In this document: positions 1-64,000 of the stretch, piece by piece
Position numbering within the stretch: position 1 is the stretch's first letter
Layout of the letters: each line of letters begins with the position of its first letter
Assembly: GCF_000311785.1 (NCBI RefSeq)
Contig: NZ_HE978546.1
Location: 1 to 64,000, forward strand
From: Brevibacillus massiliensis
Lineage (GTDB): Bacteria; Bacillota; Bacilli; Brevibacillales; Brevibacillaceae
Direction of reading: 5' to 3'
DNA: 64,000 nt
The notes under the pieces: generated by a model
The model's input: the letters and a program-made list of their open reading frames with translations, nothing else
What the model was told of the DNA's origin: nothing
Database searches by the model: none
Program-made: the position numbers and the translations under genes

Positions 1-281
1 CAAAGAGCATTTTTTCTCGTCGGCGTCAACTTTTAACTACCGGCGACAATTCAATAGTATATCAGGCTAAATCTCAGAAATCAAGAGGAAATTTTTAATA
101 GTTTTTCGTTTTCTCTCTTGTATTTCTCCCCATCGCTTTCGAGCGACAAATAAAATCATACCACGACAAAAAACAGATGGCAACAGGAAAATTCGTCCAG
201 TCGTGGGTCGGCAGTTTGCGGGCAAACTAGGTGAAGCTTAAAGTGCCTTGCCCTTCACGAGAAGACACTCTAAGCGGTGAA

Positions 282-704
282 TCAGCGGGACACTCTCTTC
301 ATGTTGGTCAATGCTTCACGTACTTGCTCCGGAATGGACACAGCCTTTAATTTGTCCTCTGCGAAGGTTGTCCAGGCTCTTACTTCATATCCTTTGGCAA
401 TCAGTTTCCCGTCTCTGAAAAACTCATGGGTTAACCTGATGACCTTGTCACGGACTTCGGCAACAGTGGTTCTTACTTCGAGCACATCCTCGAACAGAGC
501 AGGCGATTTAAATTCACAGTGGGTTTCAAGCAGAGGCAATCCCACCTTATCTTCTGTAAACAGCTTCGATACCGCAAAGCCAAGGTGATTGAACATCTCA
601 TGTGCCGCTTGATCCATCCACTTGTAAAAGTTGGGGTAGTAAACGATCCCGGCGGCATCTGTGTCCCCCCACTTCACTTTATAGTCGTAAATGTAATGAC
701 ACAT
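282..704 (-). CDS. 4HBT-family acyl-CoA thioesterase
   Basis: A 140-residue hot-dog-fold thioesterase of the YbgC/4-hydroxybenzoyl-CoA thioesterase type, expected to hydrolyse acyl-CoA to free acid and CoA in the cytoplasm. The N-terminal segment YKVKWGDTDAAGIVYYPNFY carries the family's active-site Asp motif (WGDTDAAGIVYY). I start at the internal ATG (MCHYIYDY) because AGGGAGGAAG lies 3-5 bases upstream; the longer in-frame ATG at 728 has no ribosome site. It is the last gene of the beta-oxidation cluster, 36 bp after the enoyl-CoA hydratase stop. Family assignment is firm; substrate is unknown. Confidence 0.88.
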   Translation of the reverse strand: MCHYIYDYKVKWGDTDAAGIVYYPNFYKWMDQAAHEMFNHLGFAVSKLFTEDKVGLPLLETHCEFKSPALFEDVLEVRTTVAEVRDKVIRLTHEFFRDGKLIAKGYEVRAWTTFAEDKLKAVSIPEQVREALTNMKRVSR

Positions 705-740
705 TGCTTCCTCCCTCTTTCCTGCCAAATGTTTCGCTGA

Positions 741-1523
741 TCATCTGCCCATAAAGTGAGGCTTACGTTTTTCAGCAAAAGCAGCCATGCCCTCTTTTCG
801 GTCTTCGCTGGCAAACGCATTGCCAAAACACGCAAACTCAAGGTCTAAGGCGCTGTCAAGATCTCTGTTCGCACCTGCATTAACGCAGATTTTCAGCATG
901 GACATCGCAACCGCCGGCTTTTCAGCCAATTTCAAAGCCCATTTCTTGGCGCCCGGAACCAGTTCTTCAAACGGCACCACCTTATGAACCAGGCCATAGT
1001 CATATGCCTGTTCAGCGCCAATGGTCTCGCCAAAATACAGCAGTTCTTTTGCCCGGGCTTCCCCGATCAGCCGCGGCAGACGCTGCGTTCCGCCGCCGCC
1101 CGGAATAATCCCCAGATTGATTTCCGGCAAAGCGAACTTTGCGTTTTCCGAACAGATGCGCAAATCGCAGGCTAAGGCCAGCTCGCATCCCCCTCCCAGA
1201 GCCAAACCGTTGACCGCCGCAATGACTGGTTTTGGCAACCGCTCAATACTGTCGAAGGCCTTACGGGACATCCGCCCCATCTCGGCCATCCCAGCCTGAT
1301 CCAAGCCGTTCATCTCGTGAATGTCTGCCCCTGCGGCAAATGCCCGGTCCCCTCGTCCGCTGATGATCACGCAGCGAATCCTATTGTCTTGAGCGATCTG
1401 CTCCATAATGGCGTGCAAATCGGAAAACAGCTGCTTGTTTAGCGGATTGAAAGGCGGTCGATTGAGGTAGACCATTGCAACCTGGCCTTCCACAAAATAT
1501 TGCAATGTTTCTGTATTCATCAT
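741..1523 (-). CDS. Enoyl-CoA hydratase/isomerase (crotonase)
   Basis: A 260-residue crotonase-fold protein, the usual family length, which would hydrate trans-2-enoyl-CoA to 3-hydroxyacyl-CoA. The oxyanion-hole segments are present: AFAAGADIHEM near residue 62 and ALGGGCELALACD near residue 108. Both catalytic glutamates are there, in GGGCEL and in PEINLGIIPGGGGTQRL. A 287-codon reading frame is open, but the start is taken at MMNTET because GAAGAGGGG sits 5 bases upstream of that ATG. It completes the beta-oxidation set whose dehydrogenases and thiolase lie at 6-9 kb. Confidence 0.92.
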   Translation of the reverse strand: MMNTETLQYFVEGQVAMVYLNRPPFNPLNKQLFSDLHAIMEQIAQDNRIRCVIISGRGDRAFAAGADIHEMNGLDQAGMAEMGRMSRKAFDSIERLPKPVIAAVNGLALGGGCELALACDLRICSENAKFALPEINLGIIPGGGGTQRLPRLIGEARAKELLYFGETIGAEQAYDYGLVHKVVPFEELVPGAKKWALKLAEKPAVAMSMLKICVNAGANRDLDSALDLEFACFGNAFASEDRKEGMAAFAEKRKPHFMGR

Positions 1524-1642
1524 AAATTCCCCTCTTCCTTCATCTAAATAAAATTCGTTATGTTCGAAATTATACGTCTCTTTTTCGTGGAGCAATACGT
1601 CCATCGTGTACGAAAATAAATGGGTTTTTCGTTACTGGTGAG

Positions 1643-3850
1643 CTAATCCTCTAAATGGTACAAATCGTATAACTTATACGCCAACATAAGATGAAACCGC
1701 TCTTCTGCGTCCTCCAGCTTGATCTGCAAAATTTCTTCAATTTTTTCGAGCCGGTATTTCAAGGAGCTTCTATGAATAAAAAGATCATCTGCTGTATCTT
1801 TCAAATTTCCATTTTTATACAAATATGCACGTAGCGTGTCAAATAAATCCTTTCCTTTTCCTTTGCCGTTACCATAGCTTAGTAATGGATCCAGGTAGTT
1901 TTTCAAAAACAGTTGGGCCGCAAACGTATCCCGCAGATCGTACAGTATTGAATAGGAACCCAGATTGTCAAAGCTTAAAAACCCTTTTCTTTTGAATTGA
2001 TGGCGCACGATTTTAAGTGTTTGCAGGGCCTGTTTGTAGCAAACATAGTAATCCTCAAGCCGCTCCGTACTCTTGCTAATCCCTAAACAGATCTCGACTT
2101 TCTCGCCCTCCAGGGCAGCGCCCCTGGTCAATCGGGCGTAGACTTGCTCCCAGCACCTGTCCGGTTTGTCGGGAGCAATTAGAATGTAAAACCCGTCTTT
2201 TCGCGTCACGATAATATCCCGGTCGTATTGGAGGAGATTTTCCCTGATGCGCTCCCAAATCCACGTTTTTTTTGCTTCTGTCTCCAATAAACTGGATGCT
2301 TGGCCAACGTCGTCGTTAAGATCGATAGAAAAAATACCTATTTTATGGGCCTGAAAGATGTCCAGGTGAAAGATGCTGGCGTATTCAATGATCTCTTCTT
2401 GATTTTGTATGTTTTCAACAAAAAGCTTGTTCAGAAAACTGTCCTTTACCTGCTCTTTCGCCTCGAGCACCAGTTTTTGTTTAATAAACTGAATTGCATA
2501 GACATGCAGCGCGTGATTGAATGTCATCCGCAGCAGCAGGTCTGCTTCCCGCTTGCTGATTTTTACCCCGAGATACCCCAGCAAATCCCCTCCTCCGACG
2601 ACTCTCCAAATCCCGAAATCGTCTTGGTCTGCAAGTTTTACCCATTGCTCCTGGTAATTGGCCTGGAAGAAATTCCACTTTTCCAAATCCAGTTGACGAA
2701 ACAACTGCTCCAATTGATTTTGTTTCATATCGATTAAATGATGGGAGATGGGACGAAAAAAGCGGTCAAATAGTACAACCGTATGACCGATCATCTGAGC
2801 GAGCGTGTTGGTAATTTCCGAGAAGCCTTCCCCAACCAGCGTTTGCTTGACTAATTCCTGATGGTGAACGACCAGTTTTTCCAATCGGGACTTGTCTTCA
2901 ATTTGATTTTTATACAGCCTGGCATTCTCAATCAGCACCGAAACGTGGGAAGACAAAAATTGCAGCGTCTCCAAATCCTCCTGGGAAAAGGCTTTACCCT
3001 TTTTATTTCGGGCATGCAGGACACCAATTGTTTTAAAGTTGACGATGAGCGGGACGGTGATTTCCTCTCTCCCTATCTTCTCAATAAAAGGAAAATAACT
3101 TGAAATATGGTAATTGCCTTCAATCTTTATTTTTTCCGGCGCGTTTATTGGCCCGTAAGAGGGCGGGTGATAAACAAAGGAATGATCCACTTCGTCGTAT
3201 AAATACACAAATGCCGATTCTACATGCGTTCCTTTTCTCACCTGCTCGAGAATGCCGGAAATCAATTCTTCGATGGACGAACCCAGACAGGCATTCTCTT
3301 TTAGCCATTCCATCCCTTTCATTTTCTTTTTCTTGTTTTCTCTTTCCTTGGACAACCCGATCGCTGTCGCAATATCCTTGCCGAACTCCTGAAACAGCTT
3401 CTCGGCATCGAGCACCAGCGGGACGTAATGGCGAAACCCGATCACGAGCACCCCGAAACTGTCAGAATCGCACTCTTTAATCGGTACGGTAAACCAGGAA
3501 GCAAAGCCTTCCTGTTCCAGATTCTCTAAAAAAGAACAGCGCTCTTCCTCGGAAATCACGTGATCGCTGCAGACCGCATCCATAAAAAATCGAGGTGAGC
3601 ATCGCTCCAATGGCAGTGGTAACGCATGGTGCAGATGAAAAGATTCGCCCTTTGCGACTCTGGCGGCCAAACAGCCCCGCAGCTTCAGATTAATCGCTAC
3701 GTAGTCACAAGAAAATTGTTCACAGAAGGCCTCGATCAAATAATTCAATGTCTCGTCCAGTGTATCAAACTTGATCAATTGCCGAGCTGTTCTGCGTAAG
3801 TGGCTGTCAATCTGCTCGACTAACAATTGCCGTTTTTTACTGTCAATCAC
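1643..3850 (-). CDS. GAF-domain PucR-family transcriptional regulator
   Basis: A 735-residue cytoplasmic regulator. Two GAF-like sensory modules occupy roughly residues 25-170 and 190-320, followed by a CdaR-like middle region and a C-terminal PucR helix-turn-helix at about 670-725 (NLKDTADDLFIHRSSLKYRL). PucR/CdaR proteins usually activate adjacent catabolic genes in response to a small ligand. The GTG start is preceded by GGAGGTG. It sits between a thioesterase and the enoyl-CoA hydratase on the same strand, so the fatty-acyl cluster is the natural target; that is inference and the ligand is unknown. Confidence 0.88.
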   Translation of the reverse strand: MIDSKKRQLLVEQIDSHLRRTARQLIKFDTLDETLNYLIEAFCEQFSCDYVAINLKLRGCLAARVAKGESFHLHHALPLPLERCSPRFFMDAVCSDHVISEEERCSFLENLEQEGFASWFTVPIKECDSDSFGVLVIGFRHYVPLVLDAEKLFQEFGKDIATAIGLSKERENKKKKMKGMEWLKENACLGSSIEELISGILEQVRKGTHVESAFVYLYDEVDHSFVYHPPSYGPINAPEKIKIEGNYHISSYFPFIEKIGREEITVPLIVNFKTIGVLHARNKKGKAFSQEDLETLQFLSSHVSVLIENARLYKNQIEDKSRLEKLVVHHQELVKQTLVGEGFSEITNTLAQMIGHTVVLFDRFFRPISHHLIDMKQNQLEQLFRQLDLEKWNFFQANYQEQWVKLADQDDFGIWRVVGGGDLLGYLGVKISKREADLLLRMTFNHALHVYAIQFIKQKLVLEAKEQVKDSFLNKLFVENIQNQEEIIEYASIFHLDIFQAHKIGIFSIDLNDDVGQASSLLETEAKKTWIWERIRENLLQYDRDIIVTRKDGFYILIAPDKPDRCWEQVYARLTRGAALEGEKVEICLGISKSTERLEDYYVCYKQALQTLKIVRHQFKRKGFLSFDNLGSYSILYDLRDTFAAQLFLKNYLDPLLSYGNGKGKGKDLFDTLRAYLYKNGNLKDTADDLFIHRSSLKYRLEKIEEILQIKLEDAEERFHLMLAYKLYDLYHLED

Positions 3851-4060
3851 ACAGCTTCACCTCCCGAACCGTTAAGCCGATTATACCTGCATTTTTGCCA
3901 CTACAGCACATAAAAGTACGCATCGTGGATCCCAATCGGCCAACGGCCGCATTCCAAGACTCGTAGGAATGAATCAAACAAAAACAGGAAAACACCCCCG
4001 AATCGACTCGGAAGCGTCTCTTTGTCTCCCTGCGATGGCGCTGTGCTTTGCCATCCGAAT

Positions 4061-4498
4061 TTACAGCGTCCTTCCTTCAAATTCAGCCAGTTTCTCCCTG
4101 ATGTCAGAAGGAATGGGCTGTGCTTTCCCCTGTGCAGCATTGTAATTTACATACACGGCCTCAGCCGACAGCACGGTTTCGTCTCCGCCCCGGGTGATGA
4201 TGGCCGAGAGCGTAAAACTGGAATTTCCCAGCTTTTCGATCCGGCAGTGAACCCGCAGGAGATCATCCAGTCTGGCCGATTTCACAAAGTTCAGCGTAAT
4301 CTTTACCAACGCGATGTCAAAGACATGCTGCTCGGCCAACGCCAGCCAGTTTTCACCCAGAATTTCTCGAAAGTACTCAACCACCGCCACGTCGATATAG
4401 GTCAGGTAATGTGAGTTGAACACCATCTTCTGTCCGTCAATTTCCGAATATCTCACCCGGAGCTGGTGGGAAAAACGATAAGCTGTGCTATCCACCAT
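4061..4498 (-). CDS. 4HBT-family acyl-CoA thioesterase
   Basis: A 145-residue single-domain hot-dog thioesterase, distinct from the copy at 282-704. The N-terminus has the family pattern VRYSEIDGQKMVFNSHYLTY, in which the usual Asp of the W-x-D motif is matched by EID. GGAGGCG lies 3 bases before the ATG. It follows the acyl-CoA ligase by 69 bp and may control intracellular acyl-CoA or recycle CoA. Two thioesterases in one degradative cluster suggests that overload release of CoA, or a branched or aromatic substrate, matters here, but the substrate cannot be read from sequence. Confidence 0.85.
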   Translation of the reverse strand: MVDSTAYRFSHQLRVRYSEIDGQKMVFNSHYLTYIDVAVVEYFREILGENWLALAEQHVFDIALVKITLNFVKSARLDDLLRVHCRIEKLGNSSFTLSAIITRGGDETVLSAEAVYVNYNAAQGKAQPIPSDIREKLAEFEGRTL

Positions 4499-4567
4499 TA
4501 CGCCTCCATTCGTTTCCCCTCTGTAAAGCGACTACACGGATGTCTGGGGGGAAAATCAACGCCGTCA

Positions 4568-6151
4568 TCACCGCAACTCAGCCCCCAACCGCTCTTTTAA
4601 CTGAACCTGCATCTCCACCTTCTTGATCTTTCCGCTTGCCGTCATCGGAAACTCGTCGACAAACACGATCTTGTCCGGCACCTTGTAATTGGCTACCCGC
4701 TGTTTGATGAAAGACTTCATCTCTTCTTCGGTGGCGGTTTTTCCAGGTTTCAGCTTGATCGCAGCGCAGGAGATCTCGCCGAGAACGGTATCCGGCAAGC
4801 CGACGATAGCAATTTCCATCACACCGGGGTGAGTGTAGAACACTTCTTCTACTTCCCGCGGATAGATGTTGTAGCCGCCGCGGATGATCATTTCCTTTTT
4901 TCGGCCGACGATTCGCAGGTATCCTTTGTCGTCCAGCGTGCCAAGATCACCTGTATAAAACCAGCCATCCTCATCCAATGCCTGTCTTGTCTCTTCCGGA
5001 AGATTGTAGTACCCCTTCATTACGCCAAACCCGCGGCAGACGACCTCCCCGACCTCGCCGGGCGGAAGCTGCTGCCGGTTTGCGTCGACAATCTTCACTT
5101 CGGCCCCCGGCAGTGCCTTCCCGCATGTCTCCGAACGTACGAGATCGTCATCACTGTAATCTGTCGCCGTCAATGTCGCCGAAGTCTCGCTGAGGCCGTA
5201 GCAGATGACGATGTCGCAGCCCATCTCCGTGCGAATTCGCCGCACGATTTCAACAGGGCAGGCGGCGGCGGCAACGATCCCGGTCCGCAGCGATGAGAGG
5301 GTAAAGCGCTTAAACTGCGGGTGGTTCAATTCCAGGATAAACATCGTCGGAACACCGTGTTTGACCGTCACCCTCTCCTGTTCGATCAAAGCCAGCGACA
5401 GATCGGCTTTGAATTGTTCCATCAGCACCATCCGGGCTCCTGCCGCAATCGTCGTGACAATGCTTGGAACCAAGCCAAAGACGTGAAAGACGGGTACGGC
5501 GACCAAAAACACATCCTCTGGCGTACAGTTCATCATTTCTGCCGAAATGACCCCCGTGTGCACCACATTGTCATGGGTCAGCATGGCACCCTTGGGCCGT
5601 CCTGTCGTACCTGAGGTGTACAAAATGCTAAACACGTCCTGTTTGGGATTGATCGCCACTTCCGGAGGTGCCTGTCTGGTCCCCTGCTCCATCAGCTGTT
5701 CCAAAGAGGTGAGCCCGTCCGCCTCAAAGCGAACAGAGATCAAATGCTTTAGAGAAGAGATACGCTCTTTTGCCTGCGTAAATTGTTCGAAGTGAGGGAC
5801 ATTACCGAAATTTTCAGTCAAAAAGGCGACTTGAGCGCCGGAGTTCTGTAAAATGTACTCGACCTCATCGGAGCGGTATCGCGTATTAAAAGGGACAAGA
5901 ATGGCGCCAAGCCGGGCAACAGCAAAGTAGATCGTGACGAATTCATGCCAGTTGGGCAGACATACCGCTACTCGATCCCCCTTTCCCACTCCCAATTGGC
6001 TTAATCCCGAGGCGATTTGCTGAGCTTCCGCCTGCAGATCGCGGTAGGTAAGCCTTCTGTATCCGTCGTAGATGACCTCTTTGTCCGGAGCAGCCGCAAA
6101 GCGGTTTCTCAACAGCTCCGATACCGACAAGCCATAGCATGTTTGAAACAA
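4568..6151 (-). CDS. Long-chain acyl-CoA ligase (AMP-forming)
   Basis: A 527-residue ANL-superfamily ligase that activates a carboxylic acid with ATP and CoA. The P-loop-like motif LYTSGTTGRPKG (about residue 180), the hinge region GWFYTGDLGTLDDKGYL, GRKKEMIIRGG and the catalytic Lys segment TASGKIKKVE near the C-terminus are all intact. The open frame runs into the upstream thiolase gene; I choose the TTG at 6151 (MFQTCYGLSVSELL) because AGGTGGGGG lies 5 bases before it. That start leaves 28 bp after the thiolase stop. A GTG at 6163 is the alternative. It presumably feeds the beta-oxidation genes beside it. Confidence 0.9.
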   Translation of the reverse strand: MFQTCYGLSVSELLRNRFAAAPDKEVIYDGYRRLTYRDLQAEAQQIASGLSQLGVGKGDRVAVCLPNWHEFVTIYFAVARLGAILVPFNTRYRSDEVEYILQNSGAQVAFLTENFGNVPHFEQFTQAKERISSLKHLISVRFEADGLTSLEQLMEQGTRQAPPEVAINPKQDVFSILYTSGTTGRPKGAMLTHDNVVHTGVISAEMMNCTPEDVFLVAVPVFHVFGLVPSIVTTIAAGARMVLMEQFKADLSLALIEQERVTVKHGVPTMFILELNHPQFKRFTLSSLRTGIVAAAACPVEIVRRIRTEMGCDIVICYGLSETSATLTATDYSDDDLVRSETCGKALPGAEVKIVDANRQQLPPGEVGEVVCRGFGVMKGYYNLPEETRQALDEDGWFYTGDLGTLDDKGYLRIVGRKKEMIIRGGYNIYPREVEEVFYTHPGVMEIAIVGLPDTVLGEISCAAIKLKPGKTATEEEMKSFIKQRVANYKVPDKIVFVDEFPMTASGKIKKVEMQVQLKERLGAELR

Positions 6152-6179
6152 CCAGACCCCCACCTTTCTCGATAAACGA

Positions 6180-7361
6180 TTACAATCTCTCCCAAATCGC
6201 GGCGATTCCTTGTCCGCCGCCAATGCAGAGCGCGGACACACCGTACCTTTTCCCGCGGCGGCCCAGTTCATAGAGCAGCGAAAGGGTGATCCGCGCACCG
6301 CTTGCTCCCAGCGGATGGCCCAATGCGACCGCTCCGCCATTCACATTGCCGATCTCCGGTGAAAAATCCAGCGCTTTCTGGCAGGCCAGATACTGGGCGG
6401 CGAATGCCTCGTTGATTTCGATCAGATCGAGATCCGACAAGCTCATGTTGGCTTTGGCCAGCGCCTGCCGGATCGCAGGTACGGGGCCAATCCCCATCAG
6501 ATGAGGCTCCACCCCGACGATTCCCCAGGAGACAAGCCGGGCGATCGGGGTGAGATTTCTCTCTTTGACATAGTCTGCTGAAGCGACGACCACCGCTGCG
6601 GCCCCATCATTGATGCCGCTGGCGTTGCCGGCGGTGACCAACCCGTCTTTCTTGAAGCGGGCCGGAAGCTTCGCCAAGGCTTCATAAGTGGTCTGGCGCG
6701 GATGTTCATCCCGATCGACAATGACGTCTGTTTTTTTGCCTTTTACCACAACCGGCACGATCTCTTCGGCAAATACGCCCCGCTCTGCCGCCGAAAGCGC
6801 TTTCGCATGACTTGATACCGCAAAACGGTCCGCCTCTTCGCGGGAGATCTGGTATTGGACCGCCAAATTTTCAGCGGTTACAGCCATCGTACAGTCACCG
6901 TACGGATCGTATAACGCTTCCCATAACAAGTCATCCATCGGCGCCTTCCCCAAAGGCAGGCCCCAGCGCGCTCCGTGGACGACATGCGGGACCTGGCTCA
7001 TATTTTCCGCTCCTCCGGCAAGCGCGACACGCGAATCACCCAGCAAAATGGCCTGAGCTGCCGTCAGGATGGCTTGCAGCCCCGAACCGCACAGCCGGTT
7101 GACGGTCAGACCCGGGACATGCTTCGGTACGCCGGCTTTCAGCCCGATATGGCGCCCCAGGTAGATGGCGTCGTTGCTTGATTGAATCACGTTGCCAAAC
7201 ACGACTTGGTCTATCTCTTCGGGATTCACCTTGGAGCGCTTCAGCGCTTCCCTGGCCGCGGCCGCGCCCAGATCGATCGCCGTCACATCGCGAAATGCTC
7301 CGCCAAAACCGGTAAAAGCCGTGCGCGCACCGTCCAACAAGACAACCTCTTGTCTATTCAT
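6180..7361 (-). CDS. Acetyl-CoA acyltransferase (thiolase)
   Basis: A 393-residue thiolase, the normal length for degradative or biosynthetic type I/II enzymes. The nucleophilic Cys91 is in NRLCGSGLQA; the active-site His is in GHPLGASGAR near residue 350, and the second Cys is in CIGGGQGIA near the C-terminus. It would cleave 3-ketoacyl-CoA (or acetoacetyl-CoA) with CoA as the last step of beta-oxidation. It lies between the acyl-CoA ligase and the 3-hydroxyacyl-CoA dehydrogenase on one strand with short gaps, consistent with one operon. Confidence 0.93.
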   Translation of the reverse strand: MNRQEVVLLDGARTAFTGFGGAFRDVTAIDLGAAAAREALKRSKVNPEEIDQVVFGNVIQSSNDAIYLGRHIGLKAGVPKHVPGLTVNRLCGSGLQAILTAAQAILLGDSRVALAGGAENMSQVPHVVHGARWGLPLGKAPMDDLLWEALYDPYGDCTMAVTAENLAVQYQISREEADRFAVSSHAKALSAAERGVFAEEIVPVVVKGKKTDVIVDRDEHPRQTTYEALAKLPARFKKDGLVTAGNASGINDGAAAVVVASADYVKERNLTPIARLVSWGIVGVEPHLMGIGPVPAIRQALAKANMSLSDLDLIEINEAFAAQYLACQKALDFSPEIGNVNGGAVALGHPLGASGARITLSLLYELGRRGKRYGVSALCIGGGQGIAAIWERL

Positions 7362-7396
7362 CTCGCTCCCCCGCTTTCTATATCAATCATCTTTTT

Positions 7397-8254
7397 TCAC
7401 TTTTCGTAGTCGTACCAGCCGGCTCCCGTCTTCTTGCCCAGTCTTCCGGCCCTGACCAAACGGCGCAGGGACAACGGCGCTGCAAAGCGGTCATCCTTAA
7501 ACTCTTCATAGAAGTAGTCCATGACGTGCAAGCCGATGTCTACTCCGGCAAAATCCTGCAGTGTAAATGGACCCATCGGGTAATTCAGCCCCAGAGTGAC
7601 CGCCTTGTCCACGTCCTCGGGCGATGCGACACCCTCCTCGACCAGGCGGATCGCTTCGATGAATTGCGGGATCATGACGCGATTGACGATAAACCCCGGC
7701 GCATCTTTCTTCACTTCGATCGGCTCCTTGCCGAAGTCCCGGGCCAGCTCTTTCAGCCTTTCAACGGTCTCATCGCTCGTCTTGTAACCTCGCACGACCT
7801 CGACCAGCTTCATGACCTGGGGAGGATTGAAAAAGTGCATCCCCGCTACCCGCTCCTGCCTGCCGGTCGCTTCGGCGATCACGGTAATCGACATCGAGGA
7901 GGTATTCGTAGCGATAATCGACTCCGGCGGCAGGATCTCATCCAATTGGCTGAATACCGCCTTTTTGGCCTCCATATCTTCGATGACAGCCTCTATCACC
8001 ACGCCTGCCTTGGCCATTTGGCTCAAATCGGTGGTCAGTTCCACCCGTTCCAGGACGTCTGCCTTCTGTTCGGCTGTCATCCTGCCTTTTTCCACGCTTT
8101 TGTTCATCAAATGCTCCATGCGGGAGACAGCCCTGGCAAGATATTTCTCCTCAAGGTCGCAAAGAATGACCGGAAAGCCGGATAATGCCGCCAGGTGCGC
8201 GATTGCTCCCCCCATCGTTCCCGAGCCTACCACTCCGATTGTCTGCTTCTTCAA
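7397..8254 (-). CDS. 3-hydroxybutyryl-CoA dehydrogenase
   Basis: A 285-residue NAD-dependent dehydrogenase that oxidises 3-hydroxyacyl-CoA to 3-ketoacyl-CoA. The Rossmann motif GVVGSGTMGGAIA is at the N-terminus, the catalytic-His signature HFFNPPQVMKLVE at about residue 138, and the C-terminal 3HCDH domain begins at GFIVNRVMIPQF. The start is the TTG (MKKQTIGVV) with AGGAGGAG 7 bases upstream. An ATG at 8275 overlaps the previous stop as ATGA but has no ribosome site and would add seven residues before the fold. It is coupled to the acyl-CoA dehydrogenase directly upstream. Confidence 0.92.
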   Translation of the reverse strand: MKKQTIGVVGSGTMGGAIAHLAALSGFPVILCDLEEKYLARAVSRMEHLMNKSVEKGRMTAEQKADVLERVELTTDLSQMAKAGVVIEAVIEDMEAKKAVFSQLDEILPPESIIATNTSSMSITVIAEATGRQERVAGMHFFNPPQVMKLVEVVRGYKTSDETVERLKELARDFGKEPIEVKKDAPGFIVNRVMIPQFIEAIRLVEEGVASPEDVDKAVTLGLNYPMGPFTLQDFAGVDIGLHVMDYFYEEFKDDRFAAPLSLRRLVRAGRLGKKTGAGWYDYEK

Positions 8255-8271
8255 GCAAAATCTCCTCCTGT

Positions 8272-9411
8272 TCATTCGTTGAGTATTTCTTTTGCAATAA
8301 TCAGGCGCTGCACCTGGTTGGTTCCCTCGTAGATCTGCATCACCTTTGCGTCGCGCATATACTTTTCAACGGGATACTCCCGCATGTAGCCGTAGCCGCC
8401 AAAGATCTGCACCGCCTCTGTTGCCACTCGCATCGCGGTATCGGCAGCAAAGCATTTGGCGAAGGAGGCATGCGCAGCGGATGGTTGACCCGCTCCCGTC
8501 AGGAACACCGCCTTGTGCACGAGCAGGCGAGCCGCTTCGATCTGCATCGCCATCTCGGCCAGCATGAACTGGACAGCCTGGAACTTCGCGATCGGCTTGC
8601 CAAACTGTTTGCGTTCCTTCGCATACGACAGGGCTGCTTCATACGCTCCCTGGGCGATTCCAACCGCCTGTGCTCCGACCATCGGGCGGGCTTGTGCAAG
8701 CGCCTTCATAAAGATCCGAAAACCTTCCCCTTCCCTGCCGATTCGCCCGCTGACAGGGATTCTCACATCTTCAAAGCTGACCGAGGCGGTATCAGATGCA
8801 CGAAGCCCCATTTTTTTCTCTTTTTTCCCGACCGTAACTCCGCCGGCACTTCGTTCGACGACAAGCGCGGTGAAATGATCCGGGGGCGTCAGTCCCTTTT
8901 GTTTGGCCAAGACGACAAAGAAGTCGGCATGACTGGCATTGGTAATAAAACACTTGGAACCGTTCAGAACGTACTCATCCCCGTGTCTTGCCACTGTGGA
9001 CGTCAACGAGGCGACGTCGCTGCCTGCCTGGGGCTCCGTCAGGGCAAAGGAAGCGTACGCGCCGTCACGAGTCAGCCGGGTTACGTACTTTCGTTTCAGT
9101 TCTTCGTCTCCTGCGATGATGAGCGGATACGCTGCCAGAGAATTCGCTTCCAGCGACGTGGCAATCCCCGCACATCCCCTGGCAATTTCCTCAATGATCA
9201 GGGCATGGGAAATCTTGTCGATTCCGGGACCGCCGTACTCTTCCGGAACAGCCAGGTTGACAAGGCCGCATTCCCGCAGCTTTTGCATCACCTCTGTCGG
9301 GAAGCGCTCTTCCTCGTCGTACTTTCTGGCGACCGGAAGGATTTCCGCGTCCGTAAACGCTTTTGCCAGCGCTTTAATCGCCGCTTGTTCCGCAGTTAAG
9401 TGGAAATCCAC
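8272..9411 (-). CDS. Acyl-CoA dehydrogenase
   Basis: A 379-residue flavoprotein of the short/medium-chain acyl-CoA dehydrogenase type, first oxidative step of beta-oxidation. The FAD and substrate signatures are intact: ALTEPQAGSDVASL near residue 125 and GGYGYMREYPVEKYMRDAK near 340. The catalytic base is expected in the IYEGTNQVQR motif near the C-terminus. It starts at GTG (MDFHLTAEQ) behind AGAGGTGAAA. As the most upstream gene it probably sits just below the operon promoter in the 9412-9548 gap, which contains a TATAAT on the minus strand but no clear -35 box. Confidence 0.93.
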   Translation of the reverse strand: MDFHLTAEQAAIKALAKAFTDAEILPVARKYDEEERFPTEVMQKLRECGLVNLAVPEEYGGPGIDKISHALIIEEIARGCAGIATSLEANSLAAYPLIIAGDEELKRKYVTRLTRDGAYASFALTEPQAGSDVASLTSTVARHGDEYVLNGSKCFITNASHADFFVVLAKQKGLTPPDHFTALVVERSAGGVTVGKKEKKMGLRASDTASVSFEDVRIPVSGRIGREGEGFRIFMKALAQARPMVGAQAVGIAQGAYEAALSYAKERKQFGKPIAKFQAVQFMLAEMAMQIEAARLLVHKAVFLTGAGQPSAAHASFAKCFAADTAMRVATEAVQIFGGYGYMREYPVEKYMRDAKVMQIYEGTNQVQRLIIAKEILNE

Positions 9412-9548
9412 CCGCTTTCACCTCTGTTCGACACCGAATGATTCAAACTAGAAAAATGGTTAAGAAAATTATAATATCCCTTGCCAACCGTTCATACGTG
9501 CACCGTGCAGGAAAAGCGCAGCTGTTTTTCCGCATATTTGCGGAATGC

Positions 9549-9612
9549 ATGAAAAAAGACCCTATGGAAATCAGACACGACAGCGTCTGTTCCATAAGGC
9601 CCTTCCTTTTTT
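9549..9612 (-). terminator. Rho-independent terminator after ykfC
   Basis: Read on the minus strand, TATGGAACAGAC pairs with GTCTGATTTCCATA around a short loop, followed by a T-rich tail (CTTTTTTC). It begins just past the ykfC stop codon, so it ends the ykfB-ykfC transcript before the fatty-acyl operon. Confidence 0.8.
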
Positions 9613-9619
9613 CTTTTGC

Positions 9620-10540
9620 CTACCAGTAGCGTCGGGCAGCGCAAAGCTCCACTTCATAGGCAGAACCGCTCAAGCGGAGCAGCTCGATGGTTTTCCCCGT
9701 CTTGGGAGAGTGGAGCATCATGTCGTCGCCTGCGTAGATGCCGACGTGATGGACAGCCCCTTTTCCTTCCTCGTAGGCAAAAAAGAGCAGATCGCCCGGC
9801 TGCAGCTCCTGGCGTTCGACCGCCTTGCCCTGTTTTGCCTGATCGGAAGCATCGCGGGGGATGACCATGCCGTTAGCCAGATGCATGTTGTAGGCGAAGC
9901 CGGAGCAATCGTAGCCGAAGCTGGACATTCCTCCCCACAGGTAGGGCAGACCGAGAAACCGTTTTCCCGCCTCTACGATCTGTTTTCCTGTGCCGATCGG
10001 GATGTCCCGCTCCGTCAGGTAAACTGCGGCATCGCTTTGCTTTAACAACTGCGGACCAGTTGGAGTCGCTACCTCGATCCACTCGTCGGACTGCGAGATG
10101 ACGGGCAGCCTGGTCAAGAAGCTGAGCGTTATGCCCGGCTCGCCCTCCTTGTTGTAGAGCCGGGCCGCAGAGCTCGTAACCACTGCGGTCGGCTGATCCG
10201 GATTTGCGGCAAACCCTGATGCCTCCAGAAGCTGGCATTTCGGCATCCACCCGGGATAGCCGCGCCCGTCTTTCTTCGACGGCTGGCTCGGGATGACTAC
10301 CTTCAGCCAACCAGCCTCTTCTTCGATCGCTTCAACCAGGCTGCCGTACAGCACCTGGGTTTGCACCAGGTTGGCTTCACAGAGCTGCAGACGGTCTTCG
10401 TAGCCCATCGCCTGCAGCCAGCCCGTGAGATCCGCCGGATTTTCAATGGCCGGACGGTCCATTTCCCGAGGGGAAGCAGGCGTCGTCCAAACTGTGGCTA
10501 CCGGAACGGCTGCCACCATGCGAACGGTTGGTTTTTCCAT
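9620..10540 (-). CDS. ykfC: NlpC/P60 gamma-D-glutamyl dipeptide endopeptidase
   Basis: A 306-residue protein with N-terminal bacterial SH3-like modules (about residues 10-190) and a C-terminal NlpC/P60 domain. The catalytic Cys is in FGYDCSGFAYNM and the His in VHHVGIYAGDD. It has no signal peptide, as in YkfC of Bacillus, which cleaves gamma-D-Glu-diaminopimelate bonds in imported murein peptides. The start is placed at MEKPTVRM behind GGGGGAGGAG; the longer frame overlaps ykfB. Its neighbour ykfB epimerises the L-Ala-D-Glu dipeptide it releases, so the two form a peptidoglycan-recycling pair. Confidence 0.9.
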   Translation of the reverse strand: MEKPTVRMVAAVPVATVWTTPASPREMDRPAIENPADLTGWLQAMGYEDRLQLCEANLVQTQVLYGSLVEAIEEEAGWLKVVIPSQPSKKDGRGYPGWMPKCQLLEASGFAANPDQPTAVVTSSAARLYNKEGEPGITLSFLTRLPVISQSDEWIEVATPTGPQLLKQSDAAVYLTERDIPIGTGKQIVEAGKRFLGLPYLWGGMSSFGYDCSGFAYNMHLANGMVIPRDASDQAKQGKAVERQELQPGDLLFFAYEEGKGAVHHVGIYAGDDMMLHSPKTGKTIELLRLSGSAYEVELCAARRYW

Positions 10541-10559
10541 TTCTTCTCCTCCCCCGAGC

Positions 10560-11639
10560 CTATACATGTACTTTGGTGATGCCGAGTCCCGGTGTCTCGG
10601 GAAGAGTCAGCACGCGTCCGTCATAGCGAACGCCTCCCTCCACGATGCTCTTCACCAGCATCAACGGGGCATCGAAATCAAAGCGCGTAATGTTTTTCTT
10701 GCTGGCTGCGAAGTGGGCGGCGGCAGTGATGCCGATATGCGTTTCGATCATGCTGCCGACCATGCACTCCACCCCGCACTCTTCCGCCATGTGATTGATA
10801 ATCTGGGCTTTGTAGATCCCGCCTGCCTTCATCAGCTTGATATTGATGAGGTCAGCGGCGCGGTTGTGCAGCACTTCAAACGCCTGGCGCGGCGAAAACA
10901 CGCTTTCGTCGGCCATGATCGGCGTATCCACCGCATCAGTCACCGCTTTTAAACCCGCCAGATCGTGGGCTTTTACCGGCTGCTCCACCAGCTCGATATC
11001 CAGCCCCATATCCTCCATCTTGCGAATGGAACGGATGGCCTCTTTCACTTCCCATCCCTGGTTGGCATCGAGGCGAATTTTCACCTGGTTGCCGACCTTG
11101 TTGCGAATTTCCTTGATTCTGAGGATATCGTTCTCGATTTGGTCTTTGCCCACTTTGATCTTCAGCACAAGAAAGCCTGCCTGCATGTAGGCGAGCGCGT
11201 CTTCGCCCATCTCCTCGGGCGAATTGACGCTTACCGTGTAATCCGTTTCAATCTGGTTGCGGTAACCGCCGAGAAATTGGTATAGCGGCATCCCCGCCTG
11301 CTGGCTGATCAAGTCGTACAGCGCCATGTCTACGGCCGCTTTCGCGCTGTTGTTGTTGACCAGCAGGTGATGCAGCAGGTGAAAGACTTGTTCGTACTGG
11401 AGCAAGTTTTTGCCGATCAACTGGGGGGCCAATGTGTTGCGGATGGCTGACTCGATGCTCTCCATGCTGTCACCTGTGATGACGACAGTGGGCGGCGCCT
11501 CGCCCCAACCCGTTTTGCCGCATTCACTCGTGATTTTTACCACGACAGTTTCCGCCTGTTCAACCGTGCGTAGAGCCGTTTTGAACGGTTTCTTCAGCGG
11601 AATGGCCGCTCGCGATGTTTCCACTTTTGCAATGATCAT
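10560..11639 (-). CDS. ykfB: L-Ala-D/L-Glu dipeptide epimerase
   Basis: A 359-residue enolase-superfamily (MR/MLE) enzyme. The catalytic Lys pair lies in LKIKVGKD near residue 162, the metal ligands in RLDANQGW, ELVEQPV and IMADES, and the second acid/base Lys in INIKLMKAGG near 268. Known family members convert L-Ala-D-Glu from murein to L-Ala-L-Glu so that ordinary peptidases can use it. It is followed 19 bp later by ykfC. It is preceded by a long leader (see the 11640-12006 entry). Confidence 0.9.
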   Translation of the reverse strand: MIIAKVETSRAAIPLKKPFKTALRTVEQAETVVVKITSECGKTGWGEAPPTVVITGDSMESIESAIRNTLAPQLIGKNLLQYEQVFHLLHHLLVNNNSAKAAVDMALYDLISQQAGMPLYQFLGGYRNQIETDYTVSVNSPEEMGEDALAYMQAGFLVLKIKVGKDQIENDILRIKEIRNKVGNQVKIRLDANQGWEVKEAIRSIRKMEDMGLDIELVEQPVKAHDLAGLKAVTDAVDTPIMADESVFSPRQAFEVLHNRAADLINIKLMKAGGIYKAQIINHMAEECGVECMVGSMIETHIGITAAAHFAASKKNITRFDFDAPLMLVKSIVEGGVRYDGRVLTLPETPGLGITKVHV

Positions 11640-12006
11640 ACGTTTGCCTCCTATTGGTTGCGCTTAAGCCTGATTCCTTGATGAAGGTCTAGCTGGCTGC
11701 GTCAATCCTAGCTCATGCTCCAATCAGGTCGGCAATATTGGGAGAACGGTGCCCACAAAGCGCCAGGTGTCAGTTTTCCCGCAGATTGCACAATGGGGAT
11801 GAACTTTTGTATCGATTCTTCTATATTGAAGCCAGAGGGCGCATCATCCTCGAGCGGTTCTTTTGGCGCATGCCTTGAGGGGACCGTGTCTCAGGCACTG
11901 TACCGGGGCTGAGTCTCGAGGGAACCATCCCTTGGCGTTCCGTTTTTATTTGTCCCTATTACACTAGTTTACAATTTCAGCGAGTCCAATGGCTAGGTGA
12001 AATATC
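11640..12006. other. Gene-free leader upstream of ykfB
   Basis: This 367 bp stretch holds no convincing gene on either strand. Read toward ykfB it contains several short inverted repeats, for example GGAAC...GTTCC and CTGAG...CTCAG within 11860-11945. I compared it by eye with T-box, SAM, FMN, lysine, purine and cobalamin riboswitch cores and saw no match. A ykfB promoter is expected here but no clear -35/-10 pair is visible. Confidence 0.4.
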
Positions 12007-12041
12007 AAAAGGGGCGGCGAAAGATAGCGCTGCCCCTTTTT
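12007..12041 (-). terminator. Rho-independent terminator
   Basis: AAAAGGGGCAGCGC and GCCGCCCCTTTT pair around a short loop immediately after the stop of the membrane protein gene at 12044. T runs on both sides make it usable in either direction. Confidence 0.82.
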
Positions 12042-12043
12042 GG

Positions 12044-13732
12044 TCAGTACATTTCCGGAATGTCCGGAATCAATCCAAGCTGTTGAAACAGCCCCATGTT
12101 CTTCAGCATAAACGCTTGCGCACCCATCTGCACTTCCATCATCACCTGATTTGCTTCACTGTCGGTCATGTTTACCAGGTCGAGCGAATGATCCTTGGAG
12201 AGAGACGGGAACTGTGCTTCTTTGCCAAACTCCTCGGTCGATTTCAGCGAAAACTGGATGACTTCCGGCAGTTCTTCCTCTTCGGCCCGCTCGCCCGTAT
12301 TCAGCTTGACCTTGTACTCGGCATTGCGTTTTTCTCCTGTCGTCTCGGTAACAGCGTAAACATTCCCGGACAGGGTTTGGTTCACTCCATCCTCCTGAAG
12401 GCCGATGCGAAAGTTGATATCCCCGGATTCTTTGTTTCCGTCCCTCGTCGACTTATAGGAAGTAGTGAATACCATGCTATTCTCTACTTTCTTATCCCAG
12501 AGTTCATCGACTTTCAATTCAAAGCTGCCGTTTGTCGTCTGATCCTTGGTTTCTTTGGCGAAGCCGACCGACATGTCAACGTCTTCTCCGCGAAGCGAAT
12601 CCGTGACGATCTGGAATACTCCCTTTTCGGCTTCCCCTTCTGTCCACTTCGCGCTCTTCATCGTGATCGTCTCTTTTTTGTCAGGGGACGTGAGGGTTAC
12701 CGTCCGCTTTAAAATGCGATCGGAGCCGTCCACGTTGAGGACCATCTTCACGCTGCTCACCGCATCCCCTTTATCCAATTCAGCGACCAGATCTTTCATC
12801 GATGCCTTGATGTTATCGACAAACTTCTCCTTGCTGATCACATCGCTGTCCTGAATGGGATAGCCGCTGTCCTTGAGCAAATTGACGATATTCGAGTAAC
12901 GCTTGTAAAGGAGCTCGTGAAGTTTCTCGTCAGCGGCCACGGTATCCGATAGTTTTTTCATCAGCTCTTTGAACTGGCTGTCGGAGAAGGTGACGGTAAT
13001 TTCCCGGCTGGGAATTTTGGTGCCGCCTTCTTCGAAGGTGCCGTCTTTTTTGATCGTCACCTGCTCATCCGTGATGCTGTCTGCGTAGAGCTTGCCGTAC
13101 ACGGCAGCGATCGGGAGCAGTTCCGATTGGTCGACTTCAATCGCCTCTGCCAAATCCTGATAGCTCACCACTTTTTTAGGCAGCTGTGCATTGTATTTTT
13201 TGTTAAATTCATCGATGTCCTTTACGTTGATAATGCCGTATTTGTTATATATTTCAGGCACGCCAAAACCCATTCGCTCCTGATCGGAAAACACCTCCAG
13301 GCCGAGCAGGTGATTGTTTTTGAGCGCCAGACTTACTTTGCTGTATGTTTTTCCGTTTTTCTCGTCAACAGCATTGTCGATCGACAGCGTCGCTTCCTTT
13401 AACACATCCAACACGTGACTAAGCTCGGGATCTCCGGGAACGGGTCCAATCGTCAGGTCGGATATTTCCATCGTGGTGTAAACGGGTTTTTCCAGGTAGG
13501 GTGCAATCGTCTGTTTGTATTTGTCCAGTCCTTCCGTCACCCATTTCGTTGTCTCCTGTACTCCTTTTAATTCCGCACTCAAGTAGACGGCTTTCGGGCT
13601 TTTGAAAGCGGACATGGCCATGGCGGTCACCGCCCCGACAACGACAACCAGGATCAATGCCACCACGATCGGCATTATCTTCTTTTTCTTTGGCTGCGGG
13701 GTATGGCTCTCTAACACTCCATCTGTTTGCAT
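12044..13732 (-). CDS. Membrane-anchored protein of unknown function
   Basis: A 562-residue protein I cannot assign to a function. A short basic cytoplasmic tail (PKKKK at about 14-18) precedes one transmembrane helix (about residues 20-42). A large, charged extracellular region without cysteine pairs or recognisable enzyme motifs follows, rich in Lys/Glu/Asp and beta-prone repeats of about 100 residues. The topology resembles surface proteins of Bacillales annotated only as conserved hypothetical or DUF families. It has its own terminator and a 120 bp promoter gap, so it is probably monocistronic. Confidence 0.75.
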   Translation of the reverse strand: MQTDGVLESHTPQPKKKKIMPIVVALILVVVVGAVTAMAMSAFKSPKAVYLSAELKGVQETTKWVTEGLDKYKQTIAPYLEKPVYTTMEISDLTIGPVPGDPELSHVLDVLKEATLSIDNAVDEKNGKTYSKVSLALKNNHLLGLEVFSDQERMGFGVPEIYNKYGIINVKDIDEFNKKYNAQLPKKVVSYQDLAEAIEVDQSELLPIAAVYGKLYADSITDEQVTIKKDGTFEEGGTKIPSREITVTFSDSQFKELMKKLSDTVAADEKLHELLYKRYSNIVNLLKDSGYPIQDSDVISKEKFVDNIKASMKDLVAELDKGDAVSSVKMVLNVDGSDRILKRTVTLTSPDKKETITMKSAKWTEGEAEKGVFQIVTDSLRGEDVDMSVGFAKETKDQTTNGSFELKVDELWDKKVENSMVFTTSYKSTRDGNKESGDINFRIGLQEDGVNQTLSGNVYAVTETTGEKRNAEYKVKLNTGERAEEEELPEVIQFSLKSTEEFGKEAQFPSLSKDHSLDLVNMTDSEANQVMMEVQMGAQAFMLKNMGLFQQLGLIPDIPEMY

Positions 13733-13851
13733 TTGAACCTCCTATGGACAAACTGTTTTTCATTTACTACAATACCATTTTATTCTAATTGATCTTTTCG
13801 TCAACACATTTCGGTAGATTTCAACATTTTTGTCAAACGACAGCAGGCAGC

Positions 13852-15534
13852 TTATTCAGCCGCCTGTGACCATCCCGCTGCCTTCCATGCGGTCTTCAGC
13901 TTCTGTCCCTGGGCGTTTTTGATTTGGGGCTCGTGGACGTACCAGCCGCGCCCGTTTGCTGTCTCATTGGTGCTGTAGCGGAACCGCACCTGCTTCGTTC
14001 CCGCCGGAAGCTGGTACGAATATGGCGTCCACTCGCTCTTCCCCGTAAAGGCGGCAGTACCCAGCGCCGTCCAGCTCTGTCCGTCAGAGGAGGCTTCCAC
14101 GTACCCGAAGTCTTTATCCGGCTCGATCCGAAACCAGGTGTCAAAGCTGAGCGTGCCACCTGCGGCGAGGTCAACCTCTGCCGTCAGCGTGTTCTGCAGT
14201 TGATCGCCCATTCCGGCGAACCAGGCCCCTTCTTTTTTCCAGGGAATGTCCACCGGAATGGCCAGGGCTGCCTGCCGCGCTACTCCTCTGCGGACCGGAT
14301 TGGTCGACACGGTTTGACGTGTCGGATGAACGCGGTTGGTCAGCAAGATGCAGATCGTGTTGTTTGCCGGGCTGACGACGATCGATGTGCCGGTAAATCC
14401 GGTGTGGCCCAGGGAAGACGTATCGCTCAGCGCGTCCATGTACCAGCCCTGATTCAACTCCCAGCCCAGTCCGTGGTCGTCCTCGGGAAATTGGGGAATC
14501 TGATTTTCCGCCATCAGCGCGACGGCTTCTTTGGAAAGGATCCGCTTGTTGTCGTAAGTTCCGCCGTTCAGCATCATCTGGGCAAAGACGGCCAGATCCC
14601 CGGCCGTGCTGAAGACCCCGGCGTGTCCCGCTACCCCGTCCAGCGACCAGGCTTTCTCGTCGTGCACTTCTCCCCAGACCAGCCCTCTTTCTGCCCACGG
14701 CTCTTCTTCTGTGGCCGCGATGCGCGGCTTTCGTTTGGCCGGTGGATTGTACATGGTGTCATTCATCCCCAGCGGCTGGGTGATATTCTCCCGCACGTAC
14801 TCATCGAGCCGCTTGCCGGTGATCCGCTCCACTACCGCGCCCAGCGTGATCAGGTTCAGATCACTGTAAACGTATTTGCTGCCGGGCGGATTTTGCAAGG
14901 TGTGGCGGAACACCTCCTGCAGGCGGCCCTCCCTGTCGGCATCCACTTTCCAGATGGGGATGCCGGGCTCAAATCCGGAAATGTGGGTGAGCAATTGCCG
15001 GATCGTAATCTTGTCCTTGCCGTTTGTGGCAAACTCCGGTATGTATGCCGCTACGGGTCTGTCCAGTTCAATCTTGCCCTGATCGTACAGCTGCATGACG
15101 GCTGTCGTCGTAAACAGCTTGCTGACTGATGCCAGGTCAAATATCGTATCCGTCTTCATCGCGATGGGCTGATCCAGCGGGGTAAAATTGGCGTCCGCAT
15201 AGCGTGCGGCGTATCCGTAAGCCTGTTCCTTGACGATCACGCCGTTCCGGGCGATCAGCACGACGGCGCCAGGCATCATCTTATCCGCAATCGCCTGTTC
15301 GATGAACGGGTCGATCGCTTGCAGCGGCTCGGCCCGCATGCCTGCTGCGGCCGGCGCTCCCTTGTGCAGCTTTGCGGCCGACTTCCCCGGGTTATCCCAC
15401 GTCGCGGAAGCCGGGCGCCCTTCTTTCGGAGCGGCGACCGCAACCCCCAAGTTGTACTCCACTGCTACCGGGGCAGCCACCGACCCGACGACAAGGGCCA
15501 AACCAAGTCCTGTGAGCAAGGCAATTTTCCGCAA
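13852..15534 (-). CDS. Secreted serine hydrolase, beta-lactamase/PBP-like
   Basis: A 560-residue exported protein. From the TTG start (AAAGGAGGG lies 5 bases upstream) it has a signal peptide of about 35 residues. A class C beta-lactamase/D-alanyl-D-alanine carboxypeptidase domain follows to about residue 410: the S-x-x-K nucleophile is in LASVSKLF, the Tyr motif in YSDLN and the third motif in GHTGFTG. The last 130 residues form a separate Gly/aromatic-rich beta-sandwich-like region (WFRIEPDKDFGYVEASSDG) typical of C-terminal domains of secreted Bacillales enzymes. Probable role is in murein or surface peptide hydrolysis; true beta-lactam resistance is not implied. Confidence 0.85.
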   Translation of the reverse strand: MRKIALLTGLGLALVVGSVAAPVAVEYNLGVAVAAPKEGRPASATWDNPGKSAAKLHKGAPAAAGMRAEPLQAIDPFIEQAIADKMMPGAVVLIARNGVIVKEQAYGYAARYADANFTPLDQPIAMKTDTIFDLASVSKLFTTTAVMQLYDQGKIELDRPVAAYIPEFATNGKDKITIRQLLTHISGFEPGIPIWKVDADREGRLQEVFRHTLQNPPGSKYVYSDLNLITLGAVVERITGKRLDEYVRENITQPLGMNDTMYNPPAKRKPRIAATEEEPWAERGLVWGEVHDEKAWSLDGVAGHAGVFSTAGDLAVFAQMMLNGGTYDNKRILSKEAVALMAENQIPQFPEDDHGLGWELNQGWYMDALSDTSSLGHTGFTGTSIVVSPANNTICILLTNRVHPTRQTVSTNPVRRGVARQAALAIPVDIPWKKEGAWFAGMGDQLQNTLTAEVDLAAGGTLSFDTWFRIEPDKDFGYVEASSDGQSWTALGTAAFTGKSEWTPYSYQLPAGTKQVRFRYSTNETANGRGWYVHEPQIKNAQGQKLKTAWKAAGWSQAAE

Positions 15535-15791
15535 ACAAATCCCTCCTTTGGAAATAGAGTAAGCGTCCTTTTGCAAATACTTGCATTTTCACACGAAATG
15601 GGGATATTTTCCATAGGGTTATTGTCCTAAAAATCTGACAAATACAGGAGAGAATTAGGCCAAAGGGTATAACCGGAGCAGATCACAACAGGACTTATGG
15701 AGCGAAACGATGAAAGCAGCCGCGAGCAAAGCCACACCGCAAGCCAATTGTTTTTTATGCGCCGCTTGCCGGTAAAAAGGCGCATCCTCGC

Positions 15792-15829
15792 GAAAAAAGA
15801 TGCCCCGCCGGTAAAAGCGGGACATCTTC
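15792..15829 (-). terminator. Rho-independent terminator after pbuX
   Basis: On the minus strand AAGATGTCCCGC pairs with GCGGGGCATCTT and is followed by TTTTTTCG, 18 bp past the pbuX stop. The remaining gap down to 15535 shows no gene and must hold the promoter of the serine hydrolase; a 75-codon frame there is spurious. Confidence 0.88.
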
Positions 15830-15846
15830 GTCGAAGCTGATTGTTA

Positions 15847-17151
15847 TTATACATCCGGGAGGGACGTTTGCACGGGCAGGCGTTTGTCGCCCTTCCGGTT
15901 GTGCAGCAGCAGGATATTGAGTGCGATCGCGGTCAGGGAACCTGTAACGATGCCGTTTTGCAGCAGCATCTTCAGCATGTCCGGCAGTTGATCGAATATC
16001 TGCGGGACGGCGGATGAACCCAAGCCCACGGCAATGCTACAGGCGGCGATCAACAGGTTTTCGTTCTGGCGCAAGTCCACACTGGAAAGCGTATTGATGC
16101 CCGACGCTACGACCATGCCGAACATCGCGATCATCGCCCCGCCAAGCACGGCGTCAGGGATTACCGTGGTAAGCGCGGCCAGCTTCGGCAGCAGTCCCAG
16201 TACCACGAGAATCAAGCCGGCAGCGGTAATCGCCGACCGGGTTTTTACCCGGGTCAGCGAAATCAGGCCGACGTTTTGGGAAAAGGCCGTGTATGGAAAG
16301 GCGTTGAACAGACCGCCCAGGGTGATGGCAAGCCCTTCCGCCCGCAGGCCTTTGACGATGTCCTGCTCTTCCAGTTTCTTGTCAACGATTTTGGATACGG
16401 CAAAGTAGACGCCTGTCGATTCCACCATGCTGATGATGTTGACCAGGATCATGGTTAAAATAGCGCCGATGTTGAATTGCGGAGTACCGAAGTAAAATGG
16501 CTGTACGATGTTCACCCAGGAAGCTTGGGCTACGGACTGAAAGCTGACCATGCCCATAAAATAAGCGGCAACGGTGCCGGCGACCAGCCCGATCAAAACG
16601 GAAATCGAGCGGGTAAAGCCGATAAAAAAGCGGTTGACGAGCAATATCAAGACAAGGGTGCCAAGCGCCAGCAGCAGGTTGCGGGGGGACCCGAAGTCTG
16701 CGCTGCCCGCCCCGCCGGCGGCGTTGTTCATCGCTACCGGGATGAGCGACAACCCGATGATCGTAACGACCGATCCGGTGACAACAGTCGGAAAGAAGCG
16801 CAGCAATTTGCCAAACAGCGGAGCCGCCAGCACCACAAACAGGCCGGAGAGAATAATCGCCCCGTAAGCGGTGGCGAGATTCGAGGTGGAGGCGACCGCG
16901 ATGATCGGGCCTACCGCAGTGAACGTGCAGCCCAGCACGACCGGCAGCCTGACGCCAAAGTATCGCGTGCCGACCACCTGCATCAGTGTAGCGATCCCTG
17001 AAGTGAACAGATCGGCCGCGATCAGATAGGCCATCTGCGTCGGAGTCAAGCCCAGCTCTTTGCCAATCAACAGCGGAACGACTACAGCGCCGGCGTACAT
17101 CGCCAGTACGTGCTGCACTCCTAAGGTTACCGTCTTTTGTTTGCTGATCAT
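15847..17151 (-). CDS. pbuX: Xanthine permease (NCS2 family)
   Basis: A 434-residue nucleobase:cation symporter with about 12-14 hydrophobic segments. The NCS2 fingerprint region is seen in LGCTFTAVGPIIAVAS (about residue 95) and in the paired FNAFPYTAFSQNVGLISLT segment near 290. It takes up xanthine at the membrane. Its ATG overlaps the xpt stop by four bases (ATGA), giving the classical xpt-pbuX operon under a purine riboswitch. Specificity for xanthine rather than uric acid rests on that context. Confidence 0.93.
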   Translation of the reverse strand: MISKQKTVTLGVQHVLAMYAGAVVVPLLIGKELGLTPTQMAYLIAADLFTSGIATLMQVVGTRYFGVRLPVVLGCTFTAVGPIIAVASTSNLATAYGAIILSGLFVVLAAPLFGKLLRFFPTVVTGSVVTIIGLSLIPVAMNNAAGGAGSADFGSPRNLLLALGTLVLILLVNRFFIGFTRSISVLIGLVAGTVAAYFMGMVSFQSVAQASWVNIVQPFYFGTPQFNIGAILTMILVNIISMVESTGVYFAVSKIVDKKLEEQDIVKGLRAEGLAITLGGLFNAFPYTAFSQNVGLISLTRVKTRSAITAAGLILVVLGLLPKLAALTTVIPDAVLGGAMIAMFGMVVASGINTLSSVDLRQNENLLIAACSIAVGLGSSAVPQIFDQLPDMLKMLLQNGIVTGSLTAIALNILLLHNRKGDKRLPVQTSLPDV

Positions 17152-17753
17152 ACGGATGCAGTCTCCTTTGTCGCTGCGGCTTCGTCGACAAACACGATTT
17201 CTTCAGGAGACATCGATTGGATGCGGGCCAGCGAGCAGACGTGGACGCCCGCCTCTTCCAGCTTCCGGCGGCCTTCCTGGAAGCTCTTCTCGATCACGGC
17301 GCCCACCCCGACCAAATGGGCTCCCGCATCGGAGATGATCTCCTTCAAGCCGAGCAGCGCCGCGCCGGTGGCGAGAAAATCGTCCACGATCAAAATGCGG
17401 TCGCTCGCCTGCAAGTACCGCTTGGACACGCTGATCTGGTACGTCTCCTGCCGGGTAAAGGAATAGACTGGCGCAGCATAGACCTCTTCATTTTGCGTGA
17501 CGGCTTTTTTCTTCTTGGCGTAAACGAAGGGGACCTTTAGGGCGAGTGCAGCGGCCATCGCAAAGTGAATTCCGCTCGCCTCCACCGTCAGCACCTTGGT
17601 GATCCCCTGCCCCTGGAAGTGCTCGGCAAAGGCTTGGCCGATCTCCATCGCAAGCACCGGATCCACCTGATGATTGATAAATGAGTCCACCTTCAGCACA
17701 CTGCCGGACAACACTACCCCTTGCTGCCTGATTTGCTCTTGTAATGCCTTCAT
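17148..17753 (-). CDS. xpt: Xanthine phosphoribosyltransferase
   Basis: A 201-residue type I phosphoribosyltransferase that converts xanthine and PRPP to XMP for purine salvage. The PRPP loop ILIVDDFLATGAALLG is at about residue 122 and the N-terminus MKALQEQIRQQGVVL is family-typical. The open frame extends 72 codons further upstream into the riboswitch, so the start is set at the ATG with AAAGGAGCGGAG before it. Translationally coupled to pbuX and controlled by the riboswitch and terminator upstream. Confidence 0.95.
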   Translation of the reverse strand: MKALQEQIRQQGVVLSGSVLKVDSFINHQVDPVLAMEIGQAFAEHFQGQGITKVLTVEASGIHFAMAAALALKVPFVYAKKKKAVTQNEEVYAAPVYSFTRQETYQISVSKRYLQASDRILIVDDFLATGAALLGLKEIISDAGAHLVGVGAVIEKSFQEGRRKLEEAGVHVCSLARIQSMSPEEIVFVDEAAATKETASV

Positions 17754-17775
17754 CTTCTCCGCTCCTTTATTTGTA

Positions 17776-17852
17776 AAAGAAAAACCCAGGAAAGACAGGT
17801 CACGAAAACACGACATGCGCGTCTCAAGTGAAACCTGTCCCCCTGGGTTTTT
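17776..17852 (-). terminator. Riboswitch-controlled terminator in xpt leader
   Basis: On the minus strand a long stem (AAAACCCAGG...CCTGGGTTTTT with an inner ACAGGTTTCAC/GTGACCTGT extension) ends in a T run about 25 bases before the xpt start. Its position between aptamer and gene is that of the expression platform of a transcriptional OFF switch. Confidence 0.88.
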
Positions 17853-17968
17853 ATCCCTTAGGTGTAGCACAAGGAATGCTTCCATGTGCTTGCGCCGCTT
17901 GGTCCAATCCTCCCCGCCCCGACAAACCCGTGCCGAAGAAAAGGAGCGGAACCCTAGGCGCACTTCCA

Positions 17969-18035
17969 CTCGTAGTCAGATGATTTACGGTCATCCGGTA
18001 GAGACTTATGGGCCATATCCCCAAAATTATACGAG
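17969..18035 (-). promoter_or_regulatory. Purine (guanine-type) riboswitch aptamer
   Basis: Read on the minus strand, the P1 helix CTCGTA/TACGAG encloses the conserved purine aptamer core: TATAAT before P2, GGATATGG at P2, AAGTCTCTACC in the J2/3 region, then the P3 loop CCGTAAATCATC. The nucleotide that pairs with the ligand, just before P1 closes (GACTACGAG), is C rather than T, which marks guanine/xanthine-type recognition rather than adenine. It lies 215 bp upstream of xpt with a terminator in between, so bound ligand should switch the operon off. Confidence 0.95.
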
Positions 18036-18116
18036 CTTGTTCTATTTCGTTTGGTAAACCGTTACTTTAATGTAACACAAGCCCTTGGGACAAACAAGAG
18101 AAATTCAGGGCAGTCT

Positions 18117-18728
18117 TTACAAAATTCCCCGCTCGATAACCAGGGAGATCGCCTGGGTGCGGTTGTTGACTCCCAGTTTTTCGTAGATGTTTTTCGTATG
18201 GGTTTTCACCGTATCTACCGTAATGCACATCTCCCGGGCGATTCGCTGGTTGGTGTATCCCTGCTTCGTTTGTGATGAGGTGATAATCGTCCAACACGAG
18301 CACAAATTCCCGCGGAACCCGGCTCAGTTCATTGATCAATTTAGCCGGCAAAATCTCAGCTGAAGGCAGTGTAGCCGAGTGCAGGTTGCTTTGCATCCTT
18401 TGCTCAGGTCTGCAGAGAGCACCGCCAGCACCTTGACGATGCAGCCCCAAAATCTGACCGGATCATTGTCGCTTTTGTCAAGGGAAATCCAACCTGCCGA
18501 GCCGCTTCTCTGCTTGGCCCACCCGCCGATCAAAGTCGTCTTGCCAAACCCCGCCGGAGCCAGGAGAAGCGTCAGCTTCGACCTGGTTTGTTCCTCCAGC
18601 AGTTCGTACAGGCGCGGCCGCGGCAAGTGGGTGGGCAGGGACTGGGGAATTTGAAATTTTGTCACGGCCCAGACTGGGTCCAACGCAGGATCACTCACGG
18701 CATGGGAATTTGCCACTTGCTCATTCAC
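18117..18728 (-). pseudogene. MalT-like LuxR regulator relic
   Basis: The remains of a large (about 900-residue) ATP-dependent LuxR-type regulator squeezed into 612 bp. The first 130 codons keep a MalT-like start with Walker A LLLAPAGFGKTTL (about residue 56) and WISLDKSDNDPVRFW. The frame then shifts near 18390 into a second frame with the Walker B-like LINELSRVPREFVLVLDDYH. This joins directly, back in the first frame, to the LuxR helix-turn-helix GYTNQRIAREM...VKTHTKNIYEKLGV at the 3' end. The central domains are deleted and two frameshifts are present, so no functional protein is expected. Confidence 0.82.
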
Positions 18729-18814
18729 GAACCTTTCGTACAGGATAAAAGCGACTTTTAAGAAAGCCTTCTTAGGATTATTTTACCATAATCATTCAGA
18801 AGAATTGTCAAGGA

Positions 18815-20161
18815 TTAGGGTTCGACCATGCGAAAGTGATTTTGAACCTCGTGATCCTGCAGCAGCATTTGCTTGTACTCGCTCAGAAAGCGGCCAGATA
18901 AGCCAGGGGCGTCCGCAGGCAGTTGGGCGGTAATGACATGTTCGCCGTTGTCACCGAGCACTGTATAGCGCACCTGTTTTTTCTTCAGTGTTTCCTCCTG
19001 TTTTTTCCAATCCTCCCTTGAATACCACTTGAGGGACAGCAGCTCTGCCGGTCTTTCCGGGGACAGGCCAATATAAGAAAATCGAACCCCGGACTGCACT
19101 TTTTCCACTGTGTACGCATCCCGCCATTTGGCCGGAATGGTAAAACCAAATCCCACATCATAGTCGGCGTAATCCTCCTCAACCAATTTGAGGCCGTCAC
19201 TGCCATCCCACTGATACCAGGAGTTAATCCACGGAACCTCCACCATTGGCAGCTCTTCCGAACCGACCGGTTGACTCTGGATGCCGATTTCGACAATACC
19301 GTCTCCATTTACGTCCTCCGAATGCAGCATATAAGGTTTAAACGTCTTATCCCCCCCGTATTCCGTTTTCCCAAAAACATCTGTCAGCTTGCCGTCTTTC
19401 ATGATCACCAGCGAGGTGAAGGCCGAGTGCGCTCCTACGCCCATGTCCACGAAGAGGCCCTTCACCGTCGGCGAGGCGCTGCCGATCAAGGCCTGATCAA
19501 AGCCGTTAATCCCCCCATCCATGTCCAGCTCGCTGACAGGCTTGATCTCGCCATCACGGTACCCGTACAGTTTCAGCTTGGATTCAAGTTTGTCGTGGTC
19601 GTGCAGCAAAACCGCTATCTCTGGGCGATCATCCCCGGTCAAGTCGCCAACGGCGATCTCCGAGTACTTTTGCCGCCAGATTTGCTTCAGATGGTCTCCT
19701 GTGAGCGAGTAGACGGAGATCTCGGAGTTAAGCCCGGCTCCTCCGCTCAATCCCACCAGCAGCTCCGGCAGGTTGTCACCGGTGACATCCTGAAAATCGG
19801 CGTAATCCAACTCACGGCCCAAAGCTTCCACATTGGCGATTTGTTTCCACTTGCCGGCTTCGTTTTCCAACACGAGAATCCCCAACTCGAACTCACTCGA
19901 TTCCTTTTTATAAAAGGCGACCGCATCATCCTGGCCGTCGCCGTTCAAGTCTTTCATATTAACGGCGCTCATCGGCAGCGGCCGGGATGGCACGGTCAGC
20001 TTTGCCCCTTCCGGCAGGGCCTGCATAACCGCCTCTGTCACGGCCTGCTGGGTTTGCGCCAGCCGCGGCGCTTTCACCAGATTGTCAGGCAAAGCGCTCA
20101 TCCCGCAGCCCGCTGTCAGCAAACCTGCTGCCAGTAGTAAGGAAACCCATTTCCACTTCAT
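18815..20161 (-). CDS. Lipoprotein with FG-GAP/VCBS-like repeats
   Basis: A 448-residue predicted lipoprotein. From MKWKWVSLLLAA the signal peptide ends in the lipobox LLTAGCG. The body carries four or more Asp-rich motifs of the FG-GAP/VCBS kind (DLNGDGQDDAV, DVTGDNLPELLV, DLTGDDRPEIAV, DVNGDGIVEIGI) spaced about 50-70 residues apart, which suggests a calcium-binding beta-propeller. The last 120 residues are different and unrecognised. It is probably displayed on the outer face of the membrane. No enzyme motif is seen and the neighbours give no functional clue. Confidence 0.8.
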   Translation of the reverse strand: MKWKWVSLLLAAGLLTAGCGMSALPDNLVKAPRLAQTQQAVTEAVMQALPEGAKLTVPSRPLPMSAVNMKDLNGDGQDDAVAFYKKESSEFELGILVLENEAGKWKQIANVEALGRELDYADFQDVTGDNLPELLVGLSGGAGLNSEISVYSLTGDHLKQIWRQKYSEIAVGDLTGDDRPEIAVLLHDHDKLESKLKLYGYRDGEIKPVSELDMDGGINGFDQALIGSASPTVKGLFVDMGVGAHSAFTSLVIMKDGKLTDVFGKTEYGGDKTFKPYMLHSEDVNGDGIVEIGIQSQPVGSEELPMVEVPWINSWYQWDGSDGLKLVEEDYADYDVGFGFTIPAKWRDAYTVEKVQSGVRFSYIGLSPERPAELLSLKWYSREDWKKQEETLKKKQVRYTVLGDNGEHVITAQLPADAPGLSGRFLSEYKQMLLQDHEVQNHFRMVEP

Positions 20162-20287
20162 CGCTCTGCCTTCTTCCCCTTCCACAAGCATTCACTTACT
20201 CGCGGGAAAACAGGCGAAAGTAGTTACAAAACAGAAACAACTTCCCTGCCAACAGGTGTAAGATCAGTGAAGTTTAGGAAAGCTACG

Positions 20288-20488
20288 ATGGAAGTATTTT
20301 CGAAGGGGGCGAGAGTTGCCGTGGACCAAACAGAGAAACATCCGGCCCGGAAAGATCAGCATGCCGACGAATATTTCTACTTTAACCTGGCCGATGAAAG
20401 CCATGAGAAGCTGTTGGAAAAAGAACTGCGCGAGGCAAGGGAGAATCCGTTGGAGCCTTTGCAAGAGGTGACTGAAGTAGAGTACTGA
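20288..20488 (+). CDS. Small hypothetical protein
   Basis: A 66-codon plus-strand gene, Glu/Lys-rich and hydrophilic, with no recognised family. The ATG is preceded by AGGAAAG at 6 bases; a GTG at 20321 behind AAGGGGG is the alternative start. The product ends in a run of acidic residues (EVTEVEY). A clear terminator follows 22 bp after the stop, which supports it being a real short transcription unit. Confidence 0.55.
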   Translation: MEVFSKGARVAVDQTEKHPARKDQHADEYFYFNLADESHEKLLEKELREARENPLEPLQEVTEVEY

Positions 20489-20510
20489 AGTTCGCTTGGG
20501 CGATGTCAAT

Positions 20511-20539
20511 CGTGTATCCTGCGGGGTACACGTTTTTTT
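20511..20539 (+). terminator. Rho-independent terminator
   Basis: CGTGTA and TACACG pair around a ten-base loop and are followed by seven T residues, directly after the small plus-strand gene. Confidence 0.85.
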
Positions 20540-20854
20540 CATGGTTCGGTGCAGGCGGACGGATCAAAAAAAAGGGCATCCAGCAGCTGGATGCAAAGAA
20601 GGAGTATGGAGAGCCATGGCGAGAACAATGAGTGTCAAACCATGATGCTTATGGTTGTATGATACCGGTAACGGAATGTTTGCGATACAAGCTTGACAGA
20701 TTTTGTGACAGAGAATTTCAAGCAAGTGGTTGCAAGGAACGAAAGAACGAGAATGCGCGTTAGATAATCTGCCAAACGAACATGAAAAAATACGGTTCTG
20801 TTGTACAATTCATTTTATATCGTGAAAGACCAAACCGGGAAGGCGGGGAAAAAG
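20540..20854. other. Gap with an unexplained minus-strand terminator
   Basis: No gene of normal length is seen. At 20565-20593 the perfect hairpin GCATCCAG-CTG-CTGGATGC, read on the minus strand, runs into CCTTTTTTTT: a strong terminator pointing left with no minus-strand gene to its right before 22499. A nine-codon frame (MARTMSVKP) on the plus strand follows AAGGAG at 20600 but is too short to judge. See findings for the possible small RNA. Confidence 0.5.
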
Positions 20855-21037
20855 ATGGGATTATTAGGGAGAATCGTTTTTTTGCAAAAGCTAAAAGACG
20901 AATTGATTGAAAAAGCGAAACATCCTTCCACTACCTATTTTCAGATGACGGAAATTTACAAGCAAATGCGCCAAATCAATATAGAAATCCAAAATATCAA
21001 ACGGACAGCAAATGACCAGAAGAAGCAGTCGGTCTAG
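20855..21037 (+). CDS. Small hypothetical protein
   Basis: A 60-residue plus-strand product starting at MGLLGRIVFLQKL, with GGCGGGGAA upstream of the ATG. It is basic and predicted largely helical (KLKDELIEKAKHP, then QMRQINIEIQNIKR), which may form a short coiled coil. No cysteine, transmembrane helix or known motif is seen. An 83 bp gap separates it from the MHS permease; co-transcription is possible. Confidence 0.55.
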   Translation: MGLLGRIVFLQKLKDELIEKAKHPSTTYFQMTEIYKQMRQINIEIQNIKRTANDQKKQSV

Positions 21038-21120
21038 CCATGCTTCGGTCCTCTGTCATACATTTGGCGAAAATCTTCCATAATATCAAGGAGTAGAATG
21101 CGGGTGAGGAGGATCTGGCA

Positions 21121-22434
21121 TTGACAACGTCTACAGAGCGTAGGGAGATACGGCGCATCACGAGCAACATCTTCAAGGGTTCGGTTGGGAACCTGATCGA
21201 GTGGTACGACTGGTACGTCTATTCGGCTTTCGCTGTGTACTTCTCGGCAGAGTTCTTCCCCAAAGGAGACATGACAACCCAACTGCTGAACACCGCGGCT
21301 GTCTTCGCCGTCGGCTTCCTGATGCGCCCGATCGGAAGTCTGCTGCTGGGCAGCTACGCCGACCGTCACGGCCGCCGAGCCGCACTCACGCTCTCCATCA
21401 CCGTCATGGCCGCCGGTTCCCTCGTGATCGCCTTCACGCCCGGCTACAGCACGATCGGTGTGCTGGCTCCCCTTATCCTGGTTCTCGCCCGTCTGCTGCA
21501 AGGTCTGTCGCTGGGAGGAGAGTATGGAACCTCGGCCACATACCTGTCCGAAATGGCCAGCAGCGGCCGCCGCGGCTTCTACTCAAGCTTCCAGTACGTC
21601 ACACTCGTCGCCGGCCAGCTGGTGGCACTGGGCGTCCAGATCATCCTCCAGCAAATACTCAGCGAAGCCGATATGAAGTCCTGGGGCTGGCGCATTCCCT
21701 TTGTGATCGGGGCATTGGGAGCGTTGGCCGTGCTGTGGCTGCGGCGGACAATGGATGAATCGGAGCAGTTTCAAAAGATGGGCTCAAAAAGCCGGAAAAA
21801 CGCCGGCACGATTCGGGCTTTGATGAAGCATCCCAAGGCAGTGCTGACAGTCGTCGGGCTTACCCTCGGCGGAACCGTCGCCTTCTACACCTATACGACG
21901 TACCTGCAGAAGTTCATGGTAAATACGGAGGGGCTCCCGAAGGAGGTCGTAAGCTGGATTAACTTCGTTGCTCTGCTCGTCTTCGTCGTGCTTCAGCCGC
22001 TCGCCGGCCTGCTCTCCGACCGAATCGGGCGGCGTCCGCTGCTGATTGGTTTTGGCCTTCTCGGAACGCTGCTGACGGTGCCGCTGTTTCTGATCCTGGA
22101 GCGGACAAGGAGTCCTTTTGCCGCTTTTTTGCTGATGATGGCAGGGCTGATCATCGTCACCGGCTACACATCGATCAACGCGATCGTGAAAGCCGAGCTC
22201 TTCCCTACTGAAATACGCGCATTGGGCGTGGGGTTTCCCTACGGAGTGACGGTCGCGGTGTTTGGCGGCACGGCCGAGTATATCGCGTTATGGTGCAAAA
22301 GCAGCGGCATTGAACCGCTCTTTTACTACTACGTGGCTGCCTGTATTGCCGTAAGTTTGATCGTCTACTGGCGAATGGAGGAGTCCTCCAAAATCTCCCG
22401 CATCGAGTCGGAGCAGGACACGAAGCTGCGCTAG
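21121..22434 (+). CDS. MFS metabolite:proton symporter (MHS type)
   Basis: A 437-residue major facilitator with 12 predicted helices. The N-terminal signature GNLIEWYDWYVYS (about residue 22) and the loop 2-3 motif GSYADRHGRRAAL are typical of the MHS subfamily, which imports 2-oxoglutarate, citrate, shikimate or proline/betaine with protons. The LQGLSLGGEYG motif follows helix 4. It starts at TTG behind GAGGAGG. This is one of only four protein genes on the plus strand here of ordinary size or clear function; its substrate cannot be told from sequence. Confidence 0.9.
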   Translation: MTTSTERREIRRITSNIFKGSVGNLIEWYDWYVYSAFAVYFSAEFFPKGDMTTQLLNTAAVFAVGFLMRPIGSLLLGSYADRHGRRAALTLSITVMAAGSLVIAFTPGYSTIGVLAPLILVLARLLQGLSLGGEYGTSATYLSEMASSGRRGFYSSFQYVTLVAGQLVALGVQIILQQILSEADMKSWGWRIPFVIGALGALAVLWLRRTMDESEQFQKMGSKSRKNAGTIRALMKHPKAVLTVVGLTLGGTVAFYTYTTYLQKFMVNTEGLPKEVVSWINFVALLVFVVLQPLAGLLSDRIGRRPLLIGFGLLGTLLTVPLFLILERTRSPFAAFLLMMAGLIIVTGYTSINAIVKAELFPTEIRALGVGFPYGVTVAVFGGTAEYIALWCKSSGIEPLFYYYVAACIAVSLIVYWRMEESSKISRIESEQDTKLR

Positions 22435-22445
22435 CTGTCTGACGG

Positions 22446-22479
22446 CAAAAAACCCATCCGTACGATGACGAGGGTTTTT
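22446..22479. terminator. Bidirectional terminator
   Basis: AAAAAACCC and GGGTTTTT bracket an ATCCGTACGATGACGA loop region between two converging genes (permease and binding protein), giving T runs in both directions. Confidence 0.8.
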
Positions 22480-22498
22480 GCGGTTTGCCAACGTCCGT

Positions 22499-23830
22499 TT
22501 ACTTCGAGACTTTTTTGTGATCCGCCAGCAATTTGTTGATCTTCTCCGCCGTTTCGTCCAGGACTTTTTGCGCATCGGCTCCCCCGTAAAGCTTCTCGAT
22601 GGAATTCTCCACTTCTGCTCTCGCCTCAGGGAAGACGCTCATCAATGCCCCTTGGGTCGCGATCGTCAGCTTTGTGCTTTGCAGTTGTTTTACAGCCGTC
22701 AGGTATTGGGGGTATTTGGCGTAGGTATCCTGCAGAATCTTCTCGTCGTATGCCGCTTTCGTAATCGGGAAGTAGCCCGTGTCGACCGCCCACTGTGCCT
22801 GGGTATCAGGCTGGGCGACGAATTTGAGGAAATCCCAGCCAGCCGCTTTCTGCTCGTCGGAGACGCTGTTCATCATCCAGATCGATCCGCCCCCGATGAT
22901 GACTCCCTTCGGTTCAACGCCATCCGGCACCGGCAGAAAACCCGTGCCCACTTCAAACGGCGAATCCTTCACATTGCTTGCCGTCGCTGCGGTCGAATCC
23001 AGATAGATCGCCACTTTCCCCGCCTTGAACGCCGCGCGGATATCGTCCCATTTGCGCCCGTAGTTGCCGAGCACGCCTTCCTTGTTCATCTCGTCGAGCC
23101 ACTGGTAGATCCGCAGCCCTTCCGGACCGTTCAGCAGCGTCTTGGCCGGTTCGCCCTTCCGCCCGTTTCCTTCATCGAGATAATCAGCTCCCTGGTTGGC
23201 CATCAACTGCTCGATAAACCAGCCGTAGATGAGGATGGCAAAGCCCTTTTCGTCCTTGGCGCTGTCGGTCAGCTTTTCGGCCGCCTCCCGTACTTCGCTG
23301 AAGGTGCGCGGCGGCTTCTCCGGATCGAGCCCCGCATCCCTGAACTTATCCTTGTTGTAGAACATGACGGCATTCGACGTGTTGAACGGCATCGAGTACA
23401 GCTTGCCATCGATCCGGTAATACCCGGCGATATTTTCTTCCAACTGGGAGAGGTCGAACTGCTCTTTGTCGATGAAATTCTGCACGGGTTGGATGTATCC
23501 GCTCTCGCTCATGAACTTGGTGCCTACCTCGTACACCTGCATCAGTGTGGGCGCCTCCGGCGTTCCGCCGACCGTCTTCAGCTTGGTCAGCGCTTCTTCG
23601 TACGATCCCTGGTACTCCGTCTGCACAAACACCTTTGTTTGCTTCGCATTGTAATTGTCGACGATCTTCTGCAGGGCTTTGCCCGCATCGCCGCCCATCG
23701 AATGCCAGAACGTCACTTTTACCTTGCCGTCGCCCGTCTGCCCGGTCTCGCCGCCCCCGGCGGTTTCGGAATTGGTGCAGCCGGCGAGCACCAGCAGCAA
23801 GACCAGGCCAAGAAGCCATATCCTTTTCAT
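22499..23830 (-). CDS. ABC transporter sugar-type binding lipoprotein
   Basis: A 443-residue extracellular solute-binding protein of family 1, similar in length and pattern to UgpB (glycerol-3-phosphate) and other carbohydrate binders. Lipobox LLVLAGCTNSE follows MKRIWLLGLVLL; the family signature is visible as NKDKFRDAGLDPEKPPRTFSE near residue 160. The ATG at 23830 is preferred (GGGGAAG upstream) over the GTG six codons earlier. It is the last gene of a three-gene importer operon with the two permeases. UgpB-like identity is a resemblance only; ligand unknown. Confidence 0.88.
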   Translation of the reverse strand: MKRIWLLGLVLLLVLAGCTNSETAGGGETGQTGDGKVKVTFWHSMGGDAGKALQKIVDNYNAKQTKVFVQTEYQGSYEEALTKLKTVGGTPEAPTLMQVYEVGTKFMSESGYIQPVQNFIDKEQFDLSQLEENIAGYYRIDGKLYSMPFNTSNAVMFYNKDKFRDAGLDPEKPPRTFSEVREAAEKLTDSAKDEKGFAILIYGWFIEQLMANQGADYLDEGNGRKGEPAKTLLNGPEGLRIYQWLDEMNKEGVLGNYGRKWDDIRAAFKAGKVAIYLDSTAATASNVKDSPFEVGTGFLPVPDGVEPKGVIIGGGSIWMMNSVSDEQKAAGWDFLKFVAQPDTQAQWAVDTGYFPITKAAYDEKILQDTYAKYPQYLTAVKQLQSTKLTIATQGALMSVFPEARAEVENSIEKLYGGADAQKVLDETAEKINKLLADHKKVSK

Positions 23831-23890
23831 GTTCTTCCCCACTTTCACGTTTGGTTTTGATCCCGTTCACCGCGATGCAGCCGGGTTCAT

Positions 23891-24700
23891 TCATCCTTTT
23901 AAAGCACCGGACATCAACCCTTTTTTCAGCTGTTTCAGCCCGACGAACAGGAATATCAGCGTCGGCAGCAGGACGATCACGACCCCTGCCATGACCACCG
24001 GCCAATTGGTTGAATTCTCCTGGGACTGCATCATCTTCAACCCGATTTGCACGGTCCGCACGCTCTTGTTGGTGGTTGCGAGCAGCGGCCACAAGTACAT
24101 GTTCCAGGTCGTGAGAAAGCCGTACACCCCCAGCGCCGCCAGCATCGGCTTGGACAGCGGCAGCACAAAGGAGAGCAGGAACCGCAGGTGGCCGCATCCT
24201 TCCAGCTCCGCAGCCTCGCGCAGCTCTTTGGGGATCGTCAGGAAGTGCTGGCGCAGCAGAAAGGTGCCAAAGGCGAGCGCAAAAAACGGGACGGACAGAC
24301 CTTGGTAGGTATTGATCCAGTTCAGGTGCAGGATCGTCAGGTAATTGGGGATCATGGTCGCTTCCCAGGGAATCATCATCGTCGAAATGAACAGGTAAAA
24401 AATCAATGTCCTTCCTTTAAACGGAATATAGACGAAGGCATAGGCGGCCAGACTGCTGACGGCGATTTGACCGACCATCACCGTCGTCGAGACGATCAGG
24501 CTGTTCAGCAAAAACTTGAGCAGGGGGACACTTTGCAGGGCCGCTTCGTAGTTTTCCAGCAAAAATTGGCTGGGGATGAGCTTGCCGCCGTACAGCTCCT
24601 CCGTGCTCATCAGACTGGCAGAGACGGCATAGAGGATCGGAAAGAAGAGGATCAGCGCCGACAGACCGAGCAGACAGGTAAGAATCGCGTTTTTCACCAT
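23891..24700 (-). CDS. Carbohydrate ABC transporter permease (UgpE-like)
   Basis: A 269-residue inner-membrane permease with six predicted helices and the binding-protein-dependent transport signature EAAELEGCGHLRFLLSFVLPL near residue 170, where the coupling helix meets the ATPase. Its ATG shares one base with the stop of the upstream permease (TAATG), so the two are translationally coupled. No ATP-binding gene is in this operon, implying a shared MsmX-like ATPase encoded elsewhere. Confidence 0.92.
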   Translation of the reverse strand: MVKNAILTCLLGLSALILFFPILYAVSASLMSTEELYGGKLIPSQFLLENYEAALQSVPLLKFLLNSLIVSTTVMVGQIAVSSLAAYAFVYIPFKGRTLIFYLFISTMMIPWEATMIPNYLTILHLNWINTYQGLSVPFFALAFGTFLLRQHFLTIPKELREAAELEGCGHLRFLLSFVLPLSKPMLAALGVYGFLTTWNMYLWPLLATTNKSVRTVQIGLKMMQSQENSTNWPVVMAGVVIVLLPTLIFLFVGLKQLKKGLMSGALKG

Positions 24701-25578
24701 TACTGATAGTGCACCCTCTTTTCCCCGACCTTGAACTGCACGTACGTCGCGATCAGGATGATCACGAACAGGATCATCGCTTGGGCGCTGGCCGTCCCGA
24801 ATTTGTAGTTGATAAACGCGTCCCGGTAGATCGAGTACACGATCAGATTGGTCGATTCCGCGGGGCCTCCTTTGGTCAGGATGTCGATTTGGCCGAAGGA
24901 TTGAAACGAATGGATAACGGTGACGACGGTGACAAAAAACAGGGTGGGAGACAAAAGCGGCAGCGTGATCCGAAACAGGTTGACCCAGTACCCGGCTCCG
25001 TCGATTTTGGCGCTTTCGTACAGTTCTTCCGAGATATTTTGCAGCCCTCCGAGCAGCACGATGAAATTAAAGCCCACGCTCATCCAGACGGTGGTCAGAG
25101 CGATCGAGACAAGCGCCCAGTCGGGACTGGTGAGCCACTGAATCGGAGCTGTGCCCAGCGTCTTCAAGATGTGATTGAACAGCCCGATGCTCGGATGAAA
25201 GAGGAAGAGCCAGATCGTGGAGCCGGCAGCGACAGAGACACCGAGCGAGGAAGAAAAAATGATCCGAAAAAATTCCACCCCCCTCACCCGTTCGTTGGCC
25301 AACACGGCCAAAAACAGCGCAAGCAGGATGCTTGTCGGCACCGTGTAGAGGACGAACAAAAAGGTGGACTTCATGCTCAGCCGGAAGCTGTCGGATGCCA
25401 GCAGCTGGACGTAGTTTTCCGCACCGACGAACTGGACGGGGACGCCGCGGGGGTCTGTCAGATACAGGCTGAAATAAATCGTTTTCAAAATAGGGTAAAA
25501 GACAAACACGATCATCAAGAACAGGGACGGGCCGACGAACATCATCCCGGTGCCAAAACTGCGCAGACTCCGTTTCAA
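24700..25578 (-). CDS. Carbohydrate ABC transporter permease (UgpA-like)
   Basis: A 292-residue permease, six transmembrane helices, with the coupling-helix motif ESAKIDGAGYWVNLFRITLPL near residue 205. The start is taken at the TTG (MKRSLRSFGTG) because AGGGGGTGA lies just upstream; the ATG 14 codons earlier has no ribosome site. First gene of the importer operon. The gap 25579-25702 between it and the microcompartment operon's terminator must hold its promoter. Confidence 0.9.
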   Translation of the reverse strand: MKRSLRSFGTGMMFVGPSLFLMIVFVFYPILKTIYFSLYLTDPRGVPVQFVGAENYVQLLASDSFRLSMKSTFLFVLYTVPTSILLALFLAVLANERVRGVEFFRIIFSSSLGVSVAAGSTIWLFLFHPSIGLFNHILKTLGTAPIQWLTSPDWALVSIALTTVWMSVGFNFIVLLGGLQNISEELYESAKIDGAGYWVNLFRITLPLLSPTLFFVTVVTVIHSFQSFGQIDILTKGGPAESTNLIVYSIYRDAFINYKFGTASAQAMILFVIILIATYVQFKVGEKRVHYQ

Positions 25579-25702
25579 GTCATCACCCCCTGCGATTGCT
25601 GCCTGTGCTAAAACGGTCATGAACGTTTTGTACCATTTTTATTCCTGGGAGACGATGGATATTCGGCAAAACGGTCGAATCTGCCCGGGCAGGCTGTCCA
25701 TG

Positions 25703-25748
25703 AAAAAATGGCCCGAGGAACGTTCACAAGGAACATTCCTCAGGCCAT
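25703..25748 (-). terminator. Terminator of the BMC operon
   Basis: On the minus strand ATGGCCTGAGGAATGTTC pairs with GAACGTTCCTCGGGCCAT across a five-base loop and is followed by TTTTTTC. It lies 16 bp after eutN and separates the microcompartment operon from the ABC importer. Confidence 0.9.
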
Positions 25749-25764
25749 CCAAAGCGTTTCTCTT

Positions 25765-26040
25765 CTACTCATCCTGCGATATCTCAAACGAATCGACGAT
25801 CCCGACGATGACGGCGTCCACCGGGACGTTTTTCTCCTGGAACAGGCTGCGGGCCACCGAACCGCGGGAGACAATCACCCGCTCGCCAACGCCGGCGCCG
25901 ATCCGATCGGCGGCGATGACGGTCTGCCCGCCTTCTGTCTCCTTCCAATCGATCGGCTGGACGATCAGGAGTTTCAAGTTTTCCATGCCCGCTTCTTTCT
26001 GGGTCGACCACACACTGCCGATGACCTTTCCTAAAAACAT
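25765..26040 (-). CDS. eutN: BMC vertex protein (EutN/CcmL family)
   Basis: A 91-residue pentameric-shell (BMC-P) protein that caps the vertices of microcompartments. The signature is intact: MFLGKVIGSVWSTQKE at the N-terminus, LLIVQP near residue 25, IAADRIGAGVGERVIVSRGSVAR in the middle and DAVIVGIVDSFEI at the end. The ATG is chosen (AGGGTGA 5 bases upstream); a GTG three codons earlier would overlap the preceding stop. Last gene of the operon. Confidence 0.95.
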   Translation of the reverse strand: MFLGKVIGSVWSTQKEAGMENLKLLIVQPIDWKETEGGQTVIAADRIGAGVGERVIVSRGSVARSLFQEKNVPVDAVIVGIVDSFEISQDE

Positions 26041-26045
26041 CCTGT

Positions 26046-26822
26046 TCACCCTTTTCCGAGGTAGTGGACGGAAATGCCTTTCTCTTTCAAGACGTCATAA
26101 GCCAAAGGGGAAACGATGCAGCCCGGCTGCAAGACGATTGTCTTGCCGAGATCCCCGGCGCGGGCTTTCACCCAGTCCGCCGTCAGCAATTTGCCTGGAA
26201 ACAGCGGAGTCTGGCCGCTTAGCTGCTCCGCCGGGACAAGTTTTTGGATCACAAGGTCAGCCAGGTCTTTTTGCGGCGCAAAGTGGATCCCCAGTTCCTT
26301 CATCTCGCTGCGATGCCGCTCGAACAGTCTTTGGTAGGGAACCGGAAGGGTTAACGTCTGCAGGCAGCGCCGGTCGGAGCGCTTCAAGCCGGGAACGTCT
26401 TCGCCAATGATGACGGGTTTCGCCAGGACCAATGCGGAAAAGATCAGCTCCGCCTTGATCGACCCCTTCATCCCGGCCGCTACTCTGGCGGCGTTGTCCA
26501 GATCGATCTCCGGCATGACGATGGCATCGTATTCTTTCGGCACCTCCAGCGGGGCAGGGGCGTACTCGTCCGCAGCGATGATCTTCCCCGCTCCGCCGCA
26601 TTCGATCCGGTGCATGCCCAGCCACGACGAGGTTTCTCCATCCAAAAACAGGATATCGTGGAAAATTCCATGATTTTTCAGTTTAATGAACTGATCGGTG
26701 AAGGCTTCCTGGGCTGTGCTGTCACAAAAGATGAACAAAACTTTTGGTCTGGCTGCCTGTTCCCCTTTCATCGCTTGCAAGATTTCCCGCGTGATCGACT
26801 CGACAATTTCTCTGACGTCCAT
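26046..26822 (-). CDS. Flavoprotein-fold BMC-associated protein
   Basis: A 258-residue protein of unknown reaction. Residues 1-20 (MDVREIVESITREILQAMKG) look like a microcompartment encapsulation helix. The central part (VLFIFCDSTAQEAF, then AIVMPEIDLDNAARVAAGM and LAKPVIIGEDVPG) follows the pattern of the flavoprotein/phosphopantothenoylcysteine-decarboxylase fold. The C-terminus (IVSPLAYDVLKEKGISV) resembles a segment in the PduL neighbour. Start is the ATG behind GGAGGTGAGG. Its place between pduL and eutN and its N-terminal helix argue for a lumen cargo, perhaps a flavin-dependent or cofactor-maintenance enzyme. Function is inference. Confidence 0.75.
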   Translation of the reverse strand: MDVREIVESITREILQAMKGEQAARPKVLFIFCDSTAQEAFTDQFIKLKNHGIFHDILFLDGETSSWLGMHRIECGGAGKIIAADEYAPAPLEVPKEYDAIVMPEIDLDNAARVAAGMKGSIKAELIFSALVLAKPVIIGEDVPGLKRSDRRCLQTLTLPVPYQRLFERHRSEMKELGIHFAPQKDLADLVIQKLVPAEQLSGQTPLFPGKLLTADWVKARAGDLGKTIVLQPGCIVSPLAYDVLKEKGISVHYLGKG

Positions 26823-26827
26823 GCTCC

Positions 26828-27613
26828 TCACCTCCGGAGCCCGGACAGGAGCTTGCCGTTCTTGCCGGTCACCCAGACTTTGTCACCTGTTTTCAGGTTG
26901 GCCGCATTCGCCTCGTCCAGGTCGATATGAAAGTCCAGGACGAAGTGCGGGCTGACGCGAACAGCCACCTCCGGGAAAATGATCGGGCGCTCGCCTGCTG
27001 TCTCCAGGATCAAGCTGTCTCCATTCGCAACGCCAAAGGCCGCGGCGTCATCCGGAGACATGTGGACGTGGCACTTGGCTACGATCACTCCTTGCTGCAG
27101 CACGACACAACCCTTTGGGCCGATCAGGGTAATTCCCGGCGTCCCTTCGATCAACCCCGACAACCGGACAGGCGGGTGAATCCCTAAGCGAAACCCGTCC
27201 GTCCGGGATATCTCCACCTGGCTTGCCCCCCTGGCCGGGCCGAGAATTCTCACGCCGTGAATCAGTCCTTGGGGGCCGAGCAGCGTCACCTGCTCTTGCG
27301 CGGCAAACTGGCCCGGCTGCGACAAATTGCGCAGGCGCGTAAGCGCATAGCCGGTTCCAAAGAGCGCCTCCACATCCTCGGGGGACAGGTGAACATGCCG
27401 ATTCGACACCCCTACGGGAACGACCAGCTCCGCCCCTAAAGAATCAGATTCTTCATTTGATTCAGACACTTTTAAAGGTTTCAATTGGATCCCCCTCCCC
27501 TTTAAAAAGTCAATGGCCGCCGGGGTAATTTTATCGTCCTCATGAATGGGATAGGGATTGGGAATCCCTGTTCTGAGCATGGCCCTAAGTGTTGTCTCTG
27601 TAATCAAGGCCAT
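26828..27613 (-). CDS. pduL: Phosphotransacylase PduL
   Basis: A 261-residue PduL-type phosphate acyltransferase, converting acetyl-CoA (or propionyl-CoA) and phosphate to acyl phosphate while regenerating CoA inside the compartment. Two zinc-site motifs SNRHVHLS (about residue 70) and CHVHMSPDDA (about 185), plus DFHIDLDEANA near 235, are intact. A 45-residue N-terminal extension (TETTLRAMLRTGI, then ITPAAIDFLKGRGI) is typical of encapsulated forms. The ribosome site is weak, suggesting low or coupled translation. It pairs functionally with the aldehyde dehydrogenase upstream. Confidence 0.95.
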   Translation of the reverse strand: MALITETTLRAMLRTGIPNPYPIHEDDKITPAAIDFLKGRGIQLKPLKVSESNEESDSLGAELVVPVGVSNRHVHLSPEDVEALFGTGYALTRLRNLSQPGQFAAQEQVTLLGPQGLIHGVRILGPARGASQVEISRTDGFRLGIHPPVRLSGLIEGTPGITLIGPKGCVVLQQGVIVAKCHVHMSPDDAAAFGVANGDSLILETAGERPIIFPEVAVRVSPHFVLDFHIDLDEANAANLKTGDKVWVTGKNGKLLSGLRR

Positions 27614-27624
27614 ATGCTACGCAC

Positions 27625-27912
27625 TTATCCTTCCAATTTGGGAAGGATCAATTCGATATCGGAATGAGGACGCGGTATGACGTGTACCGAGACGAGTTCC
27701 CCCACCTTTTCCGCAGCGGCGGCGCCCGCATCGGTGGATGCCTTGACCGCGCCGACATCTCCGCGGACCATCACGGTAACCAGCCCGCCGCCGACATGCA
27801 CCTTGCCGATCAGCTTCACGTTTGCCGCTTTTACCATGGCGTCCGCCGCCTCTACCGCTCCGACCAAACCTTTCGTTTCCACCATTCCCAAAGCTCCCAT
27901 TTCGCCTGCCAT
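27625..27912 (-). CDS. eutM: BMC hexameric shell protein (EutM/PduA type)
   Basis: A 95-residue single-BMC-domain protein forming the flat hexamers of the shell. [20 protein letters not shown] at the N-terminus, the pore loop around [16 protein letters not shown] (residues about 38-52) and the C-terminal VIPRPH are canonical. AAGGAGG precedes the ATG by eight bases, the strongest ribosome site in the operon, which fits a major structural component. Lies between the aldehyde dehydrogenase and pduL. Confidence 0.95.
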
Positions 27913-27955
27913 ATGATATGCCTCCTTCAATCCATTTTGTTCACAGGGTACCCTG

Positions 27956-29425
27956 TTACAGCTTCATTTCCGCCAATACGCTTTTGATGATTTCCATGAC
28001 TTCTTCCCTGCTGACGGTCAGCTGGCCTGCCGCCGAAGTTGGCTGCGCTTTTGCCTCGGGGACCACCTCCTCCTGTTTCATCTCGCGAATGCCAAAGGCT
28101 ACCCGTTTGACATTAAACAGATGCTCGGGGCCGATATTGTCCGAGGTAATGTTGTTTCCGAAGGAGCCGCAGCCGAGCGTCATCGAAGGCTGAATCCCCG
28201 TCGTCGCGCCGATCGCGCCAAATGTCGTTCCCGAGTTGACGATGATCCGCGAAGCCGGCTTGTCGATGCAGAACGCCTCCACCACCTGCAGATCCTGGCA
28301 GTGGATCCCGAGGGTATGCCCCAATCCCCCCAGTTCCAGCAGCCTGTGGCAGATATCGCTCGCCTCTTGCCAATCCTTCGCCGTGTACAGAGCGAGGATC
28401 GGCGACAGTTTTTCGATGGAAAAGGGGTAGGCTTTGCCAATGTCCGTCTCCTCGGCGATCAGCAGCCTCGCGTCATCAGGTACGAGAATGCCTGCCATCT
28501 CCGCGATCGCCTGCGGGGATTTGCCGACGATCTGGACGTTTAGTCCTCCACCCGCCATGATGACCGCAGCTACTTTCTTTCTTTCGTGGTCATCGAGGAA
28601 GTAGGCTCCCTGCCGCTTTAACTCGGCGACGACTTTTCGCTTGATGGACTGGTCGACGACAATCGCCTGCTCGGATGAACAGATCGTCCCGTTGTCAAAC
28701 GTCTTGCTCGCGACGATGTGCCGCACCGCCGTTGGCAGATCGGCGCTCTCGTGCAGGTAGACCGGCACGTTTCCCGGGCCGACGCCGAATGCCGGTTTGC
28801 CTGAGCTGTAGGCCGCCTTGACCATCGCCGTGCCGCCTGTCGCCAGGATCACATCGGTTAATTTATGCGTCATCAGTTCCTGTACGGCGGCCATCGTCGG
28901 CTGCGCGATACAGGATATCAAACCGGCCGGCGCACCGGCGCGCTCTGCCGCCGTCTGCATCAGCCGCGCCGTTTCCAAGGTGCACTTCGCTGCCGCCGGA
29001 TGGGGGCTGAAGACGATCGCGTTTCCCGCCTTCACGGCGATCAGCGCTTTAAAAATCGTGGTGGAGGTCGGGTTGGTCGAGGGGACGATGCCGGCGACAA
29101 TCCCCACCGGTTGGGCCACTTCCCACACCCGGTTGGCTTCGTCCCGCGAAATGATTCCGACCGTCTTCCTCGCTTTGATCGCATGGTAAATATCGTTTGC
29201 CGCAAACAGATTTTTCGTCAGCTTGTCGGCCACTTTGCCGAAGCCGGTCTCTTCTACAGCCATGACTGCCAACCGCTTTGCTTCCTCTCTGGCTGCGTTC
29301 GCCATGCTTTGCACGATTTGGTCGATCTGGCCCTGCGTCATTTGCTGCAGAACCTTTTGCGCCGTCTTTGCCAGCGCGAGGCAGTCCCTCACCTCCTGAA
29401 CGGAGGCCAAATCAGTATCGATCAT
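27956..29425 (-). CDS. eutE: Acylating acetaldehyde dehydrogenase (EutE/PduP type)
   Basis: A 489-residue CoA-acylating aldehyde dehydrogenase converting acetaldehyde, CoA and NAD to acetyl-CoA. The catalytic Cys is in [12 protein letters not shown] (about residue 265) and the cofactor region in [14 protein letters not shown] near 118. After the catalytic domain a flexible linker ([10 protein letters not shown]) leads to an 18-residue amphipathic helix [18 protein letters not shown], the usual form of a C-terminal encapsulation peptide. The ATG overlaps the upstream BMC gene stop (TGATG); a GTG one codon earlier is possible. Confidence 0.94.
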
Positions 29426-29826
29426 CACGATTGATCGTCACCTCTCTTCTGCTCTTCTTCGGGCTGATGTTCGGCCGGTTCCTTTTTCCCGCCCGGGGCT
29501 TTTTCGGCTTTCGCCTGTTTGGCCGCCTGCTTTTTCTCCTTCTTCTCCACGATTCCCCGGATCATTTGCGGAACGCTGCCGTCCGGCCGGGCAATTACAT
29601 GTGAACTGCGCAATTGCCCGACTCTTCTCGCTTCCGCTTCGCCTACGGCCACCGCCGATTGGACAGAGGCGACGTCACCGATAATGTAGATCGTCACAAT
29701 CCCCGCGTCCGCCCCTTGATATGTGACAATTCTGACATCTGCAGCTTTGGCTGCCGCATCGGCTGCGGCCACAAGTGCCGGAAACCCCCAGGTTTCGATC
29801 ATTCCCAACGCATCGCCATGGTTCAC
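29425..29826 (-). CDS. BMC shell protein with charged C-terminal tail
   Basis: A 133-residue single-BMC protein. Residues 5-90 are a BMC domain (ALGMIETWGFPALVAAADAA) but the pore loop reads YQGADAGIVTIY instead of the usual GSGLVT type, close to EutK-like divergent shell proteins. Residues 92-133 form a tail of Lys, Glu, Ala and Gln (KKEKKQAAKQAKAEK...) predicted to be helical or disordered; unlike EutK it is not a recognisable nucleic-acid-binding domain. GTG start with GAGGGGG upstream. The tail could dock cargo or link shell to cytoplasm. Confidence 0.85.
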   Translation of the reverse strand: MNHGDALGMIETWGFPALVAAADAAAKAADVRIVTYQGADAGIVTIYIIGDVASVQSAVAVGEAEARRVGQLRSSHVIARPDGSVPQMIRGIVEKKEKKQAAKQAKAEKAPGGKKEPAEHQPEEEQKRGDDQS

Positions 29827-29842
29827 GGCCTGGTTCCCCCTC

Positions 29843-30496
29843 TCAGCGTTTTAGCGGCTGCCGGGCAATGCCTCTGACGGCCTCGGCAAAAGCTTGCGCA
29901 GCCGCCGTACAGGCCGATTGGCTGCCGGTCAAAAGCCCGCCGCCAAAATTCGTCTCCGTCGGCGGACCGTAAAACTGCCGGATGGTCACATCGGCTGCCT
30001 TCAGCGCGGCATCCAAGCCGTAGACGGCCTCCAGCGGAGGTGCGATCAGGTAGGCCAAGGGTTCTCCCTCGGGAATCCCGGCCAGCCGGGAAAGGTAAGA
30101 GCCGGTGCGGGAAATGACGTGGGCGTAGTACGCATGGGTCCCTTCAGCGTCCAGCGCGTAAAAACAGGCCCCTCGCTCCATCAAGTCAATGGCGGCATCC
30201 ATCCCGCTGATCACTTCAGACGGGGTCGCACCCCCGATGATCCCGATAAATTCTCCTGACAACGGCCCCGAGGCGTGGGCCGCTCCAGCGTAAAACGACT
30301 TGGCATACACCACTTCCACCGCCGCTTTCTTGGTCGCCTCATCCAGCGCCGTATACCCCACGTCGTCAATCGAAGAAGTCAAAAGTCCCAGGCTGCGGAT
30401 ATGCCGGGGCAGATTCAGCTTTTCTGCCAGCCCGGCATCCACATTGGGAATCATTCGCGTCGCCAGCGGAACTGCCCGTATCGGTCTTTCTGTCAC
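29843..30496 (-). CDS. eutL: BMC trimeric shell protein EutL
   Basis: A 217-residue tandem-BMC protein (BMC-T) of the EutL type. Hallmarks are the N-terminal PLATRMIPNVDAGLAEKL, SIDDVGYTALDEATKKAAVE in the first domain, GIIGGATPSEVISGMDAAI linking the domains and NFGGGLLTGSQSACTAAAQA near the end. EutL trimers have a gated central pore in ethanolamine compartments. First gene of the BMC operon, GTG start, with a recognisable promoter 40 bp upstream. EutL presence ties this compartment to ethanolamine/acetaldehyde metabolism rather than to propanediol. Confidence 0.95.
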   Translation of the reverse strand: MTERPIRAVPLATRMIPNVDAGLAEKLNLPRHIRSLGLLTSSIDDVGYTALDEATKKAAVEVVYAKSFYAGAAHASGPLSGEFIGIIGGATPSEVISGMDAAIDLMERGACFYALDAEGTHAYYAHVISRTGSYLSRLAGIPEGEPLAYLIAPPLEAVYGLDAALKAADVTIRQFYGPPTETNFGGGLLTGSQSACTAAAQAFAEAVRGIARQPLKR

Positions 30497-30532
30497 CTAT
30501 ACCACCTCTTTTCAAGGCACTCTATGACATCT

Positions 30533-30561
30533 ATTTTACTTTATATTCATACGATTGTGAA
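30533..30561 (-). promoter_or_regulatory. Promoter of the BMC operon with adjacent direct repeat
   Basis: On the minus strand TTCACA, a 17-base spacer and TAAAAT make a good sigmaA promoter ending about 36 bases before eutL. Immediately upstream, at 30562-30576, a direct repeat GATAA-N5-GATAA spaced 10 bp apart abuts the -35 box and is a candidate operator for the DeoR protein encoded just upstream. Confidence 0.6.
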
Positions 30562-30610
30562 TTATCTAAATTTATCATCTGAAAGAGGAGAATCCTAGAA
30601 AGTACGGCTC

Positions 30611-30638
30611 GGCTCCGCCAGAGTCCGGCGGCGGAGCC
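30611..30638 (-). terminator. GC-rich hairpin after deoR-family gene
   Basis: GGCTCCGCC and GGCGGAGCC pair perfectly around a ten-base loop 36 bp after the DeoR stop. The following T run is poor, so it may be a weak terminator or transcript-end stabiliser that only partly isolates the AEP operon from the BMC operon. Confidence 0.55.
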
Positions 30639-30673
30639 TTGGGCCCATCACGCAGGCGAACAGGCGGCCTTGC

Positions 30674-31459
30674 TCAATCCGCCACGATCCAGTTGATGTC
30701 TTTTGCCTCCAGCTCCGCCGTCCACTCCCTCGGCGGCGCTTCGTCGCTGATGATCATGTCAATGTCTTTCATATCGGCAATCTTGTACGGCGTATGGATG
30801 CCGATTTTTGACTGGTCGGCCAGGACGATGCTGACATTCGCATTTTCGATATACTTCTGGACGAGCAGCGACCGCTCCAGGTTATAGCTGGTAATCCCTT
30901 TGCGCATCAAGATGCCGTCTGCCGCGATGAACGCTTTATCCATGTAAAAGCCCGACACCATCTTTTCCGCCAGCGAACCTGCGACGCGGAAATACTTGGA
31001 CTGCACCTTGCCTCCGACAAAGTAAATCTCTCCGGAGAAGAGTCCCTTGTTCTGGTAATCCATCAGCAGGGATAAGACCGGCACCGAACAGGTAATCACT
31101 GTCAGATTGATCTTGTTGACCAGGTATTCGATCATGTGCAAGGTTGTCGTCCCGTCGTCGATGACGATGACATCATTATCCTGAACCAGGTTGGCCGCCG
31201 CTCTGCCGATCCTTTTCTTCTCCTCGGCGCGGGTAATCTCCCGCTTGAGATGGGTCGGTTCTTCCCGGTCATGGGTGATTTTGATGGCTCCGCCGTACAC
31301 CCTTTTCAATTTCTGTTCATTTTCCAGCTCTTCCAGGTACCTTCTGATCGTTTCGGAAGAGACTTGCAGCCGTTGGGTAAGTTCATTCGTCCTCACTTTG
31401 CCGGCGAGGTTCAGCATATCGAGGATGATTTCTTTCCGCTCTTCTCCAATCAATGACAT
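30674..31459 (-). CDS. DeoR-family transcriptional regulator
   Basis: A 261-residue DeoR/GlpR-type regulator. The N-terminal winged helix-turn-helix reads VRTNELTQRLQVSSETIRRYL (residues about 18-38) and the C-terminal DeoRC sugar-phosphate-isomerase-like domain begins at VIVIDDGTTTLHMIEYL. Start is the ATG with AGGAGGGG six bases upstream. It is the last gene of the AEP operon and lies directly before the BMC operon, so it is the best candidate to control both. The effector is unknown, perhaps a phosphorylated two-carbon compound. Confidence 0.92.
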   Translation of the reverse strand: MSLIGEERKEIILDMLNLAGKVRTNELTQRLQVSSETIRRYLEELENEQKLKRVYGGAIKITHDREEPTHLKREITRAEEKKRIGRAAANLVQDNDVIVIDDGTTTLHMIEYLVNKINLTVITCSVPVLSLLMDYQNKGLFSGEIYFVGGKVQSKYFRVAGSLAEKMVSGFYMDKAFIAADGILMRKGITSYNLERSLLVQKYIENANVSIVLADQSKIGIHTPYKIADMKDIDMIISDEAPPREWTAELEAKDINWIVAD

Positions 31460-31498
31460 GGCATACCCCTCCTGCGGCAAGCGCTGTGATTCTCCGGG

Positions 31499-32662
31499 TT
31501 ATTCAAGGCATGTGATCTCTTCGTGAACGAAAATGCCCCGCTTCTCCAGTTCCGCAAAGATATCCGACGGTTCGAAAGCCTCTTCGGGATTGATCACCCC
31601 TGTCGCCTGAACCGCTCCGGCGGCGATGAGCTGTGTGGCGATCGCAAACGGGATTCCCACGTTGCGCGTATATGCCCTAAGTCCGGCCCAGCCCGGGACA
31701 GAACCGTCCGAAGCCGGATGGGTGTGCGTCAGGGTATGCTGCATCTTTCGTCCATCCCGCTCTCCTGTCACTTCCACATGCAGTGAATAGCCGTACAGCC
31801 CTGTCTCCTTGCCCTCTTTTGAATTATAAAGATACTGGGCAATGCAATCAAGAATCCCGACTTCCTGCCCGCCTACCCGAATTTTGTCGTTGCGCATAAA
31901 GCCGTAATCGTACAGCGCCTTCACCAGCTGCATGTTGGCCGGCGGCCAGGTCCCGCGCGTCTCGATCAGCTTCACGCCCTTGCCGGCGAGCGCCTTCGCC
32001 AGCGTCACGGTCTCGGCGTGGGGAATGATGTACTGGACCGTCTTTCCATACGGCTCGGGGAGCTGGATTTCTCGCGGCCTGGCAAATGGCGGCACCTGAA
32101 CGAACCGGCCGTTTTCGTAGACGACCCGGCCCGGGAGCTCGGGATCGTACTCATAGGTGGTCGTCTCGGCGATCGACTTGGAAAAGGCGATCGGCCGGTA
32201 AGAACCATGGCTCACCCTCACCGTGTCGACCGTGTCCAGTTGATTGGCGGCATGCATCGCCATCATTTGCGTCACCCCGGGCGTCATGCCAAACCCTGGC
32301 AGACATGTTTTGCCGTTGCGTTTAAATACCTCGTCTGCCGCCCACTCTTCGCCAAAGCCGTTCAGGTTGACCCCGTGGCAGCCAGCCTCGGCGATGCATG
32401 CCGTAGAAAGCCCGTTCAGCGTGATCGTCGTGCCGTCCATGACGATATCGTAGCCCCGCATCCGGCTGACCGTGGCTTCGTGATCCTTCACGTCCACCTT
32501 CACGAAATCCACCCGCGGATCATTCAACCATTGGACAACCTTCATCCCTTCTTCTTCATTAAAATCGCCGATGGTAATCCGTTCAAATCGGGAGTGCTGA
32601 ACCAGGTCGAGCACCGCTTCCCGGCAGATGCTGCCGGCACCGCCTAAACAAAATACCTTCAT
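31499..32662 (-). CDS. Saccharopine-dehydrogenase-like oxidoreductase
   Basis: A 387-residue protein of the saccharopine dehydrogenase/lysine 6-dehydrogenase superfamily. The N-terminal NAD(P)-binding segment MKVFCLGGAGSICREAV (GGAGS-type loop) is followed by YDIVMDGTT and NGFGEEWAADEVF; the catalytic-like region contains LPGFGMTPGVTQ near residue 130. Start is the ATG with GGAGGAAG upstream. It is embedded between phnW and the DeoR regulator. Its substrate is unknown; an amino-acid or amine linked to phosphonate or alanine recycling is an inference from position only. Confidence 0.8.
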   Translation of the reverse strand: MKVFCLGGAGSICREAVLDLVQHSRFERITIGDFNEEEGMKVVQWLNDPRVDFVKVDVKDHEATVSRMRGYDIVMDGTTITLNGLSTACIAEAGCHGVNLNGFGEEWAADEVFKRNGKTCLPGFGMTPGVTQMMAMHAANQLDTVDTVRVSHGSYRPIAFSKSIAETTTYEYDPELPGRVVYENGRFVQVPPFARPREIQLPEPYGKTVQYIIPHAETVTLAKALAGKGVKLIETRGTWPPANMQLVKALYDYGFMRNDKIRVGGQEVGILDCIAQYLYNSKEGKETGLYGYSLHVEVTGERDGRKMQHTLTHTHPASDGSVPGWAGLRAYTRNVGIPFAIATQLIAAGAVQATGVINPEEAFEPSDIFAELEKRGIFVHEEITCLE

Positions 32663-32773
32663 CTCTCCGCTTCCTCCCTGAATCATCAGTGTAAAGGCAA
32701 GAAAACCTTATGCAACCCACTGTTTATACATTTCTTTCATTGTTTTTTGTTTTGATCGGCTGCAAAAAAATAG

Positions 32774-33919
32774 TTACCAGAAGATGTTTCGTTCGATTGC
32801 CTGGACCAGCCGGATCATGTCTGCCGGGTGGATATCGCCAATATTGCCCACTCGGAAGGTTTCAGCGGCCGATATTTTTCCCGGGTAGATGACAAATCCC
32901 TCCCGTTTCAACCGGTTGTAAAACTCGCCGAAAGTAAATGCGCGGCTGTCGGGGTAGTAAAACGAAGTGATGATCGGCGATTGGTATTCCCTTGGCAAGA
33001 GCGGCTGAAAACCGATTTGTTCCATCCCGCGGGCCAGTGTCCGCTGGTTTTCCCTGTAGCGCTGCGAGCGCTTCTCTACTCCGCCTTCCTCTTCTAATTC
33101 CAGCAAAGCCTGGTAGAAGGCGCGGACGACGTGAGTAGGCGAGGTGTAGCGCCACTTGCCGTTATACTGCTCCATCGTCGCCCATTGGTCGTACAGGTCG
33201 AGCGAGAGCGAGCGGGCGCGGCCTTTGCATTTTTGCAATTCGTCTTCCTTGGCCAGGATAAAACCGAAACCGGGGACACCCTGGATGCACTTGTTGGTGC
33301 TGCTGATCAAAAAGTCGATTTGCAGGGCAGCCATGTCGATCTCCACTCCGCCAAAGCTGCTCATGGCATCGACGATGAAGGTCTTGCCGTACGCTTTCGC
33401 CACTTTGCCCACTTCCGCGATGGGGTTGAGCATTCCAGTCGTCGTCTCGCAGTGAACGACGACGACATGCGTAATCGCCGGATCGCTTTGGAGCAGTCGT
33501 TCCAACGGTTCCGCCTGTACCTGCGCCACTTCGCCAAAATCGATCACTTCGCCATCGATCTGCAGCACCCGCGCGATCTGTGCGATCCGGTTGCCGTAGG
33601 CTCCATTGGTCAGCACCGCCAGCTTGCCGTCAGCCGGAACAACCGTCCCGATCACGGATTCGACCGAAAAGGTGCCGCTTCCCTGCATTAGTACGGCAGT
33701 ATAGCCGGCTGTTTGTTCACCGGACAGGGCGACGAGCCGCCTGCGAATGTCCTGCACCAGTCCGTTGTAGTCGTCATCCCAGGTGCACCAATCCCGCAGC
33801 ATTGCGGCCTTGACGCCTTTGGTGGTGCTGAGCGGCCCCGGAGTCAGCAGCAGGTACGGATTGTCGGGAAGAAGGCTTGGATCCACCGGTCTTTCTCCTT
33901 GCAAGCGAGTCGCTTCCAC
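32774..33919 (-). CDS. phnW: 2-aminoethylphosphonate-pyruvate transaminase
   Basis: A 381-residue class V aminotransferase that moves the amino group of AEP to pyruvate, giving phosphonoacetaldehyde and L-alanine. [19 protein letters not shown] opens the fold, the PLP aspartate is in [13 protein letters not shown] and the PLP lysine in [15 protein letters not shown] (about residue 203). It has about 18 extra N-terminal residues compared with usual PhnW. GTG start behind GGAGAG; it is three bases from the phnX stop, so the two are coupled. Confidence 0.95.
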
Positions 33920-33922
33920 AAG

Positions 33923-34717
33923 TCATCTCTCCTTTTGGGTTAGTCGAAGATTCATCTTCGGAATCAACTGGTCCAGCTCGCCGATCGTCTCGATCACGTA
34001 ATCGGCTCCGGCAGCTTTAAAGCGCCTGGCCACGGCATCCATTTTGTCAGCCAGGACATCCGGGTCGCATTCCTTCACCTCTCGTTCGCTCATCCCCAGC
34101 TCGCTGCTGCCCTTGATGACCCCCACGGTCCAGACGCCGGCGTTGACGCCCTCCTTGATATCGCTCAGCGTGTCGCCGACTTTGATGATGTGTTTCATCG
34201 GGTAAACGCCCAGCGTCATGGCATTCTGGTAGATCATCCAGGGATACGGCCGCCCCGCCGGGACATCGTCGGGGGACACCAGCAGGTCTGGCGCGTACCC
34301 CTGTTTTTTCGCTTCAGCGGTCACGATCGACATCATCTTGGCCGTGTACCCCGTGGTCGAACCGACCTTCAGCCCGTCCCTTCGGAGCCGCTCCACCAAC
34401 TCGATCGCCCCGGGGATCGGCGTACAGTAATTTCGCAAAATGGAAAACAGCATCGGCTCGAAATCGGCGTAGAGGGCGTCGATGTCCTTTTCCGTCGGCA
34501 GCCTCCCGTACTTCTCCTGCCAGAGGTTGGCGATGCGCTCCATGCTGCACATCGCCTTCATGTGATCCCGCTTCAGCATTCCCATCGGTTCCCGCGCTTC
34601 CTCGTGGGTTACCGCGATTCCCCGCTTTTTGAACACCTCGATAAACACGTCCAGCGGGGCAAAACATCCGTAGTCGACTGCTGTTCCGGCCCAATCCATA
34701 ATCACAGCTTGAATCAT
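33923..34717 (-). CDS. phnX: Phosphonoacetaldehyde hydrolase (phosphonatase)
   Basis: A 264-residue HAD-superfamily enzyme that cleaves the C-P bond of phosphonoacetaldehyde to acetaldehyde and phosphate. The nucleophilic Asp is in VIMDWAGTAVD, the Schiff-base Lys in PMGMLKRDHM (about residue 51), the HAD motif II in STTGYTAKMM and the acidic motif in VGDTLSDIKEGVNAG. Its acetaldehyde product is the substrate of the aldehyde dehydrogenase in the BMC operon downstream. Located between the importer genes and phnW. Confidence 0.96.
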   Translation of the reverse strand: MIQAVIMDWAGTAVDYGCFAPLDVFIEVFKKRGIAVTHEEAREPMGMLKRDHMKAMCSMERIANLWQEKYGRLPTEKDIDALYADFEPMLFSILRNYCTPIPGAIELVERLRRDGLKVGSTTGYTAKMMSIVTAEAKKQGYAPDLLVSPDDVPAGRPYPWMIYQNAMTLGVYPMKHIIKVGDTLSDIKEGVNAGVWTVGVIKGSSELGMSEREVKECDPDVLADKMDAVARRFKAAGADYVIETIGELDQLIPKMNLRLTQKER

Positions 34718-34735
34718 CTTCTCGCTCTTTCCCTC

Positions 34736-36451
34736 CTATCTTTTTTGCCATGCTTCCGTCCGCCGCCTGAGGCCCTTCGTCGTCAGCTCATAGACGATGC
34801 GAATGATGATGTTGGTCAAGACGATCAGCACGGACATGGCAGCCGCGGGTGCGACATCCCCGGCGTCATCCATGTTGACGATGGTTACCGATGCCAGTTT
34901 GAAATCGGCCGTGTACAAAAAAACGACAGCCGAGATCGTCACCATCGAATTGATGAAGAAGTAGACGGCGTTTTCCAGGATGGCCGGCAGTGACATGGGC
35001 ACTGTCACCCGGAAAAACGTCTTGTAAAACGGCACACCCATCGATTCCGAGGCAAGTTCAAACTCCTTGTCCAGCTTTTTCAGCGCCGAGGTCGATGAAA
35101 TAAACGGCACCGAGTAGAAGTGAACCACATTGGCCAGGACGATGATGGCAACTGTGCCGTACATCCAGTGGAGCGGGTTGTCAGGGTTGTTGAAGAAGAA
35201 GATAAACGCCAGCCCGATCACCAGCCCCGGCAGGGCAAGCGGCAAAATGGACAGGAAGTACCCGATCTGGCGCAGCCCTTTCATAAACCGCGTTTTTTCG
35301 ATTAAGTACGCATTGACGAAGGTGATGATCGTTCCGATGACAGCGGAGTAAAAGGAGACCAGCAAACTGTTCCAGAACGGCTGCATTCCCTCTCCGGCCA
35401 CCTTGGAAAAATCAAAGTGTGTCAGGGAAAGCGTCAAGTCGTACGGCCATACCTTCACCAGAGAGGCAAATACAACCGTCAGCAGCAGGACAAAAATCAA
35501 CACCGTAATCAGCAGGCAGTACGCCAGGTACAGCGAGTCCCGCCAGCCTTGCCGAACGATCTTGTAGGGCGTTGACTTTGCGGTGATCGATGCGCTCTGT
35601 TTGCGGTCGACGACCCGATCGACGATGAACGCGAGAATCGCGGGGATGATCAGGATCAAGCCGACCGTCGCTCCCATCGTCATGTTCTGCTGGCCGATGA
35701 CGTGTTTGTATACGTCGGTGGCGAGCACATTGTACTGGCCGCCCACCACTTTCGGCGCGCCGAAGTCCGTAAAGCTCAGGGTAAAGCAGACAAAGAGGGC
35801 ACTCACCAGACCGTACTTGATGTTCGGCAGCGTGACGGTGAAAAACTTCCTGACCTTGCCCGCCCCGAGCGTATCCGCCGCTTCGTACAAATTGTAATCG
35901 GCAAAGGAAAGCGACACAGACAAGACCAGGAACGCCTGGGGAAAGGTGTAGATCACTTCCGAGATGATAATGCCCACCGGCCCGTACAAGTGGATGTCAA
36001 ATCCGGCCATACTCCCGAATAACCCGGTGGTCACCAACCCCTGATTGCCAAACAGGTATTGCAGGGCGATGGCGTGCATCATCGTCGGAGCGAACAGCGG
36101 CAGCATGGCTGCGTAGCGGAAAAAAGCTTTGCCAGGGATGGCCGTCCGGGTCAAGGCGTAGGCGTACAGGAAAGCGAGCGTCACCGAAATGGCCGTCGTC
36201 ACCGCCGAGACGAACATCGTATTGGTAAAGGACTGAAAGAGGGCTGGAGTGGTGAAGTACTTCGCGAGGTTAGCCAGCCCGACGTAGTTTCCTTCATTGT
36301 CCAGGAAGACTTTTTCATACAGGACGACAAGCGGGAGCAGCACGCTCACAAACAATACGACGACCATGACGCTGATCAGGATTCGCTGGATCCACTGGTC
36401 CCTGCCCGCCTGCTGGCGGACTGCGGTTCTTGTCGAAATCATTGCAATCAC
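34736..36451 (-). CDS. phnU2: AEP ABC transporter permease (duplicated, PhnU2-like)
   Basis: A 571-residue permease formed of two fused FbpB-like modules, each with about six helices. Coupling-helix motifs occur twice: YEAADTLGAGKVRKFFTVTLPN (near residue 195) and ELASESMGVPFYKTFFRVTVP (near 475). This double length is characteristic of the second type of AEP importer permease. Its start overlaps the upstream ATPase stop by four bases, and phnX follows 18 bp later. Confidence 0.9.
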   Translation of the reverse strand: MIAMISTRTAVRQQAGRDQWIQRILISVMVVVLFVSVLLPLVVLYEKVFLDNEGNYVGLANLAKYFTTPALFQSFTNTMFVSAVTTAISVTLAFLYAYALTRTAIPGKAFFRYAAMLPLFAPTMMHAIALQYLFGNQGLVTTGLFGSMAGFDIHLYGPVGIIISEVIYTFPQAFLVLSVSLSFADYNLYEAADTLGAGKVRKFFTVTLPNIKYGLVSALFVCFTLSFTDFGAPKVVGGQYNVLATDVYKHVIGQQNMTMGATVGLILIIPAILAFIVDRVVDRKQSASITAKSTPYKIVRQGWRDSLYLAYCLLITVLIFVLLLTVVFASLVKVWPYDLTLSLTHFDFSKVAGEGMQPFWNSLLVSFYSAVIGTIITFVNAYLIEKTRFMKGLRQIGYFLSILPLALPGLVIGLAFIFFFNNPDNPLHWMYGTVAIIVLANVVHFYSVPFISSTSALKKLDKEFELASESMGVPFYKTFFRVTVPMSLPAILENAVYFFINSMVTISAVVFLYTADFKLASVTIVNMDDAGDVAPAAAMSVLIVLTNIIIRIVYELTTKGLRRRTEAWQKR

Positions 36452-37503
36452 TCCCCGCTCACTTTGAGGTCCGCTGCCTGGTCAAAGGTGATCAACCTCT
36501 CCAGCGGCAGTTCGAGCGACAGCACCTTGTGCTTCTGCAGCTTCAACCGGTGCACCTGGTGAACGGGCATATCAATCATGATGTACTGACCCGGCGGCTC
36601 GTTTTTTTCGGTGGCGAGTTGCAGCAGAAGGCGGTAGAAAGAGCCGCGGAATTCCATATCTTCCACAACTGCCTTCATGCCGACATCGGAATCGTACTCC
36701 AACACGTGGACGTTCTCCGGACGGATCGCCAAAAGTCCATTTCGCTCGGGCGTGAACCCGGCAAAGTGAACTGATTCAAAAAAGTTGATCGAACCGATAA
36801 AATCGGCGACAAACGGACTGTTCGGCCTCTCATACACCTCCTGTGGCCCGCCGATTTGCACGACCTCGGCGTTGTTCATGACGACAATCTTGTCGGCCAT
36901 GGTCAGCGCTTCATCCTGGTCATGCGTCACCATGATCGTCGTGATTCCGATTTTTTCGTGCAGGCTGCGAATCTCCCGCCGCAATTTCAAGCGAACCTTC
37001 GCGTCCAAGGCCGACAGGGGCTCATCGAGCAGCAGGAAGTCGGGCGACAGAGCGATCGCCCTGGCCAGAGCGATTCGCTGCTGCTGCCCCCCTGACAGCT
37101 GTGCCGGATACTTGTCTTTGATGTGTTCCAGGTCGATCAGGGCCAGTACTTCTCCCACTTTTTCTTCTATCTCTTTTTTGGAAAGCTTCCTTGATTTCAA
37201 TCCGTAGGCAATGTTTTGCGCCGCCGTAAGATTGGGAAACAGCGCATAGGATTGAAACATCATGCCGAAGTTTCGCTTGGCCGGGGGCAGACCGGTGATA
37301 TCTTTCCCATTGACGAGAATGCGTCCCGTGTTTTGCCTCTCCAGCCCGGCAATGATTCGCAGCAGCGTCGTCTTTCCGCATCCGCTTGGACCGAGCAAGC
37401 AGACAAACTCATTTTTTTGGATGTCGATATCAATCTGGTTCAGCGCCGTAAACTTGCCAAATGACTTGCTGATTCCCTGTATTGAGAGGTAGGCCTGATC
37501 CAT
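36448..37503 (-). CDS. phnT2: AEP ABC transporter ATP-binding protein (PhnT2-like)
   Basis: A 351-residue ATPase. Walker A GPSGCGKTTLLRIIAGL is at about residue 37, the signature LSGGQQQRIALARAI at 135 and Walker B LLLDEPLSALDAKV at 155; a C-terminal TOBE-like domain follows (LAIRPENVHVLEYD). Such ATPases energise Fe/phosphonate/polyamine-type importers. Its place between binding protein and double permease, with phnX and phnW downstream, defines an AEP importer. Confidence 0.92.
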   Translation of the reverse strand: MDQAYLSIQGISKSFGKFTALNQIDIDIQKNEFVCLLGPSGCGKTTLLRIIAGLERQNTGRILVNGKDITGLPPAKRNFGMMFQSYALFPNLTAAQNIAYGLKSRKLSKKEIEEKVGEVLALIDLEHIKDKYPAQLSGGQQQRIALARAIALSPDFLLLDEPLSALDAKVRLKLRREIRSLHEKIGITTIMVTHDQDEALTMADKIVVMNNAEVVQIGGPQEVYERPNSPFVADFIGSINFFESVHFAGFTPERNGLLAIRPENVHVLEYDSDVGMKAVVEDMEFRGSFYRLLLQLATEKNEPPGQYIMIDMPVHQVHRLKLQKHKVLSLELPLERLITFDQAADLKVSGE

Positions 37504-37541
37504 AAACTCCTCCTTTCTCCAACCTGCTTTGATCGGCGCGG

Positions 37542-38606
37542 TCAGCTCTTCGGTTCGCTCTTGGTGCTAAAGCGTTTATCCCACTCGGCCAGCCATTGCT
37601 CCCGCTCCTTGGCTGCTTTGTTCAGATCGTTTTTGATCAACTGTTTCAGCGGATCTTCAGGGTATTCCGGCGGGTACGGTTCGCTTATCGCGGGCACGGT
37701 GATAATCGCGAAGTTCTTGTTGTACTCCTTCATCGCATCGTCGGAAATCGCCCAGTCCAGGAACAGCTTTGCTTCCGGCTTCATCTCTTTTTTCTTGATC
37801 AGCCCGTTGGCTTCCGGGTCCCAACCCGAGCCTTCCTTGGGGAAGACGACTTCCAGCGGGGCGCCTTTTTTCTTTTCGGTAACGCCGCGGTAACCAAACG
37901 TGATCCCGATCGGATACTCGCCGACCGCCGCCATCTTGGCCGGCTTGGACCCGGAATGGGTGTACAACCCGATGTTCTCATGCAGCTTGCCCATGTAATC
38001 CCAGGCACCCTGCTCGCCAAACAGCTGGAAAAAGGCGTTGATCGTCAAAAAACCTGTTCCCGACGAGGAAGGATTGGGCATGACGATCAAACCTTTGTAC
38101 TCCGGCTTGATCAGATCTTCATACGACTGCGGAATCGGCAGATTTCGCTTCTGCAGTTCGACTGTATTGACGACAAATGCGGTCTCATACACATCGATTC
38201 CCACCCAGTGCGCCGGGCTTCGAGAGTCCCGAAACTCCGGGCTGACGCGTTCGATGCCTTTTGGATCGTACGGCTCCAGCAGCCCCAGGTGATCTGCCAC
38301 GAGCAGGCTGGAGGCGGATGTTCCCCAAACAAGGTCTGCCTGCGGGTTGTCTTTTTCCGCCAGGAGCTTGGCGGTTATGATGCCTGTGGAGTCCCGGACC
38401 AGGTTGATCTTGATATCCGGGTGGGACTTTTTGAAGGAATCGAGATACGCTTTCAACTGGTCGTCTTCCAATGCCGTATAGACCGTTAATTCCTTCGATT
38501 GTCCGCCGCTTCCGCCGGCAGCATCCTTGGAGCCGCCGCAGGCAGTCAGCATGCCGAGCGATAACAGCAAAATCGAGGTAAAGGCAAAGCGAAACCACTT
38601 TCTCAT
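37542..38606 (-). CDS. phnS2: AEP-binding lipoprotein (PhnS2-like)
   Basis: A 354-residue extracellular binding protein of the AfuA/FbpA-related family. The signal peptide [20 protein letters not shown] ends in lipobox LTACGGS; the mature part begins [20 protein letters not shown] and carries [15 protein letters not shown] near residue 185. The ATG with AGAGGGGG upstream is preferred to the longer open frame. It is the first gene of the AEP operon. The AEP ligand is inferred from the downstream phosphonatase pathway. Confidence 0.88.
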
Positions 38607-38932
38607 ACAGGCAATCCCCCTCTTCCATATAAATGTATCTGGAGCTTTACCGCTCATTATTTGTCTCAGGCAGCCCCTCCCTCTCTCTTGGCGTGTCACT
38701 GTAACAAAAATACTAATGGCAGTCTGTTAAATGGATGTTAATTCATTATTAATTCCACATGTTTTTTATGTTTTTTCGTTTTTTTCATTGATTTTTAGTG
38801 GGTTGGGAATATTATATAATTAATTGAGTAAAAATTGCAAATATTTTTAATTAAACAACTTCTTGTTTTTCAACATATTTCCCATCTTCGGCGCATTGAA
38901 ATACCCTGATGTCAATAGGAGGGAATACGGCT
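38607..38932. other. Divergent AT-rich control region
   Basis: 326 bp between the AEP operon (leftward) and the mgtC-like gene (rightward). No gene is seen. The stretch 38710-38870 is strikingly AT-rich with T runs (GTTTTTTATGTTTTTTCG) compared with the GC-rich flanks. Both promoters must be here, but I cannot point to a confident -35/-10 pair or to a sigma54 or Pho-box signal. Confidence 0.5.
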
Positions 38933-39451
38933 GTGACAGAATTCTGGAATCTGGAAATGTATATCAGGATATTGGTCAGTGCCTTGCTGGGGCTGTTTAT
39001 CGGGTGGGACCGCTCCTTTCGCAATAAACCGGCCGGGCTGAAAACGTATACGTACGTGTCGGTCGCCTGCACATTGATTACCTTGGTTTCCATCTACACG
39101 GCAAAAATGCTGGCTGCCCCCGATACCGGAACCATGATGGATCCCATGCGCCTCGCTGCCCAAATCGTTACCGGGCTGGGCTTTTTGGGAGCAGGCGTCA
39201 TCATCAAAGACGGCTTGCAGGTGAAAGGGTTGACGTCGGCTGCAATGATCTTTTTTGCCGGCGGGGTAGGGATCGGCATCGGTGCGGGATTTTACGGAGT
39301 CGTCGTCTTCTCCGTCATTCTGACCTTTACGCTGGCGAGGATCAGCTCTTATTTTGAGCAGCAAAATCTGAAAAAGGTCCGCGGCAATCGAGCCAAAAAG
39401 GCGGGAAAAGAAGCGGAGGGCAATCAGGCGGAGGCCTCAAAACAAGATTAA
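38933..39451 (+). CDS. MgtC/SapB-family membrane protein
   Basis: A 172-residue membrane protein with about four to five helices. RILVSALLGLFIGWDRSF near the N-terminus and VTGLGFLGAGVIIKDG in the centre are the MgtC/SapB fingerprint; AGGVGIGIGAGFYG follows. Family members modulate ion or magnesium homeostasis. The GTG start behind AGGAGGG is chosen over an ATG eight codons earlier that lacks a ribosome site. The hydrophilic Lys/Glu-rich tail (about 35 residues) is longer than usual. A single-gene unit. Confidence 0.85.
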   Translation: MTEFWNLEMYIRILVSALLGLFIGWDRSFRNKPAGLKTYTYVSVACTLITLVSIYTAKMLAAPDTGTMMDPMRLAAQIVTGLGFLGAGVIIKDGLQVKGLTSAAMIFFAGGVGIGIGAGFYGVVVFSVILTFTLARISSYFEQQNLKKVRGNRAKKAGKEAEGNQAEASKQD

Positions 39452-39461
39452 GCGGGATGAG

Positions 39462-39496
39462 AAAAAAAACGAGACTGTCCCTGAAGACAGCCTCGT
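39462..39496. terminator. Terminator between mgtC-like gene and dctM
   Basis: CGAGACTGTC and GACAGCCTCG form the stem with a five-base loop. The flanking run of eight A residues becomes a T run on the minus strand, so it chiefly ends the TRAP operon. Confidence 0.85.
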
Positions 39497-39500
39497 CCGC

Positions 39501-40781
39501 TCACATGCCGAGTATGTCCGGCAGCCAAAGGGCGACGGCGGGAATGTAGGTGACGATAAATAAAGCGACAAGTGAAGCCAGGATAAATGGGATCACGCCG
39601 CGGGAGATTTCCTTCAGGCTGATTTTGGCCAGGCCGCAGGCGGCGTACAAGTCGAGTCCCACAGGGGGCGTCACCAGCCCGATCGCCAAATTCATCGTCA
39701 TCACGACGCCAAAATGAACCGGATCGATCTGGAGCGCGGCCAGAATCGGCAGGAAAATCGGCAGGAAAATGTAGTAGGCGGAGATCGCGTCGACAAACAT
39801 CCCCGCAAGCAGCAGAATGACATTGATCATAAACAGCATGGCGTACTTGCTCTGTACCAGACCAAGCAGGCTGTCGGCGACGTCTTCGGCAATCCCTTCC
39901 ACGGTGATCAGCCAGGCGAACACCGAAGCGGAAGCCACGATCAGCATGATCATCGCGGTTGTTTTCCCGGATTGAAGCAGGATGCCGCTAAGGTCCTTCC
40001 ACTTGATCGTCCGGTAGATGAAGAGCCCGACGAACAGGCTGTAAAAAACGGCGACGACGGCTGATTCCGTGGGGGTAAACACCCCGCTGTAGATGCCGCC
40101 GAGGATGATCACCGGCGCGGCCAAGCCCCAGAGTGCTTCCCGTAAAGCTTTGCCGATTTCCCTGCCGGTCGCCCGCGGCATCTTGGGAATCTTGTCCCGC
40201 TTCGCGATGAAGTAGCTGGTAACCGCGAGCGTGAGGCCTACCAAGAGGCCGGGGATAATCCCGGCGATAAACAGCTTCCCGATGGAAACCTCTGCCACCA
40301 CGCCGTACACGACAAAGGCGATGCTCGGCGGGATGATGATCCCGATGCCTCCCGCAGTCGCCAGCAGGCCGGCCGCCATATCCTTGCGGTACCCGGAGTT
40401 GACCATCGCAGGAATCAGGATCGAACCCACTGCCGCCATCGTCGCCGGTCCGGAACCGGATATCGCCGCAAAAAAACAGGCGGAGACCACGGAGACGATC
40501 GCCAGTCCGCCGGTGTAATGGCCGGTCAGCGTCTTTGCCAGGTTGATCAGCCGGCCCGAGATGCCGGCACGTTCCATGATAATCCCGGCCAAAAAGAAAA
40601 ACGGGATGGCCAGCAGAGTGAATTTTGCCGTAGAGGAGTAAAACAGGGACGGAATCGACTGCATCGGCAAATCGAAGATCAGCATCGTGCTTACGGCCGA
40701 CAAGCCAAGTGCAATCGCGATCGGCATGTTCAGGACGAGCAGGAGAAAAAAAGAGCCGAACAACCATACTTCCGTACTCAC
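39501..40781 (-). CDS. dctM: TRAP transporter large permease (DctM)
   Basis: A 426-residue membrane protein with about 11-12 helices, the usual DctM length. Signatures include PFFFLAGIIMERAGISGRL near residue 60, FAAISGSGPATMAAVGSILIP near 110 and LATAGGIGIIIPPSIAFVVYG near 140. It forms the sodium-coupled channel unit of a tripartite carboxylate importer. GTG start shares one base with the dctQ stop (TAGTG), with GGGAGGG upstream. Last gene of the operon. Confidence 0.94.
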   Translation of the reverse strand: MSTEVWLFGSFFLLLVLNMPIAIALGLSAVSTMLIFDLPMQSIPSLFYSSTAKFTLLAIPFFFLAGIIMERAGISGRLINLAKTLTGHYTGGLAIVSVVSACFFAAISGSGPATMAAVGSILIPAMVNSGYRKDMAAGLLATAGGIGIIIPPSIAFVVYGVVAEVSIGKLFIAGIIPGLLVGLTLAVTSYFIAKRDKIPKMPRATGREIGKALREALWGLAAPVIILGGIYSGVFTPTESAVVAVFYSLFVGLFIYRTIKWKDLSGILLQSGKTTAMIMLIVASASVFAWLITVEGIAEDVADSLLGLVQSKYAMLFMINVILLLAGMFVDAISAYYIFLPIFLPILAALQIDPVHFGVVMTMNLAIGLVTPPVGLDLYAACGLAKISLKEISRGVIPFILASLVALFIVTYIPAVALWLPDILGM

Positions 40782-41251
40782 TACTCATCCCTCCCAAGCC
40801 GCTTGAATTCCTTCCAGAAGCCTTCGGTAAAACGAAACAGGCAGATGAACGCCCCCAGCGGGATCGACACTCCCATGATCCATTCCGGAATTCCCAAGGC
40901 GGAGGTTTTTGCCCCGTATTCGACCTGCTGCATGACCATCTCTACTCCGTACCACAACAGGATGACAAAGAACAGCAGCGTGAGCAGGGCGACCAGGGTC
41001 AGGATGGTTTTTTTCAAGGGAACGGGGACCAGGTCAGTCAACAGCGAAAAGCCAAGATGTCCGTTTTCCCGTGCCAGCAGCGAGGCTCCGATAAAAATGG
41101 CGTAGACGAATAAATTCGTTGTCAATTCTTCTGTAAATGAAAGCGAGGCATGCAAAAAGTAACGCGATATGACGTTGGCGAAGGCGATGACTGCCATCGC
41201 CGAAAGCGCGATGACCAGGATGATTTCTTCCAATCTGTTCAGCCACTTCAC
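40781..41251 (-). CDS. dctQ: TRAP transporter small permease (DctQ)
   Basis: A 156-residue membrane protein with four predicted helices and the DctQ-type opening (EEIILVIALSAMAVIAFANVISRY), followed by FTEELTTNLFVYAIFIGAS. It links the binding protein to the large permease. It is overlapped by dctM and preceded by dctP with a 52 bp gap. Confidence 0.92.
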   Translation of the reverse strand: MKWLNRLEEIILVIALSAMAVIAFANVISRYFLHASLSFTEELTTNLFVYAIFIGASLLARENGHLGFSLLTDLVPVPLKKTILTLVALLTLLFFVILLWYGVEMVMQQVEYGAKTSALGIPEWIMGVSIPLGAFICLFRFTEGFWKEFKRLGRDE

Positions 41252-41303
41252 GGGTGTTCACCTCCTGAACAAAGATGCCCCAGCAAAAGCCGGGGCTGCC
41301 AAA

Positions 41304-42347
41304 TTAGTTTGCGCCGCGGAAAGCGTCAATCAAGTCTTTGCCGATGGTATCGGTGTACTGATCATAGATCGGCGCGACCTTGTCCTGAAAAGCCTTCACC
41401 TGTTCCGGCGTCAGCGTGGTCACCGTCACGCCTTTGGCTTCCAGTTCTTTTACCATCTGGGCGTTTTCTTCGCGGTTGATCTTGCGCTGGTATTCCATCG
41501 CTTCGACAGCGGCTTCTCTCATGATGTCCTGGGTTTCCTTGTCCAGGGAGTCAAACAGCTTCTTGTTTACCCCAAGCACGAGCGGATCGTACGAATAGTT
41601 CCACAGGGACACGTACTTTTGCACCTCGTACAGCTTGGAGCTCATGATCACGGGCAGCGGATTTTCCTGGCCGTCGATCGTTCCCTGCTGCAGCGCCGTG
41701 AAAACCTCGGAGAAGCTCATCGATGTCGGGTCGGCACCGAGCGCCTTGTACAGGTCGATGTACATCTTCATGTTGGGAACGCGAATTTTCATGCCTGCCA
41801 TGTCAGCCGGACTGGTGATCGGCCGTTTGCTGTTCGTAATCTGCCGGAATCCGTTTTCGCCGAAAGCGAGCGGCTCTACACCTTTTTCCCGCAGCAGTTC
41901 GGACAGCTTTTCCCCTCCGGCACCCGCCAGCGCTTTGTCGGCAACGCTTTCATCAGTGAACAGCCAAGGCATGCTGATCACGGAAAACTTCTCGTCCAAA
42001 CCGGAGTAGATAATCGTCGAGTGAAGCGACGCGTCGGTGGATCCGTTTTGCAAAAGCTCGATGCCCTTCGGCTGGTTGCCGTTGGACAGCTGTTCGTTTG
42101 CGTAGATTTTAATCTCCACCTGCCCGTTGGTCTTTTCCTTCACCTTATCTGCCCACATCTGTGCGCCCTTGTACCAGGTAGAGGTTTCGCTGGTGGTAAC
42201 GCTCATCTTCATTTTGATTTTTTCGCCCTTGGCAGCGGACGGCTCCGTACCAGCGGCCTGTTCGGATTTTCCTCCGCCGCAGCCGGCGATCAGCGCCGCG
42301 CTCAAGACAAATGCGGCCAATGCGTTCCAATGTTTTTTCACTTTCAT
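41304..42347 (-). CDS. dctP: TRAP transporter binding lipoprotein (DctP)
   Basis: A 347-residue extracellular receptor. Signal peptide MKVKKHWNALAAFVLSAAL ends in lipobox IAGCGGG. The ligand carboxylate-binding Arg is expected in MKIRVPNMKMYID near residue 180, followed by SFSEVFTALQQGTIDGQENP, the DctP signature. AGAGACGAGGGGG lies before the chosen ATG. Ligand is unknown, but all TRAP receptors of this type bind organic acids; the adjacent ligase and thiolase suggest an acid degraded as a CoA ester. Confidence 0.92.
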   Translation of the reverse strand: MKVKKHWNALAAFVLSAALIAGCGGGKSEQAAGTEPSAAKGEKIKMKMSVTTSETSTWYKGAQMWADKVKEKTNGQVEIKIYANEQLSNGNQPKGIELLQNGSTDASLHSTIIYSGLDEKFSVISMPWLFTDESVADKALAGAGGEKLSELLREKGVEPLAFGENGFRQITNSKRPITSPADMAGMKIRVPNMKMYIDLYKALGADPTSMSFSEVFTALQQGTIDGQENPLPVIMSSKLYEVQKYVSLWNYSYDPLVLGVNKKLFDSLDKETQDIMREAAVEAMEYQRKINREENAQMVKELEAKGVTVTTLTPEQVKAFQDKVAPIYDQYTDTIGKDLIDAFRGAN

Positions 42348-42409
42348 GAGTCCCCCTCGTCTCTTCCATTCAAAGGAATCTGTTTCTTGCCGCAGTGAGG
42401 AACACGTCC

Positions 42410-42727
42410 TCACGGCCCCGCCGGGTCAAACCAGTAAACGGATCCATCCACCCGGCTGCATTCTACCCTCTTCCCGATGCGCGGCGTGCCGCTGGTCAAG
42501 CGGCCCGTGACCCGCAAGCCCTGCTCCAGGTCAACCAGGACGATATGGTAGGGCACCTGATCGGTAAACTTCTCCGGCGCGACGTGGATCGTCGTGTAGG
42601 AATAGACCGTGCCGCTCCCGCTTGCCGGTTTTGTCGTCAGCTGATCGTGCCGGCAGACGGGACAGATGTACTTGGGCGGGATAAAGGCTGCGCAGCACTT
42701 TTCGCAGGACAATACGGAAATGTTCAT
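42410..42727 (-). CDS. DUF35 zinc-ribbon/OB-fold protein
   Basis: A 105-residue DUF35 protein. The N-terminal rubredoxin-like zinc ribbon has the four cysteines in LSCEKCCAAF and YICPVCRHD; the rest is an OB-fold (GTVYSYTTIH). In known systems DUF35 proteins bind and channel CoA esters for an SCP-x-type thiolase. Its ATG overlaps the thiolase stop by four bases (ATGA), so the two are translationally coupled and likely form one complex. Confidence 0.92.
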   Translation of the reverse strand: MNISVLSCEKCCAAFIPPKYICPVCRHDQLTTKPASGSGTVYSYTTIHVAPEKFTDQVPYHIVLVDLEQGLRVTGRLTSGTPRIGKRVECSRVDGSVYWFDPAGP

Positions 42728-43866
42728 GCCAGCCCTCCCTTCCCGGCAAAGATGTGAACGGTTGCAAAAGCGCCTGTTCCGCCGAGGTTTTGTGCCAGCC
42801 CGATTCGGGCCCGCTCCACCTGATTGGGGGCGCTGCCCCGCAATTGACTGACGATTTGAACGATTTGCGACAGCCCGGTGGCGCCGATCGGATGCCCGCG
42901 CGACAGCAGGCCGCCGCTCGTGTTGACCGGCACTTTTCCATTGTGGCCAGTAAGGCCTTGCTCCACCGCCTGCCAGCCTGTGCCCTTGGCACAAAAGCCG
43001 AGCGCTTCCGTCGCCAGTATCTCGGTCATCGAGAAGCAGTCGTGGATTTCCACGACATCCACGTCTTCGGGTCCAAGTCCGGCCTGCTCGTACGCCTGCT
43101 GTCCCGCTTCCTCGATCGCTCCGATGCGCAGCAGGTCGGGAATCTCCTGCATCAGCGGCGGACCGGAGGCCTGGGCGGAAGCCAGCACGTTTACCCCCTT
43201 GTCACCCGCGGTGATAACGACGGCAGCGGCTCCGTCGGAGATCGGCGAACAGTCGAACAGCCCCAAGGGATCGGTCACCATCCGCGCCTGCATGATCTCG
43301 TCGAGCGTGGCCGGTTTGCGGAACTGGGCCTTCGGATTGTTCACGGCGTAACTCCGGTTTTTCAAGGCCACCATGGCCAGATGCTTTTTCTCCGCTCCTG
43401 TTTCATACATGTAGCGGTTGGCCACGACGCCGAAAAATCCGGGGAAGGTCAGGCCTGATACGCCTTCGTTGGAATCGTTGTCCATCGCGGCGTTGATCGC
43501 ATGGGTCACCTGGCTGGTGGCGGCATGGGTCATTTTTTCCACGCCAACGACCAGTACCGTATCGCAAAGACCGGCAGCCACCATGTGGTAAGCCTGGCGA
43601 AAGGCGATGCCGCCCGAAGCGCAGGCACCCTCCATCTTGGCCGCCGGGATCGGCCCGAGCCCCAGCTCATTGGCCAGCATCGACCCGAGGATTTCCTGTT
43701 CGGCGAGCTGGCCGCCCATGAAGTTGCCGACGTAGACGGCGTCGATCCTCGGCTGCCCGGCATCAGCGAGCGCCTCCCGGCAGGCGGCGACCGCCAGCGA
43801 TTTGATCGTGGCATCGTGCTTGCCGAACGGCGTCATGCCTACTCCTATTACTGAAACCGCTCTCAT
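42724..43866 (-). CDS. SCP-x-type thiolase
   Basis: A 380-residue thiolase-fold protein of the lipid-transfer/SCP-x branch. The nucleophilic Cys lies in EGACASGGIAFRQA (about residue 84) and the His in SRGHPIGATGLSQ near 320. The classical C-terminal Cys motif of beta-oxidation thiolases is replaced by NLGGTGAFATVHIF, as usual for DUF35-partnered thiolases. It would cleave a 3-ketoacyl-CoA whose acyl group may be aromatic or branched. It overlaps by one base with the ligase stop. Confidence 0.9.
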   Translation of the reverse strand: MRAVSVIGVGMTPFGKHDATIKSLAVAACREALADAGQPRIDAVYVGNFMGGQLAEQEILGSMLANELGLGPIPAAKMEGACASGGIAFRQAYHMVAAGLCDTVLVVGVEKMTHAATSQVTHAINAAMDNDSNEGVSGLTFPGFFGVVANRYMYETGAEKKHLAMVALKNRSYAVNNPKAQFRKPATLDEIMQARMVTDPLGLFDCSPISDGAAAVVITAGDKGVNVLASAQASGPPLMQEIPDLLRIGAIEEAGQQAYEQAGLGPEDVDVVEIHDCFSMTEILATEALGFCAKGTGWQAVEQGLTGHNGKVPVNTSGGLLSRGHPIGATGLSQIVQIVSQLRGSAPNQVERARIGLAQNLGGTGAFATVHIFAGKGGLA

Positions 43867-45344
43867 CAGGCATTCCTCCCGTACGTTTCGCGGATTTCCT
43901 TGCGCAAGATCTTGCCGTACGTGCTTTTCGGCAAGGAGTCCACAATGTGAATTCGCTGCGGTTTCTTAAAGCTGGCCAGATGGCTTTTGCACAGTTCAAT
44001 CAACTCCTGCTCGCTTGCGGCTTGTCCCTCGCGAAGGACGACGTGGGCGCAGACCGCTTCGCCCCACTTTTCGTCCGGAATGCCGAACACACAGGTTTCT
44101 TTGACCGCAGGGTGAAGATTCAACACCTCTTCCACTTCCCGCGGATAAATATTGGCGCCGCCGCTGATGATCACGTCTTTTTTCCTGTCGACGATGTGCA
44201 GGTACCCTGCCTCGTCCACCCAGCCCAGGTCGCCGGTGTGCAGCCAGCCGTCTTTCAGCGTCTCGGCTGTCGCCTCCGGATTGTTCCAGTATCCTTTCAT
44301 CACCAGCGAGCCCCGGCAGACAATCTCGCCTACCTGACCGGCCGGAACCTCGCTCCCCTCGTCGTCGACGATCTTCAGCTCGACAAACGAACCGGCGGCG
44401 CCGCAGGAAGCCGGACGGTGCTGCAGTTCGTGGCGGGGCATGACCGTGATCGTCATCGGCGCCTCCACCTGGCCGTAGGTTTCGACGATCTTGGGACCGA
44501 GCAGCTCCAGCGCCAGCTTGACCTTCTCGGCCGCCATCGGCGCCCCCGCCATATTGATCGTCCTGAGCGAACGCAGGTCCCGCCGGGCGAAGCTTTTATC
44601 GTGGATCATCAGGTTGACCATCGTCGGCACCAGAAAGACCGTGGTGATCCGCTCGGTTTCGATCGCCTCCAAAAACTGCTCCGGCTCGAACCTGTTGAAC
44701 ACGACTTGCTTTAGTCCCAAAAGGAGGGCGCACTGCGCCAGGAAGTTGCTCCCGTGGGTCAGCGGGGCGACGTGGCCGATGACGTCGTCGTGCGTCAGAT
44801 TGCACGCCATCGTCAGGGACAAGGCGCCGGAAATGAAGTTTCGATGAGACAGCATCACGCCTTTTGGCCGTCCTGTCGTACCGGATGTGTACATGATGGC
44901 GAACAGGTCGTCCTCGTCCACCGCCGTCTTTGGCTCCGCGCATTCGGAGGCGGCAAGCCAGCTCTCGTACGCTCCGCCTACGGCTACCCTGGGAAGGGGA
45001 CCCGCCACGTTTTGCATCAGGTGGTCCTCCCCGATCAGCAGGCTCGCCCCCGAGTGTTCCAGGATGTACTCGTGCTCCTTTGCGTGCAGCCGGTAGTTGA
45101 GCGGAACCTTGACAAGCCCGGTCAGCGCGATCGCTATGTCCAGTTCTACGTGTTCGATGCGGTTGGACATCAGGATCGCAACCCGGTCCCCTTTTTTCAG
45201 CCCCTTGTCATGCAGTGCTTTTGCCAGGCGAAAAGAGCGGTCCCGCAGTTCGGCATAGGTAAAGCTGCGCTCCCCTTCCGCAACGGCAGTCTGAGCGGAA
45301 AATTGTCTGCATGTTTTTTTGGCAATACACCCTAATGTTTCCAA
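43866..45344 (-). CDS. Acyl-CoA ligase (AMP-forming)
   Basis: A 492-residue ANL-superfamily ligase, shorter than the copy at 4568. Motifs: IMYTSGTTGRPKGVMLSH near residue 150, GWLHTGDLGWVDEAGYLHIVD, ISGGANIYPREVEEVL near 400 and STYGKILRKEIRE at the end with the catalytic Lys. It would activate the acid imported by the TRAP system downstream. ETYGQVEAP supplies the A5-type motif. Lies directly after the PPC-domain gene (3 bp). Confidence 0.92.
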   Translation of the reverse strand: METLGCIAKKTCRQFSAQTAVAEGERSFTYAELRDRSFRLAKALHDKGLKKGDRVAILMSNRIEHVELDIAIALTGLVKVPLNYRLHAKEHEYILEHSGASLLIGEDHLMQNVAGPLPRVAVGGAYESWLAASECAEPKTAVDEDDLFAIMYTSGTTGRPKGVMLSHRNFISGALSLTMACNLTHDDVIGHVAPLTHGSNFLAQCALLLGLKQVVFNRFEPEQFLEAIETERITTVFLVPTMVNLMIHDKSFARRDLRSLRTINMAGAPMAAEKVKLALELLGPKIVETYGQVEAPMTITVMPRHELQHRPASCGAAGSFVELKIVDDEGSEVPAGQVGEIVCRGSLVMKGYWNNPEATAETLKDGWLHTGDLGWVDEAGYLHIVDRKKDVIISGGANIYPREVEEVLNLHPAVKETCVFGIPDEKWGEAVCAHVVLREGQAASEQELIELCKSHLASFKKPQRIHIVDSLPKSTYGKILRKEIRETYGRNA

Positions 45345-45347
45345 CCA

Positions 45348-45827
45348 CTACCCTCCCTGTTTAAAGGTGATGACGGAAAATCCCAGCTCCGGATGGAAGG
45401 AACGAACCGCCTCGACAGAACTCCCTACCTTGATCGTAAATTCGACGGTAATCAGCACCGGATTTTTCCCGGGCAAAACGTGGCCGCCAAAAACCTGTCC
45501 CTGCTTGTTTACAAATAAACCATGCAGGTGCATGTCGATCGCCTGCTCATCGTTTCGGCACAGAAAGCCTGTCGCATTTAGAATCTCAATCGGCCCGTCT
45601 ACCGTGACCGGATCGCTGTAACCCGGCCGCCCATCCGGCCCGTCCACACCGTATACGTACGTGGCCCTGCTGAGCGAGCCGATGCCGGTCAGCATGCCGG
45701 ACGCGACATTGTACTTGGCGTATTCGGCGATGATGCCCTCCATCAAGTCGGTGCCTCCGGTCAAGGAGCCAAAGATAACGCCGTTCTCCCGATCGTAAAC
45801 GGAATGATTTGTTCGCTTGTTCCCCAC
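45348..45827 (-). CDS. PPC-domain (DUF296) protein
   Basis: A 159-residue PPC/DUF296 protein. The fold's core elements are seen: GVIFGSLTGGTDLMEGI near the start, SGMLTGIGSLSRATYVYG, the His pair MHLHGLF that lines the trimer's metal site, and a closing VITFKQGG. Bacterial members are metal-binding and of unknown catalytic role; plant relatives bind DNA. The GTG with GGAGG five bases upstream is the better start. First gene of the TRAP-thiolase operon, so it may sense or process its substrate. Confidence 0.82.
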   Translation of the reverse strand: MGNKRTNHSVYDRENGVIFGSLTGGTDLMEGIIAEYAKYNVASGMLTGIGSLSRATYVYGVDGPDGRPGYSDPVTVDGPIEILNATGFLCRNDEQAIDMHLHGLFVNKQGQVFGGHVLPGKNPVLITVEFTIKVGSSVEAVRSFHPELGFSVITFKQGG

Positions 45828-45897
45828 ACGCTCCTCCACTATTTCGCAATATTTTTCATTTTTCAGGAAAATAATAACACAAATATTTCATCAATAT

Positions 45898-45926
45898 ATA
45901 TAATTCTGATTAATTTTCGTAATCAA
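45898..45926 (-). promoter_or_regulatory. Candidate sigmaA promoter of TRAP-thiolase operon
   Basis: On the minus strand TTGATT, 17 bases, then TTATAT, about 70 bases before the PPC gene, inside an AT-rich stretch. No -24/-12 element is seen here, which distinguishes this operon from its sigma54 neighbour. Confidence 0.5.
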
Positions 45927-46002
45927 TTATTTTTAACCGTGACAGCGGCAGATGCCGTCGGGATCTATCACCCCATTTCATTCAGCAAGGCGACATCTTA
46001 AT

Positions 46003-46048
46003 AAAAAAGGCTGTCCGGGACGGCTGATCCAGCCGCTTGAGACAGCCA
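46003..46048 (-). terminator. Terminator of liv-type operon
   Basis: On the minus strand GGCTGTC and GACAGCC enclose an inner stem GCGGCT/AGCCGT, followed by TTTTTT. It is 20 bp past livF, ending the sigma54-driven operon. Confidence 0.88.
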
Positions 46049-46068
46049 CCTCCCGGCCCGCAGTCAGA

Positions 46069-46779
46069 TCACGCGCCGAGATAGGTTTGAATGATCTTCT
46101 CGTCGTGTAAAAGCTCGCTCGAAGCGCCTGTGATTTCCACGGCGCCCGATGAGAGCACATAAGCCCTGTCCGAGATGGAAAGCGCCGCTTTTGCCAGCTG
46201 TTCGACCAGCAGGATCGTCTTTCCCTCGGTGCGCAGCTGTGCCACCGTGTCCAGGATCAGCTTGACGAACAGCGGCGAAAGACCCATCGACGGCTCATCG
46301 AGCACGATAAATTCGGGGTCGGCCATCAGCGCCCGGGAGAGAGCCAGCATCTGCTGCTCGCCTCCTGAGAGAGTGCCCGCCTGCTGCTTCCTGCGCTCTT
46401 TTAACCGGGGGAAGCGGGTGTACTCGCGTTCGATCCACTCTTTTACGAGAGCCGGATTTTTTTTGGTCTTGGTGTATGCTCCCAGGATCAAATTTTCTTC
46501 CACGGATTGATCGCCGAATATCTGCCTCCCCTGCGGCACGTGGCCAATCCGTTTTTTCATGATGTCATGGGCCTGGATGCCATTCAGCAATTCTCCCTTG
46601 TACCTGACCTCGCCTGAACTGATCTTGACCAGTCCGGTGATCGCCCGCAGCAGCGTCGTTTTGCCCGCTCCGTTGCGGCCGATCAGGGCCACAATCTCGC
46701 CCTCGTCGATATGCAGATTGACGCCGCAGAGCGCCTGTGCCCTGCCGTAATGGACGTACAGCTCATTCACCGACAACAA
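46069..46779 (-). CDS. livF: LivF-type ABC transporter ATP-binding protein
   Basis: A 236-residue ATPase of the branched-chain amino acid (HAAT) importer family. Walker A GRNGAGKTTLLRAITGL is near residue 37, the signature TLSGGEQQMLALSRAL near 137 and Walker B FIVLDEPSMGLSPLF near 160. TTG start, AGGAGGTG upstream, overlapping the previous gene by 17 bases. Membrane-associated partner of the fused LivM-LivG protein. Confidence 0.93.
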   Translation of the reverse strand: MLSVNELYVHYGRAQALCGVNLHIDEGEIVALIGRNGAGKTTLLRAITGLVKISSGEVRYKGELLNGIQAHDIMKKRIGHVPQGRQIFGDQSVEENLILGAYTKTKKNPALVKEWIEREYTRFPRLKERRKQQAGTLSGGEQQMLALSRALMADPEFIVLDEPSMGLSPLFVKLILDTVAQLRTEGKTILLVEQLAKAALSISDRAYVLSSGAVEITGASSELLHDEKIIQTYLGA

Positions 46780-48547
46780 GCTTTGTCACCTCCTCGCCGC
46801 CCAGGTACGCCTCGATCACCTGCGGATGTTTCTGGATATGCGCCGGATCGCCTTCCGCGATTTTCTTGCCGAAGTCAAGCACTGTGATCGTGTCGCAGAC
46901 GTTCATCACGATCTCCATGTGATGTTCGACAAGGATGATCGAGATGCCGATCTCCTTGAGATTGCGGATCACCTTCACGATTTTGTCCACTTCGTACTGG
47001 CTCGCCCCCGCTGCGGGTTCGTCCAGGATCAGCAATTGCGGCTTGACCGCCATTGCGCGGGCGATCTCGACGAGCCGCTGTTCGCCGTAGGAGAGATTGG
47101 CTGCCATTTCATTCGCCTTTTCAGCCATCCCGACGAAAGCCAGCAAATGCATGGCCTCTTCGCGAAGCCGCTCCTCTTCCCGCCAAAAGCGGGGGGTGTG
47201 CAGGAGGTTGGCAAAAAAACCGCTCGTATAGTGCAGATGAAATCCGACCAGCACGTTTTGCAGGACGGTTAGTTCCGAAAAGAGCTGCAAGTTTTGAAAG
47301 GTGCGGGTGATCCCGGCCTCCGCCATCTTGTGGGGCGGAAAGCTGGTGACGTTGCGGGTGTTCCAGATCATCTGCCCCGCCGTCGGGACGTATACGCCGC
47401 TCAGGACGTTGACGATCGTGCTTTTTCCCGACCCGTTCGGCCCGATCAGCCCCCGCACTTCCGGCCCCTGCAGGGTTAGATCAACCCCGTCGACTGCGCG
47501 GTACCCGTCAAATTCCATCACCACTTGCCGGATATCGAGGACCGTCGCCTGTCTTTTTGCCGCCCAGCGCACTTCGGTCCCCAAGGCTTCTCGCGCTCCG
47601 TCCGCTTCTTTGGCAAGCGGTAGTGCTTCCCTTCTCTTTCCTTTGACCCGGCCCAGGCTGCCGACGATGCCCTGCGGCAGCAGCACCAGACTGACCAGCA
47701 GGATGGCGCCGAAGATCAGCAGATGGTAGTCGTACAAGCTCTGGAATGCCTGCGGCAGCAAGAAAATCACGATTGTGCCGATGACGGGCCCGAGCCGCGT
47801 GCCGGCGCCGCCCACGATCACCCCGACCAAAAACAGGATCGATTTGTCCCAGGTAAACGAGTCGCTGTTGAAATAGGAATTTTGAAAAGCGAACAGCGCA
47901 CCGCCGATCCCGGCAATCGAGGCGCTGACCACAAACGCCAGCACCTTCCAGTTCCGCACGTCGACACCTGCCGTCGCCGCAGCCACCTCGCTGCTGCCCA
48001 TCGCCTGAAAGGTCCTGCCGACGCGGGAGGTGAACAAATTGTCCGCCAAAACGGTAATGACGAGGGTAATCAGCGCGATCAGCCAGTAGTACTCCACAAT
48101 CCCAAGCGATAAACCAAGCAGACTGGGCGAATTCAGGTACAGGCCGGCCGGCCCCCCGGTAACTTCTACCCAGCGGTTGGCGATAATCTCGATCAGCATG
48201 CCGAACGCGATTGTCACCATCGCCAAATAGGGCCCTTTCGCCCGCAGGGAGAGCATCGCGACGATGCCGCCGGCAGCGGCACAGATGGCCGTGCCCAGGG
48301 TCAGGCTGAAGAGAAAGGGAACGCCGGCGTTGTTGAGCAAAGCCGTGCCGTATGCGCCGATGGCAAAAAATCCGGCATGTCCCAGCGACAACTGGCCGGA
48401 GAGCCCGACCAGCAGGTTGAGACCGACGACGACGATGTAGGTGTACAGGAAACCCTGGGCCAGGTGAATCAAGTAGGAATTGGGAAAAATCCACGGAAAA
48501 AGATACAAAGCTGCTCCGATAGCCGCGTAAATGCCCCACTTTTTCAT
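46763..48547 (-). CDS. LivM-LivG fusion: ABC permease plus ATPase
   Basis: A 594-residue fusion. Residues 1-305 are a LivM-type permease with eight or more helices (GLSGQLSLGHAGFFAIGAYG motif near residue 48). A linker at 305-335 leads to a LivG-type ATPase: Walker A GLIGPNGSGKSTIVNVLSG near 370, signature LSYGEQRLVEIARAM near 495 and Walker B LLILDEPAAGAS near 518. Such fusions tie permease and ATPase stoichiometry at one to one. It follows livH by one base. Confidence 0.92.
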   Translation of the reverse strand: MKKWGIYAAIGAALYLFPWIFPNSYLIHLAQGFLYTYIVVVGLNLLVGLSGQLSLGHAGFFAIGAYGTALLNNAGVPFLFSLTLGTAICAAAGGIVAMLSLRAKGPYLAMVTIAFGMLIEIIANRWVEVTGGPAGLYLNSPSLLGLSLGIVEYYWLIALITLVITVLADNLFTSRVGRTFQAMGSSEVAAATAGVDVRNWKVLAFVVSASIAGIGGALFAFQNSYFNSDSFTWDKSILFLVGVIVGGAGTRLGPVIGTIVIFLLPQAFQSLYDYHLLIFGAILLVSLVLLPQGIVGSLGRVKGKRREALPLAKEADGAREALGTEVRWAAKRQATVLDIRQVVMEFDGYRAVDGVDLTLQGPEVRGLIGPNGSGKSTIVNVLSGVYVPTAGQMIWNTRNVTSFPPHKMAEAGITRTFQNLQLFSELTVLQNVLVGFHLHYTSGFFANLLHTPRFWREEERLREEAMHLLAFVGMAEKANEMAANLSYGEQRLVEIARAMAVKPQLLILDEPAAGASQYEVDKIVKVIRNLKEIGISIILVEHHMEIVMNVCDTITVLDFGKKIAEGDPAHIQKHPQVIEAYLGGEEVTKLVVGE

Positions 48548-48548
48548 C

Positions 48549-49436
48549 TTAAAATTTCTCCTTCACTTTTTTCCCGAAGAGACCTTGCGGCATAAAAATC
48601 AGCACGATCAGGATCAGCACAAAGGCACTGGCGTCCTTGTACGCGGAACTGCCCAGCGCAAACACCTGCTCCAGCACGCCGAGCAGCAGGCCGCCGATGA
48701 GAATGCCGACAGGGTTATCCAATCCGCCGATAATCGCCGCGGCGAACGCCTTTAGCCCCAGCGTCGCCCCCATGAAAAAAGCGGTGTTGGTAATCGGCCC
48801 GACCAATATGCCGCCGATGCCGGCCAGCGCCGAAGAGAGGGCAAAGGCGAGAATGGCCATCGCACGCGGATTAATCCCCATTAAAGCTGCCGCCTCGGGG
48901 TTGCATGCGACCGCAGCCAGCGCCTTGCCGAGCAGGGACTTTTTCAGGAAAATGAAAAGGCAGCCCATGATGACAAGCGCACAGACGGCAATGAAAATCT
49001 CGTGTTTGGCAATGCCGACGCCCCCAAACCTGAGCACTCCGCTGCCGAACGGGGAAGGAAACGGGATGACGTTCCTTCCCCAGACCAGCATGGCGAGATT
49101 GCGAAACATCATCGATACGGCCACCGTGCTCAGGATCCAGCTAATCGATATGAAATTGTTCTGCAGCGGACGTATGGCGATCCGCTCCAATCCCCAGCCC
49201 AACAGGCCCATGACCAGACAGGTCACGGCCAGGGTGAGCAATAAAGCGAGAAACACGTTGATTCCAGAAGTCATCAGCGCCCCCAGTGACGTCAATCCCA
49301 AAAGCGCCCCGACCATGAGAAAGTCGCCCTGACCGAAATTCAGCGTCCGTGTCGTCACATAGGTAATGTAGTAGCCTTGGGCTATGATTGCGTAGATGCT
49401 TCCGAGAATGAATCCGCTTACCACTGCTTGCAGCAA
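48549..49436 (-). CDS. livH: LivH-type ABC transporter permease
   Basis: A 295-residue permease with about eight helices and the LivH opening VSGFILGSIYAIIAQGYYI; FGQGDFLMVGALLG follows near residue 40, and the coupling region GINPRAMAILAFALSSALAGIGG near 190. TTG start preceded by GGAGGAGG. Second gene of the operon, 25 bp after the binding protein. Confidence 0.93.
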   Translation of the reverse strand: MLQAVVSGFILGSIYAIIAQGYYITYVTTRTLNFGQGDFLMVGALLGLTSLGALMTSGINVFLALLLTLAVTCLVMGLLGWGLERIAIRPLQNNFISISWILSTVAVSMMFRNLAMLVWGRNVIPFPSPFGSGVLRFGGVGIAKHEIFIAVCALVIMGCLFIFLKKSLLGKALAAVACNPEAAALMGINPRAMAILAFALSSALAGIGGILVGPITNTAFFMGATLGLKAFAAAIIGGLDNPVGILIGGLLLGVLEQVFALGSSAYKDASAFVLILIVLIFMPQGLFGKKVKEKF

Positions 49437-49461
49437 CGCGCCTCCTCCTTCCTGCCCGGCG

Positions 49462-50679
49462 TTACGGTTTCACAATCAAACCGTCTTTATAGGTTGCCAG
49501 GAACATATTATCGCTGTTTAGCGCTTCGTGGTTTTCTTTGGTGAACGGCTTGGCATCAATCGCCGTAATCCCCCGAAAACCGTCCGTATTCTCAATGGCA
49601 TCGCGAATCGCTTTGGGATCGGTGCCCGCTTTCTTCACCGCTTCCAGAATGAGATTGGCGCAGTCATATCCCTGGGCTGAAGCGATCGGGAAGATGTCAT
49701 CGCCGTACTTCGCCTTCACTTTTTCGTGGAACGCAGCGGCTTCGGGGCTTTGGTCCACCGTAAAGGACTGCACCATGTAGACGTCTTTGTTGACGAGATC
49801 GCCAACCAGTTCTTTGACTGTCGGATCGCCCATTGCCCACGACGCGACCGTGACCGGAAAATAGTTTAATTTTTCACGCGATTTCAGGTATTGTGCCGCC
49901 TCTGGAGCCAGGCCGTAAAAGATGACGACATCGACGTTTGCCTCGCGCATTTTTGTCAGTTGGGACTCCATGCTGGTGTCGTTCACCTGGAACGATTCGG
50001 CTATGGTGAGCTGCATGTTGTACTTGGTTTTCAGCACGTCTTCGACATCGGCTTTACCGCCCTGCCCGTAGCCGGTCGTATCATGCAAAAGACCGATCTT
50101 GGCGTACTTTTTTTCCTCGACGATAAATTTCAGCATCGTCTCAACCTGTCCCCGGTCGTAAGGGGCAACCCGGAAAATGTAATTTTTCTCCTGATCAGCG
50201 TACTGTGTGGTGATTCCAGTACCCGTTGCGACAGGGATGACCTCCGGAATACCCGCTTCCTGCGGGTACTTGATATGGGCTTTCCCGTTGCCGCTGTTGG
50301 CCGGGCCGATAAAAGCGACGACCTTGTCCTGATTGATCAGGCGCTGCACGATTTCAACCGACTTTTCCGGCTTTGCTTCATCGTCGTACACGATCAATTT
50401 GGCTTTTTGACCGTTTGCTCCGCCCGCTTCGTTAAACTCATCCACAGCCATTGCAGCAGCCCGTTTGACTGCTTCCCCGAATTTGGCTGTTCCGCCGCTG
50501 AGGGAAATGGCGAGACCAATCTTAAATTCTCCGGCATCCCCGCCTGAACTGGTCTGTCCCGGTTCTGATGCCGGATTGGCCGGAGCGGGAGCGCTGGTCT
50601 GCTGATCCACCTTTGGGGCGCAGCCGGCAAATCCCATTGAACACAACAAAACTGCAGATAACAGCCACTTTGCTTTCAT
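49462..50679 (-). CDS. LivK-type binding lipoprotein
   Basis: A 405-residue periplasmic-binding-type protein of the Leu/Ile/Val-BP (peripla_BP_6) family, anchored by lipobox GFAGCAPKV. The first ligand-binding lobe starts FKIGLAISLSGGTAKFGEAV; the AFIGPANSGNGKAHIKYPQE segment is typical. Relatives bind amino acids, amides, urea, aromatic acids or hydroxy acids, so branched-chain amino acids should not be assumed. First gene after the sigma54 promoter. Confidence 0.92.
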   Translation of the reverse strand: MKAKWLLSAVLLCSMGFAGCAPKVDQQTSAPAPANPASEPGQTSSGGDAGEFKIGLAISLSGGTAKFGEAVKRAAAMAVDEFNEAGGANGQKAKLIVYDDEAKPEKSVEIVQRLINQDKVVAFIGPANSGNGKAHIKYPQEAGIPEVIPVATGTGITTQYADQEKNYIFRVAPYDRGQVETMLKFIVEEKKYAKIGLLHDTTGYGQGGKADVEDVLKTKYNMQLTIAESFQVNDTSMESQLTKMREANVDVVIFYGLAPEAAQYLKSREKLNYFPVTVASWAMGDPTVKELVGDLVNKDVYMVQSFTVDQSPEAAAFHEKVKAKYGDDIFPIASAQGYDCANLILEAVKKAGTDPKAIRDAIENTDGFRGITAIDAKPFTKENHEALNSDNMFLATYKDGLIVKP

Positions 50680-50740
50680 TCACATCGTCCCCCTTTTCTT
50701 CTCACCGAAAGGCACCTTGCAATCGCTGTCATTCTTACTT

Positions 50741-50756
50741 AGCAAAACCTATGCCA
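50741..50756 (-). promoter_or_regulatory. Sigma54 (-24/-12) promoter of the liv-type operon
   Basis: Minus strand TGGCATAGGTTTTGCT matches TGGCACG-N4-TTGCW with the invariant GG and GC at exact spacing (13 of the 14 key positions kept except C6/G7 changes). It is 62 bp upstream of the binding-protein ATG and just downstream of the palindromic activator sites. Confidence 0.85.
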
Positions 50757-50798
50757 ACCGCTGCGGCCGGGAAAGGCAGCGCAGGCAGCGATCTTAGT

Positions 50799-50858
50799 TG
50801 TCGCAGAAAAGAGACAATAGCCTGTTTCGATGGTGAGACATGAAGCCGTGATGAGACA
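50799..50858. promoter_or_regulatory. Activator sites (TGTCTC-N6-GAGACA) for liv-type operon
   Basis: Two near-complete copies of an 18 bp palindrome: TGTCGC-N6-GAGACA at 50799-50816 and TGTTTC-N6-GAGACA at 50823-50840. A half-site GAGACA follows at 50853-50858. The first is centred 65 bp from the -12 GC of the sigma54 promoter. The same palindrome recurs at 53830-53889. Confidence 0.8.
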
Positions 50859-50864
50859 TTTTTT

Positions 50865-52616
50865 TCAAAGCGAGAGCAGACCGTGTCTCTCCAGCTTTCG
50901 GTACAGGCTTGCCCGGTGAATGCCCAGCACCTGTGAAGCCTTCACTTTGTTTCCTTGACACTTTTCCAGGGCGAGCTCCAGGACCCGCTTCTCCGTTTTG
51001 GCCAACTCGGCCTCCAGGTCAAGTGTGACTGCCTCCCCTTTGAGGATCACCTGCCGGTCCTGCAGATAGGGAGGCAGGTGATCGGGCTGCAGCGTCCCGG
51101 AGTCGGCCAACTGCAGCGCCCTCTCCAAGACGTTGTGCATCTCCCTTACATTGCCCGGCCAACTGTGGGAGAGGAAGATCTCTTCCACCCGCGGGCTCAG
51201 CTCCGTTACAGCTGTGCACAGCTCCTGATTCAGCTTCCAGATCAGGTGATGCGCAAGGCTCAAAATGGCATGGCCCTGCACTCTCAGCGGCGGGATGCTA
51301 ATGGTAAAGACGTTCAGCCGGTAGTAGAGGTCTTGTCTGAACCTGCCCTCTGCGATCAGCTTTTCCAAAGGGCGGTGCGTCGCTGCGATCACCCGGATGT
51401 CTACGTTGATCGGTTTGGTGGCACCCACCCTCTCTACCTCTCTCTCCTGCAGCACGCGCAGCAGCTTCACCTGCATATCCAAAGGCATGTCTCCCACTTC
51501 GTCCAAAAACAGCGTGCCGCCGTGGGCCAATTCGATCTTCCCCGGTTTTCCTCCCTTTTTCGCGCCGGTAAACGCCCCTTCCTCGTAACCGAACAGCTCG
51601 GCCTCGATCAAATCCTTCGGGATGGCAGCGCAGTTTACGCGGATAAACGGCCCTTCCCCGCGCGGGCTCGCCTCATGAATCGCGTGAGCAAACAGTTCTT
51701 TGCCGGTGCCGCTTTCCCCCAAAATCAAGATCGACGACTTGGTCTTTGCCACCTTTTTCGCCAGCTCGATCGCTTCTGCAAGCAGATGGTGGTCTGAAAA
51801 TATTGAATTGAAAGAATATTTTGTTCCCATGACACGCTTTAGCTCCTGCCGATAGTAATCCAATTTCCGCTCCATGATGTTGTAGCGCTCGACCAACCCG
51901 CGCAGCTCGCGCAAATCGCTGAATAAAACCTTGCCCAATCCCCCGACGATCTCATCACCTTCGCGAAGCGGCATTCTGCTGACGATGATATCCCGATTGC
52001 GCAGCCGCATCAAATGGCCCAACTCCGGCTTTCCCGTCTGAATGACCAAATGCATCCGGGTATTCTCGATGACCTCTGTAATGTGTTTGCCGATCGCTTC
52101 CTCTATGGTGGTCCCGAGGAAATCGCAGTAGGTTTGATTGATCATCGTAATCCGGCCTTCGCGATCGCACATCACCAGGCCGTCGTACAGCTGATCGACC
52201 AATTCCCTGAACTGCTGCAGCTCCCGCTCCTGCGCCGACATCTTTTTAAAGGCGAGCTCGTAAGCGGTGATATCCTGAAACACGGATATTCCCCCGACGA
52301 TCTCCCCGTCCAGAACATACGGGGTGCGATTTGCCAGAAACATTTTGTCGCCAAACCGGACTTCATTGGCCAAGCTGGGTTTTCCCTCTTTCATCACCTG
52401 CAGGATATCCGTCCCTGGCGCAATGCCGGTGATGTTTTGGAATAGGACCTCATGCCGTTTCAAACCCAACATGCCGCAGCCCGCTTGATTGACATACAAA
52501 ATGACTCCCCGCTTGTCGACGATCATCACGCCATTGCTGAGCGAATCAAGCAATTGTCTCGTCTCCGGCGTCAAACCGTTCTGCAGGACGTCACCAGTTA
52601 TCCCCATATTTTCCAC
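50865..52616 (-). CDS. PAS-domain sigma54-dependent activator
   Basis: A 583-residue enhancer-binding protein. Two PAS sensory domains cover about residues 20-120 and 130-235. The sigma54 AAA+ domain (about 265-500) has Walker A GESGTGKELFAHAIHE, the GAFTGA loop for sigma54 contact and Walker B GGTLFLDEVGDM. A Fis-type helix-turn-helix ends the protein (NKVKASQVLGIHRASLYRKL). No receiver domain, so ligand sensing is probably by PAS. It lies between its presumed targets: the liv-type operon downstream and the 53.7 kb divergent pair upstream. Confidence 0.95.
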   Translation of the reverse strand: MENMGITGDVLQNGLTPETRQLLDSLSNGVMIVDKRGVILYVNQAGCGMLGLKRHEVLFQNITGIAPGTDILQVMKEGKPSLANEVRFGDKMFLANRTPYVLDGEIVGGISVFQDITAYELAFKKMSAQERELQQFRELVDQLYDGLVMCDREGRITMINQTYCDFLGTTIEEAIGKHITEVIENTRMHLVIQTGKPELGHLMRLRNRDIIVSRMPLREGDEIVGGLGKVLFSDLRELRGLVERYNIMERKLDYYRQELKRVMGTKYSFNSIFSDHHLLAEAIELAKKVAKTKSSILILGESGTGKELFAHAIHEASPRGEGPFIRVNCAAIPKDLIEAELFGYEEGAFTGAKKGGKPGKIELAHGGTLFLDEVGDMPLDMQVKLLRVLQEREVERVGATKPINVDIRVIAATHRPLEKLIAEGRFRQDLYYRLNVFTISIPPLRVQGHAILSLAHHLIWKLNQELCTAVTELSPRVEEIFLSHSWPGNVREMHNVLERALQLADSGTLQPDHLPPYLQDRQVILKGEAVTLDLEAELAKTEKRVLELALEKCQGNKVKASQVLGIHRASLYRKLERHGLLSL

Positions 52617-52879
52617 CTCCGCCTGTACTCTTTATGTTACTTGATCCTAGTGTCAGAATAAAGCGGAATTATTTGAATCGAAACTCTCTTTTCCTTATCG
52701 TGAAGGTAAGTGGAAGACGAGGAGGCACTGAAAAGCATACTCGACCATTCGAAAGGTAAACCAAAACCCCGCAAGCGAGGCAGGAGGGCGTGATTCGCGC
52801 CCTGGAGGTTTACGATGACGACAATCCCAGAGGGGTTGCGCAATTAATGCGCAGGAACCTGGCGGGGTGAAGCGAACAG

Positions 52880-52909
52880 GCAGCCCGCCCGGCATCACCG
52901 GCGGGCTGC
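52880..52909 (-). terminator. Strong hairpin after hydroxybutyrate dehydrogenase
   Basis: GCAGCCCGCC and GGCGGGCTGC pair perfectly around a ten-base loop directly at the stop codon. The T run is weak, so it may act with Rho or as a stabiliser. The rest of the gap to 52617 shows no gene and should contain the activator's promoter. Confidence 0.65.
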
Positions 52910-53694
52910 TACTGCGCCGTATAACCGCCGTCGATCACGACGGCCTGCCCCGTTATCCCCGCCGCCTTTTCGCTTGCGAGAAAGACGGCATATGCGGCCA
53001 CCTCTTGTACGGTGATCAGCCGTTTTTGCGGAACGAGCGGAAATATGACCTGCTCCAACACCTTCTCGACAGGAACCTCTCTGGTCTTTGCCAGATCCTT
53101 CATTTGGTTTCGCACCAACGGCGTGTCGACGTAGCCGGGACATAAAGCATTGACCGTGATGCCATGGGCAGCTCCCTCCAGGGCAGCCACCTTGCCAAGA
53201 CCAATCAACCCATGCTTGGCGCTGTTGTAACCGGCTTTTCCGGCGAAGCCGATCAGCCCGTTGATCGAGGCGATGTTGATGATTCGCCCGAAGCCTTGCC
53301 GTTTCATCACGGGAAAGACGTGTTTGATCGCCATAAACGGCGCCACCAGCATCAGCCGGACCATTTGCTCAAACGTCTCCGTGGGAAATTCCTCAATGGG
53401 GGCGACGTGCTGCATGCCGGCATTGTTGACGAGAATGTCGATTCGTCCGTACGCTTTTTCTGCCGCTTCCAAGCACTCCTGTATCTCCTGTTCGTTCAGC
53501 ACATCGCATTTGACGGCAAGCACCTGCAAGCCGTCCGCTCTCAGGTGCTCCGCTGCCTCAGACAAGGCTTCCCGGTTTTTATCCGACAGGACCACCTTTG
53601 CCCCCGCTTCTCCCATCTCCTTGGCGATCTGCAGCCCGATCCCGCTGGCAGCCCCCGTAATAAAAGCTGTTCGATCCGTCAGCATCCTGTTCAA
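52909..53694 (-). CDS. 3-hydroxybutyrate dehydrogenase (SDR)
   Basis: A 261-residue classical short-chain dehydrogenase. Cofactor motif FITGAASGIGLQIA, NNAGMQHVAPIEEFP, catalytic IASINGLIGFAGKAGYNSAKH (Ser, Tyr-x3-Lys) and LCPGYVDTPLV are intact. The NNAGMQHVAPIEEFP and CPGYVDTP patterns are those of D-3-hydroxybutyrate dehydrogenases (PhbDH family), which make acetoacetate with NAD. TTG start with GGAGGG seven bases upstream. Driven by a consensus sigma54 promoter about 75 bp upstream, divergent from the secreted hydrolase. Confidence 0.9.
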   Translation of the reverse strand: MNRMLTDRTAFITGAASGIGLQIAKEMGEAGAKVVLSDKNREALSEAAEHLRADGLQVLAVKCDVLNEQEIQECLEAAEKAYGRIDILVNNAGMQHVAPIEEFPTETFEQMVRLMLVAPFMAIKHVFPVMKRQGFGRIINIASINGLIGFAGKAGYNSAKHGLIGLGKVAALEGAAHGITVNALCPGYVDTPLVRNQMKDLAKTREVPVEKVLEQVIFPLVPQKRLITVQEVAAYAVFLASEKAAGITGQAVVIDGGYTAQ

Positions 53695-53767
53695 CGATCA
53701 TCCCTCCGTCGCGATTGGTGAAATCAATCGGGTTTCCAGTCGTGCACCACGAATATATGCCATAGAT

Positions 53768-53783
53768 AGCAAAAAACGTGCCA
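53768..53783 (-). promoter_or_regulatory. Consensus sigma54 promoter of hydroxybutyrate dehydrogenase
   Basis: Minus strand TGGCACGTTTTTTGCT is a perfect match to TGGCACG-N4-TTGCW. The -12 GC lies 75 bp before the gene start and 69 bp from the centre of the palindrome at 53830-53847. Confidence 0.92.
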
Positions 53784-53829
53784 GATGCCGTTTGGCGATG
53801 GAAAACCTGGTGATTTCCTTCCCGACCGA

Positions 53830-53889
53830 TGTCTCATAAAAGAGACATGTCGCTGCAATGTTGTCTGCGAATGTATCTGTCATGAGACA
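53830..53889. promoter_or_regulatory. Shared activator sites between divergent sigma54 promoters
   Basis: Site A, TGTCTC-ATAAAA-GAGACA at 53830-53847, is a perfect palindrome (extended by A/T to ATGTCTC/GAGACAT). Site B, TGTATC-TGTCAT-GAGACA at 53872-53889, differs at one arm base. Site A is 69 bp from the leftward -12 element and site B 64 bp from the rightward one, so one site serves each promoter at the usual enhancer distance. Confidence 0.85.
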
Positions 53890-53930
53890 CACTGTCCTTG
53901 TTCACGGCTAAACGGCAGATCATGCCGCAC

Positions 53931-53946
53931 TGGTACATGACTTGCA
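53931..53946 (+). promoter_or_regulatory. Sigma54 promoter of secreted hydrolase gene
   Basis: TGGTACATGACTTGCA keeps the invariant GG and GC at correct spacing, with TTGCA at -12. It is followed 35 bp later by the AAGGAGGGG ribosome site and ATG of the hydrolase gene, which excludes the longer reading frame that starts inside the promoter. Confidence 0.85.
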
Positions 53947-53980
53947 ACTCACCGAAGCAAAAAATTTAAGGAGGGGAAGG

Positions 53981-54700
53981 ATGAAACGGAACAGGGTTTC
54001 TGCTGTTTTTCAGGCACTGCTGGGGTTGACTCTGGCATGTCCCATGGTTCTGCCCGGTGCAGCCCAAGCGGCTTATTCACCGGTGATTCCCGGAGCGCAC
54101 AGCGTCACCGTGACCAAGTTTGACGGCAAAAACGGGAATTGGCTGACAACCAAAAACCCCGTCCAGTACGAAAGCGCAATCCAGTACGGCAACCTTGGCT
54201 TGGCCCCGACGGCCTGGGGGGATAAGGAAGAGCGAACAGGCTGGCATCACATGTACACACCGGCAGAAATAACGGGCACCCAGGTAAACGGCATGTTTGA
54301 AGACGCCAAATTTGTCATCCGCGTACCCGACGATTGGAACGGAAAATTGGTTGTAGCGGGAATTCCCGGCACGCGCAATGAAACCTCTACTGATCTCTTG
54401 TTCAGCGATTACGTGCTCGAAAAGGGCTTCGCGTTCGCCGCCATCGATAAAGGCACACAGGGTGAAATCGACCCCAGCGATCCCTTTGCCAAAAGCAAAA
54501 ACGCGTTGGTCGCCGAAGAGGATACGCTGATGGAGTGGAACGAGCGCTTCAGACAGGTGACAAAAGCCGCCCACCGCTACTTGGCGGAAAACGATCCCGC
54601 GAAATGTATCAGGCAGGAGGATCGCAGCACGATTCAAACACCCGGGAATCCGGTCAAAGTGATCGACATCACCACCGGAGAGGAGATCGAGCTATTTTAA
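53981..54700 (+). CDS. Secreted alpha/beta-hydrolase-like protein, truncated
   Basis: A 239-residue exported protein: a signal peptide of about 27 residues (ending AAQAAYSP) and a mature part with [48 protein letters not shown] in pieces typical of tannase/oligomer-hydrolase-type alpha/beta hydrolases. Full-length relatives run to 400 residues or more, with the G-x-S-x-G nucleophile elbow after AAHRYL. Here the sequence instead jumps to a short unrelated end ([11 protein letters not shown]), so the catalytic Ser is absent. It may be an internally deleted relic or a non-catalytic binder. Sigma54 promoter and AAGGAGGGG site remain perfect. Confidence 0.6.
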
Positions 54701-54703
54701 GCA

Positions 54704-54746
54704 AAACGGCTATCCCAGGCAAAGTCCTGCCCGGGATAACCGTATT
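54704..54746. terminator. Bidirectional terminator
   Basis: ACGGCTATCCCAGGC and GCCCGGGATAACCGT form a long stem between the converging hydrolase gene and eutH, flanked by A- and T-rich ends. Confidence 0.82.
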
Positions 54747-54752
54747 TCCGTT

Positions 54753-56021
54753 CTACCCATTCACGCTTGTTTTTACGTCCGTGTCCCGCTCCGACAGGTA
54801 CTCGCGTGCGCCGATCACGCCGCTTGCCCGGTCCTGTTTTTCCAACTCCAGCGCCTTCGGAACGGATATCCAGTACGCCAGGGCGATTGCCAGAGCGCCG
54901 CCCGCCACTTTGCCGATCATCAGCGGCAGGATGATTGTCGGCTGGAAGTTGGCGGAAAAGGCCAGATGATCACCGAACAGAAAGGCGGCACAGACGGCGA
55001 AGGCGATATTCAGCACTTTATCCTTCGGGCGCATGTCTCTGATCAGGCGGTACATCGCCAGGATGTTGGCGACAGTGGCCAGGATGCCCGCGCTGCCGAC
55101 TCCGCTCAGGCCTACTTTATTTCCGACGACGGCCAGCGGTCCCGCCAGGTATTTCTTGATCGTATACACCATCGGGAAAGCCCCGGCCAGCATCACGCCG
55201 ATGTAGCCCGCCGTCTCCAGCGCGCGGAATTGATCCGCCTGATCGGCGATGATCGGATCGAAGCCCCAGCCGCCGAAAAGCGCCGAAAAAGCCCCGGTGA
55301 AGTACTCCACGATGGAAAAGACCAATACCAGCTTGAGGCCGGCATCCATCATCCGCCCGAACCACATGAAGCCTTTGATCATCTGGTCGGGAAAAAACCG
55401 AAGTCCCAGCGCGATCGCCACGACAATCACGATCAACGGCGTCAGATTGGACAAGATCGTGCCAAAGCCCAAAGCCAAGTGATAGTCCGATGCCGCTTCC
55501 GTAGAGATCTGGCCGCGAACCCCCGCACTCGTCAAAGCGAGGATGGAGTTGGTGATAAACACCCCGACCGGTACGGTCAAGATGCCCGACATGATCCCCA
55601 GGGCCATGTACTTGTGATCCCGCTTATCCAGCATGGCGAGGCCCACCGGTATGCTGAAGACGATCGTCGCGCCGGCCATGAAGCCGGTGACCATCGCCAT
55701 GATCCAGCTCTCCCGACTCGCCGCCAAGGCTTCCGCCAGCTGGTATCCGCCCATGTCCGTCGCAATGAATGTGGTCGCCGCCAGCGCCGGGTCGGCCCCG
55801 ATCGCGCCGTAGACGGGGCCGAAGACGGCGCAGATGAACTTGGACAAGTACGGAATCGAGGCCATGATTCCGGCTACCGGTACGAAAATCGGGCCAATCG
55901 AGTACAGCCCCTGCAAAAACTCTTTTCCCAAGCCTTCCTCGTCATTGCGAATCGCCGCAACGGCACCGGCGACAGCGAATGCCATGATGATGTAAATCAC
56001 AATCGTACCGATCAACGCCAT
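54753..56021 (-). CDS. eutH: Ethanolamine transporter-like protein EutH
   Basis: A 422-residue membrane protein with ten or more helices, normal EutH length. Characteristic segments include GAVAAIRNDEEGLGKEFLQGL near residue 22, TTFIATDMGGYQLAEALAAS near 90 and GDHLAFSANFQPTIILPLM near 350. EutH assists ethanolamine uptake at low concentration or low pH. It is the last gene of the ethanolamine operon, 46 bp after eutC. Confidence 0.94.
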   Translation of the reverse strand: MALIGTIVIYIIMAFAVAGAVAAIRNDEEGLGKEFLQGLYSIGPIFVPVAGIMASIPYLSKFICAVFGPVYGAIGADPALAATTFIATDMGGYQLAEALAASRESWIMAMVTGFMAGATIVFSIPVGLAMLDKRDHKYMALGIMSGILTVPVGVFITNSILALTSAGVRGQISTEAASDYHLALGFGTILSNLTPLIVIVVAIALGLRFFPDQMIKGFMWFGRMMDAGLKLVLVFSIVEYFTGAFSALFGGWGFDPIIADQADQFRALETAGYIGVMLAGAFPMVYTIKKYLAGPLAVVGNKVGLSGVGSAGILATVANILAMYRLIRDMRPKDKVLNIAFAVCAAFLFGDHLAFSANFQPTIILPLMIGKVAGGALAIALAYWISVPKALELEKQDRASGVIGAREYLSERDTDVKTSVNG

Positions 56022-56067
56022 GTATTTCCCCCCATCCCTTCGATATAACCCTGCCGCTCGCCGCTCG

Positions 56068-56946
56068 TCAGGAGTTTTTCAACTGCATGTACTTGACCCC
56101 GCTCGCTTTGAACCTGAGGATGTCTTCAATCAGATCCGCCAGATGAGCTCCGGCTTCTATCGGCGGTGTCCCGCCGCGGTGAATGTTGGAAATGACGGTC
56201 CGGTCCGATTCCACGCTGTTTTCGTTTGGCCGGTAAATCATGTAGGCGCTGAGGCTCTCCGCCGTCGCCAGCCCCGGCCGCTCGCCGATCAGGGAAACGA
56301 CCACTTCGCACCCGACCAATGCTGCCACCTCATCCTGCACCCAGACCCGGCCGCGCTTGATAAACACAGGCTGCCCGACGCTGATATGCTTCAGCTTCAA
56401 TCCCTGCAAGAGCGCGGACAAAAGGTCCTTGGTATTCGCTTCGACCGCCGATGAACTGAGCCCGTCGGAGACGATGATCTGCACGTCTTTCCCCTTCTGG
56501 CCGTTTTCTTTCAGCCATTGGACCGATTCGTCACACAGTTTCCTGCCCACATCCAGGTTCATCAAATACTCCTGTATATCCGCCGCTCTCGTCTTCAGCA
56601 CCGGCAGCCCCAGGTCGCGCAGAAAATCTTCGCTCACGTCTTTCATCACAGCATCGTGGGCAGCTGCCTGGTCGATTCGAAACTGCAGATAGCTGGTCGT
56701 CTTCATCCGCGTGCCGGCCCGGCCAATCGCGATACGCGCGGGAGTAATCTGCCTGGCCCGCTCGATGGTCTGAGGATTCCGCGGATTGGTCAGCCCCATC
56801 TCCTTTTCTTCGGGAAAATAGATGGTTCCCGCATCTGCCGGCTCCGTCGTCTGTTCCCCGCCCCCGGGCTGCTTTGCCTCCGTTCGCCGGGAGAGCTCCT
56901 GCAGCACTTTTTCAACAATTGCTTCCATATCAAACTGGGACATCAC
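56068..56946 (-). CDS. eutC: Ethanolamine ammonia-lyase small subunit
   Basis: A 292-residue EutC subunit of the adenosylcobalamin-dependent lyase that splits ethanolamine to acetaldehyde and ammonia. Residues 1-20 (SQFDMEAIVEKVLQELSRR) form a predicted amphipathic encapsulation helix, followed by a flexible acidic linker to about 60. The catalytic part begins TPARIAIGRAGTRMKTTSYL and includes VSDGLSSSAVEANTKD and SLIGERPGLATAESLSAYM. GTG or the adjacent ATG (56943) are possible starts behind GGAGGTGAGG. Lies 22 bp after eutB. Confidence 0.94.
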   Translation of the reverse strand: MMSQFDMEAIVEKVLQELSRRTEAKQPGGGEQTTEPADAGTIYFPEEKEMGLTNPRNPQTIERARQITPARIAIGRAGTRMKTTSYLQFRIDQAAAHDAVMKDVSEDFLRDLGLPVLKTRAADIQEYLMNLDVGRKLCDESVQWLKENGQKGKDVQIIVSDGLSSSAVEANTKDLLSALLQGLKLKHISVGQPVFIKRGRVWVQDEVAALVGCEVVVSLIGERPGLATAESLSAYMIYRPNENSVESDRTVISNIHRGGTPPIEAGAHLADLIEDILRFKASGVKYMQLKNS

Positions 56947-56968
56947 GCCTCACCTCCGCCTTACAGTC

Positions 56969-58330
56969 CTAATCAAATATCGACAAATCCCCGGCCTGCT
57001 CCGTCAACCGGCCGTCCTGCATAATCCCCATCCGCTCCAGCCACTTTTCGAACTCTCGCAGCGGCCGCAATCCGAGCATCTCCCGCAAACTGGCGTCATC
57101 GTGGTAGCTGGTGTCCTGATAGCTGAGCATGACATCGTCGCCGCCCGGCAGTCCCATGTAAAAGTTGGCTCCGGCTACCGTCGTCAGGATGCCGGCGATT
57201 TCCTGGTCGTTCTGGTCGGCGTACATGTGGTTGGTGTAGGTAGGGGCGATCCCCATCGGCAGGCCGTGCAGTTTCCCCATGAACAGATCCTCCAAGTCGG
57301 CCCGGATCACCTGGCGGCCGTCGTAAAGCGTCTCCGGGCCGATGAACCCGGACACGTTATTGACCATGAACGGCTGCCAATGTTTCGCGTAACCGTATGT
57401 CCTCGCCTCCAGCGTCTGCATGTCGACGCCCAGATCGGCGTCGAGGGAAACCTCCGAGCCTTGTCCCGTCTCGAAGTACATGACGTTCGGCCCTGTGGAA
57501 GTCCCCATCTGCCGCATCATCTCCATCCCCTCATCGAGGATCGCCCGGGAAATTCCGAACGCTTCGTTTGCCTGCTGGGTCCCCGCCAGACTCTGGAACA
57601 TCAGGGCGATCGGAGCCCCGTTTTGCAGTGCTTTCATCTGTGTGGTGATATGCGCCAGGACGCAGTTTTGCGTCGGGATGTTCCACTTGCTGATGAAGTC
57701 GTGGCTCATGTGGAGCAGCCGGGATACGCTCTCCACCGAATCGTTGTTGGGGTTGATCCCGATCACGGCATCCCCTGATCCGTAGGACAGCCCTTCCTTG
57801 ATCGAAGCCAGAATGCCTTCGGGATCATCGGTGGGGTGGTTGGGCTGAATCCGGAACGCCAGCCTGCCCGGCTCCCCGATGAGGGTGTTGCAATACGCCT
57901 GGTTGCGGATTTTTTGGGAGGCGATGACGAGATCGAGACTGGACATCAACTTCGCGACCGCGGAGATCATCTCGCTGGTCAATCCACGGCTGATGCGGGA
58001 CAGCTGGGAAAGTCCCGTCTTGTGGGAGAGGATGTACTCCCTGAGCTCCCCTACTGTCCACCCCTTGATTTCGTTGTAGATAAACAGGTTCAAGTCGTCG
58101 TAAATGATCCGTGTCACCTCGTCTGTCTCATACGGAATCAGCGGGTTTTCGTAGATGTCCTTTAACTGCAGCTCGCTCAAAACCACCTTGGCCGCCATCC
58201 GTTCGAGCGCGGAGGCGGCGGCGATTTTATTCAACCGGTCGCCGGACTTTTCCTCGCTCGCTTTCGCCATCACCTCTTTGATCGAGGAAAAGGCGTAGTG
58301 CTGCCCTCTCACCATACACGACAACTTCAC
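56969..58330 (-). CDS. eutB: Ethanolamine ammonia-lyase large subunit
   Basis: A 453-residue EutB, the TIM-barrel catalytic subunit binding ethanolamine and cobalamin. Conserved stretches include AYCNTLIGEPGRLAFRIQPNHP (in parts, near residue 150), GDAVIGINPNNDSVESVSRLL near 190 and GANFYMGLPGGDDVML near 390. GTG start with AAGGAGGG eight bases upstream. Downstream of the permease in the operon. No eutA reactivating factor is found in the window, which the enzyme normally needs. Confidence 0.96.
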   Translation of the reverse strand: MKLSCMVRGQHYAFSSIKEVMAKASEEKSGDRLNKIAAASALERMAAKVVLSELQLKDIYENPLIPYETDEVTRIIYDDLNLFIYNEIKGWTVGELREYILSHKTGLSQLSRISRGLTSEMISAVAKLMSSLDLVIASQKIRNQAYCNTLIGEPGRLAFRIQPNHPTDDPEGILASIKEGLSYGSGDAVIGINPNNDSVESVSRLLHMSHDFISKWNIPTQNCVLAHITTQMKALQNGAPIALMFQSLAGTQQANEAFGISRAILDEGMEMMRQMGTSTGPNVMYFETGQGSEVSLDADLGVDMQTLEARTYGYAKHWQPFMVNNVSGFIGPETLYDGRQVIRADLEDLFMGKLHGLPMGIAPTYTNHMYADQNDQEIAGILTTVAGANFYMGLPGGDDVMLSYQDTSYHDDASLREMLGLRPLREFEKWLERMGIMQDGRLTEQAGDLSIFD

Positions 58331-58452
58331 TTGGGGATCCCTCCTTGGCCTTGTCCAGCTTATTGGAAAAGAAGGCGCCTGAGCCGCTCTCGATCTGCGA
58401 GAGCCGATCCAGGCCGCCGCTGCCAGGCCGGTTCAGTCAGCGAACCGGGCTG

Positions 58453-60006
58453 TTAGACTGAGTGCGTATTGTCCTGTGCGGAATACCTTTCCTCCTTTTT
58501 CAGGATATCTTCCAAAGAAGTGTTCAGCGCTGCTTCCGGGCCTTCAAAGTTGTTTTTGTAGTAGGCGAAATCCATGATCAGCAGGATCGCGAACATGGCG
58601 GCCAAAGCGTACGCTGCGTTTTCGTTTGGCGGAATGATCATCATGATCGAGATAAAGCCGATCCAGATCAGGCTGAGCACATTGATCGGCTTGCTCCACC
58701 TGCCCAAATTCCACGGCCCGAGGTGTTTGGCCTGGAAAGTTCCCTTCGCTTCGGCCCGCAGCTTCAAGTAAATCGGGATGCCGTAGGCGACATACAGTCC
58801 GACCACGCTGACCGCCGTCAGGAAGGCGATCGTGGTATAGGCGGTGTTCGGATTGACCGTCTTGATGATGTAGTCGACCAATGCCAGGGCAAAAGAAAGG
58901 ATCACAACCAGCCAGATCGCTTTTGCCGGGGTGCGGTATTTTTTCGAGATTTCCGCCCACTGACGGCTCCAGGGCATGCCTTTGTCGCGGGAGAACGCGT
59001 ACATCATCCGGGAAAACGAAGTGATGGAGGACAGCCCGCAAAACCACATGGCAAACGTCACCAGCCAGAGCACGACCCCGCCAAACGTCCCGCCCAGCGC
59101 CTGGGTGATGATGTAGATGTAGGCGTTGTCAGACGTGGCGGCAGCGGCTGCGTCCTTGATCGACAGCGTCACCACGGACAGCATGAGGAACCCGAAGATG
59201 AACGAAAAGGCCACGGAACTGAAAATCCCCCAGGGTGCCCGCACCCGCGGATGGACAGTCTCTTCGATCGTGTGGGCCGAAGCGTCGTATCCGGTGTACG
59301 TCCACTGCGCCTGCAAGAGTCCGATCAGAAACGCAATCATGTACGGTTTGTCGGAGAACGTCTGCCCGACCTGGAACAGGTACTCCACCGGCTGCAGGCT
59401 GTCCTTGGTAAAGAAGGCCAGGCTGACCACGAGGATCACAACCACGCCGATGTGATACCAGGCGGAGAAATCGTTGAGCCGGGCGACCACGCGAATCCCG
59501 ATGTGATTGAGGATGCCGTGCAGCAGCAGGGTGACGGCAAATACGATCAGAGTGGTCGTCTCGGTCGAGGTGTACCCGAACGACCCGGCCAGCAGCGGAT
59601 CGGCGAACAGCGCAAACGAATAATCGATCCCCGCCACGATCCCGACCTGTCCGATCAGGTTGATCCACGCCGTGTACCAGCCCCAGCGCTTGTTGGCGAG
59701 AATCGCCGCCCAGTGGTACAGCGCTCCTGCCGTGGGGATCGCCGACGTCAACTCCGCCATCGAAGCCGCGATCAGCAGGACAAAAAACGAAACGATTGGC
59801 CACCCCAGCCCCATCATGCCCGGTCCGCCGTAGTACAGACCGTGGGTGTAAAGCGAAACAGCGCCCGTTAAAATGGATATAATCGAAAACGAGATCGCAA
59901 AGTTTGAAAACCCGCCCATGTCGCGCAGCAGTTCCTGGGCGTAGCCAAATTGGTTCAGGTACTTTTTATCTTCCTGCAGTTGTCTTTGCTTGTTTTGATG
60001 GTCCAT
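58453..60006 (-). CDS. APC-family permease (probable ethanolamine/amine uptake)
   Basis: A 517-residue amino acid/polyamine/organocation transporter with about 12 helices. The N-terminal motif FGYAQELLRDMGGFSNFAIS and GGPGMMGLGWPIVSFFVLLIAASMAELTS (in parts) match the eukaryotic-like/bacterial AAT-GABA permease type; GYDASAHTIEETVHPRVRAPWG near residue 260 is a typical loop. Its place directly before eutB suggests ethanolamine or another amine as substrate. A 120 bp gap with a GCCCGGTTCG stem-loop (58427-58450) separates it from eutB. Confidence 0.88.
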   Translation of the reverse strand: MDHQNKQRQLQEDKKYLNQFGYAQELLRDMGGFSNFAISFSIISILTGAVSLYTHGLYYGGPGMMGLGWPIVSFFVLLIAASMAELTSAIPTAGALYHWAAILANKRWGWYTAWINLIGQVGIVAGIDYSFALFADPLLAGSFGYTSTETTTLIVFAVTLLLHGILNHIGIRVVARLNDFSAWYHIGVVVILVVSLAFFTKDSLQPVEYLFQVGQTFSDKPYMIAFLIGLLQAQWTYTGYDASAHTIEETVHPRVRAPWGIFSSVAFSFIFGFLMLSVVTLSIKDAAAAATSDNAYIYIITQALGGTFGGVVLWLVTFAMWFCGLSSITSFSRMMYAFSRDKGMPWSRQWAEISKKYRTPAKAIWLVVILSFALALVDYIIKTVNPNTAYTTIAFLTAVSVVGLYVAYGIPIYLKLRAEAKGTFQAKHLGPWNLGRWSKPINVLSLIWIGFISIMMIIPPNENAAYALAAMFAILLIMDFAYYKNNFEGPEAALNTSLEDILKKEERYSAQDNTHSV

Positions 60007-60030
60007 GATCTTCCCCCCCTATGGCATGGT

Positions 60031-60168
60031 TCACTTCTTCGCCTTGTGACCGATAAAGCTCTCATGGCTGCGCTCATCAAAATTTCGCACGGATTGGTTC
60101 GCCTTGTAACCGATTGCAACGGCTGCCGCCAAGACGAGAAGCAGGAGAAAAAACCCAAGAATCATCAT
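60031..60168 (-). CDS. 45-residue membrane peptide beside APC permease
   Basis: A short gene not reaching usual size cut-offs. The ATG is preceded by AAAGGAGGTGGC, an excellent ribosome site. The peptide has one hydrophobic helix (MILGFFLLLLVLAAAVAIGY) and a soluble tail (KANQSVRNFDERSHESFIGH plus AKK). It ends 24 bp before the permease start, so it is probably co-translated and may be a small accessory subunit, like MetS with NSS transporters. No named family is claimed. Confidence 0.8.
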   Translation of the reverse strand: MMILGFFLLLLVLAAAVAIGYKANQSVRNFDERSHESFIGHKAKK

Positions 60169-60301
60169 CTACGCCACCTCCTTTTTTCCTCATGTATTCT
60201 TTATAAATTTCAAAATTCCGAATATTTAGTCTTGAATGTATTCTCTCATATGATTTACCAGCTTGTAAAGATTTCCGCCTGGAATCAGAGAGACGAAAAT
60301 T

Positions 60302-60328
60302 GGCCGGAGAATGGCAGTGTCTCCGGCC
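60302..60328 (-). terminator. Hairpin after orphan binding protein
   Basis: GGCCGGAGA and TCTCCGGCC pair perfectly around nine bases just past the binding-protein stop. The following AATTTT is a modest T tract. Confidence 0.7.
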
Positions 60329-60335
60329 GAACACG

Positions 60336-61463
60336 TTATTTTTTCCCTTTTCCCTTAATGTTTTCGTCCCAGTACTGCATCCAGTCTTTTTCTTTCTCCG
60401 CCATCACGTCCCAGTCGAGGTCGAGCGGCTTCAGCTCCATATCCTTCATCCAGTCCGGCAAGCTGTCTTTATTGATGTCCGTGCGTGTCGGGATCTGGTA
60501 GCGCTCATTCGCCAGCTTTAACGCCACCTCTTCGCTGAACAGATGCTCGTAAAACTTCTTGGCCGCATCCATGTTTTTGGCGCCTTTGACGATGCCGACG
60601 CCGTCGACGAGGATCGGAGCGCCGCTGGCCGGATAGATGAAGTCAAAGGGATGGTTGTTCTGCTTGCTCTGCAGCAGCACGTCCTGCAGATTCCACAGGG
60701 ATATCGCGCCTTCCTGGCGATCCAGCTTCAGGTACAGGTTGGTCGGGTCCTGGGTGTATTCCTTGGTGTTGGCGTCCAGTTTTTTCAGCCATTCATAGCC
60801 TTTTTCCGGCGTGTCCGCCCCTTGGCGGTAGATCATCGCGGAATAGATCGTCCGCATCGTCCCAGAGACCAGGACGCCGCGAATCACGATCTTGTCCTTG
60901 TATTTGGGATCGAGCAGGTCGTCCCAATCTTTTGGCGCATCCTCTTTCTTGATCGCCTGCGGATTGTACATGATGACCTCCGGCAGAAGCATTTCACCGT
61001 ACCAAAAGTCGCCCGGGTCCTTGTACTCATCCGGCACCTTGTCGGCGAAACTGGGTTTATAACTCTCCAGCAAGCCCTCATTTACTGCTGCGCTGAACGC
61101 CGATTGCGTCCCGCCCCACCAAAAATCGGCCTGCGGGTTGGCCTTCTCGGCGCGGATCCGCTCCAGGATCTGCTGCGCCCCCATGGTGTAAAACTCGACT
61201 TCGATATCGGGATACTTCTCTTGAAACGAGGGCTGAACAATTTCAAAAATATTCTTGTCCCGTGCCGTGTAAATGACCAGCTTTTGCTTCTCGGGCGGCT
61301 TTGGCGCTTCTGTCTTCGGCTGTTCGTTCTGCGGTGCCGGAGCGCTGCCATCAGCCGGCTTCGCCTCCTGTCCCGCTCCGCAGGCGGTCATGATGACCAA
61401 CAGACAGCTGGCACTGATGGCGCCCAGCCATTTCCTTGCTGACGTACGGAATCCCTTTTTCAC
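60336..61463 (-). CDS. Orphan AfuA-type ABC binding lipoprotein
   Basis: A 375-residue extracellular binding protein. Signal peptide with lipobox IMTACGAGQ is followed by a Pro/Glu/Ala-rich linker (about residues 30-58) and a binding domain starting KLVIYTARDKNIFEIVQPSFQ, with QADFWWGGTQSAFSAAV near 125. The family covers Fe(III), AEP and spermidine-type binders. GTG start, GGGGGA upstream. No permease or ATPase is adjacent, so it may feed another importer or act as a sensor partner. Confidence 0.88.
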   Translation of the reverse strand: MKKGFRTSARKWLGAISASCLLVIMTACGAGQEAKPADGSAPAPQNEQPKTEAPKPPEKQKLVIYTARDKNIFEIVQPSFQEKYPDIEVEFYTMGAQQILERIRAEKANPQADFWWGGTQSAFSAAVNEGLLESYKPSFADKVPDEYKDPGDFWYGEMLLPEVIMYNPQAIKKEDAPKDWDDLLDPKYKDKIVIRGVLVSGTMRTIYSAMIYRQGADTPEKGYEWLKKLDANTKEYTQDPTNLYLKLDRQEGAISLWNLQDVLLQSKQNNHPFDFIYPASGAPILVDGVGIVKGAKNMDAAKKFYEHLFSEEVALKLANERYQIPTRTDINKDSLPDWMKDMELKPLDLDWDVMAEKEKDWMQYWDENIKGKGKK

Positions 61464-61568
61464 GAAAATCCCCCCTGATTCCTATGAACTGCCTGGAATG
61501 ATCTAAATATATGTGTGATTCATTTCCGCATTCCATCATTCGCCAAATTCCTTTGGATTCCTCCCCGC

Positions 61569-61604
61569 AAAAAAGAAGACGGCCCTTTCTACATCAGGGT
61601 CGTC
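61569..61604 (-). terminator. Rho-independent terminator
   Basis: On the minus strand GACGACCCT and AGGGCCGTC pair, followed by TTCTTTTTTG. The flavin-oxidoreductase relic's stop codon falls in its loop, so it terminates the UPF0316 transcript. Confidence 0.8.
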
Positions 61605-61790
61605 CCATCCCGCCTTTGCTTATAGGGTTCGAACATCTTGGTCCCATAAGGATGAACAGCCGCCGCCAGTTTTTCGTAATACGGGATGACGCCGTCATGG
61701 TGGGCCGCAATCGTATCCGAGGTCATGGAGGCACTGGGATGCACGGCATTCGCCTCAAGCACGATTAATCCTGCCCCGCCAGAAGCCCCC
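61589..61790 (-). pseudogene. Old-yellow-enzyme/FadH-type fragment
   Basis: About 65 codons matching an internal N-terminal piece of NADH:flavin oxidoreductases: GGAGLIVLEANAVHPSASM (compare the family's substrate loop GLI-x-EA-x-VHPSG), then DGVIPYYEKLAAAVHPYGTK. It lacks a start, the beginning of the barrel and everything after the third strand. It overlaps the end of the UPF0316 gene in another frame and ends in a terminator loop. A decayed remnant. Confidence 0.7.
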
Positions 61791-62264
61791 GACAGAATGT
61801 GTGATGTCATAAGAGATAATGAAGGCCTTGGCATCTGTCTGTTTGATCGACGACAGCAGATCGGCGTATTCTTTGCGCTTTGCGATGACCAGGTAGACCT
61901 TCCTGTAACCGCTTGCGCCTTGCCCCATCCAGGTGGTCACTCCGTATCCTCTGTCCCGCAGCTTTTGCTCCAATTCAAGCTCGTTGTCAGTGATGATCTG
62001 CAGTCCGATGTACCCCAAGGCGATTTTTTGTTCAATATAGGTTCCCAGCAAAATTCCGATCCCGTAAGATGCGCTGTAGATAATAATGCCCCAAAACGAT
62101 TCGAGGTTGTTCAGCACAAGGGCAAGCCCGTAGATGTACACCAGAATTTCAATCGTGCCGATCATGGCAGCCAGTAGCTTCCGGCCCTTGATCATCAGTA
62201 CTACCCGAAAGGAATTAAGCGAAACGTACGTAATTTGAATGAGACCCATCAACACGTAAACCAT
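61755..62264 (-). CDS. UPF0316/DUF2179 membrane protein
   Basis: A 169-residue protein with three N-terminal helices (about residues 1-75, VLMGLIQITYVSLNSFRVVLM) and a C-terminal cytosolic DUF2179-like domain (LQIITDNELELEQKLRDRGYG, VYLVIAKRKEYADL). Function of the family is unknown; DUF2179 domains resemble small-ligand sensors. The last residues (GGFWRGRINRA) run into the flavin-oxidoreductase remnant, so the natural C-terminus may have been replaced at that junction. Confidence 0.85.
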   Translation of the reverse strand: MVYVLMGLIQITYVSLNSFRVVLMIKGRKLLAAMIGTIEILVYIYGLALVLNNLESFWGIIIYSASYGIGILLGTYIEQKIALGYIGLQIITDNELELEQKLRDRGYGVTTWMGQGASGYRKVYLVIAKRKEYADLLSSIKQTDAKAFIISYDITHSVGGFWRGRINRA

Positions 62265-62353
62265 TGTCCTCGACCCCAGTCCCTCGTCATTGGTGCAGCC
62301 TGTTTTTTTTATCGGATGTTTGAAATCGTTTGCAACATTTCAGTCGTAAACCG

Positions 62354-63007
62354 TCATGGACATATCATTAAATCAATATGCTCCTTAAGCGCTTGGATCG
62401 CTTTGTTCAGATCACCCGTTCGGCAGACTTGCAGCAGCTTCTCATGCGGCTCGACGAACTCGGCCAAGTACTGGTCGGGATTTTTCTGCTCCAAGTGCTG
62501 GTAGGCGTAGTGCAGACGGATGCGATTCATGATCGTCTCCCAGACCGTGGTGATGCTCTCCATCCCTGATGACTCAATCATCACCTGGTGGAATTGAAGA
62601 TCCAGTTCAACGATCATATACAGTTCCTGCAGGATAACCCCCTTTTTCATCTCCTGGATGATGCTGGCGAGTGTGTCAAACGTTTGCTCATTCCATAAAT
62701 GAAGCCCCTTTTTCAGCGCATGCGTCTCCATGTTCCTTCGCATCGGAATCAGCAGTTCGACGACTTCTTCCTCCGATATGGCGGCCACTTTTGTCTCCTT
62801 GTACGGGGTCGATATGACGTAGCCTTCCATTTCAAGCTGTTGAATGGCCTCCCGGATCGGCCCCCGGCTCACCCCCAGATCGCTTGCAAGCTGGGTTTCC
62901 GTGAGTTTGTCGCCTGGACGCAAATTCCCCTGAAAAATCAACCTCCGAATCTCATTGGCGATACGGTACCTCATGGAGGATTTGGCAATGCTATGTTTCA
63001 AATCCAT
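62354..63007 (-). CDS. GntR-family (FCD) transcriptional regulator
   Basis: A 217-residue FadR-subfamily regulator. The winged helix-turn-helix spans about residues 10-75 (RPGDKLTETQLASDLGVSRGPIREAI) and the all-helical FCD ligand domain follows, with metal-binding His candidates in LDLQFHQVM and EPHEKLL. ATG with AGGAAAG upstream is chosen over one eight codons earlier. Such regulators usually respond to organic acids. It is 186 bp left of the SSS symporter unit and may control it. Confidence 0.9.
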   Translation of the reverse strand: MDLKHSIAKSSMRYRIANEIRRLIFQGNLRPGDKLTETQLASDLGVSRGPIREAIQQLEMEGYVISTPYKETKVAAISEEEVVELLIPMRRNMETHALKKGLHLWNEQTFDTLASIIQEMKKGVILQELYMIVELDLQFHQVMIESSGMESITTVWETIMNRIRLHYAYQHLEQKNPDQYLAEFVEPHEKLLQVCRTGDLNKAIQALKEHIDLMICP

Positions 63008-63131
63008 CACTCTTTCCTGACGAAACAAAAATTGTTGTTGCGGTGTAAGTTGTTAGATTGTTAATTGTAGACAACGTTCCGTGTTTCGATATTACAATAT
63101 TACGATTATTTTGTAAACGGTTGATTTCGAC

Positions 63132-63180
63132 AAAAAAGGACGTCCCAAGCGGATTGACCGATCCGTTCGGGACATCCTTT
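63132..63180 (-). terminator. Terminator of symporter operon
   Basis: On the minus strand AAGGATGTCCCGAACGGAT pairs with ATCCGCTTGGGACGTCCTT around a short loop, followed by TTTT. It lies 13 bp past the small accessory gene. Confidence 0.9.
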
Positions 63181-63192
63181 ATGCCTGCCCTG

Positions 63193-63336
63193 TTACTCCT
63201 CTTGACCCGTCCTGTTCCTGCGCATGCCAAGCTGCCCGATGATTTCCCGAATGGATACCACCGCAATGAACAGCATGCCGGCACCGCCCCAGAGAAAGAC
63301 CAGCCAGTTGTAAAACACATACATCGACAGCGACAT
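63193..63336 (-). CDS. Symporter small accessory protein
   Basis: A 47-residue membrane peptide with one hydrophobic helix (YNWLVFLWGGAGMLFIAVVS) and a basic then acidic tail (RRNRTGQEE). The ATG follows GGGGGGAG by four bases. It starts 11 bp after the SSS symporter stop and precedes the operon terminator. Short single-helix proteins of this kind are known partners of sodium:solute symporters; the assignment rests on size, topology and position. Confidence 0.82.
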   Translation of the reverse strand: MSLSMYVFYNWLVFLWGGAGMLFIAVVSIREIIGQLGMRRNRTGQEE

Positions 63337-63347
63337 GCTTCTCCCCC

Positions 63348-64000
63348 CTACATCTTGACCCGGTGCTCAGGCTGATAGCGCTTCAGCTTCCCAAAGTCGA
63401 ATCTGCTCGTGGAAAACGGCAGCGACAGCAGGATCAGCAGAAACGGCACGCCCAGCGACAGCATATTGCCGACAAACCAGTTGATGTCGTCATCGGAAAT
63501 GGCAAAGTAAGCAGCCAAACCAGCCGCCAATCCGAGAAAAATGGACGCAAACGCTGCCCGGGTGTGCAGCCTTGGCGACCAAAGGCCGATGATCAGGGCT
63601 GCGGTCGGAGCGGCGAACAAGATCCCGCTGAAGATATCGAGCTTTAACAAGGAGACCCCGTCGAGCAGCATGGCACACAGCCCGATGATGATGCCCGCCA
63701 GCAGGGTAACCCTTTTGCCGAACCTCGTCTGCTCCTTCTCTTCCGCCTGCCGGTTGATATATTTTTTGTAAAAATCGATCGTAAACATCGCCTGGACGCC
63801 GGCCAGGCCGTTGCCGCCCGTAGTCAAGCCCGCCATGAAGATCAGGATGACAAACGCAGCCGCTCCGTAGCTGCCGAGGAAGTGGCTGAAAATATACGGC
63901 GCCGCACCAGTCGAGACAGCCAGTTCTTCGGGTGTCACGCGAAGGGCGAACACGCCGCCGCCCACAACATTTCCGAAGATGATCGGGATGGGCAGCCAGG
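63348..64000 (-). CDS. SSS-family sodium:solute symporter (partial)
   Basis: The C-terminal 217 codons of a sodium:solute symporter; the 5' part lies beyond the right edge. Visible are LTTGGNGLAGVQAMFTIDFY, a loop helix region at YINRQAEEKEQTRFGK, and five to six hydrophobic segments ending FDFGKLKRYQPEHRVKM. Substrate cannot be told from this portion. It is transcribed with the small accessory gene. Confidence 0.9.
   Translation of the reverse strand, partial: WLPIPIIFGNVVGGGVFALRVTPEELAVSTGAAPYIFSHFLGSYGAAAFVILIFMAGLTTGGNGLAGVQAMFTIDFYKKYINRQAEEKEQTRFGKRVTLLAGIIIGLCAMLLDGVSLLKLDIFSGILFAAPTAALIIGLWSPRLHTRAAFASIFLGLAAGLAAYFAISDDDINWFVGNMLSLGVPFLLILLSLPFSTSRFDFGKLKRYQPEHRVKM

Follow-up and report, generated by a model that had tools for sequence, protein, structure and literature searches.

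A conserved single-helix membrane peptide encoded beside an APC permease of Brevibacillus massiliensis, most likely a small subunit of that permease

The peptide gene and its surroundings

The window analyzed here is a stretch of 64,000 nucleotides from Brevibacillus massiliensis (contig NZ_HE978546.1, positions 1–64,000). A preliminary description, made from the sequence alone, had proposed an unannotated 45-residue membrane peptide directly before an APC permease but had not given its strand. We found the ORF on the minus strand at 60031–60168, where it reads MMILGFFLLLLVLAAAVAIGYKANQSVRNFDERSHESFIGHKAKK (45 aa). A single helix is predicted for residues 2–28, with a less certain prediction for the tail that follows, and this agrees with the helix-plus-tail design proposed earlier. 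The tail is charged and conserved, with the motif K/R-A-N-x-S-V-R-x-F-D-E-x-x-H-E-S-F-I-G. The Shine-Dalgarno sequence that had been noticed ahead of the peptide is AAAGGAGGTGG at 60184–60174 (minus strand), its GGAGG spaced 8 nt from the ATG; most relatives likewise have a strong Shine-Dalgarno sequence ahead of the peptide.

The stop codon of the peptide (60033–60031) and the ATG of the permease (60006–60004) are separated by a gap of 24 nt, within which a run of seven Gs (GGGGGGG, 60013–60019, minus strand) reads as the probable ribosome-binding site of the permease. The permease gene occupies 58453–60006 on the same strand. It is followed in the same direction by the genes for EutB, the large chain of ethanolamine ammonia-lyase (56969–58330), its light chain EutC (56068–56946), and EutH (54753–56021), which belongs to a separate ethanolamine transporter family. 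On the other side, a G+C-rich hairpin of 9 bp (60302–60328, minus strand; z = -2.7) lies between an upstream binding-protein gene and the peptide. The hairpin is terminator-like but has a short U tract; because of its position, the peptide probably opens a new transcription unit. The promoter-like site at 60240–60269 (minus strand) is weak (9/12, with TG ahead of the second hexamer) and not above chance, and an Rfam search over 54–64 kb returned no known RNA element at the locus. Further upstream, between the binding-protein gene and a gene for a GntR regulator, the minus strand encodes a 169-aa membrane protein with DUF5698 and DUF2179 domains (61755–62264).

Conservation of the peptide

When the 45-aa sequence was used as a query, matches at E<1e-11 were obtained in 20 of 39 genomes from the window's family (its own included), and each of them lay beside the permease. 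The frame is thus conserved in relatives, and the synonymous-site bias that the preliminary description had expected of a genuine gene is present. The mean dN/dS, taken over 29 unsaturated pairs, was about 0.12, with a mean pS of 0.67 and a mean pN of 0.16 in the family. Identities at codon positions 1, 2, and 3 among the 20 family members were 0.76, 0.90, and 0.485, respectively, the third being the variable position. The family alignment (A1) contains 17 invariant columns, and the H-x-x-F of the tail is conserved across phyla. Judged from these substitution patterns, the ORF encodes a protein, and purifying selection acts on it.

No family match was obtained for the window peptide or its relatives, of which 18 were searched against Pfam and eight against NCBIfam. 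Profile matches such as holin_2 (E 0.03) and Deltameth_res (E 0.24) fell below the cut-offs and were rejected as hydrophobic-helix noise. A plasmid collection gave no match, and a literature search, which covered mostly papers available without a subscription, found the peptide nowhere described. Taken with the comparisons below, the most likely reading is that of a hitherto undescribed small subunit belonging to a permease of the amino-acid/ethanolamine type.

Pairing with one permease clade

An intact permease was found in 21 of the 39 family genomes; 20 of these have a separate peptide gene directly upstream, and in one (G037) the two are fused. A further genome (G013) carries both genes as remnants. 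In the decayed pair (L021/L048, contig C8 of this Brevibacillus genome), the start of the peptide is gone and the permease is reduced to its last quarter. Among 398 Bacilli genomes, 34 contain a close permease (E<1e-200), and all 34 have the peptide, encoded separately and directly upstream in 28 and present as an in-frame N-terminal extra helix in six. Four distant permeases in the same 398 genomes (E about 1e-145 to 1e-150) showed neither peptide nor fusion. Only in two places did the peptide match strongly without an intact permease alongside: the decayed pair of G013 and a locus in G501 that is cut off by the end of its contig. The separate (split) form was found in Paenibacillus, Cohnella, Neobacillus, Fictibacillus, Lihuaxuella, Lucifera, and other Bacillota, as well as in metagenome-assembled genomes (MAGs) assigned to Verrucomicrobiota and Armatimonadota.

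When 88 permeases were placed in a tree, a single branch separated all 36 checkable peptide-bearing rows from 51 rows that lack the peptide. A more careful tree of 58 rows gave the peptide-bearing branch a support of 91/94 and placed the fused group (100/100) between two split groups (100/98 and 95/84). As read from this midpoint-rooted tree, in which the assignment of MAG rows may be wrong, the simplest history would be one gain of the peptide, one fusion, and no loss in the sample. The peptide-bearing clade comprises Bacillota together with metagenome genomes of Verrucomicrobiota, Armatimonadota, and Oligoflexia, and the permease positions typical of it cluster in residues 266–338 (numbering of the L062 permease), with K424 in addition. 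A conserved small protein with one transmembrane segment and a constant pairing with one transporter clade, the marks of single-helix accessory subunits of secondary transporters, are both found here.

A 46-aa one-helix peptide, MSAIGILIFLTAVGVALLVGYIANDFVGKLKAGEHEPVKGKNDRGR, was seen in two genomes of one genus (L180:1950-2090 and L181:2002-2142). It matches the peptide profile weakly (E about 0.002), has no permease within the 5-kb stretch, and is possibly an unlinked paralogue.

Natural fusions of peptide and permease

We found 14 natural in-frame fusions, distributed over Bacilli families and one Oligoflexia MAG. The product of the fused gene in G037 begins MVLFGVGLLALTLFVMISIFVKANQGVRAARQKGGIGDDLNAFGYKQELLRDMGGFSNFAISF..., the peptide helix continuing straight into the permease. 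The others in the first set of nine come from Paenibacillus sediminis, Sporolactobacillus (two), Terrilactibacillus, Loigolactobacillus, Secundilactobacillus, Lentilactobacillus, and the Oligoflexia MAG, and five more Bacilli genomes were added to these. The fused N-termini found in whole genomes were matched by the profile of the split peptides with E values from 1.9e-7 to 1.6e-3. The fusions retain the helix and A-N-x-x-V-R; F-D-E-x-x-H-E-S-F-I-G is gone and a short linker stands in its place, suggesting that the tail is a tether which the linker replaces. Since such fusions exist, physical association between peptide and permease is very likely. Besides fusion, the synteny of the two genes and their joint decay in G013 make the case for an association strong. 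They constitute the strongest evidence for a new family of permease partners, and, together with the one-to-one pairing, they substantiate by comparative genomics the coupling to the permease that had been proposed from a single locus.

Predicted structure and orientation

A structural model was obtained for the fused Terrilactibacillus protein (pLDDT 87, pTM 0.89), in which the extra helix (residues 2–32) is confident and the linker (37–62) has pLDDT values below 50. The split peptides were left out of the alignment used for structure prediction because they were misplaced when mixed with full-length sequences. A fold search with the carrier part of this relative gave Z scores of 35 to BasC and 33 to GkApcT and thereby indicated an APC fold, and all well-matched stretches started past the fused helix, from model residue 38 onward. 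The fold match of the permease is to 6f34/5oqt, and its solved homologues are remote ones only (CAT4, xCT).

All charged residues of the peptide lie C-terminal to the helix core, and it is this end that leads into the permease N-terminus in the fusions; in the APC fold the permease N-terminus is cytoplasmic. We therefore infer from the sequences that the helix is oriented with its N-terminus outside and its C-terminus inside.

Permease type and link to ethanolamine

The window permease matches Pfam AA_permease_2 with 194.8 bits (cut-off 27; E 3e-57), which places it in the APC superfamily. Its nearest NCBIfam model is TIGR00907 (2.A.3.4), with 287 bits, a score below the cut-off of 598 for that model. 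There was no match up to E 1 to TIGR00908, the ethanolamine permease model (curated cut-off 381.75). The permease had earlier been called ethanolamine-linked, and this held in part. As regards the neighbourhood, EutB adjoins the pair in the window and in many relatives, and lies within 5 kb of 9/9 fused genes of the first set and of many split ones. In Brevibacillus proper, on the other hand, EutB is mostly elsewhere on the chromosome, and loci such as L072, L076, and L078 have none within 5 kb. EutB is encoded somewhere in 19 of the 21 family genomes with the permease, whereas two (G003 and G026) have the pair without EutB; 12 family genomes encode EutB yet lack even a remnant of the permease. 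The link to ethanolamine, as far as gene content tells, is thus common but not obligatory. As regards the type of permease, the protein is of the 2.A.3.4 type, which sets it apart from the named ethanolamine permease. What it carries is probably an amino acid or a small amino alcohol, with ethanolamine as the first candidate.

Like most family genomes, that of the window contains two EutB genes, the second lying on a different contig (G000:C8:73051-74346). Fictibacillus gelatini has a true ethanolamine permease, scoring above the TIGR00908 cut-off (L071:3202-4566), directly ahead of the peptide-permease pair, and genes that read like microcompartment genes are adjacent. With such a neighbour, the permease of this pair may carry something other than ethanolamine.

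Discussion

We consider it likely, from the comparisons above, that the peptide serves the APC permease of the next gene downstream as a dedicated accessory subunit with one membrane span. Its helix would pack against the permease where this faces the lipid, and would stabilize the permease or adjust its transport cycle. The cytoplasmic F-D-E-x-x-H-E-S-F tail would dock on the permease as a non-covalent tether, a holding role that the short linker would take over in the fusions. In a wider formulation, for which the case appears evenly balanced, the pair would be a bacterial two-part APC transporter: the working carrier would have an obligatory single-helix subunit of 40–60 aa that sets stability, specificity, or coupling, a minimal analogue of SLC3-SLC7, with a docking tail that was once replaced by a covalent link.

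In the SLC3 (4F2hc/rBAT)-SLC7 light chain pairs of heteromeric amino-acid transporters, as in the peptide-permease pair, an APC-fold transporter is joined by a single-span protein. The SLC3 partner is a large glycoprotein of type II, whereas the peptide partners have 40–60 aa and no outer domain. MetS (PF16951) is a tiny single-span protein encoded beside an NSS transporter of the LeuT/APC superfamily. The peptide resembles it in being tiny, single-span, and transporter-adjacent but differs in transporter family, its neighbour being an AA_permease_2 protein and not an NSS (SNF) transporter. The MetS / MaAIMP_sms (PF16951) models in Pfam and NCBIfam matched neither the window peptide nor the relatives searched (18 in Pfam, eight in NCBIfam).

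The best precedent for reading the peptide as a permease subunit, by analogy, is the Geobacillus APC transporter GkApcT. E. coli MgtS packs against TM5 of GkApcT and creates a sterol pocket; GkApcT purified without MgtS showed lower total substrate uptake with similar initial rates, and its stabilization by CHS was lost (PMC5803215). There, as here, one short single-span protein accompanies an APC-fold transporter. Unlike the peptide, MgtS is not encoded with its transporter: it comes from E. coli, is unrelated, and was encountered by GkApcT through a chance of expression. It is oriented N-in whereas the peptide is predicted to be N-out, and the sections covered report no natural fusion for it (PMC5803215), in contrast with the fusions in the present family. 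AcrZ and KdpF are small membrane proteins too, and they make large transporters, AcrB and KdpABC respectively, more active (PMC7267776); these transporters are unrelated to the permease, and neither small protein is encoded as an invariant pair with an APC permease. Small transporter subunits are thus already known as a kind, and the single-helix permease partners are a new, widespread family.

Other explanations of the ORF have to be weighed against these data. The short length would allow a chance open frame, but the conservation of the frame, the codon bias, the synteny, and the fusions exclude it, and its likelihood is practically nil. The best argument for caution on peptide function comes from CbrX, a small putative membrane ORF which, like the peptide, lies directly upstream of a gene for a multi-span protein, CbrA, in Pseudomonas putida. 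Translation of cbrA is coupled to CbrX independently of its sequence, so that a frame-shifted peptide still supported translation (PMC6591292). The peptide might likewise be inert, its translation serving to open the start site of the permease. Such coupling would be compatible with the strong Shine-Dalgarno sequence and with the close spacing in several relatives, where the two genes overlap by 4 nt or are almost contiguous. In the present family, however, the gaps range from overlap to about 70 nt, the amino-acid sequence is selected (dN/dS, identity at codon position 2, H-x-x-F across phyla), and the helix is kept as part of the protein in the in-frame fusions. CbrX also has two predicted helices (PMC6591292), as against one in the peptide. 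Thus, selection on the peptide and the fusions argue against coupling as the sole role here, and we regard it as very unlikely.

It is also quite unlikely that the peptide is a detached N-terminal helix needed for targeting, insertion, or assembly during synthesis of the permease and not as a working subunit. Its position directly before the permease and the fusion at the permease N-terminus would suit such a factor, but a conserved cytoplasmic tail on a separately made peptide is hard to square with a pure insertion signal, and close permeases outside the clade insert without the peptide. The conserved tail motif could instead belong to a regulator that responds to a signal by inhibiting or gating the permease, as transporter-inhibiting small proteins exist (SgrT, cited in PMC7267776). 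The strictly equal gene pairing and the covalent fusions devoid of the tail argue for a constant partner, not a switch, and make a regulator of this kind unlikely.

If the peptide is a subunit, it belongs to a class of small membrane proteins that gene callers easily miss, and a permease expressed without its partner may therefore look inactive. The family spans several phyla and is paired with the APC fold that also underlies the human SLC7 transporters; its split and fused forms make the role of a single extra helix in an APC carrier a testable question.

A second small hydrophobic ORF is present in the window at 63193–63336 on the minus strand (47 aa, MSLSMYVFYNWLVFLWGGAGMLFIAVVSIREIIGQLGMRRNRTGQEE), without an NCBIfam match. 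A sodium:solute symporter gene (63348 onward) precedes it by 11 nt. In G011, another genome of the family, a 68% identical copy likewise directly follows a symporter, itself 75% identical to that of the window.
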